Source: Candidatus Halobeggiatoa sp. HSG11 (GTDB lineage: Bacteria > Pseudomonadota > Gammaproteobacteria > Beggiatoales > Beggiatoaceae). From it: a stretch of 45,127 bases of DNA. The stretch spans positions 1 to 45,127 of the forward strand of contig JAUCGL010000019.1 of the NCBI GenBank assembly GCA_030378105.1. The letters are read 5' to 3'. The notes below the pieces were generated by a model that was not told the DNA's origin, did not search any database, and saw only the letters and a list, made by a program, of their open reading frames with translations. A program made the translations under genes and the position numbers. Of the stretch, positions 1-45,127 are shown in pieces. How positions within the stretch are numbered: the stretch's first letter is position 1; every line of letters begins with the position of its first letter.

Positions 1-116
1 TGGCAATTAGTTTGTTACGCAAAACAAAAGTCAAAAATTTTCAGGCTGCTATTGAAACTTTTGCTGACTGTTCTGATAAATTTGAAGCAATGCTCAGGCG
101 GCTTAATTTTTTATGA
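1..116 (+). pseudogene. ISAs1-family transposase, C-terminal end (partial)
   Basis: The window opens inside a transposase gene. Reading frame 3 gives the C-terminal 37 residues (ending LRRLNFL) and a TGA stop at 114-116. The same C-terminus is encoded on the minus strand at 4080-4198, with near-identical DNA, so this is a second copy of the same element in opposite orientation. Only the end is visible, so whether this copy is intact cannot be judged. The family is ISAs1 (DDE transposase). The stop codon overlaps the terminal inverted repeat that ends at 126. Confidence 0.85.
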
Positions 117-126
117 GAAAGCCGTG
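1..126 (+). mobile_element. ISAs1-like insertion sequence, right end
   Basis: The 22 bp at 105-126 (core TTATGAGAAAGCCGTG) are identical to the terminal inverted repeat that bounds the complete copy at 4070-5271. This marks 126 as the outer edge of an element lying mostly outside the window. It abuts a fragment of repeat family A. The two copies lie tail to tail, with 127-4069 between them. Confidence 0.85.
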
Positions 127-165
127 GTGGTTACCCCAATCAATCTCCTTAACTTAATGGCAGTG
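127..165. repeat. Repeat family A fragment
   Basis: These 39 bp are the reverse complement of the left end of the family A element at about 14386-14424, including the terminal motif CTTAACTTAATGGCAGTG. The other end was lost at the ISAs1 boundary at 126, so this is a family A element cut by the ISAs1 insertion. Confidence 0.75.
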
Positions 166-167
166 TC

Positions 168-284
168 GTTTTAACTATCCTGAAAGGATTGAATGTGAAT
201 AGCCACCGATGAAATCGGTGGAATATAAAAGCTTTCTGTAACCTCAGTTAATTAAGTATATATACTTATTTAGGAAAGATGTCT
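168..284 (+). repeat. Repeat family C, partial copy
   Basis: From GTTTTAACTATCCTGAAAGG to the terminal TTTAGGAAAGATGTCT this matches the right half of the complete 222-bp family C element at 33678-33899, including the hairpin CCACCGATGAAATCGGTGG. The left half is missing and a family A end sits at the break, so A probably inserted into C. The rest of the spacer to 494 holds a possible 29-codon ORF (344-433) with no supporting evidence. Confidence 0.7.
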
Positions 285-494
285 AATATAGCATTTCATA
301 CCGCTTTCCCAACTATTTAAGCACAAGTTCTTGTGCTTGCTCAATGACAAATACACTAACCTCAGAATTCCCCATAACAGAATTTTTTACAACGGAACAA
401 TTTGCAGAACTACTAAATAATGAAATGGTATAACTTGATAATTGAGCAAAAGATGATAAATTTAAGTATTGAATGATATTCTGTTAAGGTAATT

Positions 495-869
495 ATGAAA
501 AAAAATAAAGGTTTTACTCTTTTAGAAGTTTTGATAGCATTAACAATAGTTGGAATGTCTTTGGGAACTGTATATGGTCTTTTAGCTGGTAGTAAACGAT
601 TGGCTTTTAAAGCAGCCGATGACATTGAACGAACAATTTTTTTACGTTCTGCTCTTAATGCTGCTCAAATTCTTGAGGACCCTGAATATCCAGAATTACC
701 AAGTCGTTATAAAAAATCTTTGGAAATAGGTAGTGGTGATTTATTAGAAAAACCAGAAAAACAAACTAAACCTATGCAATTGGCTTTAGAATCATATTCT
801 TTACATGACGATGAAAAAGGTATAGAGTTAGTCACAGTACGTTTAATTTTAATGGATACTGCAAAATAA
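495..869 (+). CDS. gspI: Type II secretion minor pseudopilin GspI
   Basis: This 124-aa protein begins KKNKG-FTLLEVLIALTIVG. That is a class III prepilin leader cut after Gly6 by prepilin peptidase, with Glu at +5 of the mature protein and one hydrophobic helix (about residues 7-28) that anchors it before assembly. Length and the following GspJ gene fit GspI, a minor pseudopilin of the periplasmic pseudopilus tip (GspI-J-K complex). A purine-rich AAGG lies just before the ATG. Its stop overlaps the gspJ start by one base (TAATG), so the two are translationally coupled. The usual gspG/H upstream and gspK downstream are absent; repeats and insertion sequences flank the pair. GspV or another type IV pilin-like protein is the alternative. 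Confidence 0.85.
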   Translation: MKKNKGFTLLEVLIALTIVGMSLGTVYGLLAGSKRLAFKAADDIERTIFLRSALNAAQILEDPEYPELPSRYKKSLEIGSGDLLEKPEKQTKPMQLALESYSLHDDEKGIELVTVRLILMDTAK

Positions 870-1513
870 TGCACAAAAATAATGGTTTTACTCTACTGGA
901 ATTGTTAATAGCTTTAACCTTAGCAACTATGGTTATTTTATTGTTAGCAATGGGCATGAATATTGTTATGAGTGAGTGGGAACGTTCTGGCAATAGATTA
1001 GAAAATAGCTTAGATAAAGTTTTGATTTTATTGAATATTGAACGAGCTTTAGAAGGAGCTTATCCACATACTTATTTTAATGAGGATGACAACAAAAGAT
1101 ATATTTTTTTTGAAGGAGAGGAAGAAAGCATGGTTTGGGTGTCAACTGTTTCGCCGGGCCGACATCCAGGGCTTCAAATTTGGGAATTATCTCCTAGCAA
1201 AGAAAATGATTGGATACAAGTGAAAGTTATACCTGCATTTGCTGGTGATCCAACTGAACATTTAGAAGCAGAATCTGAAACTGATTCTATAACTGTATTA
1301 GAAGGTTATAAAGCAACTTTTGAATATTTGTATAAAGATGAGAAGTTGGATGATGAAACAGAATGGCTAGATAAATGGTCGGCTAAAAAATTACAAGCTT
1401 TACCTAATGCAGTGCGAATGAAATTAGAGACTGATGGCGATACGGAACCATTAGAAGTTGTTGCTTTAATTCAAGCTAATCAACATCAGGCTATTCGACC
1501 TATTAAACCGTGA
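869..1513 (+). CDS. gspJ: Type II secretion minor pseudopilin GspJ
   Basis: This 214-aa protein has a prepilin leader HKNNG-FTLLELLIALTLA and one N-terminal hydrophobic helix. The C-terminal half has the GspJ pattern: an aromatic strand (FEYLY), a Trp-rich segment (EWLDKWSAKK) and LPNAVRMKLE, the LPxAV motif typical of GspJ. It acts with GspI and GspK at the tip of the pseudopilus that pushes folded exoproteins through the outer-membrane secretin. It overlaps gspI by one base, so the two form one transcription unit. No gspK follows: the next 500 bp are repeats and then a truncated gene on the other strand. Confidence 0.87.
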   Translation: MHKNNGFTLLELLIALTLATMVILLLAMGMNIVMSEWERSGNRLENSLDKVLILLNIERALEGAYPHTYFNEDDNKRYIFFEGEEESMVWVSTVSPGRHPGLQIWELSPSKENDWIQVKVIPAFAGDPTEHLEAESETDSITVLEGYKATFEYLYKDEKLDDETEWLDKWSAKKLQALPNAVRMKLETDGDTEPLEVVALIQANQHQAIRPIKP

Positions 1514-1613
1514 TATTTCCCGATTGGATGGACTACAGTTATATTAAGTAAAAGTCTGATATTATTATAGATTTTAATTAATAATTAAGCATTCATAATT
1601 AAGAATTGCTATA
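1514..1613. repeat. Repeat family E, uninterrupted copy
   Basis: The segment runs from ATATTTCCCGATTGGATGG to AAGAATTGCTATA. It matches 20931-21133 once the family B insertion there is removed, and it matches 17124-17228 in reverse complement. The ends are inverted (TATAGCATTTCCC / AGAATTGCTATA), with the left end slightly decayed here. It lies immediately after the gspJ stop. Confidence 0.7.
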
Positions 1614-1767
1614 GAGTGGGCAATTGTCCACTCTACATTCGATATTTTTTGTTTGTGTATATGGCAATTATTTAATTTTGTAGAGACGCAATGCTTGCGT
1701 CTTAATTATCTGCTTGCATCTCCAACTCAATAACCGTCAATTCTTTAAAAACTCAAAACCTAATAAG

Positions 1768-1819
1768 GAGTTTCACAGAAATTTCATGATGTCCACAGGA
1801 ACGTCCATGTCTCGCAGCG
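1768..1819. repeat. Dispersed repeat, empty-site version
   Basis: About 50 bp (GAGTTTCACAGAAATTTCATG onward to the CGCAGCG at 1819) are the reverse complement of the two ends of the block at 6546-6826. Here the sequence GCGAGACATGGACGTTCC (read on the minus strand) is continuous. At 6551-6796 it is split by about 220 bp. This copy therefore records the site before that insertion. Confidence 0.65.
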
Positions 1820-1888
1820 GATAATGTTAAAAAAAGACCCAAAAAAAACCTGAAAGATTTCAAAACCTCTCAGGTCTTTATTTTGGGA

Positions 1889-1984
1889 TATACTCCTCCA
1901 GAAAAGTTTTATTCCCTGTAAAAAAAACCTTCAAGGTTTTAGAAACCTTGAAGGTTTAGCACGAAACTTTTCTGGACAACTATA
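1889..1984. repeat. Small palindromic element with internal perfect hairpin
   Basis: The 96-bp unit has imperfect terminal inverted repeats (TATACTCCTCCAGAAAAG at the left, CTTTTCTGGACAACTATA at the right). It encloses a perfect 15-bp stem: AAACCTTCAAGGTTT (1925-1939) and AAACCTTGAAGGTTT (1943-1957) around a 3-nt loop. It lies just after the stop of the minus-strand gene at 2012, so the transcript could use the hairpin as a terminator. Its bounded ends look like a small mobile repeat. The rest of 1614-1888 holds AT-rich repeat debris and no gene. Confidence 0.6.
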
Positions 1985-2011
1985 CTGAAAGAGCTACCCC
2001 AACTCAATTAC

Positions 2012-4069
2012 TTACTCGGTAATATCAAGATATCTCTGCAAAGTTTCTTTTACAATCCAAGTACCACTACCTCCATCACGAGTTGGACTACTAGCAGTTG
2101 ACACCCAATTATTATCTAAAAGTACTAAATAGTAGGTATACATCTCCCCACGAATGTCTAAATAACCACCACCAGGTTCATATAAATTAACTAAATGGAA
2201 AGGTTGCTCTTTGTGCAAACCTTGTTTTCTTAAGGCTAAACTATCTGTTGTACATTGAACTTTCCAGATACCTGTACCACCTTTAGCACGATTAAACTCA
2301 GTTGTGCCAGAAACACAATATCTATTGCCATAACACCCAGTTCCTCTAACATCTAAATAAGATTCAGTAATTAGATCGTCGTACCATCCATCATCAGCCC
2401 TATTAACCAAATAAACTAAGTCACCACAATGTACAGCACCACTTATTTCTGGTGAAACTGCTCTTAGATGCCAATAGGTACTTGCTTTAGTATTCTGAAC
2501 ACCACCGAAAACTCCATTAGTACCAGTAGCGGCACAATGCGTATTACCATATGTACAGGCTTTTGTAAATATATCATATCGACCCGCATCGAACGGTGTG
2601 CGCATGCGTAGATAACCTAGGTTTTTATTAAGATATGTACTATGTTGATTTTTAATAAAATAAGTTATATTATAAGCAACAGAATGAGACTTAACTGTAC
2701 GATCCAGTTGTATAGCTCGTCCCATAACTTCAACTTCTGCTAAACTCATTGGTTCACCAGAATAATTATGTTGAATGCGTACATAACGACCAATTGCTCC
2801 AACGTCAATAGTAACGTTTTCACCAACAACTGGAACATGATTAGCGTACCAATCAGCTTGTTCCGTAGCTGCAGTTCTTGAATTATCCGGCAAACGATAT
2901 TTTGACACATACACTCGGAAGTTTTTTAGTCGTTCACTACAACAATCAGTACGATTATATAAGTTGATCGTATCAATTTCATGTAAATCACCTAAATCAA
3001 CTTCCCACCAAGGATAATACCCAGTTTCTAAATTAGTGTGAGTTACGGAATCTTCTGACCAATTACCGCTTGTATTTCCATCCACCGCACGATCAGCATT
3101 ACCACCTTGAGCAGTAGAAGACTGTCTTGCCGATTTATTCATGGCAACATTGCTACCTTTGAGTTTGGCACCAAATACTTCTACTTCAGATAGATACATC
3201 TTACCATTTCGGCCTTGTACTCTAACGTACTGACCTTTCACACCAGCAACAAAGAAACTCTTTTTGTCACCATTAGAAATACCGCTATACCAAGTTGCAT
3301 GAGAACGTAAGGCGTTAATATGTCGTTCTTCTTCTGGGAATGGTTTGTCTGATAGCAATACATAAGCACTACCTGCAATATTAGGATTATGTATAATAAT
3401 AGAAATTACTTCATAATTATCGCCTAAATCAACTTGCCACCAAGGATTATTTGCATGAGTACCAATTCCTCCAGTTAGGATACCATCTACTGCAGTAGCT
3501 GGTCCCCCACCACGTACATTATGTTGGGTTGCTGGTTTATTTAACGCTAAATTTTCCAACGTATTAGGGTTCATTTCAACGTCAACGTTCATGCCACAGT
3601 TACCAGTTAATACAGCACCAATTCTATAACCAGTACAAAGTGCAATATTACCAAACGCACTGTCTAAAGTTCCATTAAATACTTCAACTGGAAATGTTTT
3701 AGTAGTTAAGGTATTAGTAGATATTGAAATTAAACTATTTAGAGTTTCATCCCACATTTGCCATTGCCCAGATGTATCCTGATTAAGCCAATATTCATCA
3801 CCTTTACCATCAGTATAACGAGCAAGAATAACAATTAAGGCTCTTTTACCAACATCTTTAGCATCAGCAGTAATACCAGCTTTGACAACAAGTGGCTGAG
3901 TTATATCAATATTACCATCATTTTTGGCTAATTTACTGCCAGGTAATAAAATTTGCCAACCAACACAGGTTGTGGTATCAACTTCACTCATAGTAGCTAC
4001 ACTATTTGCTGTAGCCAAATTACCATCAGAACATGATGTGCCACCATCAGCAGTACGTGGATCAGTGCC
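2012..4069 (-). pseudogene. Secreted discoidin-domain (F5/8 type C) lectin-like protein, 5'-truncated by ISAs1
   Basis: About 685 residues of coding sequence survive; the N-terminus and its signal peptide are lost at the IS edge (4070). In order there is an unrecognised N-terminal region (about residues 1-170 of the remnant), then two F5/8C (discoidin/fucolectin-like) jelly-roll domains. The domains start NLALNKPATQ and NVAMNKSARQSS, each with the WWQVDLGD or WWEVDLGD strand and a closing RVQ/RIQ...EVEV segment. A C-terminal region follows with paired YLDVRG/YLDIRG and GTGIWKV/GSGTWIV motifs, suggesting two beta-trefoil-like repeats. Cysteines are numerous, as in an exported protein. Discoidin domains usually bind carbohydrates or lipids; a surface or secreted adhesin role is inference. 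An ATG inside the IS (4142-4144) is in frame and would make a 710-aa hybrid, so expression is not excluded. Confidence 0.8.
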
Positions 4070-5271
4070 CACGGCTTTCTCATAAAAAATTAAGCCGCCT
4101 GAGCATTGCTTCAAATTTATCAGAACAGTCAGCAAAAGTTTCAATAGCAGCCTGAAAATTTTTGACTTTTGTTTTGCGTAACAAACTAATTGCCAGACTG
4201 CGCAACACTCCCATTATTTGAGCTTGATTCCCCGACTTTGTTCTGACCGTATCTTCCTTGAACGTCACATCACGAATCCAATTCTCGGATTCGACCCCCC
4301 AATGCTCTCGGACTGCCCATGCCAATTCTTTGGTTTTGTCCTGAGGCTGCTTGTCTGCCGTTTGATTTGTTATATAGAAGGATGTTTCGTAGCTTGTTTT
4401 TTTTGTACTTGTCTCAAATGTCTCTCGCTCAATAACCACCAATGATTTCAACCAACTGTTTTCCCAACGTTTATCTATAGAAATAGTTTTCATAGAAAAT
4501 AGTTTTGCCCGGCGTATGGTGACACGGCCATGTACTTTTTCAGTATCAATATCGGTAACCTATTTGTTTGCTTATTTCTGCCAATTCCCGACATTGTTTT
4601 AACAAAATAGGTTGATTTTCTTTGACTTGGATTAAATAATGTCCACCAGCCCGATGGATTTGAGCCGTAGTTTTCGGGTTGCAATGATGTGCATCCAGTG
4701 TTACTTTCCCTCTCTCCAATCCTGATTTTTTCAGCAGTTGTCGGACTACTGGGATTTCACTGGATTTTGACCCAATCAGCTCCGCTTGTGCGAGCAATAC
4801 ACGGTTTTTATGACTCACAGCCAATACAATTGCCTGCTTATTCCCAGATTTAACCGTTCCTTTCAACACCTTTCCGTCAACAGCAACCCATTCTTGATTG
4901 AGTGTACGTTCCATGCACACACCTACAATACTTTTCAACAAGAATATTTAATTCTTCCCAATCGAGCTGCATTTACAAGACGGGGCAGGTGAGCACGAGA
5001 AATTGGCATCGCATCATGAATTCCTGTTATGTCTCTCAACCATTTAATTTTATTGGATATATATCGAAAAATGCTGGATACTGTTGAACGTCCTACCAGC
5101 TTCATCACGTGGGTCTGTCAATTCACCCAGTACATTTATGAAATTGATGATTTTTTCGTCTGAATAAGGTATTGTTTTGTTCACAGGTATTCTTCTTCTC
5201 AAAATTTATGGTTATTGAAATCTGCTTTATATTATACCAAAACTTCAAGAATTTTTTATGAGAAAGCCGTG
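4070..5271 (-). mobile_element. ISAs1-family insertion sequence, complete ends, decayed transposase
   Basis: This 1202-bp element is bounded by perfect 22-bp inverted repeats: the left starts CACGGCTTTCTCATAAAA at 4070 and the right ends TTTTATGAGAAAGCCGTG at 5271. Length and transposase type fit ISAs1. The flanks (TCAGTGCC before, AGCATTTG after) show no target-site duplication, so the ends may have recombined or decayed. It interrupts the discoidin gene at 4069. No remainder of that gene is visible beyond 5271. Confidence 0.88.
4080..5184 (-). pseudogene. ISAs1-family transposase, frameshifted
   Basis: Conceptual translation from a GTG at 5184 gives VNKTIPYSDEKIINFINVLG, then DITGIHDAMPISRAHLPRL in a second frame. 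The catalytic core follows in a third (4546-4941): EWVAVDGKVLKGT with the first Asp and VTLDAHHCNPKTTAQ with the second. The C-terminal part (from about 4550) is shifted again: HGRVTIRRAKLF, then REHWGVESENWIRDVTFKED with the catalytic Glu, ending LRRLNFL. At least three frame breaks (near 5060, 4950 and 4555) make it inactive. Intact family members are near 370 aa, which matches the span. Its C-terminal end is nearly identical to that of the copy at 1-116. Confidence 0.85.
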
Positions 5272-5311
5272 AGCATTTGTCAAGCTTTTTCTAGGAATGC
5301 ACACTGCACCC

Positions 5312-5508
5312 CACTGCCATTAAGTTAAGGAATTTATATTTATTATCAATACCATACATATCAAATCATCTGTTAAGCAAAAATTGCACCTTAAAAAATA
5401 CTTCAATATTTTCAATTAATTATTGAGCTACGTCATTTTGCTATGCTAAATAGTCAACATTATAACATATTGATTAATAATCGTTATTTTCTTAACTTAA
5501 TGGCAGTG
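5312..5508. mobile_element. MITE of family A with 11-bp target duplication
   Basis: This 197-bp AT-rich element has perfect 18-bp inverted ends (CACTGCCATTAAGTTAAG at 5312, CTTAACTTAATGGCAGTG at 5508). It is flanked by an exact 11-bp direct repeat, ACACTGCACCC, at 5301-5311 and 5509-5519. It has no coding capacity. An 11-bp duplication is compatible with mobilisation by an IS4-type transposase, which is inference. Other family A copies are at 127-165, 14385-14498 and 22552-22654. Confidence 0.88.
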
Positions 5509-5556
5509 ACACTGCACCCCCGTCAAAGCTCTCAAAGAATCAAAGCATCAAAGGTT

Positions 5557-6294
5557 CTACTGTCCGCCTCGAACGGGCCACACATAGAAGGGGATGGCCT
5601 TATCGTCGTAGCCGACAATGCCATCGACGAGGACCACGTACCACGCCGCGACTGCGAGATCCGCGTAGGTAGTAGACGACCAGTAGATGTGCGACTGCAC
5701 ACCCGTGAATTGATGACCATTTGGTAAAGCAGGATTTGATCGCGAAATATCTAGAAGACTATACAATTCTTTTACGTTGGGTAAACGCCAATCCGTTTGA
5801 TGACTTCCATTATTACTTATATCTCCACAATCTTTACTATTTATTTGGCCACTGTTGTTAAGTCCTGTCACATCAGTTCCAGCAGTTGCCCAATTTCGTG
5901 TAGCTTCCGCACAATTGGCGTTCTTTAACCATATCAAACATGTGCGATGGTCCGTGACTGTTCCATCATCGTTGTCAGTAAAAACCGGATTTGCACTTGT
6001 GTCTGGGATACAAGATGGGATACCATTCATCACAGTATCTGCCTTATTATACACCTCCGTTAAAGTTTTTCCGGTATCTCCCGGTCCATTTGTTGGCTCA
6101 GTAAAACCAGCAGTGGGAGCTGAAGCTGAGATTCCATCAAGACGATCCCAAATATCCTCAATCGTGTACATGGCACTGCCAGTATTGTCTGGAGCCGCCG
6201 GTGAATTTAGGCTGCCAGCCAATAACGGCAACGGTGAACCCAATAAAATCGGCACTAAAGCCATTTGAGCATAACGTTTCATTTTTTTCATCAT
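5557..6294 (-). CDS. Secreted DUF1566 (Lcl C-terminal) domain protein, probable DGR target
   Basis: This 245-aa protein starts with a Lys-rich segment and a hydrophobic stretch (about residues 9-27) typical of a signal peptide. From residue 100 it has the DUF1566 pattern: DNDDGTVTDHRTCLIWLKNANC, DWRLPNVKELYSLLD, IYWSSTTYADLAVAAWYVV and the terminal FYVWPVRGGQ. DUF1566 has a C-type-lectin-like fold and is a known DGR target family. The start is supported by GAGGAA six bases upstream. The last 47 codons before the stop are strikingly unlike the rest: 36 end in G or C and 22 are NNC, while upstream codons are AT-rich. The ligand is unknown; surface display or secretion is inferred. Four CTTTGA repeats follow the stop, then a family A MITE about 48 bp downstream. 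Confidence 0.87.
   Translation of the reverse strand: MMKKMKRYAQMALVPILLGSPLPLLAGSLNSPAAPDNTGSAMYTIEDIWDRLDGISASAPTAGFTEPTNGPGDTGKTLTEVYNKADTVMNGIPSCIPDTSANPVFTDNDDGTVTDHRTCLIWLKNANCAEATRNWATAGTDVTGLNNSGQINSKDCGDISNNGSHQTDWRLPNVKELYSLLDISRSNPALPNGHQFTGVQSHIYWSSTTYADLAVAAWYVVLVDGIVGYDDKAIPFYVWPVRGGQ
5560..5700 (-). other. Candidate DGR variable region (VR)
   Basis: The 3' end of the DUF1566 gene encodes GVQSHIYWSS through VWPVRGGQ. Framework residues (YWSS, AW, VWPVRGG) alternate with positions occupied by NNC codons (CAC, ATC, TAC, CTC, GTC, GGC, GAC, GCC, CCC, TTC). This is what adenine-directed mutagenesis of AAC codons in a template repeat would leave. The segment GTGTGGCCC to GGCGGACAG at the end is GC-rich and would be the initiation-of-mutagenic-homing end. 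No template repeat, reverse transcriptase or Avd-like gene is in the window, so the DGR would have to act from elsewhere. Confidence 0.6.
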
Positions 6295-6545
6295 ATTTCC
6301 TCAATAGTAGATTGTTTGAATCAAAATTTCCAGAATAGCAAATTATTTAAATGCTAGACTGACTTTTCCCTTAAAAAATATTATAAATCAATTAAATATC
6401 AATTTATTCCCAAGCTTTATGTTAAGAAACCAAGATAAAACATGGATATATCTATAAAAAGAACCGAAGGGTGGATAGAAGCGGAAATCCACCACAACCA
6501 ACAACCCATAACCACATATTCATTTAACAAATACCAATTTAAATT

Positions 6546-6826
6546 CGCTGCGAGACATGGAGAGGCGAAGCCGAAGTCGAGTAGTCCGCGACTAGGTGAG
6601 AGTTCTTAAATTTGAAGAAATGGTTAAGCGAAGCGGTATTTCTTGAAATTTTGAACAAGCTCACCGTTAAGTCATGGGGGAGTCGGTGGGGACGGAGCTG
6701 CTTCAGTGCGGAGTCGCCCGATGAGACCGGACGTGTCGGGGCAATTATAACCGGTTTCGCTGAAAAATTGATTAGTTCACGGGACATGGACGTTCCGGGG
6801 ACATCATGAAATTTCTGCGAAACTCA
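6546..6826. mobile_element. GC-rich insert in a dispersed repeat, flanked by GACATGGA
   Basis: The ends (GCTGCGAGACATGGA at the left; CGTTCCGGGGACATCATG and CTGCGAAACTC at the right) together rebuild the continuous repeat seen at 1768-1819. Between them about 221 bp (6562-6782) are inserted, and GACATGGA is duplicated at 6554-6561 and 6783-6790. The insert is clearly richer in G and C than its surroundings. It encodes nothing I recognise and has no obvious terminal inverted repeats. Confidence 0.6.
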
Positions 6827-7405
6827 TCATGGGTTTATCTCGCCGTGATAGCACAGCATCAGATACATTTACAGAAAGATGGGGAGATGATTTATCCCAC
6901 CACCATGTTTTTAAATAGTTGGTCAAAAAGTTAAATAATTTCATAACAACAAAAACTCCTTAAAATTATAAGAAAAGGTAGTACCACATATACTGAAGCA
7001 CAAACCTATTGGATATTTTGAACTCCAAATGTTAAATCTATGATTCAATAACCTATTATTCATCGTAATTCATTATTGAAAATTAAGCAAATTAGTTAGC
7101 ACAAAATATTTCATCCAAAATGGTAATTTCTTTTCCCATAATGGTAAATGATAGTTTTTTTAGATAATTTTTTGACCCGAAGACCGGTCTGAATTTTTTT
7201 TGGAAGCTATGTAGATTGACTAAACAGAGGCGTTTCCAGACATAATACTTAATGGCAATGGAATTAATTTTAACTTACTTGGACATTTTATCCAAAGTAA
7301 TTTTTTCTTACCATTATGGTAAATATTTTTTGTAAATAATTTTTTGGCCTGAAAATCGGACATATTTTGGGGAATTTGTCAGGTCTGAGAATTTCCTAAC
7401 CACCG

Positions 7406-7471
7406 GTTGGGAATGCAGTTGGGGACGCTCTGCGTCCCGCAACGCAGCGCGTTGCTGAAGGCATTCCCAAC
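7406..7471. repeat. Double-hairpin (cloverleaf-like) palindromic element
   Basis: An outer 11-bp perfect stem, GTTGGGAATGC (7406-7416) with GCATTCCCAAC (7461-7471), encloses two adjacent perfect 7-bp hairpins. These are GGGACGC-TCT-GCGTCCC (7422-7438) and GCAACGC-AGC-GCGTTGC (7439-7455). Five-nucleotide linkers on each side (AGTTG and TGAAG) separate them from the outer stem. The block is GC-rich in an AT-rich spacer. It resembles REP/REPIN-type structured repeats. Confidence 0.75.
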
Positions 7472-7479
7472 GAGGCCGT

Positions 7480-7588
7480 CTCATCGTTATACATAAGTCA
7501 AAAGTAACAAATGTAGGGTGGATAGAATGAAATGAAATCCACCATTTTGAAGGTTCGGTGGGTTTCCACTTCGTTACTACCCACCCTA
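7480..7588. repeat. Repeat family D copy
   Basis: It starts CTCATCGTTATACATAAGTC and contains GTAGGGTGGATAGAATG and, inverted, CTACCCACCCTAC at 7576-7588. It matches the copy at 20752-20895, which has both ends, and the partial copy at 22665-22734. The right terminal repeat is missing here. Confidence 0.7.
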
Positions 7589-7974
7589 CAATTAACAATT
7601 AATGTTTTAACTTGTTCCAAACGTTGGTCAACATCGAGAATTTTAAAAAATTTCTACCTTAAAAAACATTATACGCTTATAAATGAGAATATCAATATAT
7701 TAAATCTATTAATTTGTAAGTATTTTGTTTTTTTTTGCGAAATCAAGTTGATAGGTTTGTCTTGGCTGCACTACATTGACTACTCGACCTGAGTATTCCT
7801 AATAAATAATTGGAGTCAAATTTGATAACACTTAATACTATTAAAAATAAGAAATCCCCCCAATTCATAAATAAATACTAGCTTAAATCAAAATTATAGA
7901 TTAAAATAAGAACTAAACTAATCAAAAACATATCCAAGCTCACTGATACAAAAAATCACTATAACTATATAATA

Positions 7975-10900
7975 ATGAATTTAACAGAATTACACGGTCT
8001 TTCCAATATATGCAAAGACATCATGCGTTGTGATCAACACCGTTTTCAAAAACGTATTCATAGCCTAACCGCTCAATTAAAAGCTGATAAAAATATCACA
8101 ACAGAATTTACTCAATTAGCTGCTAACATAAAAAAATCCTTACAACAACGCCAATTAAGAATAACTAACTTACCTGCTCCAAATTTTCCAGACGATTTAC
8201 CAGTTAGTCAACAACGTGAAGAGATTGCAACAGCAATTAAAAATAATCAAGTAATTGTTATTGCTGGAGAAACTGGTTCTGGTAAAACTACTCAGATTCC
8301 CAAAATTTGTCTATCTTTAGGACTAGGTACAGCCGGTCTAATAGGTTGCACTCAACCACGCCGAATTGCTGCTCGTACTGTGGCTAGTAGAGTTGCAAGT
8401 GAACTTGCAAGTCCATTGGGACATGCGATTGGCTATAAAGTTCGTTTTAGTGATCGTTTAAGTGCTAATACTTATGTTAAGTTTATGACAGATGGGATTT
8501 TATTGGCTGAAACTCAAACTGACAGATTCCTCAACAACTACGACACTATTATTATTGATGAGGCTCATGAACGTAATCTTAACGTTGATTTTTTGCTGGG
8601 ATATTTAAAACAGTTATTACCCAACCGCCCAGATTTAAAATTAATTATTACCTCTGCTACCATTGATACTCAACGCTTTGCTACTCATTTTAACAATGCC
8701 CCAATTATTGAAGTTTCTGGCCGTACCTATCCGGTTGAAACTCGTTATCGACCTTTATTGACAGAAGAAGATGATAATAGAGATGTTATTCAAGGTATTT
8801 TGGATGCGGTAGATGAAATTGACCAACGAGCTGATATTCTTATTTTTTTAGCAGGAGAGCGTGATATTCGAGAAACTGCGGAAGCACTACGCAAACATAA
8901 ATTACAACATACAGAAATATTACCACTTTACGCACGGTTATCTGCTGCTGAACAAAATAGGATATTTAATCCCGGCAGTTTAAGACGTATTGTATTGGCA
9001 ACTAACGTGGCGGAAACATCGTTGACTGTACCACGAATTAAAGCTGTTATAGACCCCGGATTAGCTCGTATAAGTCGTTACAGCATTCGTAACAAGGTGC
9101 AACGTTTGCCAATAGAAGCAATCTCTCGCTCTAGTGCCGACCAACGGAAAGGGCGTTGTGGGCGAATTGCTGCTGGAATCTGTATTAGGTTATATTCAGC
9201 AGAAGATTATGATTTACGGCCAGAATTCACTGACCCAGAAATTTTGCGTACCTCTCTGGCGGCAGTTATTTTGCAAATGTTAGCCTTACGTTTAGGAGAT
9301 GTATATAAATTTCCATTTGTAGAGCCACCAACCGCCAAAATGATCAATGATGGTTTCACTTTATTGGCTGAATTAGGAGCTGTCAATGCTAACCGTAAGT
9401 TAACAAAAATTGGCCAACAATTAGCCAAAATGCCAATTGATCCTCGAATTGGAAGCATGATTTTAGCAGCTAAACAGGAAGCTTGTCTGCATGAAATATT
9501 GATAATTGCCAGTGCCTTGACTATTCAAGACCCACGCGAAAGACCAATGGATGCTCAACAGGCTGCTGATACGGCTCAACAACAGTTCGTTAATAAAACT
9601 TCTGATTTTTTAAGTTATTTAAAGTTATGGGATTTTTGGCAAGAAAATGCTAAACATCTGTCCCAAAATAAACTGCGTAAACTTTGTCGCAAACATTTTT
9701 TATCGTACATGCGGATGCGAGAATGGCGAGATATTCATCAGCAATTATATATTTTTGTGCGAGAATCTGGTTGGCAAGTTAATTCCAAGTTAGATTTGAC
9801 AGATGATAATAAATTTACCCTTCAATATGCTACTATTCATCGAGCTTTGTTGAAAGGGTTATTGGGGAATGTTGCCTTTAAAACTGAGACTGATAAGAAA
9901 CCAGAAACATATTTAGGAGCAAGGAATATTAAATTTCATATCTTTCCCGGCTCTGGTCTGTTTAAGAAGCAACCAAAATGGACAGTAGCAGCAGAACTAG
10001 TTGAAACTTCACGTTTATATGCTCGTTGTTGTGCTAAAATTGAACCTGAATGGATAGAGCATGTAGCCGGCGATTTATGTCAACATCATTATTTTGAGCC
10101 ACATTGGCAGAAAAAGCAAGCTCAAGTTGGAGCATTTGAAAAGGTTACTTTATATGGTCTAACTATCGTAGCTAAACGGCGAGTTAATTATGGACCTTTA
10201 GACCCAGAATTGGCTAGGGAAATTTTTATTCGTAATGCGTTGGTGCAAGGAGAATATTATTGTTATGCTAAGTTTTTTCAGCATAATCAAGCATTAGTTA
10301 TAGAGATTGAAGCCTTAGAACATAAATCCCGGCGACAAGATATTTTAGCCGATGAAAAGCAAATTTATGATTTTTACGCTGCAAAGATTCCAATGGGAAT
10401 TTATACCGGGAAAGCTTTTGAAAAATGGCGAAAATCGGCAGAAAAAAAGCAAGCTAAATTATTGTTTTTAAGTAAAGAAGATTTAATGCAACATGAGGGA
10501 GAGCAGATAACTCCACAAGCTTTTCCAGATAATATTGCGTTAGCTGGAGTTAATTTACCGTTAAATTATCATTTTGAACCCGGTCATCAGAAAGATGGAG
10601 TTACGATTGATATACCTTTGAATTTGTTGAATCAATTGGAAGCTCAAATATTTGAATGGTTAGTACCGGGATTATTAGAAGAAAAAATAACTGCTTTGTT
10701 ACGTGGTATGCCAAAAGCGGTGCGGAAAGCTTTTGTACCAGTACCATCTGTGGCTAAAGATGCGGTGGATACTTTGGTTAAACCGATGGTTACTTTTAGA
10801 CAAGGTGGAAGTTTTTTGGAATATCCAACCCAATCTTTATTGGAAGCTTTAACTATATTTTGCCATCGGCGTTTGGGTAAACCTTTGCCAGATAAAGTTT

Positions 10901-11889
10901 GGAATTTGACAATGTTACCACCTCATTTATTGATGAATTTTCGGTTAATTGATGACCATAAAGAATTAGCTGTGGAAAGAGATTTAACAATTTTACAACA
11001 ACAATGGGGTAATCATGCCAGTACCACTTCTCAACAGCAAATTGCGGACAAAACTGGTTTAGAACAAGATAATATTACTACTTGGGATTTTCCAGATTTA
11101 TCCAGCCAAGTAACAATTGAATTTAAAGGCATGACTATACAGGGTTTTCCTACTTTGATAGATCAGGATAGCCATGTTAATTTACGAGTGTTAGATAAGC
11201 AAGATTTGGCTCAACATTTACTTGGTTTGCGGCGATTATTTTGGTTAAATTTGCCAACGAAAAAACTGTTGAAACAGATGCCTATTGATGGTAAGTTATG
11301 TTTAAAATATATGAAAATTGGTAATTGTGAACGTTTAAAACAGGGTATGTTGACAGCTTTAATTGATGCTATTTTTGTAAGTGAACCTTTGCCAATGAAA
11401 AAATCTGATTTTGAATATCGCTTATACAAAGGAAAACCAGATTTGTTACCAGCCGCTTATAACTATGCAACTCAATTAGCAAAAACTCTGGAAGAATATA
11501 ATACATTAAATCAACAATTACAAAAGTTTTCTAATAGTATTAAAGCGATTCCCACTATAAAACAGCATTTACAACATTTAATTTACGAGGATTTTTTACA
11601 AGAAATTTCGTTATCTCAGTTGCAACATTTTCCACGTTACTTGAAAGCAATCCAGCTACGATTAACCAGACTTGAGCTTGATCCAAATAAGGATGCGAGG
11701 AAAGCTGAACAAATTTCATCTTTATGGCAGGCTTATTGGCAACGTGCAACAACTGATATGAGTTTGGAAGTAAAAGAATTCAGATGGTTGTTAGAAGAAT
11801 TACGAGTTTCTTTATTTGCACCTGAGTTGAAAACAGTGCGGCCGGTTTCGGTACAGAGGTTGGAGAGGGAATGGAAGAAGGTGAAGTGA
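7975..11889 (+). CDS. hrpA: ATP-dependent RNA helicase HrpA
   Basis: This 1304-aa protein matches the usual length of proteobacterial HrpA (about 1300). Motif I GETGSGKT is near residues 97-104, motif II DEAH near 195, motif III SAT follows, and motif VI QRKGRCGR is near 390. The helicase-associated winged-helix/ratchet region comes next, and the long C-terminal region typical of HrpA (DUF3418) fills the second half. DEAH-box HrpA unwinds RNA in the cytoplasm; in E. coli it rescues stalled or collided ribosomes. The N-terminus aligns with known HrpA through LPVSQQREEI, so the ATG at 7975 is plausible although no strong ribosome binding site is seen. It stands alone. No defects were seen. Confidence 0.97.
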   Translation: MNLTELHGLSNICKDIMRCDQHRFQKRIHSLTAQLKADKNITTEFTQLAANIKKSLQQRQLRITNLPAPNFPDDLPVSQQREEIATAIKNNQVIVIAGETGSGKTTQIPKICLSLGLGTAGLIGCTQPRRIAARTVASRVASELASPLGHAIGYKVRFSDRLSANTYVKFMTDGILLAETQTDRFLNNYDTIIIDEAHERNLNVDFLLGYLKQLLPNRPDLKLIITSATIDTQRFATHFNNAPIIEVSGRTYPVETRYRPLLTEEDDNRDVIQGILDAVDEIDQRADILIFLAGERDIRETAEALRKHKLQHTEILPLYARLSAAEQNRIFNPGSLRRIVLATNVAETSLTVPRIKAVIDPGLARISRYSIRNKVQRLPIEAISRSSADQRKGRCGRIAAGICIRLYSAEDYDLRPEFTDPEILRTSLAAVILQMLALRLGDVYKFPFVEPPTAKMINDGFTLLAELGAVNANRKLTKIGQQLAKMPIDPRIGSMILAAKQEACLHEILIIASALTIQDPRERPMDAQQAADTAQQQFVNKTSDFLSYLKLWDFWQENAKHLSQNKLRKLCRKHFLSYMRMREWRDIHQQLYIFVRESGWQVNSKLDLTDDNKFTLQYATIHRALLKGLLGNVAFKTETDKKPETYLGARNIKFHIFPGSGLFKKQPKWTVAAELVETSRLYARCCAKIEPEWIEHVAGDLCQHHYFEPHWQKKQAQVGAFEKVTLYGLTIVAKRRVNYGPLDPELAREIFIRNALVQGEYYCYAKFFQHNQALVIEIEALEHKSRRQDILADEKQIYDFYAAKIPMGIYTGKAFEKWRKSAEKKQAKLLFLSKEDLMQHEGEQITPQAFPDNIALAGVNLPLNYHFEPGHQKDGVTIDIPLNLLNQLEAQIFEWLVPGLLEEKITALLRGMPKAVRKAFVPVPSVAKDAVDTLVKPMVTFRQGGSFLEYPTQSLLEALTIFCHRRLGKPLPDKVWNLTMLPPHLLMNFRLIDDHKELAVERDLTILQQQWGNHASTTSQQQIADKTGLEQDNITTWDFPDLSSQVTIEFKGMTIQGFPTLIDQDSHVNLRVLDKQDLAQHLLGLRRLFWLNLPTKKLLKQMPIDGKLCLKYMKIGNCERLKQGMLTALIDAIFVSEPLPMKKSDFEYRLYKGKPDLLPAAYNYATQLAKTLEEYNTLNQQLQKFSNSIKAIPTIKQHLQHLIYEDFLQEISLSQLQHFPRYLKAIQLRLTRLELDPNKDARKAEQISSLWQAYWQRATTDMSLEVKEFRWLLEELRVSLFAPELKTVRPVSVQRLEREWKKVK

Positions 11890-11967
11890 TGGTTTTTGGT
11901 TGGGATTTGATGTGAGGTTTGGAATGTTATATTATAATACAAAATTACACAATGAAAGGAGATATGA

Positions 11968-12735
11968 ATGAACTTTTTAAAATATGATTTAGGTAGTCTT
12001 AAAAAAGGTGAGATAGTCGAAGTTACTCTGACAAAAGGGGCTAATGTTAGGCTCATGAATAGCTCAAATTTTAATAGCTATAAAAGTGGTCGTAAACACC
12101 ATTATTATGGAGGTCTTGCGAAGAAATCTCCGATAAAAATCCAAGTACCTAATTCGGGTCATTGGTATGTTGCGATTGACATGTAAGGTTTACAAGGTAG
12201 CACAAATGCTTCTGTTCGTGTTTTACCAAGAACTTTGCCAGAAATTCAAGAACGTCCTCTTTCTGAAATACCTAGTCTTGTACGAGAAAATGTACCTCCA
12301 CTAACTGAAAATAATGAAGAAACACATGATGTTTTTATTTCTCATGCCTCAGAAGATAAAGATGATCTTGTTAGGCCATTAGCAAAAGCACTTTCTGATG
12401 AAGGATTAAATGTCTGGTATGATGAATTAACTCTTCGAATTGGTGATAGTTTAAGACAAAAAATAGATAAAGGTCTTGCTAATAGCCGAGTTGGTTTAGT
12501 TGTCCTTTCGCCTTCATTTATAAAAAAAGGATGGACTAATTATGAATTAGATGGAATCGTAACTAAGGTTATTTCTGGAGAACAAGTACTATTACCTATT
12601 TGGCACAATATTACAAAGCAACAAGTTGTTGATTTTAGTCCTTCATTAGCAGATAAAGTAGCCCGAAGCACAGCAAGTCATACTATTGAGGAAATTGCTA
12701 TAGAAATTGCTGATCTTATAAAATCAAGGATTTAA
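11968..12735 (+). pseudogene. DUF1883-TIR effector gene with a single in-frame stop
   Basis: The first 72 codons encode a DUF1883 domain (NFLKYDLGSLKKGEIVEVTL, HHYYGGLAKKSP, GHWYVAIDM), with AAAGGAG upstream. TAA at 12184-12186 interrupts it. The same frame continues GLQGSTNASVRVLPRTLPEIQ into a complete TIR domain: HDVFISHASEDKDDLV, VWYDELTLRIGDSL, VVLSPSFIKKGWTNYELDGI with the conserved Glu of TIR NADases. The frame stays open to 12735. Family members encode both domains in one protein, so one substitution event appears to have split the gene. A TTG at 12235 could re-initiate a 166-aa TIR protein, but no good ribosome binding site precedes it. TIR proteins of this kind are thought to act in NAD-depleting defence. 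Either a recent pseudogene or a split gene. Confidence 0.82.
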
Positions 12736-12738
12736 CTT

Positions 12739-12803
12739 GTAACCCACAATGTAAGATGTGGTGAGGAAACAAACCGCATCAATCATGATGAAAGTTGGAT
12801 AGG
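12739..12803 (+). repeat. Direct repeat flanking the vapBC-like pair, copy 1
   Basis: The sequence AACCCACAATGTAAGATGTG through AAACAAACCGCATCAATCATG and onward is repeated with moderate divergence at 13543-13608. Each copy starts a few bases after a gene's stop codon. The pair brackets the toxin-antitoxin module at 12868-13532. Confidence 0.65.
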
Positions 12804-12867
12804 TTCTGTGCTATAAAACCAACCAAACATAAATCCAAATATTTATCCAAATTTACATGGAGTAATT

Positions 12868-13116
12868 ATGCAAATTAACACAGAATTAGATACACAACAT
12901 TATGAAAAGCTCCAACAGCTACAACGAATTATGGGTAAAAATCTACGCACATTACTAGAACTTGCTATTGATGACCTTTATGCCCGTCATAACGTTTCTG
13001 TTGGTCATGATGCTTTAACAATTTTACAAAAAAACAACTTTATTGGTTGTTTACATGGTGATGGTAAATTATCACAAAATTATAAACAAGAATTGGATTG
13101 GAGTGGTAAACTTTGA
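12868..13116 (+). CDS. Antitoxin of a VapBC-like pair
   Basis: This 82-aa protein has an N-terminal helical segment (HYEKLQQLQRIMGKNLRTLLELAIDDLYARH) resembling a short ribbon-helix-helix DNA-binding fold. A variable tail (about residues 45-82) would wrap the toxin. GGAG lies seven bases before the ATG. The stop overlaps the toxin start by four bases (TTGA at 13113-13116), the standard toxin-antitoxin coupling. It would neutralise the PIN nuclease and repress its own promoter. No exact family is recognised; the assignment rests on size, overlap and partner. Confidence 0.72.
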   Translation: MQINTELDTQHYEKLQQLQRIMGKNLRTLLELAIDDLYARHNVSVGHDALTILQKNNFIGCLHGDGKLSQNYKQELDWSGKL

Positions 13117-13532
13117 TTATTGCCGATACTGGATTCTGGGTCGCTTTAGCTGACGATGCAGATCAACATCATAAATTAGCAATAAGTAAATTAGAATATT
13201 TGAAAGAACCACTTATAACAACTTGGCCTGTATTAACTGAAGTTTGTCATCTGTTACTTAAACGCCGAGGCATAGATGCAGAATTGGGGTTTATTCGTAG
13301 CTATCATCAAGGTGCTTTTCTTGTTTTTGATTTAAACGAAAGTCACAATGACAAATTACTTAAATTGATGGAAAAATATTCTGATTTACCAATGGACTTG
13401 GCTGATGCTTCATTGGTAATTTTGGCAGAAGAATTAGGTAATGGGCAAATTTTGAGTACTGATCAACGTGATTTTCAAACATATCGTTGGAAAAATACTT
13501 ATCCATTTCATAATATTTTATTAGAACAATAA
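13113..13532 (+). CDS. VapC-like PIN-domain ribonuclease toxin
   Basis: This 139-aa protein begins at TTG with MIIADTGFWVALADDADQHH (catalytic Asp5). It has the second acidic site in WPVLTEVCHLLLKR and the acidic cluster LPMDLADASLVILAEE followed by ILSTDQRDF, the typical PIN arrangement of four acidic residues. PIN toxins cut RNA, often tRNA or rRNA, when the antitoxin is degraded. The non-ATG start inside the antitoxin stop suggests coupled and weaker translation of the toxin. Length is normal for the family and all expected acidic residues are present. Confidence 0.87.
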   Translation: MIIADTGFWVALADDADQHHKLAISKLEYLKEPLITTWPVLTEVCHLLLKRRGIDAELGFIRSYHQGAFLVFDLNESHNDKLLKLMEKYSDLPMDLADASLVILAEELGNGQILSTDQRDFQTYRWKNTYPFHNILLEQ

Positions 13533-13542
13533 GAAATTTAAC

Positions 13543-13608
13543 TCGTAACCTGCAATGTTATGATGTAATTAGGAAACAAACCACATCAATCATGGTAAAA
13601 GTCGATTA
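13543..13608 (+). repeat. Direct repeat flanking the vapBC-like pair, copy 2
   Basis: The sequence AACCTGCAATGTTATGATGT, then AAACAAACCACATCAATCATG and onward, corresponds to copy 1 at 12739-12803. Together they enclose the module, as if it entered as a cassette or as if a common element follows each gene here. Confidence 0.6.
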
Positions 13609-13714
13609 CACTTTACTGCACTGGTTTTACTCATTTGACTGTTGCCAACTATCTCATAACACAAATATCCTTAAATATTGTTTTGATAGGTAAACCTAAT
13701 TTTCGTTATATAAC

Positions 13715-13754
13715 TTGACAGCAACTATATTTGTATCTACACTGTATATACAGT
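13715..13754 (+). promoter_or_regulatory. Promoter and palindromic operator of mazEF
   Basis: A consensus -35 TTGACA (13715-13720) is followed after 17 bp by TACACT (13738-13743) as a possible -10. A perfect 14-bp palindrome, ACTGTATATACAGT, covers 13741-13754 and so overlaps the -10 and the likely start site. This is where a MazE-type dimer would autorepress. GAGG at 13773-13776 is the ribosome binding site for mazE. Confidence 0.6.
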
Positions 13755-13786
13755 AAACTTAACATAAATTTTGAGGTAGAACAATT

Positions 13787-14017
13787 ATGACTACAGCTAT
13801 TGCTAAATGGGGAAATAGTGCCGCTCTTAGATTACCAAAAAATATATTAAACAGTCTTAACTTAAAAATAGGTGATAAAGTTAATATTATATCTAATGGC
13901 TCTAAAATAGTTATAGAACCAAGTAAACCAAACTTAGAACAACTTCTGAATATGGTAACTCAAGAGAACAAACACAATGAACTATTGATTGATAGTGCAG
14001 GTAAAGAATTATTGTGA
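13787..14017 (+). CDS. mazE: MazE-type antitoxin (AbrB/SpoVT fold)
   Basis: This 76-aa protein has the swapped-hairpin AbrB DNA-binding motif at its N-terminus (AIAKWGNSAALRLPKNILNSLNLKIGDKVNI), the MazE hallmark. A flexible acidic and polar tail (residues 46-76) would bind MazF. The gene overlaps mazF by four bases (GTGA at 14014-14017). The upstream 14-bp palindrome is a likely self-operator. It neutralises the following endoribonuclease. Confidence 0.9.
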   Translation: MTTAIAKWGNSAALRLPKNILNSLNLKIGDKVNIISNGSKIVIEPSKPNLEQLLNMVTQENKHNELLIDSAGKELL

Positions 14018-14349
14018 ATCAAGTTCCAGATAAAGGAGATATTGTTATTCTTCATTTCAATCCTCAATTGGGACATGAACAAGCAGGAACAAGACCCTGT
14101 TTAATTATAAGTCCACTAAACTTTAATAAAGCTACAGGATTGGCTTTTGTTTGTCCAATAACTAATCAACAAAAAGGTTATCCATTTGAGGTAAACATAA
14201 CTGGAACTACTAAAACTACAGGAGTTATATTAAGCGATCAATTAAAATCTCTTGATTGGCATGCAAGAAAAGCTAAAGTGGTTGATAAAGTCGATAAGAA
14301 ATGTATTGAACAAGTTGAGGAATTAGTAAAAACAATTTTATTTTCGTAA
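14014..14349 (+). CDS. mazF: MazF/PemK-family endoribonuclease toxin
   Basis: This 111-aa protein starts at GTG within the mazE stop. It has the SH3-like PemK/MazF barrel signature: PDKGDIVILHFNPQLGHEQAGTRPCLIISP (with the RPCL strand), FVCPITNQQKGYPFEV and GVILSDQLKSLDW. MazF-type toxins are sequence-specific mRNA interferases. The Arg of RPCL and the Thr/Ser region after CPIT, which form the usual active site, are present, so it is probably functional. A family A repeat begins about 35 bp downstream. Confidence 0.93.
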   Translation: MNQVPDKGDIVILHFNPQLGHEQAGTRPCLIISPLNFNKATGLAFVCPITNQQKGYPFEVNITGTTKTTGVILSDQLKSLDWHARKAKVVDKVDKKCIEQVEELVKTILFS

Positions 14350-14384
14350 TAAACTGAATAACTCATTAACCCAGCCTACAAACT

Positions 14385-14498
14385 TACTGCCATTAAGTTA
14401 AGGAGATTGATTGGGGTAACCACAAGAAATAACCCCTATAAATCATCATTTAACGTAGGGGCAATCCTTTATGGTTGCCCTTAACGCAAATGGCAGTG
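14385..14498. repeat. Repeat family A copy
   Basis: It runs from TACTGCCATTAAGTTAAGG at the left to CCTTAACGCAAATGGCAGTG at the right, so the inverted ends of the family are kept with a few mismatches. The first 39 bp are the reverse complement of 127-165. No clean target duplication is visible. It lies between mazF and the convergent ATPase gene. Confidence 0.75.
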
Positions 14499-14553
14499 GG
14501 GCTGCCTCCTACAAAACATAATATATTTCAATACTGTCCGAACTATTATTAAT

Positions 14554-16254
14554 TTAAATATTAAAATTACTAGTTAAATCAATAACTCGTGATACTTCTT
14601 CTAAGCTAGTTGTACCTTCCAAAACTCTCCGAATACTGTCTTGAGCGAGGGTACGAAATCCTGATGATTTGGCATGTTTCCTAACAGTATGAGTAGTTGA
14701 ATTATTAGAAATTAAATCTTGTAAGGATTCAGTGATACGTAACAATTCCATCAATGCCATACGACCTTTATAACCACGTTGTTCACATGATTCACATTTA
14801 TACGGACGACATAAAGTAACAGTTTCTGTAGTTAAATTTAACAATTGTCGATGAATGTCGCTAGGTGAATAATTTTGCTTGCATTTTGAACATAGTTTAC
14901 GCACTAAACGTTGACCGATAATACCAATAATATTTTCTGCCAAAATATCAGGCAATATTCCCACATCTAATAAACGTGGAATAGCTCCAATTGCTGAATT
15001 GGTATGTAAAGTTGAATAGACTTGATGACCAGTCATGGAAGCTCGAAAAGCCATTTCCGCAGTATCATGATCCCGAATCTCTCCAACTAGAATTATGTCT
15101 GGGTCCTGTCGCATCATAGAACGAATTCCATTGCCAAAATCCAATTTGACCGCTTCATTAACTGCTGTTTGTCGCACCAATCCCAGCACATATTCAACCG
15201 GGTCTTCCAAAGTCATTATATTGATGGTTTCATTGTTGAGATGTTTGAGAATTGAATATAAAGTTGTTGTTTTACCACTCCCAGTTGGGCCAGTCAGTAA
15301 AATAACCCCTTCAGGACGAGCTATCATTAATCTCAATTTCATCAAATCGTCTTCTAACAATCCTAATTGTTCCAACTTCATGATGCCACGTTTACTATCA
15401 AGGATACGCAGCACGATATTTTCACCATAAACAGTTGGTTGCACTGATACACGAAAATCAATATGCCGCCCAGCCAATTGTAACGACATACGGCCATCTT
15501 GCGAAATCCGAGTTTCTGCAATATTTAAGTCAGTCATCACCTTAAGTCGTACTGAAATAGGCGACCAATAATCCTTGTGCAAACTGCTTATCTGTTGCAA
15601 TACTCCATCAATCCGATAACGAATTCGTAAAAAACCTTTTTCTGGTTCAAAATGTATATCTGAAGCCCCACGTTTAACTGCGTCTGATAACAAGGCATTC
15701 ACCAGCCGTATCAAAGGTTGACTATATTCATCACCTGTTACTGATAAACTTTTATAATCAATCTCCCCAGTTTCAATTTCATTAAGAATTCCATCAATAG
15801 ATAAGTTAAATCCATACCATTCATCAATAGTATTAATAATATCAGCTTCACCAGCTAATACTGGTTCAATGGTTATATTTTCTCCCAAAAAAGCTGTCAA
15901 CTGATCAATTGCTAATACGTTAAAAACATCAGCCATCGCAACAGTTAATTGATTCTTAGCTTGGTCGAATTTAATAGGGAGTATAGTATAGCGATAGGCT
16001 AAATCTTTAGGGATTAATTGAATCGCTTCATGACTTATTTCTAATTTAAATAAATCAACATGTGATAAGCCTAAGTTCTGACTCATCAAACTACGAATTT
16101 CTGTTTCTGAAACAAAGCCCAAATTAATAAGAATCTTTTCTAATGGAGCTGATTTTTTTTTCTGTTCTGTTTGAGCAATTTTAAGCTGATCTGTAGTTAT
16201 TATTTCTTTAGAAACAAGAAGTTCACTTAAACGAAGAGGAGGTTTGGAATTCAT
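14554..16254 (-). CDS. GspE/PilB-family secretion ATPase
   Basis: This 566-aa protein opens with an MshEN-like N-terminal domain (residues 1-150, LSELLVSKEIITTDQLKIA). A RecA-type motor domain follows: Walker A GPTGSGKTTT near 320, the Asp box MTLEDPVEYVL, Walker B RQDPDIILVGEIRD and the His box GHQVYSTLHTN. A four-cysteine zinc site (CSKC near 456, CESC near 490) lies in the C-terminal part. It would power assembly of a type II secretion pseudopilus or a type IV pilus from the cytoplasmic face. The window also carries gspI-gspJ about 13 kb away, which favours GspE, but length and the DFRV motif fit PilB or MshE as well. No gspF/pilC neighbour is present. Confidence 0.88.
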   Translation of the reverse strand: MNSKPPLRLSELLVSKEIITTDQLKIAQTEQKKKSAPLEKILINLGFVSETEIRSLMSQNLGLSHVDLFKLEISHEAIQLIPKDLAYRYTILPIKFDQAKNQLTVAMADVFNVLAIDQLTAFLGENITIEPVLAGEADIINTIDEWYGFNLSIDGILNEIETGEIDYKSLSVTGDEYSQPLIRLVNALLSDAVKRGASDIHFEPEKGFLRIRYRIDGVLQQISSLHKDYWSPISVRLKVMTDLNIAETRISQDGRMSLQLAGRHIDFRVSVQPTVYGENIVLRILDSKRGIMKLEQLGLLEDDLMKLRLMIARPEGVILLTGPTGSGKTTTLYSILKHLNNETINIMTLEDPVEYVLGLVRQTAVNEAVKLDFGNGIRSMMRQDPDIILVGEIRDHDTAEMAFRASMTGHQVYSTLHTNSAIGAIPRLLDVGILPDILAENIIGIIGQRLVRKLCSKCKQNYSPSDIHRQLLNLTTETVTLCRPYKCESCEQRGYKGRMALMELLRITESLQDLISNNSTTHTVRKHAKSSGFRTLAQDSIRRVLEGTTSLEEVSRVIDLTSNFNI

Positions 16255-16374
16255 AATTTACCTATTAAGCTTTTGAATTTTTATTTTTAAGTAATTTTTG
16301 TATAAAATAGTTAAATTTGGGTTGGATAAAATTATATTTAAATTCATTATTTTCAATAAATTGTTAGATTTTGT

Positions 16375-17115
16375 TTAACTCATGTTTAAAATTTGACAAT
16401 TAAACTTTTGTTCTGATACTAAAGGAATAATAACTTTCATATTTAAACGATAATTAACTTTATCACGAACTGCAATAGCCATTCTATGCGATGGAGTTGG
16501 TTCTAATAACCAAAATCGCCATTGATTTGGGTCATCGTGTAAATCAGAGTTAAAAGAAATTTTGATATGCTCTTCAATATGAAAAGTAAATTTATGTAAT
16601 GGTAAAGATAAACCCATTCCACATGCTTTAATATAAGATTCTTTCAAAGTCCAATAGTCAAAAAATGACCGTGTTGGTTTAGAATATAAATCAATAACTT
16701 CCTGAGTAGAAAAAAATCTTTTAGCAATATCTTTAGTTGCATTTTTACGATTAATAGTTTCGACATCAACTCCTATATCTTGTTTTAATACAATACCGCA
16801 CACAATCAATCCCTCGGTATGAGATAAGTTAAAACGTAAAGGAAGTGTATTTGTGATAACTTCCGGGCGACCGTATTGATTTTTACTAAAACACCATGCA
16901 CTTGGTTTAATGTCAACATAATGTGATAAAACACTACGAATTAAAGCTCTTGTTATAAGATATTGATGCTGATGTTTTTTAAAATGAAATCGTTGTTTTT
17001 TATTTTGTTCTTCTTCCGTCAGCAATTTATTATAAGCAAGAAGCAGTTCAGGTTCTTGTATCGAATCTGGAAAAACCAACCATAAATGAACTTCGTCTGT
17101 ATTTATGTTTAACAT
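16375..17115 (-). CDS. 4'-phosphopantetheinyl transferase, Sfp type
   Basis: This 246-aa protein has the Sfp/HetI hallmarks: LRFNLSHTEG (CoA and acidic-pocket region), GVDVE near residue 116 with the Mg-binding Asp and Glu, and FDYWTLKESYIKACGMGLSLPL near 152-174 with the catalytic KESY Lys. It transfers 4'-phosphopantetheine from CoA to a Ser of carrier proteins in non-ribosomal peptide, polyketide or unusual fatty acid synthesis. Sfp-type enzymes are often broad in substrate. No carrier-protein or synthase gene is in the window, so its client is unknown. It stands alone between the ATPase gene and a repeat. Confidence 0.93.
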   Translation of the reverse strand: MLNINTDEVHLWLVFPDSIQEPELLLAYNKLLTEEEQNKKQRFHFKKHQHQYLITRALIRSVLSHYVDIKPSAWCFSKNQYGRPEVITNTLPLRFNLSHTEGLIVCGIVLKQDIGVDVETINRKNATKDIAKRFFSTQEVIDLYSKPTRSFFDYWTLKESYIKACGMGLSLPLHKFTFHIEEHIKISFNSDLHDDPNQWRFWLLEPTPSHRMAIAVRDKVNYRLNMKVIIPLVSEQKFNCQILNMS

Positions 17116-17123
17116 ATGATTTA

Positions 17124-17228
17124 TATAGCAATTATTAATTATGAATGGTCAATTATTAATTAAATTCTACAAAAATATCAATTATTTATTTTGTATTGCT
17201 GTAATCTATTTAATCGGGAAATGCTATA
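17124..17228. repeat. Repeat family E, inverted copy
   Basis: It starts TATAGCAATTATTAATTATG and ends CGGGAAATGCTATA, the reverse complement of the family E layout at 1514-1613 and 20931-21133. The downstream stretch to 17488 is AT-rich, contains a TATTTTGGCCAAGAGACC segment related to those near 7165 and 7340, and shows no gene. Confidence 0.65.
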
Positions 17229-17488
17229 GATAATACTTTCGTCAAAAAATTTAATATATATAGTTTTTCAGATAAATATTTTGGCCAAGAGACCTGACAG
17301 TTTTTGGAAACATGGTCTGAAAGCTTTTATTTTTCTGAAAGTCCATATTTATATAAAATATATGCAAATAGTTGTACCGTAAAAAACAACTATTTTGTAA
17401 TTAGTTAATATAAATAGCGTTATGTTTTAACAAAATTAATTATATCCTAAAAAAGGAATAAATGTTAAACCCAAAAAATGAAAAATAA

Positions 17489-17786
17489 GGTAGTTCTGTA
17501 CAAAGTAGTGGTGTATAATATATTCAAAAATATTAAGGAAAAATTTATGCATTGTCCAACCTGTGAGTCAGAAAACGTTATAAAAAATGGAACCATCCAC
17601 AATGGAAAACAAAAATATGCTTGCAAAGATTGTAACAGGCAATTTGTTTTGGACCCGAAAAACAAAATTTCTGAGGAAAAGAAAGAATTAATTGACAAGT
17701 TATTGTTGGAAAAAGTTTCTTTGGCTGATATTGCAAAAACTGTTGGTGTGTCCGAACCTTGGTTACAAAATTATGTCAATCGTTAA
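17489..17786 (+). mobile_element. IS1-like element remnant with left end and insA
   Basis: The inverted-repeat end GGTAGTTCTGTACAAAGTAG at 17489 matches the ends of family B MITEs and of the IS1-like remnant at 40893-41259. An insA-type ORF follows at the spacing expected for IS1. The insB part and the right end are absent after 17786, so the element is truncated. Confidence 0.7.
17547..17786 (+). CDS. InsA-like protein of an IS1-type element
   Basis: This 79-aa protein starts MHCPTCESENVIKNGTIHNG with a CxxC...CxxC zinc finger (CPTC and CKDC) and ends in a helix-turn-helix, VSLADIAKTVGVSEPWLQNYVNR. That is the IS1 InsA layout: zinc finger plus HTH that binds the IS ends. In IS1, InsA alone represses and the InsA-B' fusion transposes. 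Here the catalytic part is missing, so at most a repressor-like protein could be made. The upstream in-frame ATG at 17478 lies outside the inverted repeat and is unlikely to be used. Confidence 0.8.
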   Translation: MHCPTCESENVIKNGTIHNGKQKYACKDCNRQFVLDPKNKISEEKKELIDKLLLEKVSLADIAKTVGVSEPWLQNYVNR

Positions 17787-17892
17787 TTAATAAAATCTAT
17801 TTAAAAATCAATTTAACTAACTAATACAATTAATTGTAATGTAACTCCCATTATTTTTTAATTCACTTCAGTTATCAACTTAAATATTGTGT

Positions 17893-17898
17893 TATAAT
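17893..17898 (+). promoter_or_regulatory. Candidate -10 box of the LysR gene
   Basis: TATAAT stands 39 bp before the ATG of the LysR-type gene in the context TTGTGTTATAATTAAAAC. No good -35 lies 17 bp upstream, as expected for a regulated promoter, so the assignment is tentative. Confidence 0.35.
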
Positions 17899-17937
17899 TA
17901 AAACATTTTATAGCCTTACTAACTTAAGAGATAAATT

Positions 17938-18849
17938 ATGGCTGATCGACGTTTACAAGTTTTTCATACTGTTGCTCGTTTATTAAGTTTTACTAAAGCT
18001 GCTGAAGCTTTGCATATGACTCAACCAGCGGTTACTTTTCAAGTTCGTCAATTGGAAGAGTATTTTAATACTCGTTTATTTGATCGTACTCATAACCGTA
18101 TTTCTCTTACTAAAATTGGAGAACAAGTTTACAAAAATGCAGAAAAAATCTTTGAACAGTATTCTGTTATGGAAAATTCTGTTAAAGAAATGACCGGCGA
18201 TATTGATGGAGTATTAGTTATAGGAGCTAGTATAACCATTGCAGAATATGTGTTGCCAGTTTTATTAGGAGATTTTAAACAACAATATCCAGATGTACAT
18301 ATTCGCTTAATTGTTTCTAATACCGAAGGAATTGTATCCTTAGTTGAAACTAACGCAATTGATCTTGGATTAGTCGAAGCACCGGTTAACAATAAAAATT
18401 TAGCTGTTGAACTATGTCGTATGGATCAATTAGTAGTTATTGCTCAACCCAAACATCCATTAACCAAACGTTCAGAAGTAACAACCAATAAATTAGCAAC
18501 TTATCCGTTAATTTTTCGTGAAGAAGGTTCAGGTACTCGTGAAGTAATTATTGATTATTTTGAACAAGCTGGAATGTCAATGGATGATTTAAACATTGTT
18601 ATGGAACTAGGTAGTGTTGAAGCAATTAAAAGTGCCGTAGCTTCTGGCATGGGAATTTCAATTTTATCCAGAGCTGCTATTCAAAAAGAATTGCAATTGG
18701 ACTTGCTTAAAGAAGTTAAACTAGCATCTCCACTTAAACGACCTTTTTCATTTGTATATCAAAAACAAAAATTTAGATTAGTTGCAATAGAGGAATTACT
18801 CAGTTTTGCTAAAAATTATTGTAATGTTCGTGCTGATAAAAATTCCTAA
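17938..18849 (+). CDS. LysR-family transcriptional regulator
   Basis: This 303-aa protein has the LysR winged helix-turn-helix at residues 1-60 (LQVFHTVARLLSFTKAAEALHMTQPAVTFQVRQLEEYFNTRLFDR) and a periplasmic-binding-like effector domain from about 90 (GVLVIGASITIAEYVLPVLLGDF, FREEGSGTREVI, GSVEAIKSAVASGMGISILS). The GSGTR and GSVEAIK segments are shared by the CbbR/RbcR and CysL-like subgroup, so control of a carbon or sulfur assimilation operon is possible. LysR targets are usually divergent neighbours, but only an IS1 remnant lies upstream here. Confidence 0.92.
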   Translation: MADRRLQVFHTVARLLSFTKAAEALHMTQPAVTFQVRQLEEYFNTRLFDRTHNRISLTKIGEQVYKNAEKIFEQYSVMENSVKEMTGDIDGVLVIGASITIAEYVLPVLLGDFKQQYPDVHIRLIVSNTEGIVSLVETNAIDLGLVEAPVNNKNLAVELCRMDQLVVIAQPKHPLTKRSEVTTNKLATYPLIFREEGSGTREVIIDYFEQAGMSMDDLNIVMELGSVEAIKSAVASGMGISILSRAAIQKELQLDLLKEVKLASPLKRPFSFVYQKQKFRLVAIEELLSFAKNYCNVRADKNS

Positions 18850-18859
18850 TTTTTGATTA

Positions 18860-18930
18860 TTAATTCTTAATGAAAACTGTTAAGACCTTTTAATCTTTTT
18901 TTAATCGTTAGGTTAATCATTAAGAATTAA
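18860..18930. repeat. Inverted repeat downstream of the LysR gene
   Basis: TTAATTCTTAATGA (18860-18873) pairs perfectly with TCATTAAGAATTAA (18917-18930) across a T-rich 43-nt interior. It may be a small repeat or form a terminator-like stem after the LysR gene. Confidence 0.4.
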
Positions 18931-18954
18931 AATTAATAAATTATCTTTTATATC

Positions 18955-19293
18955 ATGTCCAAATTAGAACATTTGCAAACTATTTTTAAACAATTATCAT
19001 TAGAACAGCAACAGACCTTGATAGAATTTGCCGAGTTTTTATTTTCTAAAACTACTAAAAAAACGGTGATAGAGACCAAACTTTTACCGCGTCCATCTAC
19101 CGAATCTGTTATTGCTGCTATTAAACGTTTATCTAAGAGCTATCCTATGCTTGACAAAGCAATTATGTTAGATGAGACCTCTCGTTTAATGACCGAACAC
19201 ATAATACAGGGGCGTGACAAAATAGAAGTGATTGATGAACTGGAAACTATTTTTCTTAGTCATTACAAAAAGTTTACTAAGGAACTAACATGA
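18955..19293 (+). CDS. Conserved small protein of unknown function, coupled to the AI-2E transporter gene
   Basis: This 112-aa protein has no recognised catalytic motif. The first 35 residues (KLEHLQTIFKQLSLEQQQTLIEFAEFLFSK) are helical and resemble the N-terminus of DUF2281-like small proteins. The rest is charged and helical (RPSTESVIAAIKRLSKSYPMLDK, DKIEVIDELETIF). It is soluble, with no signal or membrane segment. It overlaps the next gene by four bases (ATGA at 19290-19293), so the two are translated together and the products may work together. It could be an accessory or regulatory subunit of the exporter, which is inference. Confidence 0.7.
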   Translation: MSKLEHLQTIFKQLSLEQQQTLIEFAEFLFSKTTKKTVIETKLLPRPSTESVIAAIKRLSKSYPMLDKAIMLDETSRLMTEHIIQGRDKIEVIDELETIFLSHYKKFTKELT

Positions 19294-20348
19294 TGAAAGT
19301 TATAAAAAAATGGTTTCACCGTTATTTTTCTGACCCACAAGCAGTATTACTGGCCATATTATTATTGACTAGCTTAACTGTTTTGATGACCATGAGCCAA
19401 ATGTTAGCACCAGTGCTGGCAAGTGTGGTAATTGCTTATTTGCTAGATGGATTGATTAAAAACCTACATCAAGGACATATTCCTCGTTTTATTGCAGTTT
19501 TTTTTGTATATTCAACTTTCATAACCCTGTTGATGTTTATTATTATTGTACTATTACCATTAGTATATTATCAATTAACTCAACTAATTCAAGAGTTACC
19601 TTCAATGGTAACCAAAGGTCATCAATTATTAAAAGACCTACCCGGCAAAACTCAATTAATTTCTGATGCTCAAGTAGATGATATAATTCAATCTATTAAT
19701 TTGAGAGTGCAAGATATAGGCAATACAATTTTGTCCTATTCTTTATCTACCATCACTGCTGTTATCACCTTGCTTATTTATTCAATTTTAGTTCCTTTAT
19801 TAGTATTTTTCTTCCTTAAAGATAAAGAGAAAATTTTAAATTGGTTTATCGGTTTTTTACCTAAAGATCATACCATTGCTCAAAAAATTGGGTTAGAAAT
19901 GGATGCTCAAATGGGTAATTATGTGCGTGGTAAAGTATATGAAATCTTCCTAGTTGGTACTTTTACTTATTTTCCATTCGCATATTTAGATTTAAATTTT
20001 GCTTCCTTATTAGCTGTATTGGTTGGATTATCAGTTATTATTCCTTATGTTGGAGCGGTGATAGTAACTATACCAGTATTTTTAGTAGCTTATTTTCAAT
20101 GGGGAATAGGTCCAGATTTTTTCTGGATCATGGGTTCTTATTTAGTTATCCAAGCTCTTGATGGCAATGTGTTAGTACCTTTACTTTTTTCAGAAGCTGT
20201 TAATTTACATCCAGTTGCAATTATTGTTGCTGTATTAGTGTTTGGAGGAATTTGGGGAGTATGGGGAGTATTTTTTGCCATTCCATTAGCTACTTTGGTG
20301 AAAGCTTTATTATCAGCTTGGCCGCAAGCCGCACTTGAAGAAGAATGA
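19290..20348 (+). CDS. AI-2E/PerM family transporter
   Basis: This 352-aa inner-membrane protein has the AI-2E family layout. An N-terminal pair of membrane helices (AVLLAILLLTSLTVLM, VLASVVIAYLLDG), another at about residues 65-95 and a cytoplasmic/amphipathic region (100-150) come first. The conserved C-terminal core follows: LIYSILVPLLVFFFLKDKEKI, LASLLAVLVGLSVIIPYVGAVIVTIPV, and VLVFGGIWGVWGVFFAIPLATLVKAL. Members export autoinducer-2 (TqsA) or act as Na+/H+ antiporters or permeases (PerM), so the substrate cannot be predicted. It overlaps the preceding small gene by four bases. Confidence 0.9.
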   Translation: MMKVIKKWFHRYFSDPQAVLLAILLLTSLTVLMTMSQMLAPVLASVVIAYLLDGLIKNLHQGHIPRFIAVFFVYSTFITLLMFIIIVLLPLVYYQLTQLIQELPSMVTKGHQLLKDLPGKTQLISDAQVDDIIQSINLRVQDIGNTILSYSLSTITAVITLLIYSILVPLLVFFFLKDKEKILNWFIGFLPKDHTIAQKIGLEMDAQMGNYVRGKVYEIFLVGTFTYFPFAYLDLNFASLLAVLVGLSVIIPYVGAVIVTIPVFLVAYFQWGIGPDFFWIMGSYLVIQALDGNVLVPLLFSEAVNLHPVAIIVAVLVFGGIWGVWGVFFAIPLATLVKALLSAWPQAALEEE

Positions 20349-20553
20349 TAAGCAAAGTTTCTTGAGTTGCTATGCTTCCAACACTATATAACTGCTTGCA
20401 AAATTACTTCTTCTTTAACATTGAATTAGATATTTCTACGGTAACTTGTATTGTTATTGAACCATTCCCTGATGATATTATGTTAGCTGACATTTGATAT
20501 TACTCGACTATCAAGTTTTTAGTAAAGTTGTATGATGCAGAGTGTTGTACAAT

Positions 20554-20751
20554 AGACATCTTTCCTAAATATATACTTAATTAACTGAGCTTGCCGCAGA
20601 AAACTTTTATATTCCACCGATTTTCATCGGTGGCTATTCACATTCAATCCTTTCAGGATAGTTAAAACAACCCCAATGGGGTTCACACTTGAATAGCCAT
20701 AGGGTGAAACCTATGGAATCAAATTAATTAAAATGCTCTTTGCGTCAACTA
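20554..20751. repeat. Repeat family C, copy interrupted by family D
   Basis: It begins with the terminal AGACATCTTTCCTAAATA and, in reverse orientation to 33678-33899, carries the hairpins CCACCGATTTTCATCGGTGG and CCATAGGGTGAAACCTATGG. It breaks off after CTTTGCGTCAA, where family D begins. After D the sequence GCATCAACCATCAGTT resumes the C pattern. The gap 20349-20553 before it is AT-rich with no gene seen. Confidence 0.75.
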
Positions 20752-20895
20752 CTCATCGTTATACATTAAGTCTCAAGCAACAAATAGAATGAAATTCACC
20801 ATTTTGAAGATTCGGTGGGTTTCCACTTTGTTACTACCCACCCTACATAATATACTTTTATTTCAAGTGCTTAAATACTTATGTGTAACGATGAG
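20752..20895. mobile_element. Family D MITE with both ends
   Basis: The ends CTCATCGTTATACATTAAGT and ACTTATGTGTAACGATGAG form an imperfect 19- to 20-bp inverted repeat around a 144-bp non-coding unit with internal CCACC/GGTGG stems. It sits inside a family C copy. The flanks GCGTCAACTA (20742-20751) and GCATCAACCA (20896-20905) look like a diverged 10-bp target duplication. Confidence 0.7.
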
Positions 20896-20930
20896 GCATC
20901 AACCATCAGTTTCTTTAATTACAAAGGTCA

Positions 20931-21133
20931 TATAGCATTTCCCAATTAAATAGACGGTAGTCCTCCAATATGTAGTGTTAAACCTGCTTAGGTATTTGAG
21001 ACTTAACATGTTTTTTGGAGTCATCACTACTTTTTGGAGGACTACCAAATAGACTACAGTTATATTAAGCAAGAATTTGATATTTTTATAGATTTTAATA
21101 AGAATCAAGCATTCATAATTAAGAATTGCTATA
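20931..21133. repeat. Repeat family E copy interrupted by family B
   Basis: It starts TATAGCATTTCCCAATTAAA and ends AAGAATTGCTATA. With the family B element (20956-21046) and one copy of its duplication removed, it aligns end to end with 1514-1613. Its last bases overlap the stop codon of the kinase-phosphatase gene on the minus strand. Confidence 0.75.
20956..21046. mobile_element. Family B MITE (IS1-type ends) with 8-bp target duplication
   Basis: The 91-bp element starts GGTAGTCCTCCAATATGTAG and ends CACTACTTTTTGGAGGACTACC on the plus strand, giving inverted ends. The exact duplication AAATAGAC lies at 20948-20955 and 21047-21054. An 8-bp duplication is typical of IS1-family transposition. 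It interrupts a family E repeat. Confidence 0.88.
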
Positions 21134-22409
21134 CTCGTCTTAAAAGATATGTTTTAGCTGATTTATAATAAATTTTTTTGGCTACTGTTGTAACTAGTTC
21201 TTTTTCAGGATAACGTAAAGCTGTTAATTTACCGCCAAAAACACAACCAGTATCAATACAAATTGTGTTATTAATCCATTGTGATTCAAAAACTGGTGTA
21301 TGTCCATAAACAACCATTGCTGAACCTTTGTAATCGGCTGCCCAGTTATAACGTATTGGCAGTCCGGCTTCATCTCTACCAATGACTTTACCATATAAAG
21401 CAAATTCAAAAACTTTGCCAGTATTCCGTCCTTGCAATTTTTCTGGTAAACCAGCATGTGCTACTACTAATTTACCATCATCAAATAGATAATGTTCAGA
21501 TAAATTACCGATAAAATCAATCACTTGATTGCAAAAAATGGTAGAGGTTGTTTGTAATTGCTGAATTGATTCCGCTAATCCATGTACTAGTTTAGTATCA
21601 TGTCCTTTAAGTCGGCGTAATAACTTCATATCATGATTGCCCTTAACACAAAAAGCATAACCAGCAGTTACCATATCCATAACTAATTGTAATACCTGTG
21701 GTATCTTTGGGCCTCGGTCAACCAAATCACCTAAAAAAATTACTTTTCGATCTTGTGGATGAGTAACGGTGTATTTAGAATTAGAAAATTGAACTTGATA
21801 ACCTAATTTTTCCAGTAAAATCAATAATTCGTCAAAGCAGCCATGTATATCACCGATAATATCAAAAGGGCCAGTTACATGTCGCATATTACAGGTTAAA
21901 GGTACTAATTTAACTTTGCTTTCTTCAACTTCAGTAACAGAATTTAAAATTGTAATTTGTTTAAAACCTTCACGTTTAAGATTGCGTAGTGAATATTGTA
22001 AATCATTATATTGTCTCTGAATAATTTCGTAGCCAAAATAACGATCAGGACGTTGTTGTCTCCTTGTTTGACATAACTGTTCTGATAAGTTAAAAACAAT
22101 TGCTACTGCCTTAACATTATATTCTTTTGCTAAATGTAACAATGATTTACGTGCTTTTAATTGTACATTAGTAGCATCAATAACTGTTAATTTACCAATA
22201 GCAAGTCGTTTAGCAGCAATAAAATGTAAAACAGAAAATGCTTCTTTGGTGACTGTTTGATCAACTTCATCATCAGCAATCATAGCTCGGCAATTATCCG
22301 ATGATAGTATTTCAGTTTCTTTAAAATGTTGTTTAGCAAAAGTTGACTTACCACTGCTTGATACTCCGATCAGCAAAACAAGTGATAATTCTGGTATTTT
22401 GATTTCCAT
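21129..22409 (-). CDS. Pnkp-like polynucleotide kinase-phosphatase lacking the ligase domain
   Basis: This 426-aa protein has an N-terminal P-loop kinase domain (Walker A LIGVSSSGKSTFA, the lid segment RRQQRPDRYFGY near residue 125) and a binuclear metallophosphoesterase domain: GDIHGC, GDLVDRGP, KGNHD, VVAHAGLP, YGHTP. This is the order in bacterial Pnkp, the RNA-repair enzyme that heals broken RNA ends. Full Pnkp is about 850 aa with a C-terminal ligase. Here translation ends at the phosphatase-linker boundary, and the last codon and stop (TAG, 21129-21131) lie inside the terminal repeat of a family E element. I chose the ATG at 22409 because homologues begin close to (M)EIKIPELSL; an ATG at 22430 is also in frame. 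It would have end-healing but no sealing activity. Confidence 0.82.
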   Translation of the reverse strand: MEIKIPELSLVLLIGVSSSGKSTFAKQHFKETEILSSDNCRAMIADDEVDQTVTKEAFSVLHFIAAKRLAIGKLTVIDATNVQLKARKSLLHLAKEYNVKAVAIVFNLSEQLCQTRRQQRPDRYFGYEIIQRQYNDLQYSLRNLKREGFKQITILNSVTEVEESKVKLVPLTCNMRHVTGPFDIIGDIHGCFDELLILLEKLGYQVQFSNSKYTVTHPQDRKVIFLGDLVDRGPKIPQVLQLVMDMVTAGYAFCVKGNHDMKLLRRLKGHDTKLVHGLAESIQQLQTTSTIFCNQVIDFIGNLSEHYLFDDGKLVVAHAGLPEKLQGRNTGKVFEFALYGKVIGRDEAGLPIRYNWAADYKGSAMVVYGHTPVFESQWINNTICIDTGCVFGGKLTALRYPEKELVTTVAKKIYYKSAKTYLLRRV

Positions 22410-22551
22410 ATTGTTACAGTGGGTTATCATATTGAGAAAATATAAACACCAACATTATAACACTTAAAATATATATTTATATGTGAATCAAGAACAAAAA
22501 AAAGTGTTTTTAAGAGAGGTTTCGCAAAGATTTCAGATGCTATGTGTTAAC

Positions 22552-22654
22552 TCACTGCCATTAGGGTGAATACATAGGTTCGACCCTACAATATTGAAAT
22601 ATATTGTGTTTTGTAGGGGCAGACGCATGTCTGCCCTTAACGCAAATGGCAGTG
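22552..22654. repeat. Repeat family A copy
   Basis: The inverted ends CACTGCCATT and CGCAAATGGCAGTG are kept. The interior has TGTAGGGGCAGACGCATGTC followed by TGCCCTTAACGCAAATGGCA, related to the right end of the 14385-14498 copy. No clear target duplication flanks it. Confidence 0.7.
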
Positions 22655-22664
22655 ATGTGGCATG

Positions 22665-22734
22665 TTCATCGTTATACATTAAGTTCCAAGCAACAAATGT
22701 ATGGTGGATAGAATTAAATAAAATCTACCATTTT
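22665..22734. repeat. Repeat family D partial copy
   Basis: TTCATCGTTATACATTAAG begins a stretch matching the left half of the D copy at 20752 (CAAGCAACAAAT, GGTGGATAGAAT). The right half is missing. Confidence 0.6.
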
Positions 22735-22816
22735 GTGCGTAAACTCTAGTTACGTAATACTTATGGTTACTGTAACTTTTATCAGGCTGTTAGCCTTAAT
22801 GGCTCAATATATAAGC

Positions 22817-24385
22817 TCATATTTTCTGAAACAAAGAGGCATTAAGCAAATCTTTAGTATAAGAATGTTGAGGATTATTAAATAATTGCTCAGTTTCACC
22901 TTGTTCAACAAATTTTCCATGTCGCATAACAATTATTCGGTTGGATACGGCTCTGATAACTTTTAAATCATGGCTGATAAATAGATAACTTATGTGATGT
23001 TTTAGCTGCAAATTATGCAATAGTTCTAAAACTTGTTTTTGTACTGAAACATCTAAAGCACTCGTTGGCTCGTCTAATAAAATAAGTTGTGGTTCTAAAA
23101 TAACGGCTCTTGCAATAGCTATCCGCTGACGTTGGCCACCAGAAAATTGATGTGGATAGCGAGATAATATGTCTTGTTCAAGTCCTACTTCATTTAAAAT
23201 TGCTATTATTTTTTGTTGTCTGTCTGTTAGGCTTAATTCTGGTTGATGGATGATTAAACCTTCTTCAATAATTTGTTTTATTGTTAGTCGAGGTGATAAA
23301 GATGAATATGGGTCTTGAAACACTATTTGAAAACAGCGTCTTAATGGGCGTATCTGACTAAGAGTTAGCTGATCCAGACGGGTATTATTAAAATGAACTG
23401 AACCGTTACAATTTTGTAATTGCAATAAATTTAAACCTAAAGTTGTTTTACCAGAACCTGACTCCCCAACAATACCCAAAGTTTCACCCGGATATAGTTG
23501 TAAATTAATATTATCGACTGCTTTAATTTTAGAACTTTTAAAACCAGATTTTATAGTAAAAACACAACTTAACTGTTCAGCTTTCAATATTGGTTTATCA
23601 GTAGCATTATATTTATTTTGAATTTTTTCTGGCTGACTGTTAAGTAATTTTTTTGTATAGATATGTTGTGGATTAGAAAATAATGTTGTTACTGGAGCAG
23701 ATTCAACTAATTGACCTTCCTGCATAACACAGGTATGTTCTGCAAAATGTTTCACCAAATTTAAATCATGACTGATCAATAATATTGCCATGTTAAATTC
23801 TTGTTTTAATTTTTCCAACAATTCTAAAATTTGTAGTTGAATAGTTACATCAAGAGCTGTTGTCGGTTCATCTGCAATTAATAATTTAGGATTACAAGCC
23901 AGAGCCATAGCAATCATAACTCGTTGCCGTTGACCACCGGATAAAGTTTGTGGGTAGGAATTAAAACGTTTATGTGGTTCGGGGATTCCAGTTAGCTCTA
24001 ACAGTTCCAACATTCGCCGCCGAGCTTTGGCTTTACTCATTTTTTCATGCAATAACAGTGGTTCTATTAATTGGCGACCGATTGGATAAACAGGATTTAA
24101 AGAGGTCATTGGTTCTTGAAAAATCATGGCAATATCTTTACCACGAATCAGACGTAACTTGGCTTCACTTAGTTTTAATAAATTTTGGCCTTGAAATTCA
24201 ATTGTCCCAGTTGGAAAAGTAACTTTGTTGTGTAAACGTAAGATGGATAAGGCTGTTACTGATTTACCAGACCCAGATTCTCCCACTAACGCCAATGATT
24301 TTCCTGAGTTAATTGAAAAACTCACTCCGTGTACAACTTGAGTTGTATTTTTAAAAGCTACTGATAGATTGTTTATTTTTAACAT
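22817..24385 (-). CDS. yejF: ABC transporter ATP-binding protein with two fused ATPase domains (YejF type)
   Basis: This 522-aa protein contains two complete ABC ATPases. Each has Walker A (GESGSGKS near residue 35, GESGSGKT near 305), the signature LSGGQRQR or FSGGQRQR, and Walker B (LLIADEPTTALD, LILLDEPTSALD). The C-terminal oligopeptide-type extension (HSYTKDLLNA) is present in the second half and HIYTKKLLNSQPE after the first. Length and fusion match YejF (about 530 aa), the ATPase of the YejABEF peptide importer. The permeases YejB/YejE and binding protein YejA are not next to it, so it must partner with genes elsewhere; a Gsi/Ddp-type fused ATPase is the alternative. All catalytic motifs look intact. 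Confidence 0.9.
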   Translation of the reverse strand: MLKINNLSVAFKNTTQVVHGVSFSINSGKSLALVGESGSGKSVTALSILRLHNKVTFPTGTIEFQGQNLLKLSEAKLRLIRGKDIAMIFQEPMTSLNPVYPIGRQLIEPLLLHEKMSKAKARRRMLELLELTGIPEPHKRFNSYPQTLSGGQRQRVMIAMALACNPKLLIADEPTTALDVTIQLQILELLEKLKQEFNMAILLISHDLNLVKHFAEHTCVMQEGQLVESAPVTTLFSNPQHIYTKKLLNSQPEKIQNKYNATDKPILKAEQLSCVFTIKSGFKSSKIKAVDNINLQLYPGETLGIVGESGSGKTTLGLNLLQLQNCNGSVHFNNTRLDQLTLSQIRPLRRCFQIVFQDPYSSLSPRLTIKQIIEEGLIIHQPELSLTDRQQKIIAILNEVGLEQDILSRYPHQFSGGQRQRIAIARAVILEPQLILLDEPTSALDVSVQKQVLELLHNLQLKHHISYLFISHDLKVIRAVSNRIIVMRHGKFVEQGETEQLFNNPQHSYTKDLLNASLFQKI

Positions 24386-24427
24386 GTTGATTTTGGAGTC
24401 GGGTGGATACTATTTCTTTATTTTAAT

Positions 24428-24838
24428 CTAATTTTTTAAAAGAATTGTAAATCCTGCCTGTTCAAAATGATGATCCGTAGTAAATATATCTGTTACATTA
24501 TAATTTTTTGCCACTATTATGCTAATGCAATCAACTAAACTCCAATCTTTATCCAATCTCTTTTGAAACATTTCAATCCCTTTAGGAATATATTTATCTA
24601 TTGGGGAACAATGCCATTGTTTTGAATCATTGATTAATTTGATTAATTGAATAGCAATTGGTTTATATTTAGATTGACTAAAAGAATTAAGTAGTTCTAG
24701 AACAATAGCATTTGTGATAAGAAAACGATTATTTGTTTGCAAAAGTTTTTTTTGAATAATAACTGCTTGTTTATGAAAATCATCATTTTTATTTCCAATT
24801 ACTATTAAGGCAGAAGTATCAACAAATATTGGTTTCAT
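24428..24838 (-). CDS. PIN-domain toxin (VapC-like)
   Basis: This 136-aa protein opens MKPIFVDTSALIVIGNKND, with the first catalytic Asp in FVDTSA. It has the second acidic site in ITNAIVLELLNSF, then DKDWSLVDCISIIVAKNYN and IFTTDHHFEQAGF, the full PIN set. It is predicted to be a ribonuclease. It lies 2 bp after its antitoxin gene. Sequence similarity to the PIN toxin at 13113-13532 is low, so this is a separate module, not a duplication. Confidence 0.88.
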   Translation of the reverse strand: MKPIFVDTSALIVIGNKNDDFHKQAVIIQKKLLQTNNRFLITNAIVLELLNSFSQSKYKPIAIQLIKLINDSKQWHCSPIDKYIPKGIEMFQKRLDKDWSLVDCISIIVAKNYNVTDIFTTDHHFEQAGFTILLKN

Positions 24839-24840
24839 AA

Positions 24841-25077
24841 TTATTTATCTATACCATAAAGATAATGGTCGTGGTTCTTGGCAAAATCTTTAATTCCAGT
24901 TTCGACAGCATATTGTTCTATGTTTTCTAAAAATTCTATCCAAGAATCATTTGATTCCATATTTTCAGCAGTTTTTGTAAATTCGGCTTCTTTATTAAAA
25001 TTTTCTTCTGTATTTTTAATATATTGTTGTAATTGTTTTGGGGATAAATTATCTGGGACATTAATTGTTATTTGCAT
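24841..25077 (-). CDS. Antitoxin of the PIN toxin
   Basis: I take the ATG at 25077 as start because AAGGAACA sits just before it. That gives 78 aa starting MQITINVPDNLSPKQLQQYI; the earlier in-frame start at 25107 lacks such a site. The N-terminal strand-helix is typical of small DNA-binding antitoxins. The acidic C-terminal part (WIEFLENIEQYAVETGIKDF) would bind the toxin. It is the upstream gene of a two-gene operon with the PIN toxin. The function is assigned by context. Confidence 0.72.
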   Translation of the reverse strand: MQITINVPDNLSPKQLQQYIKNTEENFNKEAEFTKTAENMESNDSWIEFLENIEQYAVETGIKDFAKNHDHYLYGIDK

Positions 25078-25163
25078 GGATTGTTCCTTTTTATGTTTGA
25101 TATTCAATGATTTTAAGACTTAAGATAGTGGTTAGTTTTCCGTTAGTGATTTGTAGATTTTTA

Positions 25164-25280
25164 TTGTCAGAATCAGAATTTACAGGATTATAGAATTTCC
25201 AGAATAACGGCAAAAGGCAAGAGTGATTTTTTGGTTTTTAATTCTGTTAATTCTTAAATTCTGTTAATTCTGATTCAAAC
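25164..25280. repeat. Imperfect palindrome of AATTCTG units
   Basis: GTCAGAATCAGAATTTACAG at the left pairs imperfectly with CTGTTAATTCTGATTC at the right. AATTCTGTTAATTCT occurs twice in tandem near 25240-25270. It lies between the antitoxin gene and the 3' end of the large secreted protein gene and may act as a bidirectional terminator or be a small repeat. Confidence 0.45.
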
Positions 25281-25290
25281 AAATAAGTGA

Positions 25291-27378
25291 TTAATTAAAA
25301 CAATACCATCCTTTACCTTTTTCACCATCAACACAAACGCAAATAGCTGCTTGTTGTATATTTGTATTTGGTTCACTTCTTGGGTATTTTGCAGCAGTTA
25401 TCGTTCCAGCTTTACAATTACTTTCTTCTAAAAATGCTTTATCTGCTGTATCATTCTCAATTCCTACTCCATAACTATTTAGTTGCTTAACTTGTCCCTC
25501 AAAAGAATGTGCTTTTATATTACCAGCCACTTCTAATTTAGCTTTTGGGTCTGTTGTACCAATACCAACATCAGCATTTATTGATACCCTTCCTAAGGAA
25601 TGAGCATCACCATTTTGGATAAAAAGCATTGGGTTTGAAGAATAATCATCTCCTTGAACAATAAATTGAATTTCTGCAACTTTACTACCATCTTTAAATC
25701 TTAAATATGGGTTTCCTACATCTCTTGTTAATAATAAACCAGTATTATTATTGTCATGATGAATATGTAACTTTGATTTTGGATTTGTCGTACCAATTCC
25801 AACATTCCCATCCTCCGAAACACTAACCGCATCCGTCAACAAAGCCGCCTTCTTTAGTTTTTCCAAAGTAGTAGGAACCTCATCTACAGAACTACTTGAA
25901 ATAGAAGAATTAGCTGTAAAATTGCTAATCTCAGTCATAGGCCGAACTGAAACAGAATCCACCATTGTTTTTAGTTCATTTTTTAAAGTTAGCTTATCAA
26001 CTACATTCAATCCTCTACCAACAATACGAACTTCCTGACCTTTAGCAGACCTTTTCTTAGATTTATACTCATGAAATTCATCATCATTAGCAAAATAACC
26101 GTTATTAATTTTATCCTCAATTTGTTCAGTTTTCTTGCTATCTTGGTTAATTTTATCTGATGAATATCCATAATCAGTATTAAAACCAACCTTAGTATTA
26201 TTTTTAACACTAGCTATTCCCAAATCAGCTTCAACTGAGGTATCAGAACTAACACTCATACTAGCATTAAAATCATGCTTTTTACGTTTATAATTACTAT
26301 TCATACTTTCAACTGCATTTTTATTACGATTATATGCTTCCTTAATAACCTTATTAGCAGTTTTATAATCAGTTGCATTTTCAAGCTGTTCAGAAACTTC
26401 CCAAACTAAAGTTATTGGCTTAAAATCATCCATAGACAAACCAATACCTTCAAGCAATTTATTTTCTAATTTCTGAGCTTCTTGTAAAGAACTAATTGTA
26501 ATATCTTGTTCTAACTGAGTTAATCTATCAAAAATTTCACGACCTTTACTATCAATCTTATCTGCAATACCCGGGTCTTCATAATCAAAAACACTGGCAC
26601 GTTTAGCCACTTGAGTAAAAAAATCCTGTATTTGTTGGGCATCAAAATATTCAGCCCCACTACCCTCTAAACCCATATCCCTATAAACTTCTTTAACATC
26701 TTCAAGTTTCCATTTTAATATTTTTTGCTGTAAATTCATTGCATTAAAATATACCTTAAAAGTAAACTGAACACCATCAGGAGAATCTAATATACTCTTA
26801 AAAGTATCATTAACCACAATTGGGACAAATAATGAAAATGGATGCTTCTTATTCAACTTAAATCTAGTTGTTGTTACATTCGCATTTGGCAAAACAACAG
26901 GCTTAATAACATTATTCAAACGCTCAGGGAGATTATTTGGAACAATTTCTACCATACCATGTGTCATTGGTTGAATTTGATTTAACTTAAACTCATGACC
27001 ATACTGATCATTAATTCTCTGCAAAGCCTGTTCACGAATACGATCAGCTACCGCCTCAATGTAAAACGTATATTTTACTACTCCATCTTGTTTTAACTCA
27101 CGATCATCATATGGGCTTCCATGCTTTGGAACTAATCGTAAAAAAGGAGCAACATAAAATGTCATCTTAGCAAAATCTTTTGCACCATTTGTTCCTCCTG
27201 TATTTTGAACAGATTCAAAAACCTTAAACTCAGTTCTTTCTTCTGTATAAGCATCACGCCCCATGATTGGCTCTTGAGCGAGAACAACTTTACTACCTTT
27301 ATTAGGTTTATCAGAATCCGCACTAAATCCAACCGATGCCGACAACAACAAAACTAACGCAAATATGTTTTTTAACAT
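25291..27378 (-). CDS. Large secreted protein with tail-fibre-like VGIGTT repeats
   Basis: This 695-aa protein has a clear signal peptide (MLKNIFALVLLLSASVGFSA-DSD) and AGGAG at good spacing. Residues 25-330 are a mixed domain I do not recognise; 270-370 are helical. Residues 370-480 are polar, with a beta-rich run (FNASMSVSSDTSVEADLGIASVKNNTKVGFN). The C-terminal 170 residues contain two repeats typical of phage tail fibres and bacterial adhesins: GNVGIGTTNPKSKLHIHHD and ADVGIGTTDPKAKLEVAGN. A Cys-rich tail (CKAG, CVCVDGEKGKGWYCFN) replaces the usual S74 peptidase chaperone. It is probably exported and possibly surface-attached. It is transcribed in the same direction as the ClpP-like and small secreted genes upstream. 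Confidence 0.75.
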   Translation of the reverse strand: MLKNIFALVLLLSASVGFSADSDKPNKGSKVVLAQEPIMGRDAYTEERTEFKVFESVQNTGGTNGAKDFAKMTFYVAPFLRLVPKHGSPYDDRELKQDGVVKYTFYIEAVADRIREQALQRINDQYGHEFKLNQIQPMTHGMVEIVPNNLPERLNNVIKPVVLPNANVTTTRFKLNKKHPFSLFVPIVVNDTFKSILDSPDGVQFTFKVYFNAMNLQQKILKWKLEDVKEVYRDMGLEGSGAEYFDAQQIQDFFTQVAKRASVFDYEDPGIADKIDSKGREIFDRLTQLEQDITISSLQEAQKLENKLLEGIGLSMDDFKPITLVWEVSEQLENATDYKTANKVIKEAYNRNKNAVESMNSNYKRKKHDFNASMSVSSDTSVEADLGIASVKNNTKVGFNTDYGYSSDKINQDSKKTEQIEDKINNGYFANDDEFHEYKSKKRSAKGQEVRIVGRGLNVVDKLTLKNELKTMVDSVSVRPMTEISNFTANSSISSSSVDEVPTTLEKLKKAALLTDAVSVSEDGNVGIGTTNPKSKLHIHHDNNNTGLLLTRDVGNPYLRFKDGSKVAEIQFIVQGDDYSSNPMLFIQNGDAHSLGRVSINADVGIGTTDPKAKLEVAGNIKAHSFEGQVKQLNSYGVGIENDTADKAFLEESNCKAGTITAAKYPRSEPNTNIQQAAICVCVDGEKGKGWYCFN

Positions 27379-27412
27379 AACAATCTCCTATAAAAATTAT
27401 TATAAATTTAAC

Positions 27413-27706
27413 TTAAACATAATCAAGATTTTTTAACACTGACTCCGGATCAACCTGAACAAGTTTTAATAATACCTTTGCTGGCCCAGTTGGATGACTA
27501 CTTCCTTGTTCCCAAGTTTCAATAGTTTGTACATTTACCCCAATTAAATTTGCAAACATTGCTTGAGAAAATTTTATATGTTCTCGGATAGCTTTAACAT
27601 CCGGATCATCAAACTCATATCGATGTGAAGCCTCAATCTCACCACGCATTATTTTTCCAGCTTCTTGAACACTAGACATTAATTCATTAAAAGATTCATT
27701 GTCCAT
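27413..27706 (-). CDS. HigA/NadS-type antitoxin (XRE helix-turn-helix)
   Basis: The ATG at 27706 gives 97 aa starting MDNESFNELMSSVQEAGKIMRGE. The frame extends further only through a TTG without a ribosome binding site. The C-terminal helix-turn-helix is KFSQAMFANLIGVNVQTIETWEQGSSHPTGPAKVLL, and the N-terminal part resembles NadS antitoxins. TTGGAG inside the toxin's last codons serves as its ribosome binding site. The 5' end overlaps the toxin gene by 11 bp, and the toxin-first order is typical of HigBA. Confidence 0.88.
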   Translation of the reverse strand: MDNESFNELMSSVQEAGKIMRGEIEASHRYEFDDPDVKAIREHIKFSQAMFANLIGVNVQTIETWEQGSSHPTGPAKVLLKLVQVDPESVLKNLDYV

Positions 27707-28022
27707 TTTTAAACTCCAACTCAACAAGCTTTTTAAGAGTTGATAATTGCTCTTGAGTTAAATCACTACATTCATTTTTTGCATATGCAAACAACATATA
27801 AATTTGAGCATTATTCGTTGCCCAATAATAAATTACACGAGAACCGCCTCGTTTACCTCTACCACTTCCAGTCCAACGAATTTTACGAATACCACCACTA
27901 CCTTGAATAATTTTCCCTGTATCCGGTGCATTTACAAGTATCTCTTGAAGTTTACGATAACTTTCATCAGTCATCAAACTATTAATTCTCCTAGTAAAAA
28001 TAGAAGTTTCAATAATTACCAT
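27696..28022 (-). CDS. HigB/RelE-family toxin
   Basis: This 108-aa protein has the RelE/HigB-2 fold signature: SYRKLQEILVNAPDTGKIIQGSGGIRKIRWTGSGRGKRGGSRVIYYW, then QIYMLFAYAKNECSDLTQEQLSTLKKLV. The conserved basic run and the aromatic strand (RVIYYW) are present. Such toxins cut mRNA on the ribosome. It precedes and overlaps its antitoxin. The pair sits between two secreted-protein genes of the same strand and probably stabilises or has invaded that cluster. Confidence 0.9.
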   Translation of the reverse strand: MVIIETSIFTRRINSLMTDESYRKLQEILVNAPDTGKIIQGSGGIRKIRWTGSGRGKRGGSRVIYYWATNNAQIYMLFAYAKNECSDLTQEQLSTLKKLVELEFKNGQ

Positions 28023-28069
28023 ATTTTAAGTATATATTTAATTTTAAACTAAGATTATAACTTAATAAA

Positions 28070-28453
28070 TTAACTAGCAACACATTGGTAATAGTCAGCC
28101 AAAGCCTGCCAAAATTGCCGATTTTTAGGATTTTCTTGAAAAATAAACAACAGAACATTTTCCGCAGTTCTTAAACGTAACTTTAACAAACTCTTATTTG
28201 CATTTTGCAACTTATCCCAATCGGTAGTTGAAATACTTATAATTGTATCGGTTAAACTACCACCAGCCAAAGTAATCAAAGGACTCCAACTCATCAACGT
28301 ACCAAGATTACCAAGGATTGCCTCTTCCTCCTGAACCTGCTTCAACATCTTATATTCTTTCTCAGTAAACTGAATATCCTCCAAAGTTGGACCTTCACAA
28401 GCTGCAAATGCTTGTCCTGCCAAACATAAAACCAATATAACTCTTATCACCAT
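28070..28453 (-). CDS. Small secreted protein of unknown function
   Basis: The ATG at 28453 is preferred because TAGGAG lies just upstream; an ATG at 28477 is also in frame. The 127-aa product begins with a signal peptide (MVIRVILVLCLAGQAFA-ACEGP). The mature part is mostly helical: EKEYKMLKQVQEEEAILGNLGTL, then a Gly-Ser turn region, then NKSLLKLRLRTAENVLLFIFQ and FWQALADYYQCV. Two Cys, one near each end, could form a disulfide. No family is recognised. It directly follows the ClpP-like protease gene (about 35 bp), so they probably form one operon. Confidence 0.72.
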   Translation of the reverse strand: MVIRVILVLCLAGQAFAACEGPTLEDIQFTEKEYKMLKQVQEEEAILGNLGTLMSWSPLITLAGGSLTDTIISISTTDWDKLQNANKSLLKLRLRTAENVLLFIFQENPKNRQFWQALADYYQCVAS

Positions 28454-28488
28454 AAATCTCCTATGTGCAGCTGGCATAACACAAAACT

Positions 28489-29898
28489 TTAACGAAAATA
28501 ATTATAAGGATTATACAAATAATAAACGTCTAAAGGGCTTAGGTTGGGCAGCTTAACATAACTATTACCTTGAGAATCTATCTTTTCTTCTTTCGCAAAA
28601 ATAAATATATCCTCTTCAGCTTCTTCCATATCAATCGGTCTACGATTAAAAGAAGTATCTCTTATATCTTTAACTATAGTATCTACCCATTTTATTTTAA
28701 TGGCATTATCACCAAATTCTTGCCAATTTCCAGAAGAACTACTTGCATACATCTTTTTTACAAAATCATCCATAGTAATGCCCATCTTATCTGCCACTGG
28801 CTGCATAACCCGCTTAGTCCACTCCTTACCAATCTCCAACTCTTCCTCTATCTGAGTGCGATTACCAAACATAAAACTCATCATTTGGTGATGAACAATA
28901 ATAGCATTTGGATAAGCAAAAGAACGATCTGCCAAAGAAGTGATTATTGCTGCCATACTCGCAGATAATGCCTTAACCACCACATATACTGGAGCTTGAC
29001 TATTTTGCATAGCCTCTAAAATTTTAGAACCCTCCATAACCGAACCACCATAACAACGATCTATAACTAAGAAAATTGGATACTCAGAATTTTTATTATT
29101 AAAATAATGAATTCGTTCATTAACATATTCAGCAGTTCCCGGAAAAATAACCTCATCCAATTCTATTCTTCTATCACTTATAGTCAAATGACCATCAACA
29201 AATGGGTCTTCCAAATATTGAATAGGCTTATTAACCTGATCTTCCCACATTTCTTTCTGATCTCTTTCCGCAATTTTTTCACCTAATTCTTCAATTCTAA
29301 TAGTACGTTTACTACGCTCATACTCCAGTTTGGTCATTTCAAAGTTTAACAAAGTAGCTTCCAATTGAATTTTTAGTTCTTCATGCTTGTTTTTTTCAGC
29401 TACAATGGAGTTTTTCATAGCCAGTTGTTCACGTTCTTGTTCCAAAGCCAAAAACATTTGTTTCTTTTCATACTCATGGATTTGACTTTCAAGTTCTAAC
29501 CGAGTTTTCATACCCTCTAAGTTGGAAACAAGTTGCTGACGTTTCGCTGTTTCCAGCTCATTTTCTAATAACAGTTTCTCCTTTTCAGCAATTAATTTTG
29601 CCAATTTTTCTTGGTTCTGTTCAGCCACAAGTTCATTTTGCAATTGCAGTTTATCTTTCTCTTTACTTAACTGCATTAACTCTTTCTGATGTTGTTCAGC
29701 TTGAATCACATTTTGAGTGGAAAGTATTGCATTTTGCAATTTAAGAAGATCATATTGTTTTTTTAATTTTTGAATTTCTGGGTCATCATCTACTATAGTT
29801 GCAATAGATTTAACCGATTCTTTAGGTTTCTCATTAACATCCTGTGCAATGATATTACTAGCAAAAATTAACAAAAATAGAGCGAGATATTGTTTCAT
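28489..29898 (-). CDS. Exported coiled-coil protein with a C-terminal ClpP-like serine protease domain
   Basis: This 469-aa protein has a signal peptide (KQYLALFLLIFASNIIAQ). A long charged coiled coil follows (about residues 40-220, rich in E, K, Q, L). The C-terminal domain (about 245-440) is ClpP/SDH-like: IFLVIDRCYGGSVMEGSKILEAM, then ALSASMAAIITSLAD with the nucleophile Ser near 312, and AIIVHHQMMSF with the catalytic His near 337. ClpP proteases are normally cytosolic and depend on AAA unfoldases; an exported ClpP fold on a coiled-coil stalk is unusual. It probably acts in the periplasm or at the membrane. It is first in a same-strand cluster with two other secreted proteins. The substrate is unknown. 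Confidence 0.8.
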   Translation of the reverse strand: MKQYLALFLLIFASNIIAQDVNEKPKESVKSIATIVDDDPEIQKLKKQYDLLKLQNAILSTQNVIQAEQHQKELMQLSKEKDKLQLQNELVAEQNQEKLAKLIAEKEKLLLENELETAKRQQLVSNLEGMKTRLELESQIHEYEKKQMFLALEQEREQLAMKNSIVAEKNKHEELKIQLEATLLNFEMTKLEYERSKRTIRIEELGEKIAERDQKEMWEDQVNKPIQYLEDPFVDGHLTISDRRIELDEVIFPGTAEYVNERIHYFNNKNSEYPIFLVIDRCYGGSVMEGSKILEAMQNSQAPVYVVVKALSASMAAIITSLADRSFAYPNAIIVHHQMMSFMFGNRTQIEEELEIGKEWTKRVMQPVADKMGITMDDFVKKMYASSSSGNWQEFGDNAIKIKWVDTIVKDIRDTSFNRRPIDMEEAEEDIFIFAKEEKIDSQGNSYVKLPNLSPLDVYYLYNPYNYFR

Positions 29899-29925
29899 AA
29901 TTATTTTCCAAATATTAAAATTTAA

Positions 29926-31659
29926 CTAACGAAGTATTTTATCACCGACATCTTCTAACATTTTAGTCATATCCTTTGTACAAAGAGGGGTACTAAAATA
30001 ATAACCTTGAATTATTTCACATTTTTGACTTTGTAAAAATTCAAGTTGTTCTTGAGTTTCAACTCCTTCTGCAATGACATACAAACGTAAACTATGTGCC
30101 AAAGCAACAATTGCTTTAGTTATAGCAGCATCATCATTATCTGCTGGAATATCTTTAACAAAAGAACGATCAATTTTTAAACTATTAACCGGAAAACGTT
30201 TCAAATAACTTAAAGAAGAATATCCGGTACCAAAATCGTCAATCGCAATTTTTATTCCTATTGAACGTAATTCAGTTAATAATGATATGATGTTGTTTAT
30301 TTCATCACCTTCTTCAGCCATTAATATACTTTCTGTCAATTCCAGCTCTAAATAAGTTGGATCAAGTTCACTGTAGGTTAAGGCATCTTTAATTGTTTGT
30401 AATAAATTAGGGGATTGAAACTGCTTACTTGACATATTAACAGATATTCGTAAAGGAGGAAAGCCTGCTTGTTGCCAAATTTTATTTTGTTTACAGGCAG
30501 TTCGTAATACCCATTCGCCAATTGGAATTATCAGGCCCATTTCTTCAGCAACTGGAATAAATGTAGTTGGTGAAACTAGCCCCAATTCAGGATGTTGCCA
30601 ACGAATTAAAGCTTCCATACCTATTATTTTACCAGTATCTGATTCTACTTGAGGCTGGTAATAAACTTGTAATTCGTTTTGAGATAATACTTTACGTAGT
30701 TGATTTTCTAAAATTAGTCGCTTCAAAGCAACTTCATTCATTGTAGTAGTAAAAAATTGATAGGTATTTTTACCACTTGTTTTGGCCCTTGATAAAGCAG
30801 TATCAGCATTTTTAAGTAAAACTTTTCCATCTGTTCCATCGGCTGGATAAACACTTATTCCCATACTTGAAGTTACAACGATTTCATGAGAATTAAGCGT
30901 TATCTGGCGACTGATGTTATCCAACAAACATTGTGCCATTTCACTGACATCTTTAACAATGTTATCGGTTTCAAACATCACAATGAATTCATCGCCACCA
31001 ATTCTTGATACTGTTGCTCCAAGCCTTTCAACTATTTTAGTTAGCCGTTGCCCAATTATTTTGAGCATGTTATCCCCAGTTTCACGCCCTAACGAATCAT
31101 TGATTATTTGAAAACTATCTAAATCAAGAGCTAACACGACTACATTTTGTTTGGTACGTTTTGCACTACTTAAAGTTTGAGTTAATCGTTCCAACAATAA
31201 ACTTCTATTAGGCAAGCCAGTTAAAGTATCATAGTTAGCTAAGTAGGCAAGCTTTTCTTCGGTTTCTACTAAACGACGATAACGATTTAAACGAGTTATA
31301 GTACGAATACGAGCTCTTAATTCAGCTCGATCATAAGGCTTACTCATAAAATCATCAGCTCCAGATTCGATTCCACGTAAACGTGATTCACGATCATCAA
31401 GAGCTGTCACCATCACAACTGGTAATTCTGCTAGTCGAGGATTAGATCTCAAACGTTGACAAACTTCAAATCCGTCCATGCCCGGCATCATAACATCAAG
31501 TAGCATTAAGTCGGGAGATGACTCTACAGCTTTTTTTAAACCTTCTTCACCGTTTTTGGCAAACTCTAGTTTATAACCTTCAGTCGATAGTAAAACCTCG
31601 ACAGTATAGCGAGAAACTAGTTCGTCATCTACAATTAAAATTGTACTTTGTTCTGACAT
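29926..31659 (-). CDS. Response regulator with GGDEF and EAL domains
   Basis: The ATG at 31659 gives 577 aa; the frame extends two codons further to a TTG. A REC domain (residues 1-125) has DD near the start, phospho-Asp in LMLLDVMMPGMDGFE and Lys in SKPYDRAE. A GGDEF domain follows with an intact SRIGGDEFIVMF near 220. An EAL domain has EALIRWQHP near 346 and DDFGTGYSSLSYLKRFP. Both catalytic signatures look intact, so it may make and degrade c-di-GMP under phosphorylation control. It lies 9 bp after a single-domain REC gene, so the pair is one operon, probably with one sensor kinase encoded elsewhere. The output is likely attachment versus motility, which is inference. Confidence 0.95.
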   Translation of the reverse strand: MSEQSTILIVDDELVSRYTVEVLLSTEGYKLEFAKNGEEGLKKAVESSPDLMLLDVMMPGMDGFEVCQRLRSNPRLAELPVVMVTALDDRESRLRGIESGADDFMSKPYDRAELRARIRTITRLNRYRRLVETEEKLAYLANYDTLTGLPNRSLLLERLTQTLSSAKRTKQNVVVLALDLDSFQIINDSLGRETGDNMLKIIGQRLTKIVERLGATVSRIGGDEFIVMFETDNIVKDVSEMAQCLLDNISRQITLNSHEIVVTSSMGISVYPADGTDGKVLLKNADTALSRAKTSGKNTYQFFTTTMNEVALKRLILENQLRKVLSQNELQVYYQPQVESDTGKIIGMEALIRWQHPELGLVSPTTFIPVAEEMGLIIPIGEWVLRTACKQNKIWQQAGFPPLRISVNMSSKQFQSPNLLQTIKDALTYSELDPTYLELELTESILMAEEGDEINNIISLLTELRSIGIKIAIDDFGTGYSSLSYLKRFPVNSLKIDRSFVKDIPADNDDAAITKAIVALAHSLRLYVIAEGVETQEQLEFLQSQKCEIIQGYYFSTPLCTKDMTKMLEDVGDKILR

Positions 31660-31668
31660 AAGCAATGG

Positions 31669-32022
31669 CTATAGAAGTTTATTTATGACTTTGCACAAAT
31701 CGTCACGTTTAAATGGTTTAGACACGATATCAGAGGCTCCTAATTCTAAACAACGAGTTTTAGCAATTGGATCATCCCAACCAGTAACCATTACTATTGG
31801 TAAATCATTAAAATCAGCTCGTAAAAGGCGACAAACCTCAAAACCGTTCATACCTTTCATCATCACATCTAGCAGAACTAAATCTGGAATTATGGCATAA
31901 GCTCTTTCTAAACCTTGTTTACCATTTTCAGCAAATACCAAAGTGTATTCTGACTCTAATAATGCCTCTATAGTACGGCGAGAAATGATTTCATCATCTA
32001 TGACTAAAATAGTTGCTTGCAT
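31669..32022 (-). CDS. Single-domain response regulator (REC)
   Basis: This 117-aa protein is a bare receiver domain: IDDE acidic pair, phospho-Asp in LVLLDVMMKGMNGFE, Thr in VMVTGWDD and Lys in SKPFKRDD. It has no output domain, so it relays phosphate or binds a partner, as CheY-like proteins do. It is close in sequence to the REC domain of the downstream GGDEF-EAL protein (DVMM.GM.GFEVC.LR), suggesting duplication. The next 280 bp upstream are AT-rich with no gene. Confidence 0.93.
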   Translation of the reverse strand: MQATILVIDDEIISRRTIEALLESEYTLVFAENGKQGLERAYAIIPDLVLLDVMMKGMNGFEVCRLLRADFNDLPIVMVTGWDDPIAKTRCLELGASDIVSKPFKRDDLCKVINKLL

Positions 32023-32304
32023 AATTATTTGAAGATATTTTTAATGAGATTATATTAATCCAGTCTCCATGTTATTTATGAATAACATAATGCTTGAAAA
32101 TTTGGCATGGTTAAGACAGTTTAAGAAGGTCCAAAAGCCTTAAACTTTTGGATAAAGTATGATGGTTATCTCACATATTTAGTCAATATCATTAAAGAAT
32201 TGTGGAATTTAAAGCGAAGTTTCATATTAGCAAAAGCTTAATAAAACAGATACTTTGAACAGCAAAACTTTAATGACAGTTAATATGTGAGAAGTAAGAA
32301 ACAA

Positions 32305-32667
32305 CTATTTAACAGTAGTATACTTGGATAAATTATCAGTTGCAACTTCTGTGTTTTTTTCAACCCAAGCGGATAGTTTATCCTTAACATCGACAAGTTC
32401 GCTTGCAGTTTGACGTGCATTTTCTGTCAATTTAGTGTTAAACTCATCGAATAAACGAGATTGGGCAGCAACCATATCTTGAATGTCTTTAGTTCCATCC
32501 ATACTTTCTAGTTGTTTAGCACCACCTTCCATATACAGGTTCATCATTTCCATTTGACGTTGAGTTAAACGAGTCATGGCATTAGTATTGATTTCACCTA
32601 ATTCTTTAATTGCGTTAGTAGTTACTTTGTTAAGTTCAGCCCATTGCTGAATCAGATCATTTTGCAT
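32305..32667 (-). CDS. phaP: Phasin family protein
   Basis: This 120-aa all-helical protein matches the phasin_2 type: LIQQWAELNKVTTNAIKELGEINTNAMTRLTQRQMEMMNLYMEGGAKQLE, then ARQTASELVDVKDKLSAWVEK. Phasins coat polyhydroxyalkanoate granules in the cytoplasm and control their size and number. It lies about 70 bp after phaB on the same strand, with AGGAAA before its ATG. PHA storage is common in large sulfur bacteria. Confidence 0.87.
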   Translation of the reverse strand: MQNDLIQQWAELNKVTTNAIKELGEINTNAMTRLTQRQMEMMNLYMEGGAKQLESMDGTKDIQDMVAAQSRLFDEFNTKLTENARQTASELVDVKDKLSAWVEKNTEVATDNLSKYTTVK

Positions 32668-32735
32668 GGTATTTATTTCCTATAAAAAGTTTTAAGATTT
32701 AAACTCATTAATAAGTAAGTATTTAATGGAGTTTT

Positions 32736-33470
32736 TCAACCCATGTGCATGCCACCATTTATAGCAATGTTAGCACCAGTAATAAAACCAGATTCTTCAG
32801 CCGCTAAAAATGTCACTACTCTTGCAATTTCATCTGGATTACCTAAACGCCCTACCGGAATCTGACTGACCATAGATTGTACAACTTTTTCACCCATAGC
32901 AGCAACCATTGAAGTGTTGATGTAACCAGGGGAAATAGTATTAACAGTTATGCCTTTGCGAGCCGATTCTTGAGCTAATGCCATAGTAAAACCGTGCATA
33001 CCAGCTTTAGATGCTGAATAATTAGCTTGACCAATTTGTCCTTTTTGACCATTCACAGAAGAAAGGTTAATAATTCGTCCAAACCCACGCTCCCGCATTC
33101 CAGTTATAACTTGTTTGGTGACATTAAATACACTATCCAAGTTAACTCGTAATACTGCATTCCATTGATCTGCTGTCATTTTATGCATAAAACCGTCTTT
33201 GGTTATACCAGCACAATTAACTAAAACATCAATTGGGCCAAGTTTTTCTTCAGCTTCTTGTACCATTTTAGTAGCAGCATCAAAGTTTGACACATCTCCT
33301 TCAGCAATAGCAAAGTCAAATTTTGCATATTTAGCTTGCCAACCTTCACCATCATCAACTCCGCGCAACCAAGAAGCAGCAACTTTATGACCGGAGTTAG
33401 CTAATGCTATGCAAACTTCGGTTCCAATGCCACCAGTTCCACCGGTTACTAGTGCAACTCTATTAGTCAT
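32736..33470 (-). CDS. phaB: Acetoacetyl-CoA reductase PhaB
   Basis: This 244-aa short-chain dehydrogenase has the NADP-binding GGTGGIGTEVC near residue 9, NCAGIT, the catalytic Ser (NLSSVNGQKGQ) and YxxxK (ANYSASKAG near 151-155). The PhaB-typical C-terminus reads GFITGANIAINGGMHMG. It reduces acetoacetyl-CoA to (R)-3-hydroxybutyryl-CoA for polyhydroxybutyrate synthesis. A strong AGGAGGATAA ribosome binding site precedes the ATG. It is followed by a phasin gene; phaA and phaC are not in the window. FabG is the alternative, but the GMHMG end and the phasin neighbour favour PhaB. Confidence 0.93.
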   Translation of the reverse strand: MTNRVALVTGGTGGIGTEVCIALANSGHKVAASWLRGVDDGEGWQAKYAKFDFAIAEGDVSNFDAATKMVQEAEEKLGPIDVLVNCAGITKDGFMHKMTADQWNAVLRVNLDSVFNVTKQVITGMRERGFGRIINLSSVNGQKGQIGQANYSASKAGMHGFTMALAQESARKGITVNTISPGYINTSMVAAMGEKVVQSMVSQIPVGRLGNPDEIARVVTFLAAEESGFITGANIAINGGMHMG

Positions 33471-33600
33471 TTATTATCCTCCTAATTAAAAAAAGTTTAT
33501 TGTAGCACATATTTTAATAATTGTAGTCACTTCTAGTAAGAATATTTTTTTAAGGTAGTTCTACATAAAGCAATTAGGATTTGCACATATTTAACCATTC

Positions 33601-33915
33601 GGTAGTCCTGCAATATGTAGTATTAATCTACTAGTTTTTTGAAACCTAGTAGTTTTTTTTGAAGCCATCACTACTGTAGACATCTTTCCTAAATAACTGA
33701 TGTTTGACGCAAAGAGCATTTTAATTAATTTGTTCCATAGGTTTCACCTATGGCTATTCAAGTGTGAACCCCGTTGGGGTTGTTTTAACTATCCTGAAAG
33801 GATTGAGTGAATAGCCACCGATGAAATCGGTGGAATATAAAAGCTTTTTGCGGTAAGATTAGTTAATTAAGTATATATACTTATTTAGGAAAGATGTCTT
33901 TTCTATAGGATTACC
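33601..33915. mobile_element. Family B MITE split by a family C element, with 8-bp target duplication
   Basis: Family B ends (GGTAGTCCTGCAATATGTAG at 33601, TTCTATAGGATTACC ending at 33915) enclose about 93 bp of B sequence. A complete 222-bp family C element (33678-33899) is inserted between CATCACTACT and TTCTATAGG. The exact duplication AACCATTC flanks the whole unit at 33593-33600 and 33916-33923. Confidence 0.88.
33678..33899. mobile_element. Family C element, complete copy
   Basis: This 222-bp non-coding unit has inverted ends AGACATCTTTCCTAAATA and TATTTAGGAAAGATGTCT. Internal perfect or near-perfect hairpins include CCATAGGTTTCACCTATGG, AACCCCGTTGGGGTT and CCACCGATGAAATCGGTGG. It is the reference copy for the fragments at 168-284 and 20554-20751. 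Its multi-hairpin structure could fold strongly in RNA. Confidence 0.85.
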
Positions 33916-33935
33916 AACCATTCATTATTTAGGCA

Positions 33936-36827
33936 TTAAGATTTGGTTTCATATGATTCCATTATTTCTTCCCAACAATAAATGACCTGCTGTCGATGTT
34001 CTGCAAATTTTTCATTTTTTACTATTGCTGGTTTATTTTGCATGGTTAAACGATGTACTTCAGTACGATAGACCCAAAAAGCCTCTCTTAATTTACCTCC
34101 AACAGATTCAGTAAATAAGTTATATTTTATCAATAATTTTATTAATGGCAACATACCAGTAGTTCTTAATAAAGCTGGATAATCTGTTGCTAATAGCAAT
34201 ACACCATATTGGATAATGAATTCAATATCGGCAATTCCACCTCTACCCTGTTTTAAATCAAATAAACCTGAGTCAAATGGAGGCTTTGTTGGGTCACTTT
34301 TATCTAAATTACTACGCATTTTTTCTCGCATTTTTCGTACTTCACGTAATAATTTTTTTGGGTCACGCCGAGTGCTAAGAGTATTACGTCTTATTTGTTC
34401 AAATAATTCTATACTTTCTTTATTACCAGCAACTGCCCTAGCTCTTATTAAAGCCTGATGCTCCCAAGTCCAAGCGTTTTGCTTTTGATAGTTTTCAAAA
34501 GCACTAAAAGTAGTAACCAACATGCCAGAAGAACCACTTGGACGTAATCTTGAATCAACCTCATACAGAGTTCCGGCTGGTGTATTAGTAGTTATTATAT
34601 GAATGATACGTTGAGCTAAACGGACAAAAAATACTTGATTATCCAATGGTCTATCACCATCTGTTGTTTGTTTACTATCATGGTGTAAAAAGACAACATC
34701 TAAATCAGAACCATAACTTAGCTCCATTCCGCCAGCTTTACCATAAGCTACAACACAAAGTCCGGGCAAATTTGGACAAGTCGGTTGACCATGCCTTTGA
34801 ATTAAATAATCATAAGCTAATGTCAAAGATTTACGAATCAAAGTATCAGCAATAGAAGATAAATAATCACTAGCTATATCAACGGTTAAATTACCTGAAA
34901 TTTCTGTTGCTGCAACATGTAACACATAAGCTCGTTTAAATTGTCGCAAAATATCCATTTGCATTTCCAAATCATCAATTGGCTGATGAGCTAATTGAGC
35001 TTGTAAAGCGTTATCTAATTCTGCTGGTTTAAGAGGAGTAAATAAGTTTCTGGAATCTAATAATTCATCTAATAACAATGGATAACGAGTTATTTGTTCA
35101 GCAATCCAAGCACTGTCAGCACATAAACTAACTAGTCGTTTTAAAACTTGTGGCCGTTCTATCAATAAAGCTAAATAAACACCTCGTTGAGTTATGGATT
35201 CAATTAACTTTAAACTACGTTGAATAGCGTCATCAGGAGAACTATGTTCTTGAGCCGCCATTATTATCATAGGTATTAAAGTATCTAATCTTTCTCGCCC
35301 TCGTTTATTTAACTTTTTGATGCTGTATGAGTTAAGCAATTGCCGTAAAAAAGTCAATACTTGTTGAGCAGATTTAAAACCAGCTTGATTCAACAATAAT
35401 ATAGCTTGTTCATCATCATGTAAATCACCGTCCCATAATGTTTGCCAACCATTAGCAACTGGTTCAAGTTCTGATTCTGGAGCAAATACCTGTTCAAACT
35501 CACTATGCACTTGTTGTTGATGGTGAATTAAACGAGCTAAAAATCTAGTCCAATCAGAAAATCCCATGCTATAGGCTAATCTGGATTGGTTTATTTCGTC
35601 ATCTGGTAAAGTTTGTGTTTGCCGATCATCAATGGCTTGTAAATGATTTTCAGTAAGACGTAAAAAACAATAGGCTTCCCGTAACCGAGTTATCGCATCT
35701 TTAGGTAAAATTTGAAAGATTTCTAATTGCTTTAATGTTTCTAAAAGATTACGCTGTTGTAAAGCTGGTTGCTGACCACCTCGTATTAATTGAAACACTT
35801 GACAAGTAAATTCAATTTCACGAATTCCTCCTGGCCCTAACTTAATATTATTATTTAAGCCTTTGCGACTTGTTTCTCGGTCAATCATATTTTTCATATT
35901 GCGTAATGATTCAAACGCATTAAAATCTAAATAACGTCTATATACAAAGGGTCGTAAACTTCTTAACAGAGAGTTACCAGATGGTTTGTAGCCGGCGGCA
36001 ACTCTGGATTTAACTAAAGCATATCGTTCCCAATCTCTAGCATGAGTTTGATAATAATTTTCCATTGCTGCAAAACTTGTTACTAACGGCCCAGATTCAC
36101 CAAATGGTCGCAAACGCATATCAACCCGAAATACAAAACCTTCTGGAGTCAAACTGTTTAACACATGGATTAAACGTTGTCCTAAACGTATAAAAAATTC
36201 TTGGTTGGAACGAGACCATTTAATGCCAGTTGTTTCACCAGCTTCTGGATAAGTAAAAATTAAATCAATATCAGAAGAAAAGTTTAATTCTTGACCACCA
36301 AGTTTCCCCATAGCTAATATAATCAATGGCTGTGGTGTACCATTGGCATCACTGGGAGTGCCTAGTTGACCTGTTAAATTATTATAAAGCCACCTCAAAG
36401 CTGTATCTAATAAGGCATCAGCTAAGTTTGACAATGATTGTAAAGTTTCTTCCAGACTGGCCCAACAAGTTATATCTCGCCAAGCAATACGCATCATTTC
36501 TCGTCGACGAAATAAACGTAAAACATGCATTAACCCAGCTTCATCTTTTATATCAAGCAATAAATCATCTAAAGTAATTAAATAATCAGTTGGAGCTACT
36601 AATAAATCATCAATTAAATCATCTAATAAAGCAGGTGACTGAACACAATTTTTAGCCACAAATGGACTACATGCCCATACTTTTGCTAAACTAACATAAA
36701 CTTGTTTTTGTTGTTTTAAGTTAGTAATTTGTTCAGGGGTTGCGTTAGTTGTATAATCTTGCCACAAATTTTTTACTTCAAAACGCAATAAAATTGGTAA
36801 ATCAGGTAAATTTTTTAAGTCACTCAT
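33936..36827 (-). CDS. glnE: Bifunctional glutamine synthetase adenylyltransferase/adenylyl-removing enzyme
   Basis: This 963-aa protein is near the usual GlnE length (about 950). It has two nucleotidyltransferase domains: the N-terminal adenylyl-removing one with GGQELNFSSDIDLIFTYPEAGET (about residues 174-196) and the C-terminal adenylylating one with GGMELSYGSDLDVVFLHH (about 695-712). Each is followed by its helical domain (RLRPFGESGPLV, RLRPSGSSGMLV). It adds AMP to or removes it from a Tyr of glutamine synthetase in response to PII and glutamine, tuning nitrogen assimilation. It stands alone here. A nested repeat lies just downstream. Confidence 0.97.
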   Translation of the reverse strand: MSDLKNLPDLPILLRFEVKNLWQDYTTNATPEQITNLKQQKQVYVSLAKVWACSPFVAKNCVQSPALLDDLIDDLLVAPTDYLITLDDLLLDIKDEAGLMHVLRLFRRREMMRIAWRDITCWASLEETLQSLSNLADALLDTALRWLYNNLTGQLGTPSDANGTPQPLIILAMGKLGGQELNFSSDIDLIFTYPEAGETTGIKWSRSNQEFFIRLGQRLIHVLNSLTPEGFVFRVDMRLRPFGESGPLVTSFAAMENYYQTHARDWERYALVKSRVAAGYKPSGNSLLRSLRPFVYRRYLDFNAFESLRNMKNMIDRETSRKGLNNNIKLGPGGIREIEFTCQVFQLIRGGQQPALQQRNLLETLKQLEIFQILPKDAITRLREAYCFLRLTENHLQAIDDRQTQTLPDDEINQSRLAYSMGFSDWTRFLARLIHHQQQVHSEFEQVFAPESELEPVANGWQTLWDGDLHDDEQAILLLNQAGFKSAQQVLTFLRQLLNSYSIKKLNKRGRERLDTLIPMIIMAAQEHSSPDDAIQRSLKLIESITQRGVYLALLIERPQVLKRLVSLCADSAWIAEQITRYPLLLDELLDSRNLFTPLKPAELDNALQAQLAHQPIDDLEMQMDILRQFKRAYVLHVAATEISGNLTVDIASDYLSSIADTLIRKSLTLAYDYLIQRHGQPTCPNLPGLCVVAYGKAGGMELSYGSDLDVVFLHHDSKQTTDGDRPLDNQVFFVRLAQRIIHIITTNTPAGTLYEVDSRLRPSGSSGMLVTTFSAFENYQKQNAWTWEHQALIRARAVAGNKESIELFEQIRRNTLSTRRDPKKLLREVRKMREKMRSNLDKSDPTKPPFDSGLFDLKQGRGGIADIEFIIQYGVLLLATDYPALLRTTGMLPLIKLLIKYNLFTESVGGKLREAFWVYRTEVHRLTMQNKPAIVKNEKFAEHRQQVIYCWEEIMESYETKS

Positions 36828-37348
36828 AATAATTCTTAATTTTTTAATCTACTTTACCAGATTAATTAAAATATTCATACAGCGATAGTTCGGACAATTT
36901 TTAACATTTGAGATTGTTTAAAGATTAATCTACTGAAATACAAACATTTTATTAAATTACTGCAAAATAAGAAATTATTTTAATAACATTCGGATTTACA
37001 CATTAAGCAAATCAAGTCGCCTATTTTCAACGTTAACTTTTTCTTGTAACATTTTTTGTTACGGTAAGGATTAACATCTATTACTGGGTACGTGTTCTAA
37101 ATATATATTTTATCCTTGATAATCAGTGCATAATAAGCAAAGCCCATTTACATTATATAGATTTGTTACTCGTTGTTCACTTATTTAAGCTAAAAGTATA
37201 GTTACTTGACTATCATGTGTTGAAGCAGAAGTTAGTACAAATGAAATAGGGGTAATCCTAGTCCTACAATATGTAGTGTTAAACCTGCTATATATTTGAG
37301 ACCTAACAGATTTCTACTTTATTTAGGACTACCAAAATGCTAACCAAC
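36828..37348. other. 520-bp spacer with a family B copy
   Basis: Between glnE and the ABC permease gene the sequence is AT-rich and has no ORF I can support. A short TTGTAACATTTTTTGTTAC stem is near 37045-37065. The only clear element is the family B MITE at 37251-37333. Confidence 0.65.
37251..37333. mobile_element. Family B MITE, decayed left end
   Basis: The left end reads GGTAATCCTAGTCCTACAAT with an apparent duplication or insertion, followed by the shared ATATGTAGTGTTAAACCTGC. The right end is TTTATTTAGGACTACC. No target duplication is seen. It lies just after the stop of the permease gene. Confidence 0.7.
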
Positions 37349-39151
37349 TTACTCTTCCCGAATTGCCTCTGCTGGTTCTATAGCTGTAGTTTTCCAAGCT
37401 GCTAATAGAGAACTAAATATTGATATAATTATTGTTATTACAAAGATTAATAGAAAGTAAGTATATGGTAAAGTACAAATTTTTTCTCCTACCCTATCAA
37501 TAAACATTATATTAATAGTAGAAGAAATAACAATATAACCAGTAATTGCAAACATGTTGCTCAAAATAACGATAATAATGGCTTGATAAATAGGAAATCT
37601 AAAAACTTGTAAACATGACAATCCCATTAACCTAAGTACTCCAACATCACGTTTTTTCCTTTCTACTGAAGCATACAAACTAGCAATCAAAGCAGCCATA
37701 CCACCCGCTATACCAATTATTGCAATTAACCAAAATATTCTTGTTAAACCTTTATTTAGGACTTTTAATTTTTCTATTTCTTGAATTTGGGTAATAACAT
37801 CAATATCTTGAGATATAAAATGGCTATACAAATTTGGAACATCATCAATGCTTTTAGCATACAAACGAAAACCATGATAATTAGTTTTGGCTGATAAAAA
37901 AGTCTTTTGAGCTTGATCAAAAATAATTTTACTATCTTGTCCAGTGCGTAAAATCCCAATTAGTTCTATAGGAACAATGATATTTTTATTAAAACTTAAA
38001 CCTTGATTATTAACTGGAAATTTAATTTTCCCACCTAAAACTTCACTAGTTAAAGTCAAAGTTGGAAATTTTTTGTCAAGCTCGGGTAACAATGCTTGGC
38101 TTTGGCTGGCAAAATTGCTATTAATATCAAATTTTCCCCAAGGTAATGCTGGCAAACCTAAAATATCAGTTTGTGATTTAGACAAGGATAAACCGATAAC
38201 TTTAAGTTGGTTATATGTTGTTATTGCAACATTATTAACAAACGGCAAGATAATGGCAGCTTTGCCACGCAATTTATTTTTAACCGCATTTATGCTACTA
38301 ACTGTGATTGGATTACCAGTAGCTGATAATTTATAAATGGCATAATTATCTGGTGAAGCAATAAAAAATTGTTGTTTAAATTCATCTGGATACGAGCGTT
38401 TAATATCAGTAAGACCAGTACCAACAGTTAAATTAATTTCATCAATAGAGGTTAAGTCTTGAGCTAATAAAATCCACAATCCATCATAACTTAATGGTGG
38501 CAATACTTTACCACCCGGCCAATTCCGTTCAAAAACAGCCCGACCTTCTTTATACGCTTCAACATCATTAACAAATTCAAATGGTGCATATATTTTAGCC
38601 AAACTGTCAGCTTGAGAATTTAATATTGCTACTATTTTTAATTTAACTTGTACTGACTCTTTATGTTTATTTCTTGTACGAGTCACTTCGGTATCAATTA
38701 TATCACCAGTTTTAACCCCTAACTCTTCGGCAGCAGCAGAACTTAACACACATTCATTTTTGTTAGGAATAATTCCATCATTATTCAAAATTAATGGATC
38801 GCCCTGATGGGTTGGAACTAAATCTACTAGTTGACGTTTTTTAGGAGTTGATACTCTGATAACTGAAGAACCACGCAAAACAGTTGGAATAATAAATTCA
38901 ATATCATCCCTTTGTTCAAGTTGCTTGAACCATTTGGAAGTGAGATTTAACGTTCTAGTTGGACGAATTTCTCTATTAACTGGGTCTTCCATTAAACGTT
39001 CGTGCATAGTTTGAATTGTACCGTATTTTAATCCCAACAGTACTAATAATGGAGTTAATATAGCAGCTATTGCTAACACCATGCACAAAGTTAAAATCCA
39101 TTCATGCCATAAGTCTAAGATGGCAAGTCGAGTTATAATAGGTAATTTCAC
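37349..39151 (-). CDS. ABC transporter permease, FtsX-like
   Basis: This 600-aa protein has one N-terminal membrane helix (about residues 17-42, LTLCMVLAIAAILTPLLVLLGL). A large periplasmic domain (about 45-465) comes next, then three C-terminal helices in an FtsX-like domain (FWLIAIIGIAGGMAALIASLYASVERKKRDVGVLRLMGLS, then two more hydrophobic segments before ATAIEPAEAIREE). This MacB/LolC-type layout belongs to type VII ABC exporters and mechanotransmission complexes. The gene overlaps its ATPase gene by four bases. The substrate is not evident; lipoprotein or peptide handling at the inner membrane is plausible. Confidence 0.88.
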   Translation of the reverse strand: MKLPIITRLAILDLWHEWILTLCMVLAIAAILTPLLVLLGLKYGTIQTMHERLMEDPVNREIRPTRTLNLTSKWFKQLEQRDDIEFIIPTVLRGSSVIRVSTPKKRQLVDLVPTHQGDPLILNNDGIIPNKNECVLSSAAAEELGVKTGDIIDTEVTRTRNKHKESVQVKLKIVAILNSQADSLAKIYAPFEFVNDVEAYKEGRAVFERNWPGGKVLPPLSYDGLWILLAQDLTSIDEINLTVGTGLTDIKRSYPDEFKQQFFIASPDNYAIYKLSATGNPITVSSINAVKNKLRGKAAIILPFVNNVAITTYNQLKVIGLSLSKSQTDILGLPALPWGKFDINSNFASQSQALLPELDKKFPTLTLTSEVLGGKIKFPVNNQGLSFNKNIIVPIELIGILRTGQDSKIIFDQAQKTFLSAKTNYHGFRLYAKSIDDVPNLYSHFISQDIDVITQIQEIEKLKVLNKGLTRIFWLIAIIGIAGGMAALIASLYASVERKKRDVGVLRLMGLSCLQVFRFPIYQAIIIVILSNMFAITGYIVISSTINIMFIDRVGEKICTLPYTYFLLIFVITIIISIFSSLLAAWKTTAIEPAEAIREE

Positions 39152-39867
39152 AATTTTAATAAAGATGATTTAGTTAAGGTATCAGATACGTCAGAAACAT
39201 TAAAACCATAGGTTACATCTGCAAACGGAGCAACTAAATTATGGTTATGAGTTACCATGACAATAATCGTGCCATTTTCTTTGGCTATGGTATGAAAATC
39301 TTCAATAATATGTAATGCCCTTGTTTCATCAACTGCGGCTGTTGGTTCATCAGCAAGAATTATTTGTGGACGATGACTTATAGCTCTTAAAATGGCAACT
39401 CGTTGGCGTTGACCTCCAGATAAATATTGTGGTTTTTTGTTTAATATATTGCTTATATCAAGTCGTTCTGCTAATTTTTTAATTTCAGAATCTTGAAAAC
39501 CATTAATTTCTGATGCTAATTGTAAATTTTGTAACACAGTTAAAAATGGTAATAAACCTCCAGTTTGCAATACATAACCAAAATGTAAACGGCGTAATTT
39601 TGCTAGAGTTTTTTCTTGTTGTTGTTCCCATAACTGTTTGATATTAATAACTTCAGTATTGTAATAATTAAATTGTTCATAGGAAGTTGGTTTAGAGACT
39701 AAAGCCAATATATCTAATAAGGTGCTTTTACCACAACCACTTTCACCGACAACAGCAACAAACTGGCCTTTGTTAAGTTGTAGTTGTTGGACATGTAGTT
39801 CAAAAGTTGCTCCACCTTGCTCACGATGTTTTAATACGTTTTTTAATTCTAAAACTAAAGTATCCAT
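39148..39867 (-). CDS. ABC transporter ATP-binding protein (LolD/MacB type)
   Basis: The ATG at 39867 gives 239 aa (MDTLVLELKNVLKHREQGG); the longer frame needs a TTG. Motifs: Walker A GESGCGKST near residue 39, signature YLSGGQRQR, Walker B IILADEPTAAVD and the His switch MVTHNHNL. It is the cytoplasmic motor for the permease encoded next, as shown by the four-base overlap at 39148-39151 and matching subfamily. No periplasmic adaptor gene is adjacent. Confidence 0.92.
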   Translation of the reverse strand: MDTLVLELKNVLKHREQGGATFELHVQQLQLNKGQFVAVVGESGCGKSTLLDILALVSKPTSYEQFNYYNTEVINIKQLWEQQQEKTLAKLRRLHFGYVLQTGGLLPFLTVLQNLQLASEINGFQDSEIKKLAERLDISNILNKKPQYLSGGQRQRVAILRAISHRPQIILADEPTAAVDETRALHIIEDFHTIAKENGTIIVMVTHNHNLVAPFADVTYGFNVSDVSDTLTKSSLLKL

Positions 39868-39934
39868 TATGATAGTGTAGCAAATAATTGAGTTCAATGT
39901 TACAATAATATAACATTAACTGCTTGGAAACAAT

Positions 39935-40291
39935 ATGACACCCCCTACAATACTAGTTGTTGATGATAGCCGAGTTTCTAGGATGTTAGTGCGGGCTATC
40001 ATTGATCATGCTGATAAAAAGTTACAAATTGTTGAAGCTAGTACTGGTGAGGAGGCTTTAACTAAAACTAAAAATATACCAGTCACTATTGCAATTTTAG
40101 ATTTAAACATGCCCGGCATGGATGGTTTAATGCTGGCAACAGAGTTATTACAATGTTTTCCAGATATTAAAATTGGTTTGCTAACTGCCAATATTCAAGA
40201 TATGGTACGCCAAAAAGCTAAAGATTTAGGGATTAGTTTTATTCCTAAACCAATAACTGAAGAAAAAATCTTGGGTTTTATTTATGGATGA
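39935..40291 (+). CDS. Single-domain response regulator (CheY-like)
   Basis: This 118-aa receiver domain has VVDDS acidic residues, phospho-Asp in AILDLNMPGMDGLM, Thr in GLLTAN and Lys in FIPKPITEEK, with no output domain. It overlaps the CheC gene by 8 bp, so it is probably the phosphorylated partner that CheC dephosphorylates. The gene is divergent from the ABC ATPase gene. Confidence 0.93.
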   Translation: MTPPTILVVDDSRVSRMLVRAIIDHADKKLQIVEASTGEEALTKTKNIPVTIAILDLNMPGMDGLMLATELLQCFPDIKIGLLTANIQDMVRQKAKDLGISFIPKPITEEKILGFIYG

Positions 40292-40892
40292 TGACATTCA
40301 TTTATCTGAATTACAGCACGATGCAGTTGTTGAATTATTAAACATTGGCATGGGCAGTGCTGTTTGTTCATTAAGTGAAATAGTTAATGAAGAAATAAAA
40401 TTATCAATACCTAGTCTCAAACTATTACATAGACAGGAAGTAATTGAATATTTTGAAACTTTATCTCAAGATATAGTTGCTATTAGACAATCCTTTCAAG
40501 GAGCTTTTAATGGTGATTCTTTATTGGCATTTGCTCAGGATAAAGGAATAAGATTAGTTAGTATTTTGATGAAACATCAAGTTTCTACTGAAGAATTAGC
40601 TGAATTAGAAGCAGATGCTGTAAAAGAGATTGGTAATATTATACTTAACTCTTGTCTTGCCACTTGTAGTAATGTGTTAGGTGAAAAATTAATCACTGAA
40701 ATACCAATTTTTATGAAAGGTACTGCTACAGAAATATTTAATAAAAAATTAGCAACTATAGTAATGTTTTTACATATAAAATTCAGTCTACAGAATGAAG
40801 ATATAGATGGTTATGTGGCTTTTATTTTAAAAGTTTCTGCAATTGAACAATTAAAAATGAACATTGATAAATACCTGTCTAAAAATATTTAA
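40284..40892 (+). CDS. CheC-type phosphatase for a CheY-like regulator
   Basis: This 202-aa protein carries two copies of the CheC active-site pattern ExxN-x22-P: ELLN starting at residue 17 with its Pro after 22 residues (SIP), and EIGN starting near 114 with its Pro after 22 residues (EIP). Both sites being intact is typical of CheC; CheX has one. CheC removes phosphate from CheY-P. In this window the natural partner is the overlapping REC gene; no chemotaxis kinase, CheD or receptor genes are present. The stop codon is followed immediately by the end of an IS1-like remnant at 40893. Confidence 0.87.
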   Translation: MDDDIHLSELQHDAVVELLNIGMGSAVCSLSEIVNEEIKLSIPSLKLLHRQEVIEYFETLSQDIVAIRQSFQGAFNGDSLLAFAQDKGIRLVSILMKHQVSTEELAELEADAVKEIGNIILNSCLATCSNVLGEKLITEIPIFMKGTATEIFNKKLATIVMFLHIKFSLQNEDIDGYVAFILKVSAIEQLKMNIDKYLSKNI

Positions 40893-41259
40893 AGTAGTCC
40901 TCCAGAAAGTTGGTTACAAACTTATGTTAATAAAAAAGTAGTCCTATAGAAAGTAGTGATAGCTTCAAAAAAACTACTAGGTTTCAAAAACCTAGGTTTA
41001 ACACTACATATTGCATGACTACCAATAAAAAATATGATATAACTCCAAAAGTAGTTGATATTACAGAGAAAGAAAAAGGAAAAATAAGCATTCAATGTGA
41101 TATATGGCTTGCTATTGACATAAAAACTGGAGAAATTGTTGGTGTATATATCGGTAGTCGTGATACAAAAGGCCCCCAAGGTTTATGGTATTCATTGCTA
41201 CCTTTTTATAATGATTTTATTAGGCAATTTTATACATCACTACTTTCTGGAGGGCTACC
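40893..41259 (+). mobile_element. IS1-like element remnant carrying a family B MITE
   Basis: The left end AGTAGTCCTCCAGAAAGT abuts coding sequence for SWLQTYVNKK, which matches the HTH end of the InsA protein at 17547-17786 (PWLQNYVNR). With the MITE (40937-41023) removed, the frame continues YDITPKVVDITEKEKGKISI and IWLAIDIKTGEIVGVYIGSRD, the start of an IS1 catalytic (InsB-like) domain. It ends at the right inverted repeat CTTTCTGGAGGGCTACC (41259). The 5' half of the transposase and the rest of the catalytic domain are deleted. Confidence 0.8.
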
Positions 41260-41262
41260 ACA
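40899..41262 (+). pseudogene. IS1-like transposase fragment split by the MITE
   Basis: Codons for ESWLQTYVNKK (40902-40936) and KYDITPKVVD through LWYSLLPFYNDF (41024-41225) form one frame once the MITE is excised. The Asp in LAIDIKTGE corresponds to the first catalytic residue region of IS1 InsB. The HTH and catalytic parts are fused in one frame, unlike the frameshifted insA-insB of E. coli IS1. The fragment is too short and interrupted to be active. Confidence 0.72.
40937..41023. mobile_element. Family B MITE inserted in the IS1-like remnant, 8-bp duplication
   Basis: The 87-bp unit runs from AGTAGTCCTATAGAAAGTAG to CACTACATATTGCATGACTACC in reverse orientation relative to 20956-21046. 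The exact duplication AATAAAAA flanks it at 40929-40936 and 41024-41031. Removing the unit and one duplication restores the transposase reading frame. Confidence 0.87.
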
Positions 41263-41295
41263 AAGCTAACACTTTGAACTCCAAAAGTCTTTTAT

Positions 41296-41715
41296 TTACT
41301 TCGGCTTTTGTTGAGCTTCAAATCCTAATTTCAAAAAACCTAAATCACGAGCTGCTTCCATAGCTTTCACTACGGCAAAATGAGGAGTATCTTTATCTGC
41401 ACTGATTAACAAAGATGGGTTAGACTCTTCTCCGGCTGCTTTTTTCAGAGCTAATTTAAGGGTATCTAGTTTGGAATTAATCAACGTATGCTCAAAATCA
41501 TTAATAGCATATTCACCTTTTTCATCTATAATTATTTTAATCGATTGTTGTTCAACAGAATTTTCACTTTTTGCTTCTGGTAAGTTAATTTTTAGCTGAG
41601 TTTCCCGATTAAATGTAGTAGTCATCATAAAAAAAATCAGCAATATAAACACAGTATCAATTAAAGGAGTCAAATTAACCTTTAAATTATCATCTTTATG
41701 CCGTCGAAATTTCAT
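41296..41715 (-). CDS. ExbD/TolR-family biopolymer transport protein
   Basis: This 139-aa protein has a short basic N-terminus (MKFRRHKDDN) and one membrane helix holding the conserved proton-path Asp (NLTPLIDTVFILLIFFMMTTTF, Asp near residue 19). A periplasmic domain (about 40-139) ends in LISADKDTPHFAVVKAMEAARDLGFLKLGF, the standard ExbD fold. With the upstream ExbB-like protein it forms a proton-driven stator that energises TonB-type or Tol-type outer-membrane work. The genes overlap by four bases. No tonB or tolA is adjacent, so ExbD versus TolR is unresolved. Confidence 0.93.
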   Translation of the reverse strand: MKFRRHKDDNLKVNLTPLIDTVFILLIFFMMTTTFNRETQLKINLPEAKSENSVEQQSIKIIIDEKGEYAINDFEHTLINSKLDTLKLALKKAAGEESNPSLLISADKDTPHFAVVKAMEAARDLGFLKLGFEAQQKPK

Positions 41716-42326
41716 GATTTTTCACGATGTCCATGTAAAATATCTAACATTTTAACTGCTTCTTGTTCCATCGACATAACTAACTCGTCAACTAGAGAGC
41801 GAAAATAGCGATAAAAGATAAAAGCTGGAATAGCTACAGTTAAACCAGCAGCTGTGGTTATTAAAGCTTCTGACAAACCGCCTGACAGTATTAATGGATT
41901 GCCTAATCCAACTTCACCAATTGCTGCAAACATTCTGATCATTCCAGTAACAGTACCTAATAAGCCCAATAATGGTGCAATTTCAGCGATAGTTCCTAAA
42001 GTATTTAAATATTTTTCAAGTGAATGGATAACTTGACCACTTGCTTCCTCAATACTTATTTTCATCATGGCTCGGCTGTGATGTCTGTTTATCAAACCAG
42101 CAGCTAAGATTTGTCCTAAAGGAGAATGATTACGCAAAATGGCTATTTTTTGTTTATCCAACTTATTGTTTTTAACCCATTTCCAAACTTGTGGAACTAA
42201 ATTTTTGGGTACTATATTTTTTTTGCGTAAAAACCAAAATCGTTCAATAATTATAGCTGTTGCCAACACTGAACATAGAATAAGAGGCCCCATAATCCAG
42301 CCCCCAGCTTTGATAAACTCTAACAT
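41712..42326 (-). CDS. MotA/TolQ/ExbB proton channel family protein
   Basis: This 204-aa protein has three membrane helices: residues 10-28 (WIMGPLILCSVLATAIIIERF), about 113-137 (AEIAPLLGLLGTVTGMIRMFAAIG) and about 155-178 (ALITTAAGLTVAIPAFIFYRYF). A cytoplasmic loop lies between the first two. The LGLLGTVTGM motif is the family hallmark. It forms the pentameric channel around the ExbD dimer encoded next. The frame starts at ATG 42326. Confidence 0.93.
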   Translation of the reverse strand: MLEFIKAGGWIMGPLILCSVLATAIIIERFWFLRKKNIVPKNLVPQVWKWVKNNKLDKQKIAILRNHSPLGQILAAGLINRHHSRAMMKISIEEASGQVIHSLEKYLNTLGTIAEIAPLLGLLGTVTGMIRMFAAIGEVGLGNPLILSGGLSEALITTAAGLTVAIPAFIFYRYFRSLVDELVMSMEQEAVKMLDILHGHREKS

Positions 42327-42536
42327 ATAATTAAGTATATAAAATAGGTATTTAATGTAATTTAAAATTTTTGATGTTAAAAGATTATCTCATGTAAATT
42401 TATATTCAGCAAGGGTTATAGCAATTCTTATGTTGTTATTTGCTTTAAGCAGTTGCTATGGGGATTATAACGAGAGCATTGAGTATGGAAGATATTTTAA
42501 CTCAACGTTTCGCTTAAAATTTATTCTAATAATTTT

Positions 42537-42628
42537 GGATAGTCCTGCAATATGTAGTGTTAAATCTACTAAGTCTTTGAAACCTAGCGGTTTTTTTTGA
42601 AGTTATCACTACTTTGTTTAGGATTACC
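42537..42628. mobile_element. Family B MITE truncating the adjacent gene
   Basis: The element runs from GGATAGTCCTGCAATATGTAG to TATCACTACTTTGTTTAGGATTACC at 42628. No clear target duplication is visible. The minus-strand gene whose start is at 42904 runs into it and ends inside it. The spacer 42327-42536 before it is AT-rich, with a partial TATAGCAATTCTTA motif of family E near 42419. Confidence 0.78.
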
Positions 42629-42904
42629 TTTTTGTTTATCGACATCTAAATTGATACCGGAAAATAAACTAACTTCTTTATTAAGCAATTTAATAACTTC
42701 AATAAGAACATTTGAAATGATTAATTCCGATCTAGCTTTTTCTGTGTTAATAGCCAAAGCAAGAGGAATATTAAAATCCAAGCTTTCAATTAATAATGGG
42801 CTTATTTCAACTTCTTTGATTTGAGAAAAAATATCTTTATTCTCAATAACTTCTAACTCAAATTCTTTTTGAACTTGGTCTAATGTAAAATCGCTATAAG
42901 GCAT
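42584..42904 (-). pseudogene. Conserved hypothetical protein, 3'-truncated by a family B MITE
   Basis: The frame encodes 106 aa starting MPYSDFTLDQVQKEFELEVI. From NIPLALAINTEKARSELIIS to LFSGINLDVDKQKG it resembles the N-terminal half of a roughly 200-aa hypothetical family seen in cyanobacteria and sulfur bacteria. There the text continues with an NGFCDFI-type strand and an EAKN motif suggestive of a nuclease-like fold. Here the last 13-14 residues (NPKQSSDNFKKNR) are encoded by the MITE ending at 42628, so the C-terminal half is gone. The gene is 22 bp downstream of an XRE regulator gene. The family resemblance is from memory. Confidence 0.65.
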
Positions 42905-42926
42905 AATAATATACTTATTTAATAAA

Positions 42927-43331
42927 TCAATCTTTCTGTTTCAAAATTTCATTCATCTCTCTTAAATCAGATATTTGCTGTTTTAAATATTCAATTTCTT
43001 TAGATTGTTGTTCTATTAACTGACGAGAGCTTTCTAGTTCTTTGATTAAGTCTTTGGCGGAGTCAATGTAGTTGTTTTGGTTGCTGACATAAGAATTTTG
43101 GTGATTATCATTATGATTGTTAAAAACCATACTTTCGTTAAAATTAAATAAATCTTTCAATTCAATTTCAAATGCTTCGGCGATTTTTTCTAACCTAAGT
43201 ACTTGTAAATTTGTTTCTCCTCGTTCGATTTTAGCGTAACCATTTGCTGACAATCCTATCCTTCCTGCCATTTCTTCCCTTGACCAGCCTTTAAGAGTAC
43301 GCATGAACTTGATTTGTTCGTGTAGTTGCAT
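42927..43331 (-). CDS. XRE-family regulator with C-terminal coiled coil
   Basis: This 134-aa protein has an XRE helix-turn-helix at residues 3-62 (LHEQIKFMRTLKGWSREEMAGRIGLSANGYAKIERGETNLQVLRLEKIAEAF). An Asn/His-rich linker (NFNESMVFNNHNDNHQNSY) and a coiled coil from about 90 (AKDLIKELESSRQLIEQQSKEIEYLKQQI) follow. This architecture is common in sulfur bacteria and cyanobacteria. The coiled coil may drive oligomerisation. It faces away from the 43520 gene, so a shared intergenic operator is possible. Confidence 0.88.
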   Translation of the reverse strand: MQLHEQIKFMRTLKGWSREEMAGRIGLSANGYAKIERGETNLQVLRLEKIAEAFEIELKDLFNFNESMVFNNHNDNHQNSYVSNQNNYIDSAKDLIKELESSRQLIEQQSKEIEYLKQQISDLREMNEILKQKD

Positions 43332-43519
43332 AGGTCATTTTCTATTCAGGTTCTAAGACATTTTGACTTCTACCATATTCACTATTATGGAGTGAATCTG
43401 GTAATTGCATAAAATATATACTCAAAAGGTGTTAAATAAAACTGTGGGTTGGTTGTTTTGAGTAGAAATGTTAGTTTAACATATTAGAATATTCAATAAA
43501 AGAGGAGTTTTATTTTGGT

Positions 43520-44584
43520 ATGGAAACAGAGCATAGGCATGCAATATTAAAAAAATTATTTTATTACCTAGTGGGTGGGATATTTGTTGCAATAATCATA
43601 CCACTTATAATTGATAAATCTGAAATTATTGATTGTTTTAGAGGTGGTAATGACTGCAAGCTTAAAGCAAATTTATATACATATGACAATAATCATCAAT
43701 ATACTCCTTTTGGAAAAGAAAAATCCATAAAGATATATAAAAATAATGATTTAAAGCAATGTGATTCCTATGATATAAAATTTGATTTTGAGAAAGTTGA
43801 ACGGTGGTGGATTCCTAATTCTTGGTCTGTCGTAAATGAACGTCATATTTATATTTTTCAGGTTGATAGGAATGATGACAAAATTTATGATATTGATATG
43901 CTTTTCAATGATTCTTTTTTAGTTTCAAAAGGTGATCTTTATTTGCCTAATGATGGGCATTTTTCATTGCATGATAGTGAATTAGGTAAAAAGGAGATTT
44001 ACTTACTTGATTTTGAAAAGCCTAAAGAATATTTAGACAAAGAGTATGAAACTTTATCTGATGGAGGACAAAAGCATATTTTTTATGATAATTTTTTGAA
44101 GAAATATGAGCCTGTTCTTAGTTTTGATTTGAAAGATAATATTGATGAATGTCCTCCCAAAGTTGAAGTTGATTATCAGTATTTATCAAAAAATGGTGAT
44201 GGTAAATGGCAATCTTTGAAAAATGAAGATGTATTGCAAGTTGGAAATTATTTTAGAGTAAATTTTAAGACTTTTGAGGACTTATATATTTATTTTTTTA
44301 TTTATGATGAAGAAGGTATATTGGAGGTGATTACATCCTTAGTAAAAGCTAACGAAATTGAATCTCACTTATTCAAAGCAGCACAATATGAAATACCACC
44401 AAGTTCAGGAAGACAGCTTGGTAAAAGTGCTGGAAAGGAAAAACTTTATTTTCTCGCACTACGAAATAGAGATGTTATTTTAGAGCAGTATTATAGTAAC
44501 CAGCAAAGTAATGTACTTATTAATTATCTTGAGAAATTTAAAATTTCAAAAGAAGGTTATATGAGTGTAATTCATGTTAATTAG
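43520..44584 (+). CDS. Membrane-anchored protein with DUF4384-like domains
   Basis: This 354-aa protein has a short cytoplasmic N-terminus, one membrane helix (about residues 14-31, YYLVGGIFVAIIIPLII) and an extracytoplasmic part with two halves of similar layout. The first (about 65-170) includes HIYIFQVDRNDDKIYDI, YLPNDG and KKEIYLLDFEK. The second (about 240-335) includes YFRVNFKTFEDLYIYFFIYDEEG, YEIPPSSG and EKLYFLALR. This strand order (a YIY segment, a PPxxG loop, a final E-xYF strand) is that of DUF4384. AGAGGAG stands 12 bp before the ATG. The gene overlaps the frame of the next gene and probably forms an operon with it. Confidence 0.72.
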   Translation: METEHRHAILKKLFYYLVGGIFVAIIIPLIIDKSEIIDCFRGGNDCKLKANLYTYDNNHQYTPFGKEKSIKIYKNNDLKQCDSYDIKFDFEKVERWWIPNSWSVVNERHIYIFQVDRNDDKIYDIDMLFNDSFLVSKGDLYLPNDGHFSLHDSELGKKEIYLLDFEKPKEYLDKEYETLSDGGQKHIFYDNFLKKYEPVLSFDLKDNIDECPPKVEVDYQYLSKNGDGKWQSLKNEDVLQVGNYFRVNFKTFEDLYIYFFIYDEEGILEVITSLVKANEIESHLFKAAQYEIPPSSGRQLGKSAGKEKLYFLALRNRDVILEQYYSNQQSNVLINYLEKFKISKEGYMSVIHVN

Positions 44585-44597
44585 AGAGGATTGTGAT

Positions 44598-45026
44598 ATG
44601 TATTTTAGATTTTTTTTGCTTGCTATTTTTATAGGTTTAGCAAATATAGCTCATGCAAGTGATTCGTATAAAGGAATTAGATTTGTTGATGATAATGGTA
44701 ACACAAAAATGTCTGCTTATGTAGTTCCTGAAGGTAGTACAAAAATTAATAGTACTACTATTGCCCTTAAAACTGGTGATAAATTTAAAATTGAATTGAA
44801 TATTAGTAAGGAAGGATATATTTATATTTATGGTGTTGATTCTGAAGGAAAATTTGAAGAATTAGTTAGGCTTGGTAAATCAAAACATTACTTTAATGCA
44901 GGAAACCATATTTTGCCACCAAACGGTAGTTTTGAATTATTAGGTGATGGTAAGATGAAAGAAGAACTGTATTTTGTAGTTAATAAGGATAAGCTTAATG
45001 TATGTAGATACACAAAAGTATTTTAA
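44598..45026 (+). CDS. Secreted DUF4384-like single-domain protein
   Basis: The ATG at 44598 is chosen because GAGAGGATTG precedes it; an upstream in-frame start at 44574 overlaps the previous gene. The 142-aa product has a signal peptide (YFRFFLLAIFIGLANIAHA-SDS). The DUF4384-like domain includes LKTGDKFKIELNISKEGYIYIYGVDSEGKF, NHILPPNGSFELLGDG and KEELYFVVNK. It resembles the second half of the preceding protein, so the pair may be paralogous partners, one anchored and one periplasmic. DUF4384 proteins often accompany caspase-like peptidases or kinases; none is visible here. Confidence 0.75.
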   Translation: MYFRFFLLAIFIGLANIAHASDSYKGIRFVDDNGNTKMSAYVVPEGSTKINSTTIALKTGDKFKIELNISKEGYIYIYGVDSEGKFEELVRLGKSKHYFNAGNHILPPNGSFELLGDGKMKEELYFVVNKDKLNVCRYTKVF

Positions 45027-45092
45027 CAAAAAATATGATATACTATAATCAGATAAAATTTCAAACCATCCACTACAAGAGAACATAAAAAC

Positions 45093-45127
45093 ATGTTATT
45101 TGTCAATCCATTAACAGACTCAGAAAG
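45093..45127 (+). CDS. Start of a gene running off the window (possibly an IS630-type transposase)
   Basis: The ATG at 45093 with AAGAGAA upstream opens MLFVNPLTDSE and runs off the edge. The NPLTDSE start resembles the N-terminal helix-turn-helix region of IS630-family transposases, but eleven codons cannot settle it. Confidence 0.35.
   Translation, partial: MLFVNPLTDSE

Follow-up and report, generated by a model that had tools for sequence, protein, structure and literature searches.

The 3' end of a gene encoding a 245-aa DUF1566 (Lcl_C) protein, located on the minus strand at 5557..6294 of the 45,127-nt stretch of Candidatus Halobeggiatoa sp. HSG11 DNA analyzed here (the window), is very probably the variable region (VR) of a DGR target that is orphaned in the genome as assembled, being either stranded or remotely served. 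DUF1566 is already known as a bacterial DGR target, according to the accessible text of two reports (PMC4159848, PMC6642488), and the gene is a new, orphan member of that group. Orphaning is the most likely condition of the VR because the reverse transcriptase (RT), the template repeat (TR) and Avd are absent or fragmentary in the assembly, and within the orphan reading a former target left stranded is preferred as moderately probable. In DGRs, the RT makes errors at A when it copies the TR RNA, and the resulting cDNA replaces the VR (described in the consulted sections of PMC3240598 and PMC12875486).

The PF07603 (Lcl_C/DUF1566) domain was complete in the ORF 6294..5557 (profile search, E 8.7e-27), and the 3' end of the gene is formed by the VR. 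The N-terminus resembled a signal peptide when judged by eye, and the protein is apparently secreted. The predicted structure had a mean pLDDT of 61.6; a Foldseek search with this model gave no match at E<=0.001, a PDB sequence search gave none at E<=1, and the best neighbour by VIA-align was the Lcl C-terminal domain (Z 6.0), followed by intimin, invasin and C-type lectins. Support for the predicted C-type-lectin-like fold is modest. No match was obtained in an Rfam search of the window. The gene is adjoined by a large ORF (2012-4144) containing two stretches of F5/8 type C domain and by two ORFs that read like pieces of a transposase, possibly an ISAs1-like one (4080-4941).

Codon usage changed abruptly towards the 3' end of the gene. 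Among the last 47 codons (5700..5560), 36 ended in G or C and 22 were NNC, against 63 and 25 of the 198 upstream codons (Fisher p = 3.5e-8 and 9e-7, respectively); the counts for the last 47 codons were exact in a preliminary description of this DNA, and the switch it pointed to was unmatched in the stretches compared, with at least 36 G/C-ending codons in 0 of 8,533 sliding 47-codon stretches from 21 further ORFs that the analyst picked among the 43 listed for the window (maximum 24; maximum NNC 13). The VR core comprised 39 codons, from YWSS to VWPVR (5569..5685, minus strand), and was colinear with the TR of a DGR in another genome of the same family (G020, contig C27). Its IMH-like 3' end, coding for YVWPVRGGQ (5560..5586, minus strand), was conserved among the VRs of the family and may, by analogy with the DGR literature, act as an IMH.

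The G020 DGR consisted of two VR targets (a 1067-aa frame, Lcl_C 2.7e-33, and a 182-aa frame), an Avd-like gene (bAvd E 1.2e-6; 29.4 bits, under the cut-off of 40), a TR, and an RT with the motifs GLPIGNLTSQ and YVDD. Differences between TR and VR fell on template A in 20 of 24 cases for the first target, three of the other four being the first three compared bases, and in 23 of 24 for the second; as the pair was found by BLAST without an A-over-non-A filter, this bias was not filter-selected. The window VR aligned to the G020 TR without a gap, which upholds the earlier assignment of the segment as a DGR-type VR of a DUF1566 protein.

Searches with the window tail resulted in matches at E<=0.01 in nine of 57 genomes (own and relatives, own included), and those with a guessed TR in matches at E<=0.001, several of them weak, in 23 of 42 family genomes. 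In the loci retrieved by the latter search, whose weakest matches were scanned by pattern only, a DUF1566 TR was recognised in G020 only. From the fetched family loci came 45 distinct VR-like C-termini, including those of the window gene and of a second copy in the own genome. Based on 26 of these (the 19 that were not 39 codons long were dropped), entropy at codon positions 1, 2 and 3 was 1.66, 1.60 and 0.69 bits at the Asn positions, and 0.55, 0.39 and 0.80 bits at the other positions; variation thus lies in the first two bases of the codon at the Asn positions and mostly in the third elsewhere. An alternative in which the segment is an ordinary GC-rich C-terminal domain, gained horizontally, that evolved under diversifying selection and was never targeted by a DGR would agree with a GC-rich segment in an AT-rich window (33% G+C) and with relatives found under record names of many phyla, yet it is very improbable: the variable codons conserve the third position over the first and second, the reverse of ordinary divergence, the match to a TR is gap-free, and the phased tail described below is common to VRs having a TR.

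The own genome (5.2 Mb, 326 contigs, completeness 99.99%, not closed) contained five PF07603 matches in four ORFs and only two DUF1566 VRs of this kind, which were also the only matches to the framework pattern with up to three mismatches. The second gene, at contig C273 (1211-1765, minus strand), had 212 bp in common with the window 3' end at 81% identity; this homology reached 57 nt beyond the stop codon, and the rest of the genes was diverged upstream. The C273 gene was broken upstream by frameshifts, which could be either real or assembly errors. With the Asn positions taken from the G020 TR as a proxy, no TR having been found in the own genome, the two VRs differed in amino acid at 13 of 15 TR-Asn positions vs. 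4 of 27 others (Fisher p = 7.4e-6), the differences at the latter being W/L, Y/C, K/M and F/S. The 28 nucleotide differences (42 codons) were distributed as 9, 15 and 4 over codon positions 1, 2 and 3, and 17 had A in one copy. This concentration on the Asn codons of the G020 TR likewise backs the DGR-type VR. The four differences outside the Asn positions and the four at third codon positions count against it, and restriction of the variation to template A is presumed for this gene. Had gene conversion or transposon-borne copying alone carried the segment from one DUF1566 gene to another, the 212 bp common to both loci and the MITE-like elements flanking them in each would be accounted for, but the concentration of differences in 15 Asn-type codons would be left unexplained, and the elements are unequal in size (197 bp in the window VR tail and 114 bp in C273); we give this explanation hardly any credence.

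Across the 326-contig assembly, no DGR-type RT was found. The RVT_1 profile gave three matches, two UG4-like RTs and one Cas6-RT, and none on the contig of the window, consistent with the earlier statement that no RT is encoded locally; DGR RT queries against the own genome returned a UG4-like RT at 1.5e-13, or nothing. The RTs of contigs C244 and C304 were rejected as DGR RTs, as they matched PADLOC RT_UG4 instead (E 9.7e-84 and 3e-86, respectively) and lacked IGNLTSQ, with LGASISPQ in the former and, by eye, LGSPLSPL in the latter; the third, on C240, was rejected as a Cas6-RT. The C-terminal part of both UG4-like RTs (C244, L016:3942-5462, and C304, L017:1626-3299) read by eye as exported or membrane-anchored. 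In the C240 gene (L018:5027-6418), Cas6 was joined to the start of the RT, and its neighbours read like type III CRISPR genes, again by eye. The window also encodes a TIR-domain protein (12235-12735) close to the PADLOC PDC-S66 (E 3e-71) and Thoeris ThsB (E 1.1e-42) models.

For the TR, searches of the own genome by BLAST of the VR, by an all-AAC guess and by the framework pattern matched only the two VRs, apart from three weak matches of the VR query (E 0.14 or worse). The search that the preliminary description had proposed, for a near-copy of the VR with A differences beside a DGR RT, found neither TR nor DGR RT in the assembly. The own-genome FGE-sulfatase-type genes (L191, L192, L193, L195 and L015) mostly had VR-like NNC codons, some with pyrimidine-phased tails, and no TR was seen among the ten own-genome matches of the FGE-type query. 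An intact Avd was not found in the own genome either: the bAvd profile reached 23.7 bits, under the cut-off of 40, and partial matches occurred at C60, C81, C295 and C278 only. The pieces at C60 and C295 lay within 320 nt of contig ends, and a collapsed repeat is therefore possible. In sum, neither a DGR RT nor a TR nor an intact Avd, and so no complete DGR, was found in the own genome as assembled.

These results run against the earlier proposal that a DGR elsewhere in the genome diversifies the VR now, the searches for RT and TR being negative across the assembly. That proposal had been made dependent on a TR or RT in a complete genome: neither was found, but the assembly of 326 contigs is not closed, for which reason there may be an unassembled core. 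A complete Avd-TR-RT cassette present in the cell or population, either repeat-collapsed or on an unbinned replicon, could then still diversify the VR in trans, a possible scenario though less likely than not. It is in line with the fragmented assembly and the Avd pieces near contig ends, with the same-genus genome G002, where a 3.2-kb contig carries bAvd, a DGR RT and an FGE-type TR, and with trans-served targets beside degraded loci in Thiohalocapsa PB-PSB1, as reported in the accessible part of PMC10907252; on the other hand, completeness is 99.99%, the RT, TR and Avd searches were negative or fragmentary, the hairpin behind the VR is weak or replaced by MITE-like sequence, and the G002 TR serves another domain, with no match to the guessed DUF1566 TR in that genome. 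A stranded former target is favoured because the core is missing, Avd persists in pieces, the C273 paralogue is broken and MITE-like elements adjoin both VRs. The signs of decay are the weaker part of this preferred reading, as assembly errors could account for the C273 frameshifts and a collapsed repeat for the Avd pieces at C60 and C295. As to other family members, their DGR RTs were rejected as partners, the three aligned cassettes (L070, L072 and L074) having FGE-sulfatase-type TR/VR pairs, and a further same-genus genome (G003) carried an RT remnant with stops.

Beyond the family, scans of genome_contigs (best 80 of 214 confirmed relatives kept) and viral_contigs resulted in 79 and 50 loci, respectively, with a VR-like pattern in 114 and an RT motif in 19 of the 129. 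Candidate TR-like copies were present in 11 loci, under a filter that demanded A mismatches at least twice the non-A mismatches, so that their A bias is partly selected. Six loci were clean, with A + non-A mismatches of 18+1 (L214), 19+0 and 20+0 (L218), 14+0 (L228), 16+0 (L260), 19+1 (L265) and 19+1 (L290), and no RT motif was seen in L260 and L290 within the stretch examined; the weaker ones (L295, L300, L302, L314 and L315) had 3 to 9 non-A mismatches. The window VR showed 18 to 32 non-A mismatches to seven TRs, and therefore none of these is its own template.

Directly after the stop codon of the DUF1566 gene, a phased array of four CTTTGA units (5523..5553, minus strand; units at 5548-5553, 5540-5545, 5532-5537 and 5523-5528) was found, with spacings of 8, 8 and 9 nt. 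It is followed by a GACGGGGGTGCAG block (5503..5524, minus strand) with a weak 5-bp hairpin (GCAGT-GTC-ACTGC), at the place of which several relatives (L021, L027, L210, L228 and L241) have a GC-rich hairpin of 7-12 bp. A MITE-like element with inverted ends CACTGCCATTAAGTTAAG (5312..5508, no strand assigned) abuts the VR tail and overlaps the hairpin place. Each of the two own DUF1566 VRs has a tail that passes into a MITE-like element with CACTGCCATT ends (window 5312-5508; C273 1047-1160), which is why the hairpin has 5 bp in the window and is replaced in C273; as candidate recognition elements 3' of the window VR, the TTTG array is present, together with a hairpin of 5 bp only that overlaps the MITE-like end. 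Altogether, (CA)CTGCCATT inverted ends were observed on four MITE-like elements of 102 to 197 bp, the two further ones at about 14385-14498 and 22553-22654 of the window.

At least one TTTG pair at 8-9 nt within the first 80 nt was detected behind 52 of 144 distinct VR-like ends (45 from the family and 99 from genome_contigs), compared with 3.1 on average, and at most 7, over 100 rounds of dinucleotide shuffling, a contrast that overstates independence because the copies are related. The same phasing occurred in 0/144 at a control stretch (150-230), in 0/144 in the 60 nt before the VR, behind 0/6 tested TRs and behind 0/42 viral DUF1566 VR-like ends. It followed 44 of 94 terminal and 8 of 50 internal VRs, so that most VR-like ends in the set are without an array. 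Among the 60 ends having at least two TTTG in the first 75 nt, 21 had a strong hairpin within the first 120 nt, vs. 3 in control stretches; C273 is one of the 21, its hairpin sitting in the MITE-like element. As T runs come after some of the VR-tail hairpins, a terminator role is possible. In FGE-type matches (n=23, one of them left out of the comparison), the (C/A)TTT pairs of the 13 VR-like tails lay for the most part at lags of 7 and 8 nt (15 and 14 pairs), some tails being without an array, and the nine TR-like tails had none at these lags.

The recurrence of such repeats on the VR side of these targets lends weight to the earlier suggestion that the CTTTGA repeats may belong to the homing context. 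We tentatively propose, at somewhat short of an even chance, that they represent, at this locus, a general cis-element that accompanies chromosomal DGR targets: a (C/A)TTT array phased at 7-9 nt, directly after the VR and absent behind TRs, sometimes kept for a VR inside an ORF, and placed before the known hairpin. Against this, the array is not universal, since viral ends had none and several FGE-type tails lacked it (e.g. L003, L038 and L072). If the proposal is true, the array would mark the recipient site for mutagenic homing and could serve to locate orphan VRs even when no TR is available. It may be the new part of the system; no earlier description of phased repeats behind VRs was found in the open-access literature accessible to us, which is weak evidence of absence.

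Under the DGR-target reading, an Avd-associated RT would have made errors at A in copying the template RNA, and this cDNA would have taken the place of the VR, which was presumably recognised by its conserved 3' end and by downstream elements. Such a gene would yield an exported C-type-lectin-like protein whose binding face is randomised, both its export and a binding partner being presumed. The locus suggests that DUF1566 proteins are diversified by DGRs in a family of large sulfur bacteria, and it illustrates the appearance of a DGR target whose machinery is gone or has been displaced. Should the phased array be functional, it would add a new component to target recognition and could guide searches for orphan targets. 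Targets of this sort escape TR-based searches; PMC8144416 states of its own approach that remote targets would go undetected.

In comparison with known systems, the gene resembles the DUF1566 DGR targets of PMC4159848 and PMC6642488, as far as their accessible text goes, in its domain and in the VR at the gene 3' end, and differs from them in that no TR, DGR RT or intact Avd was found in the own genome. The Thiohalocapsa PB-PSB1 loci, in the part of PMC10907252 consulted (the term DUF1566 is absent from its main text), are alike in having targets without local machinery and MITE-like repeats that degrade loci, but in that organism complete loci are present as well, and metagenomes revealed diversification. 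DGR homing is promoted by a hairpin 3' of the VR, though this is not strictly required, according to the same sections of PMC3240598 and PMC12875486 as above; the BPP-1 target site, with IMH and downstream hairpin (PMC3240598, accessible text), is similar in that the VR end is conserved and a further element lies outside the TR/VR homology, whereas in the present case a phased TTTG array precedes the hairpin, which is weak in the window. The G020 DGR, unlike the gene in the window, has a complete cassette and another framework and 3' end (HVRLVRDG), yet both have colinear variable positions, the same domain, and VR-VR homology running past the TR homology.
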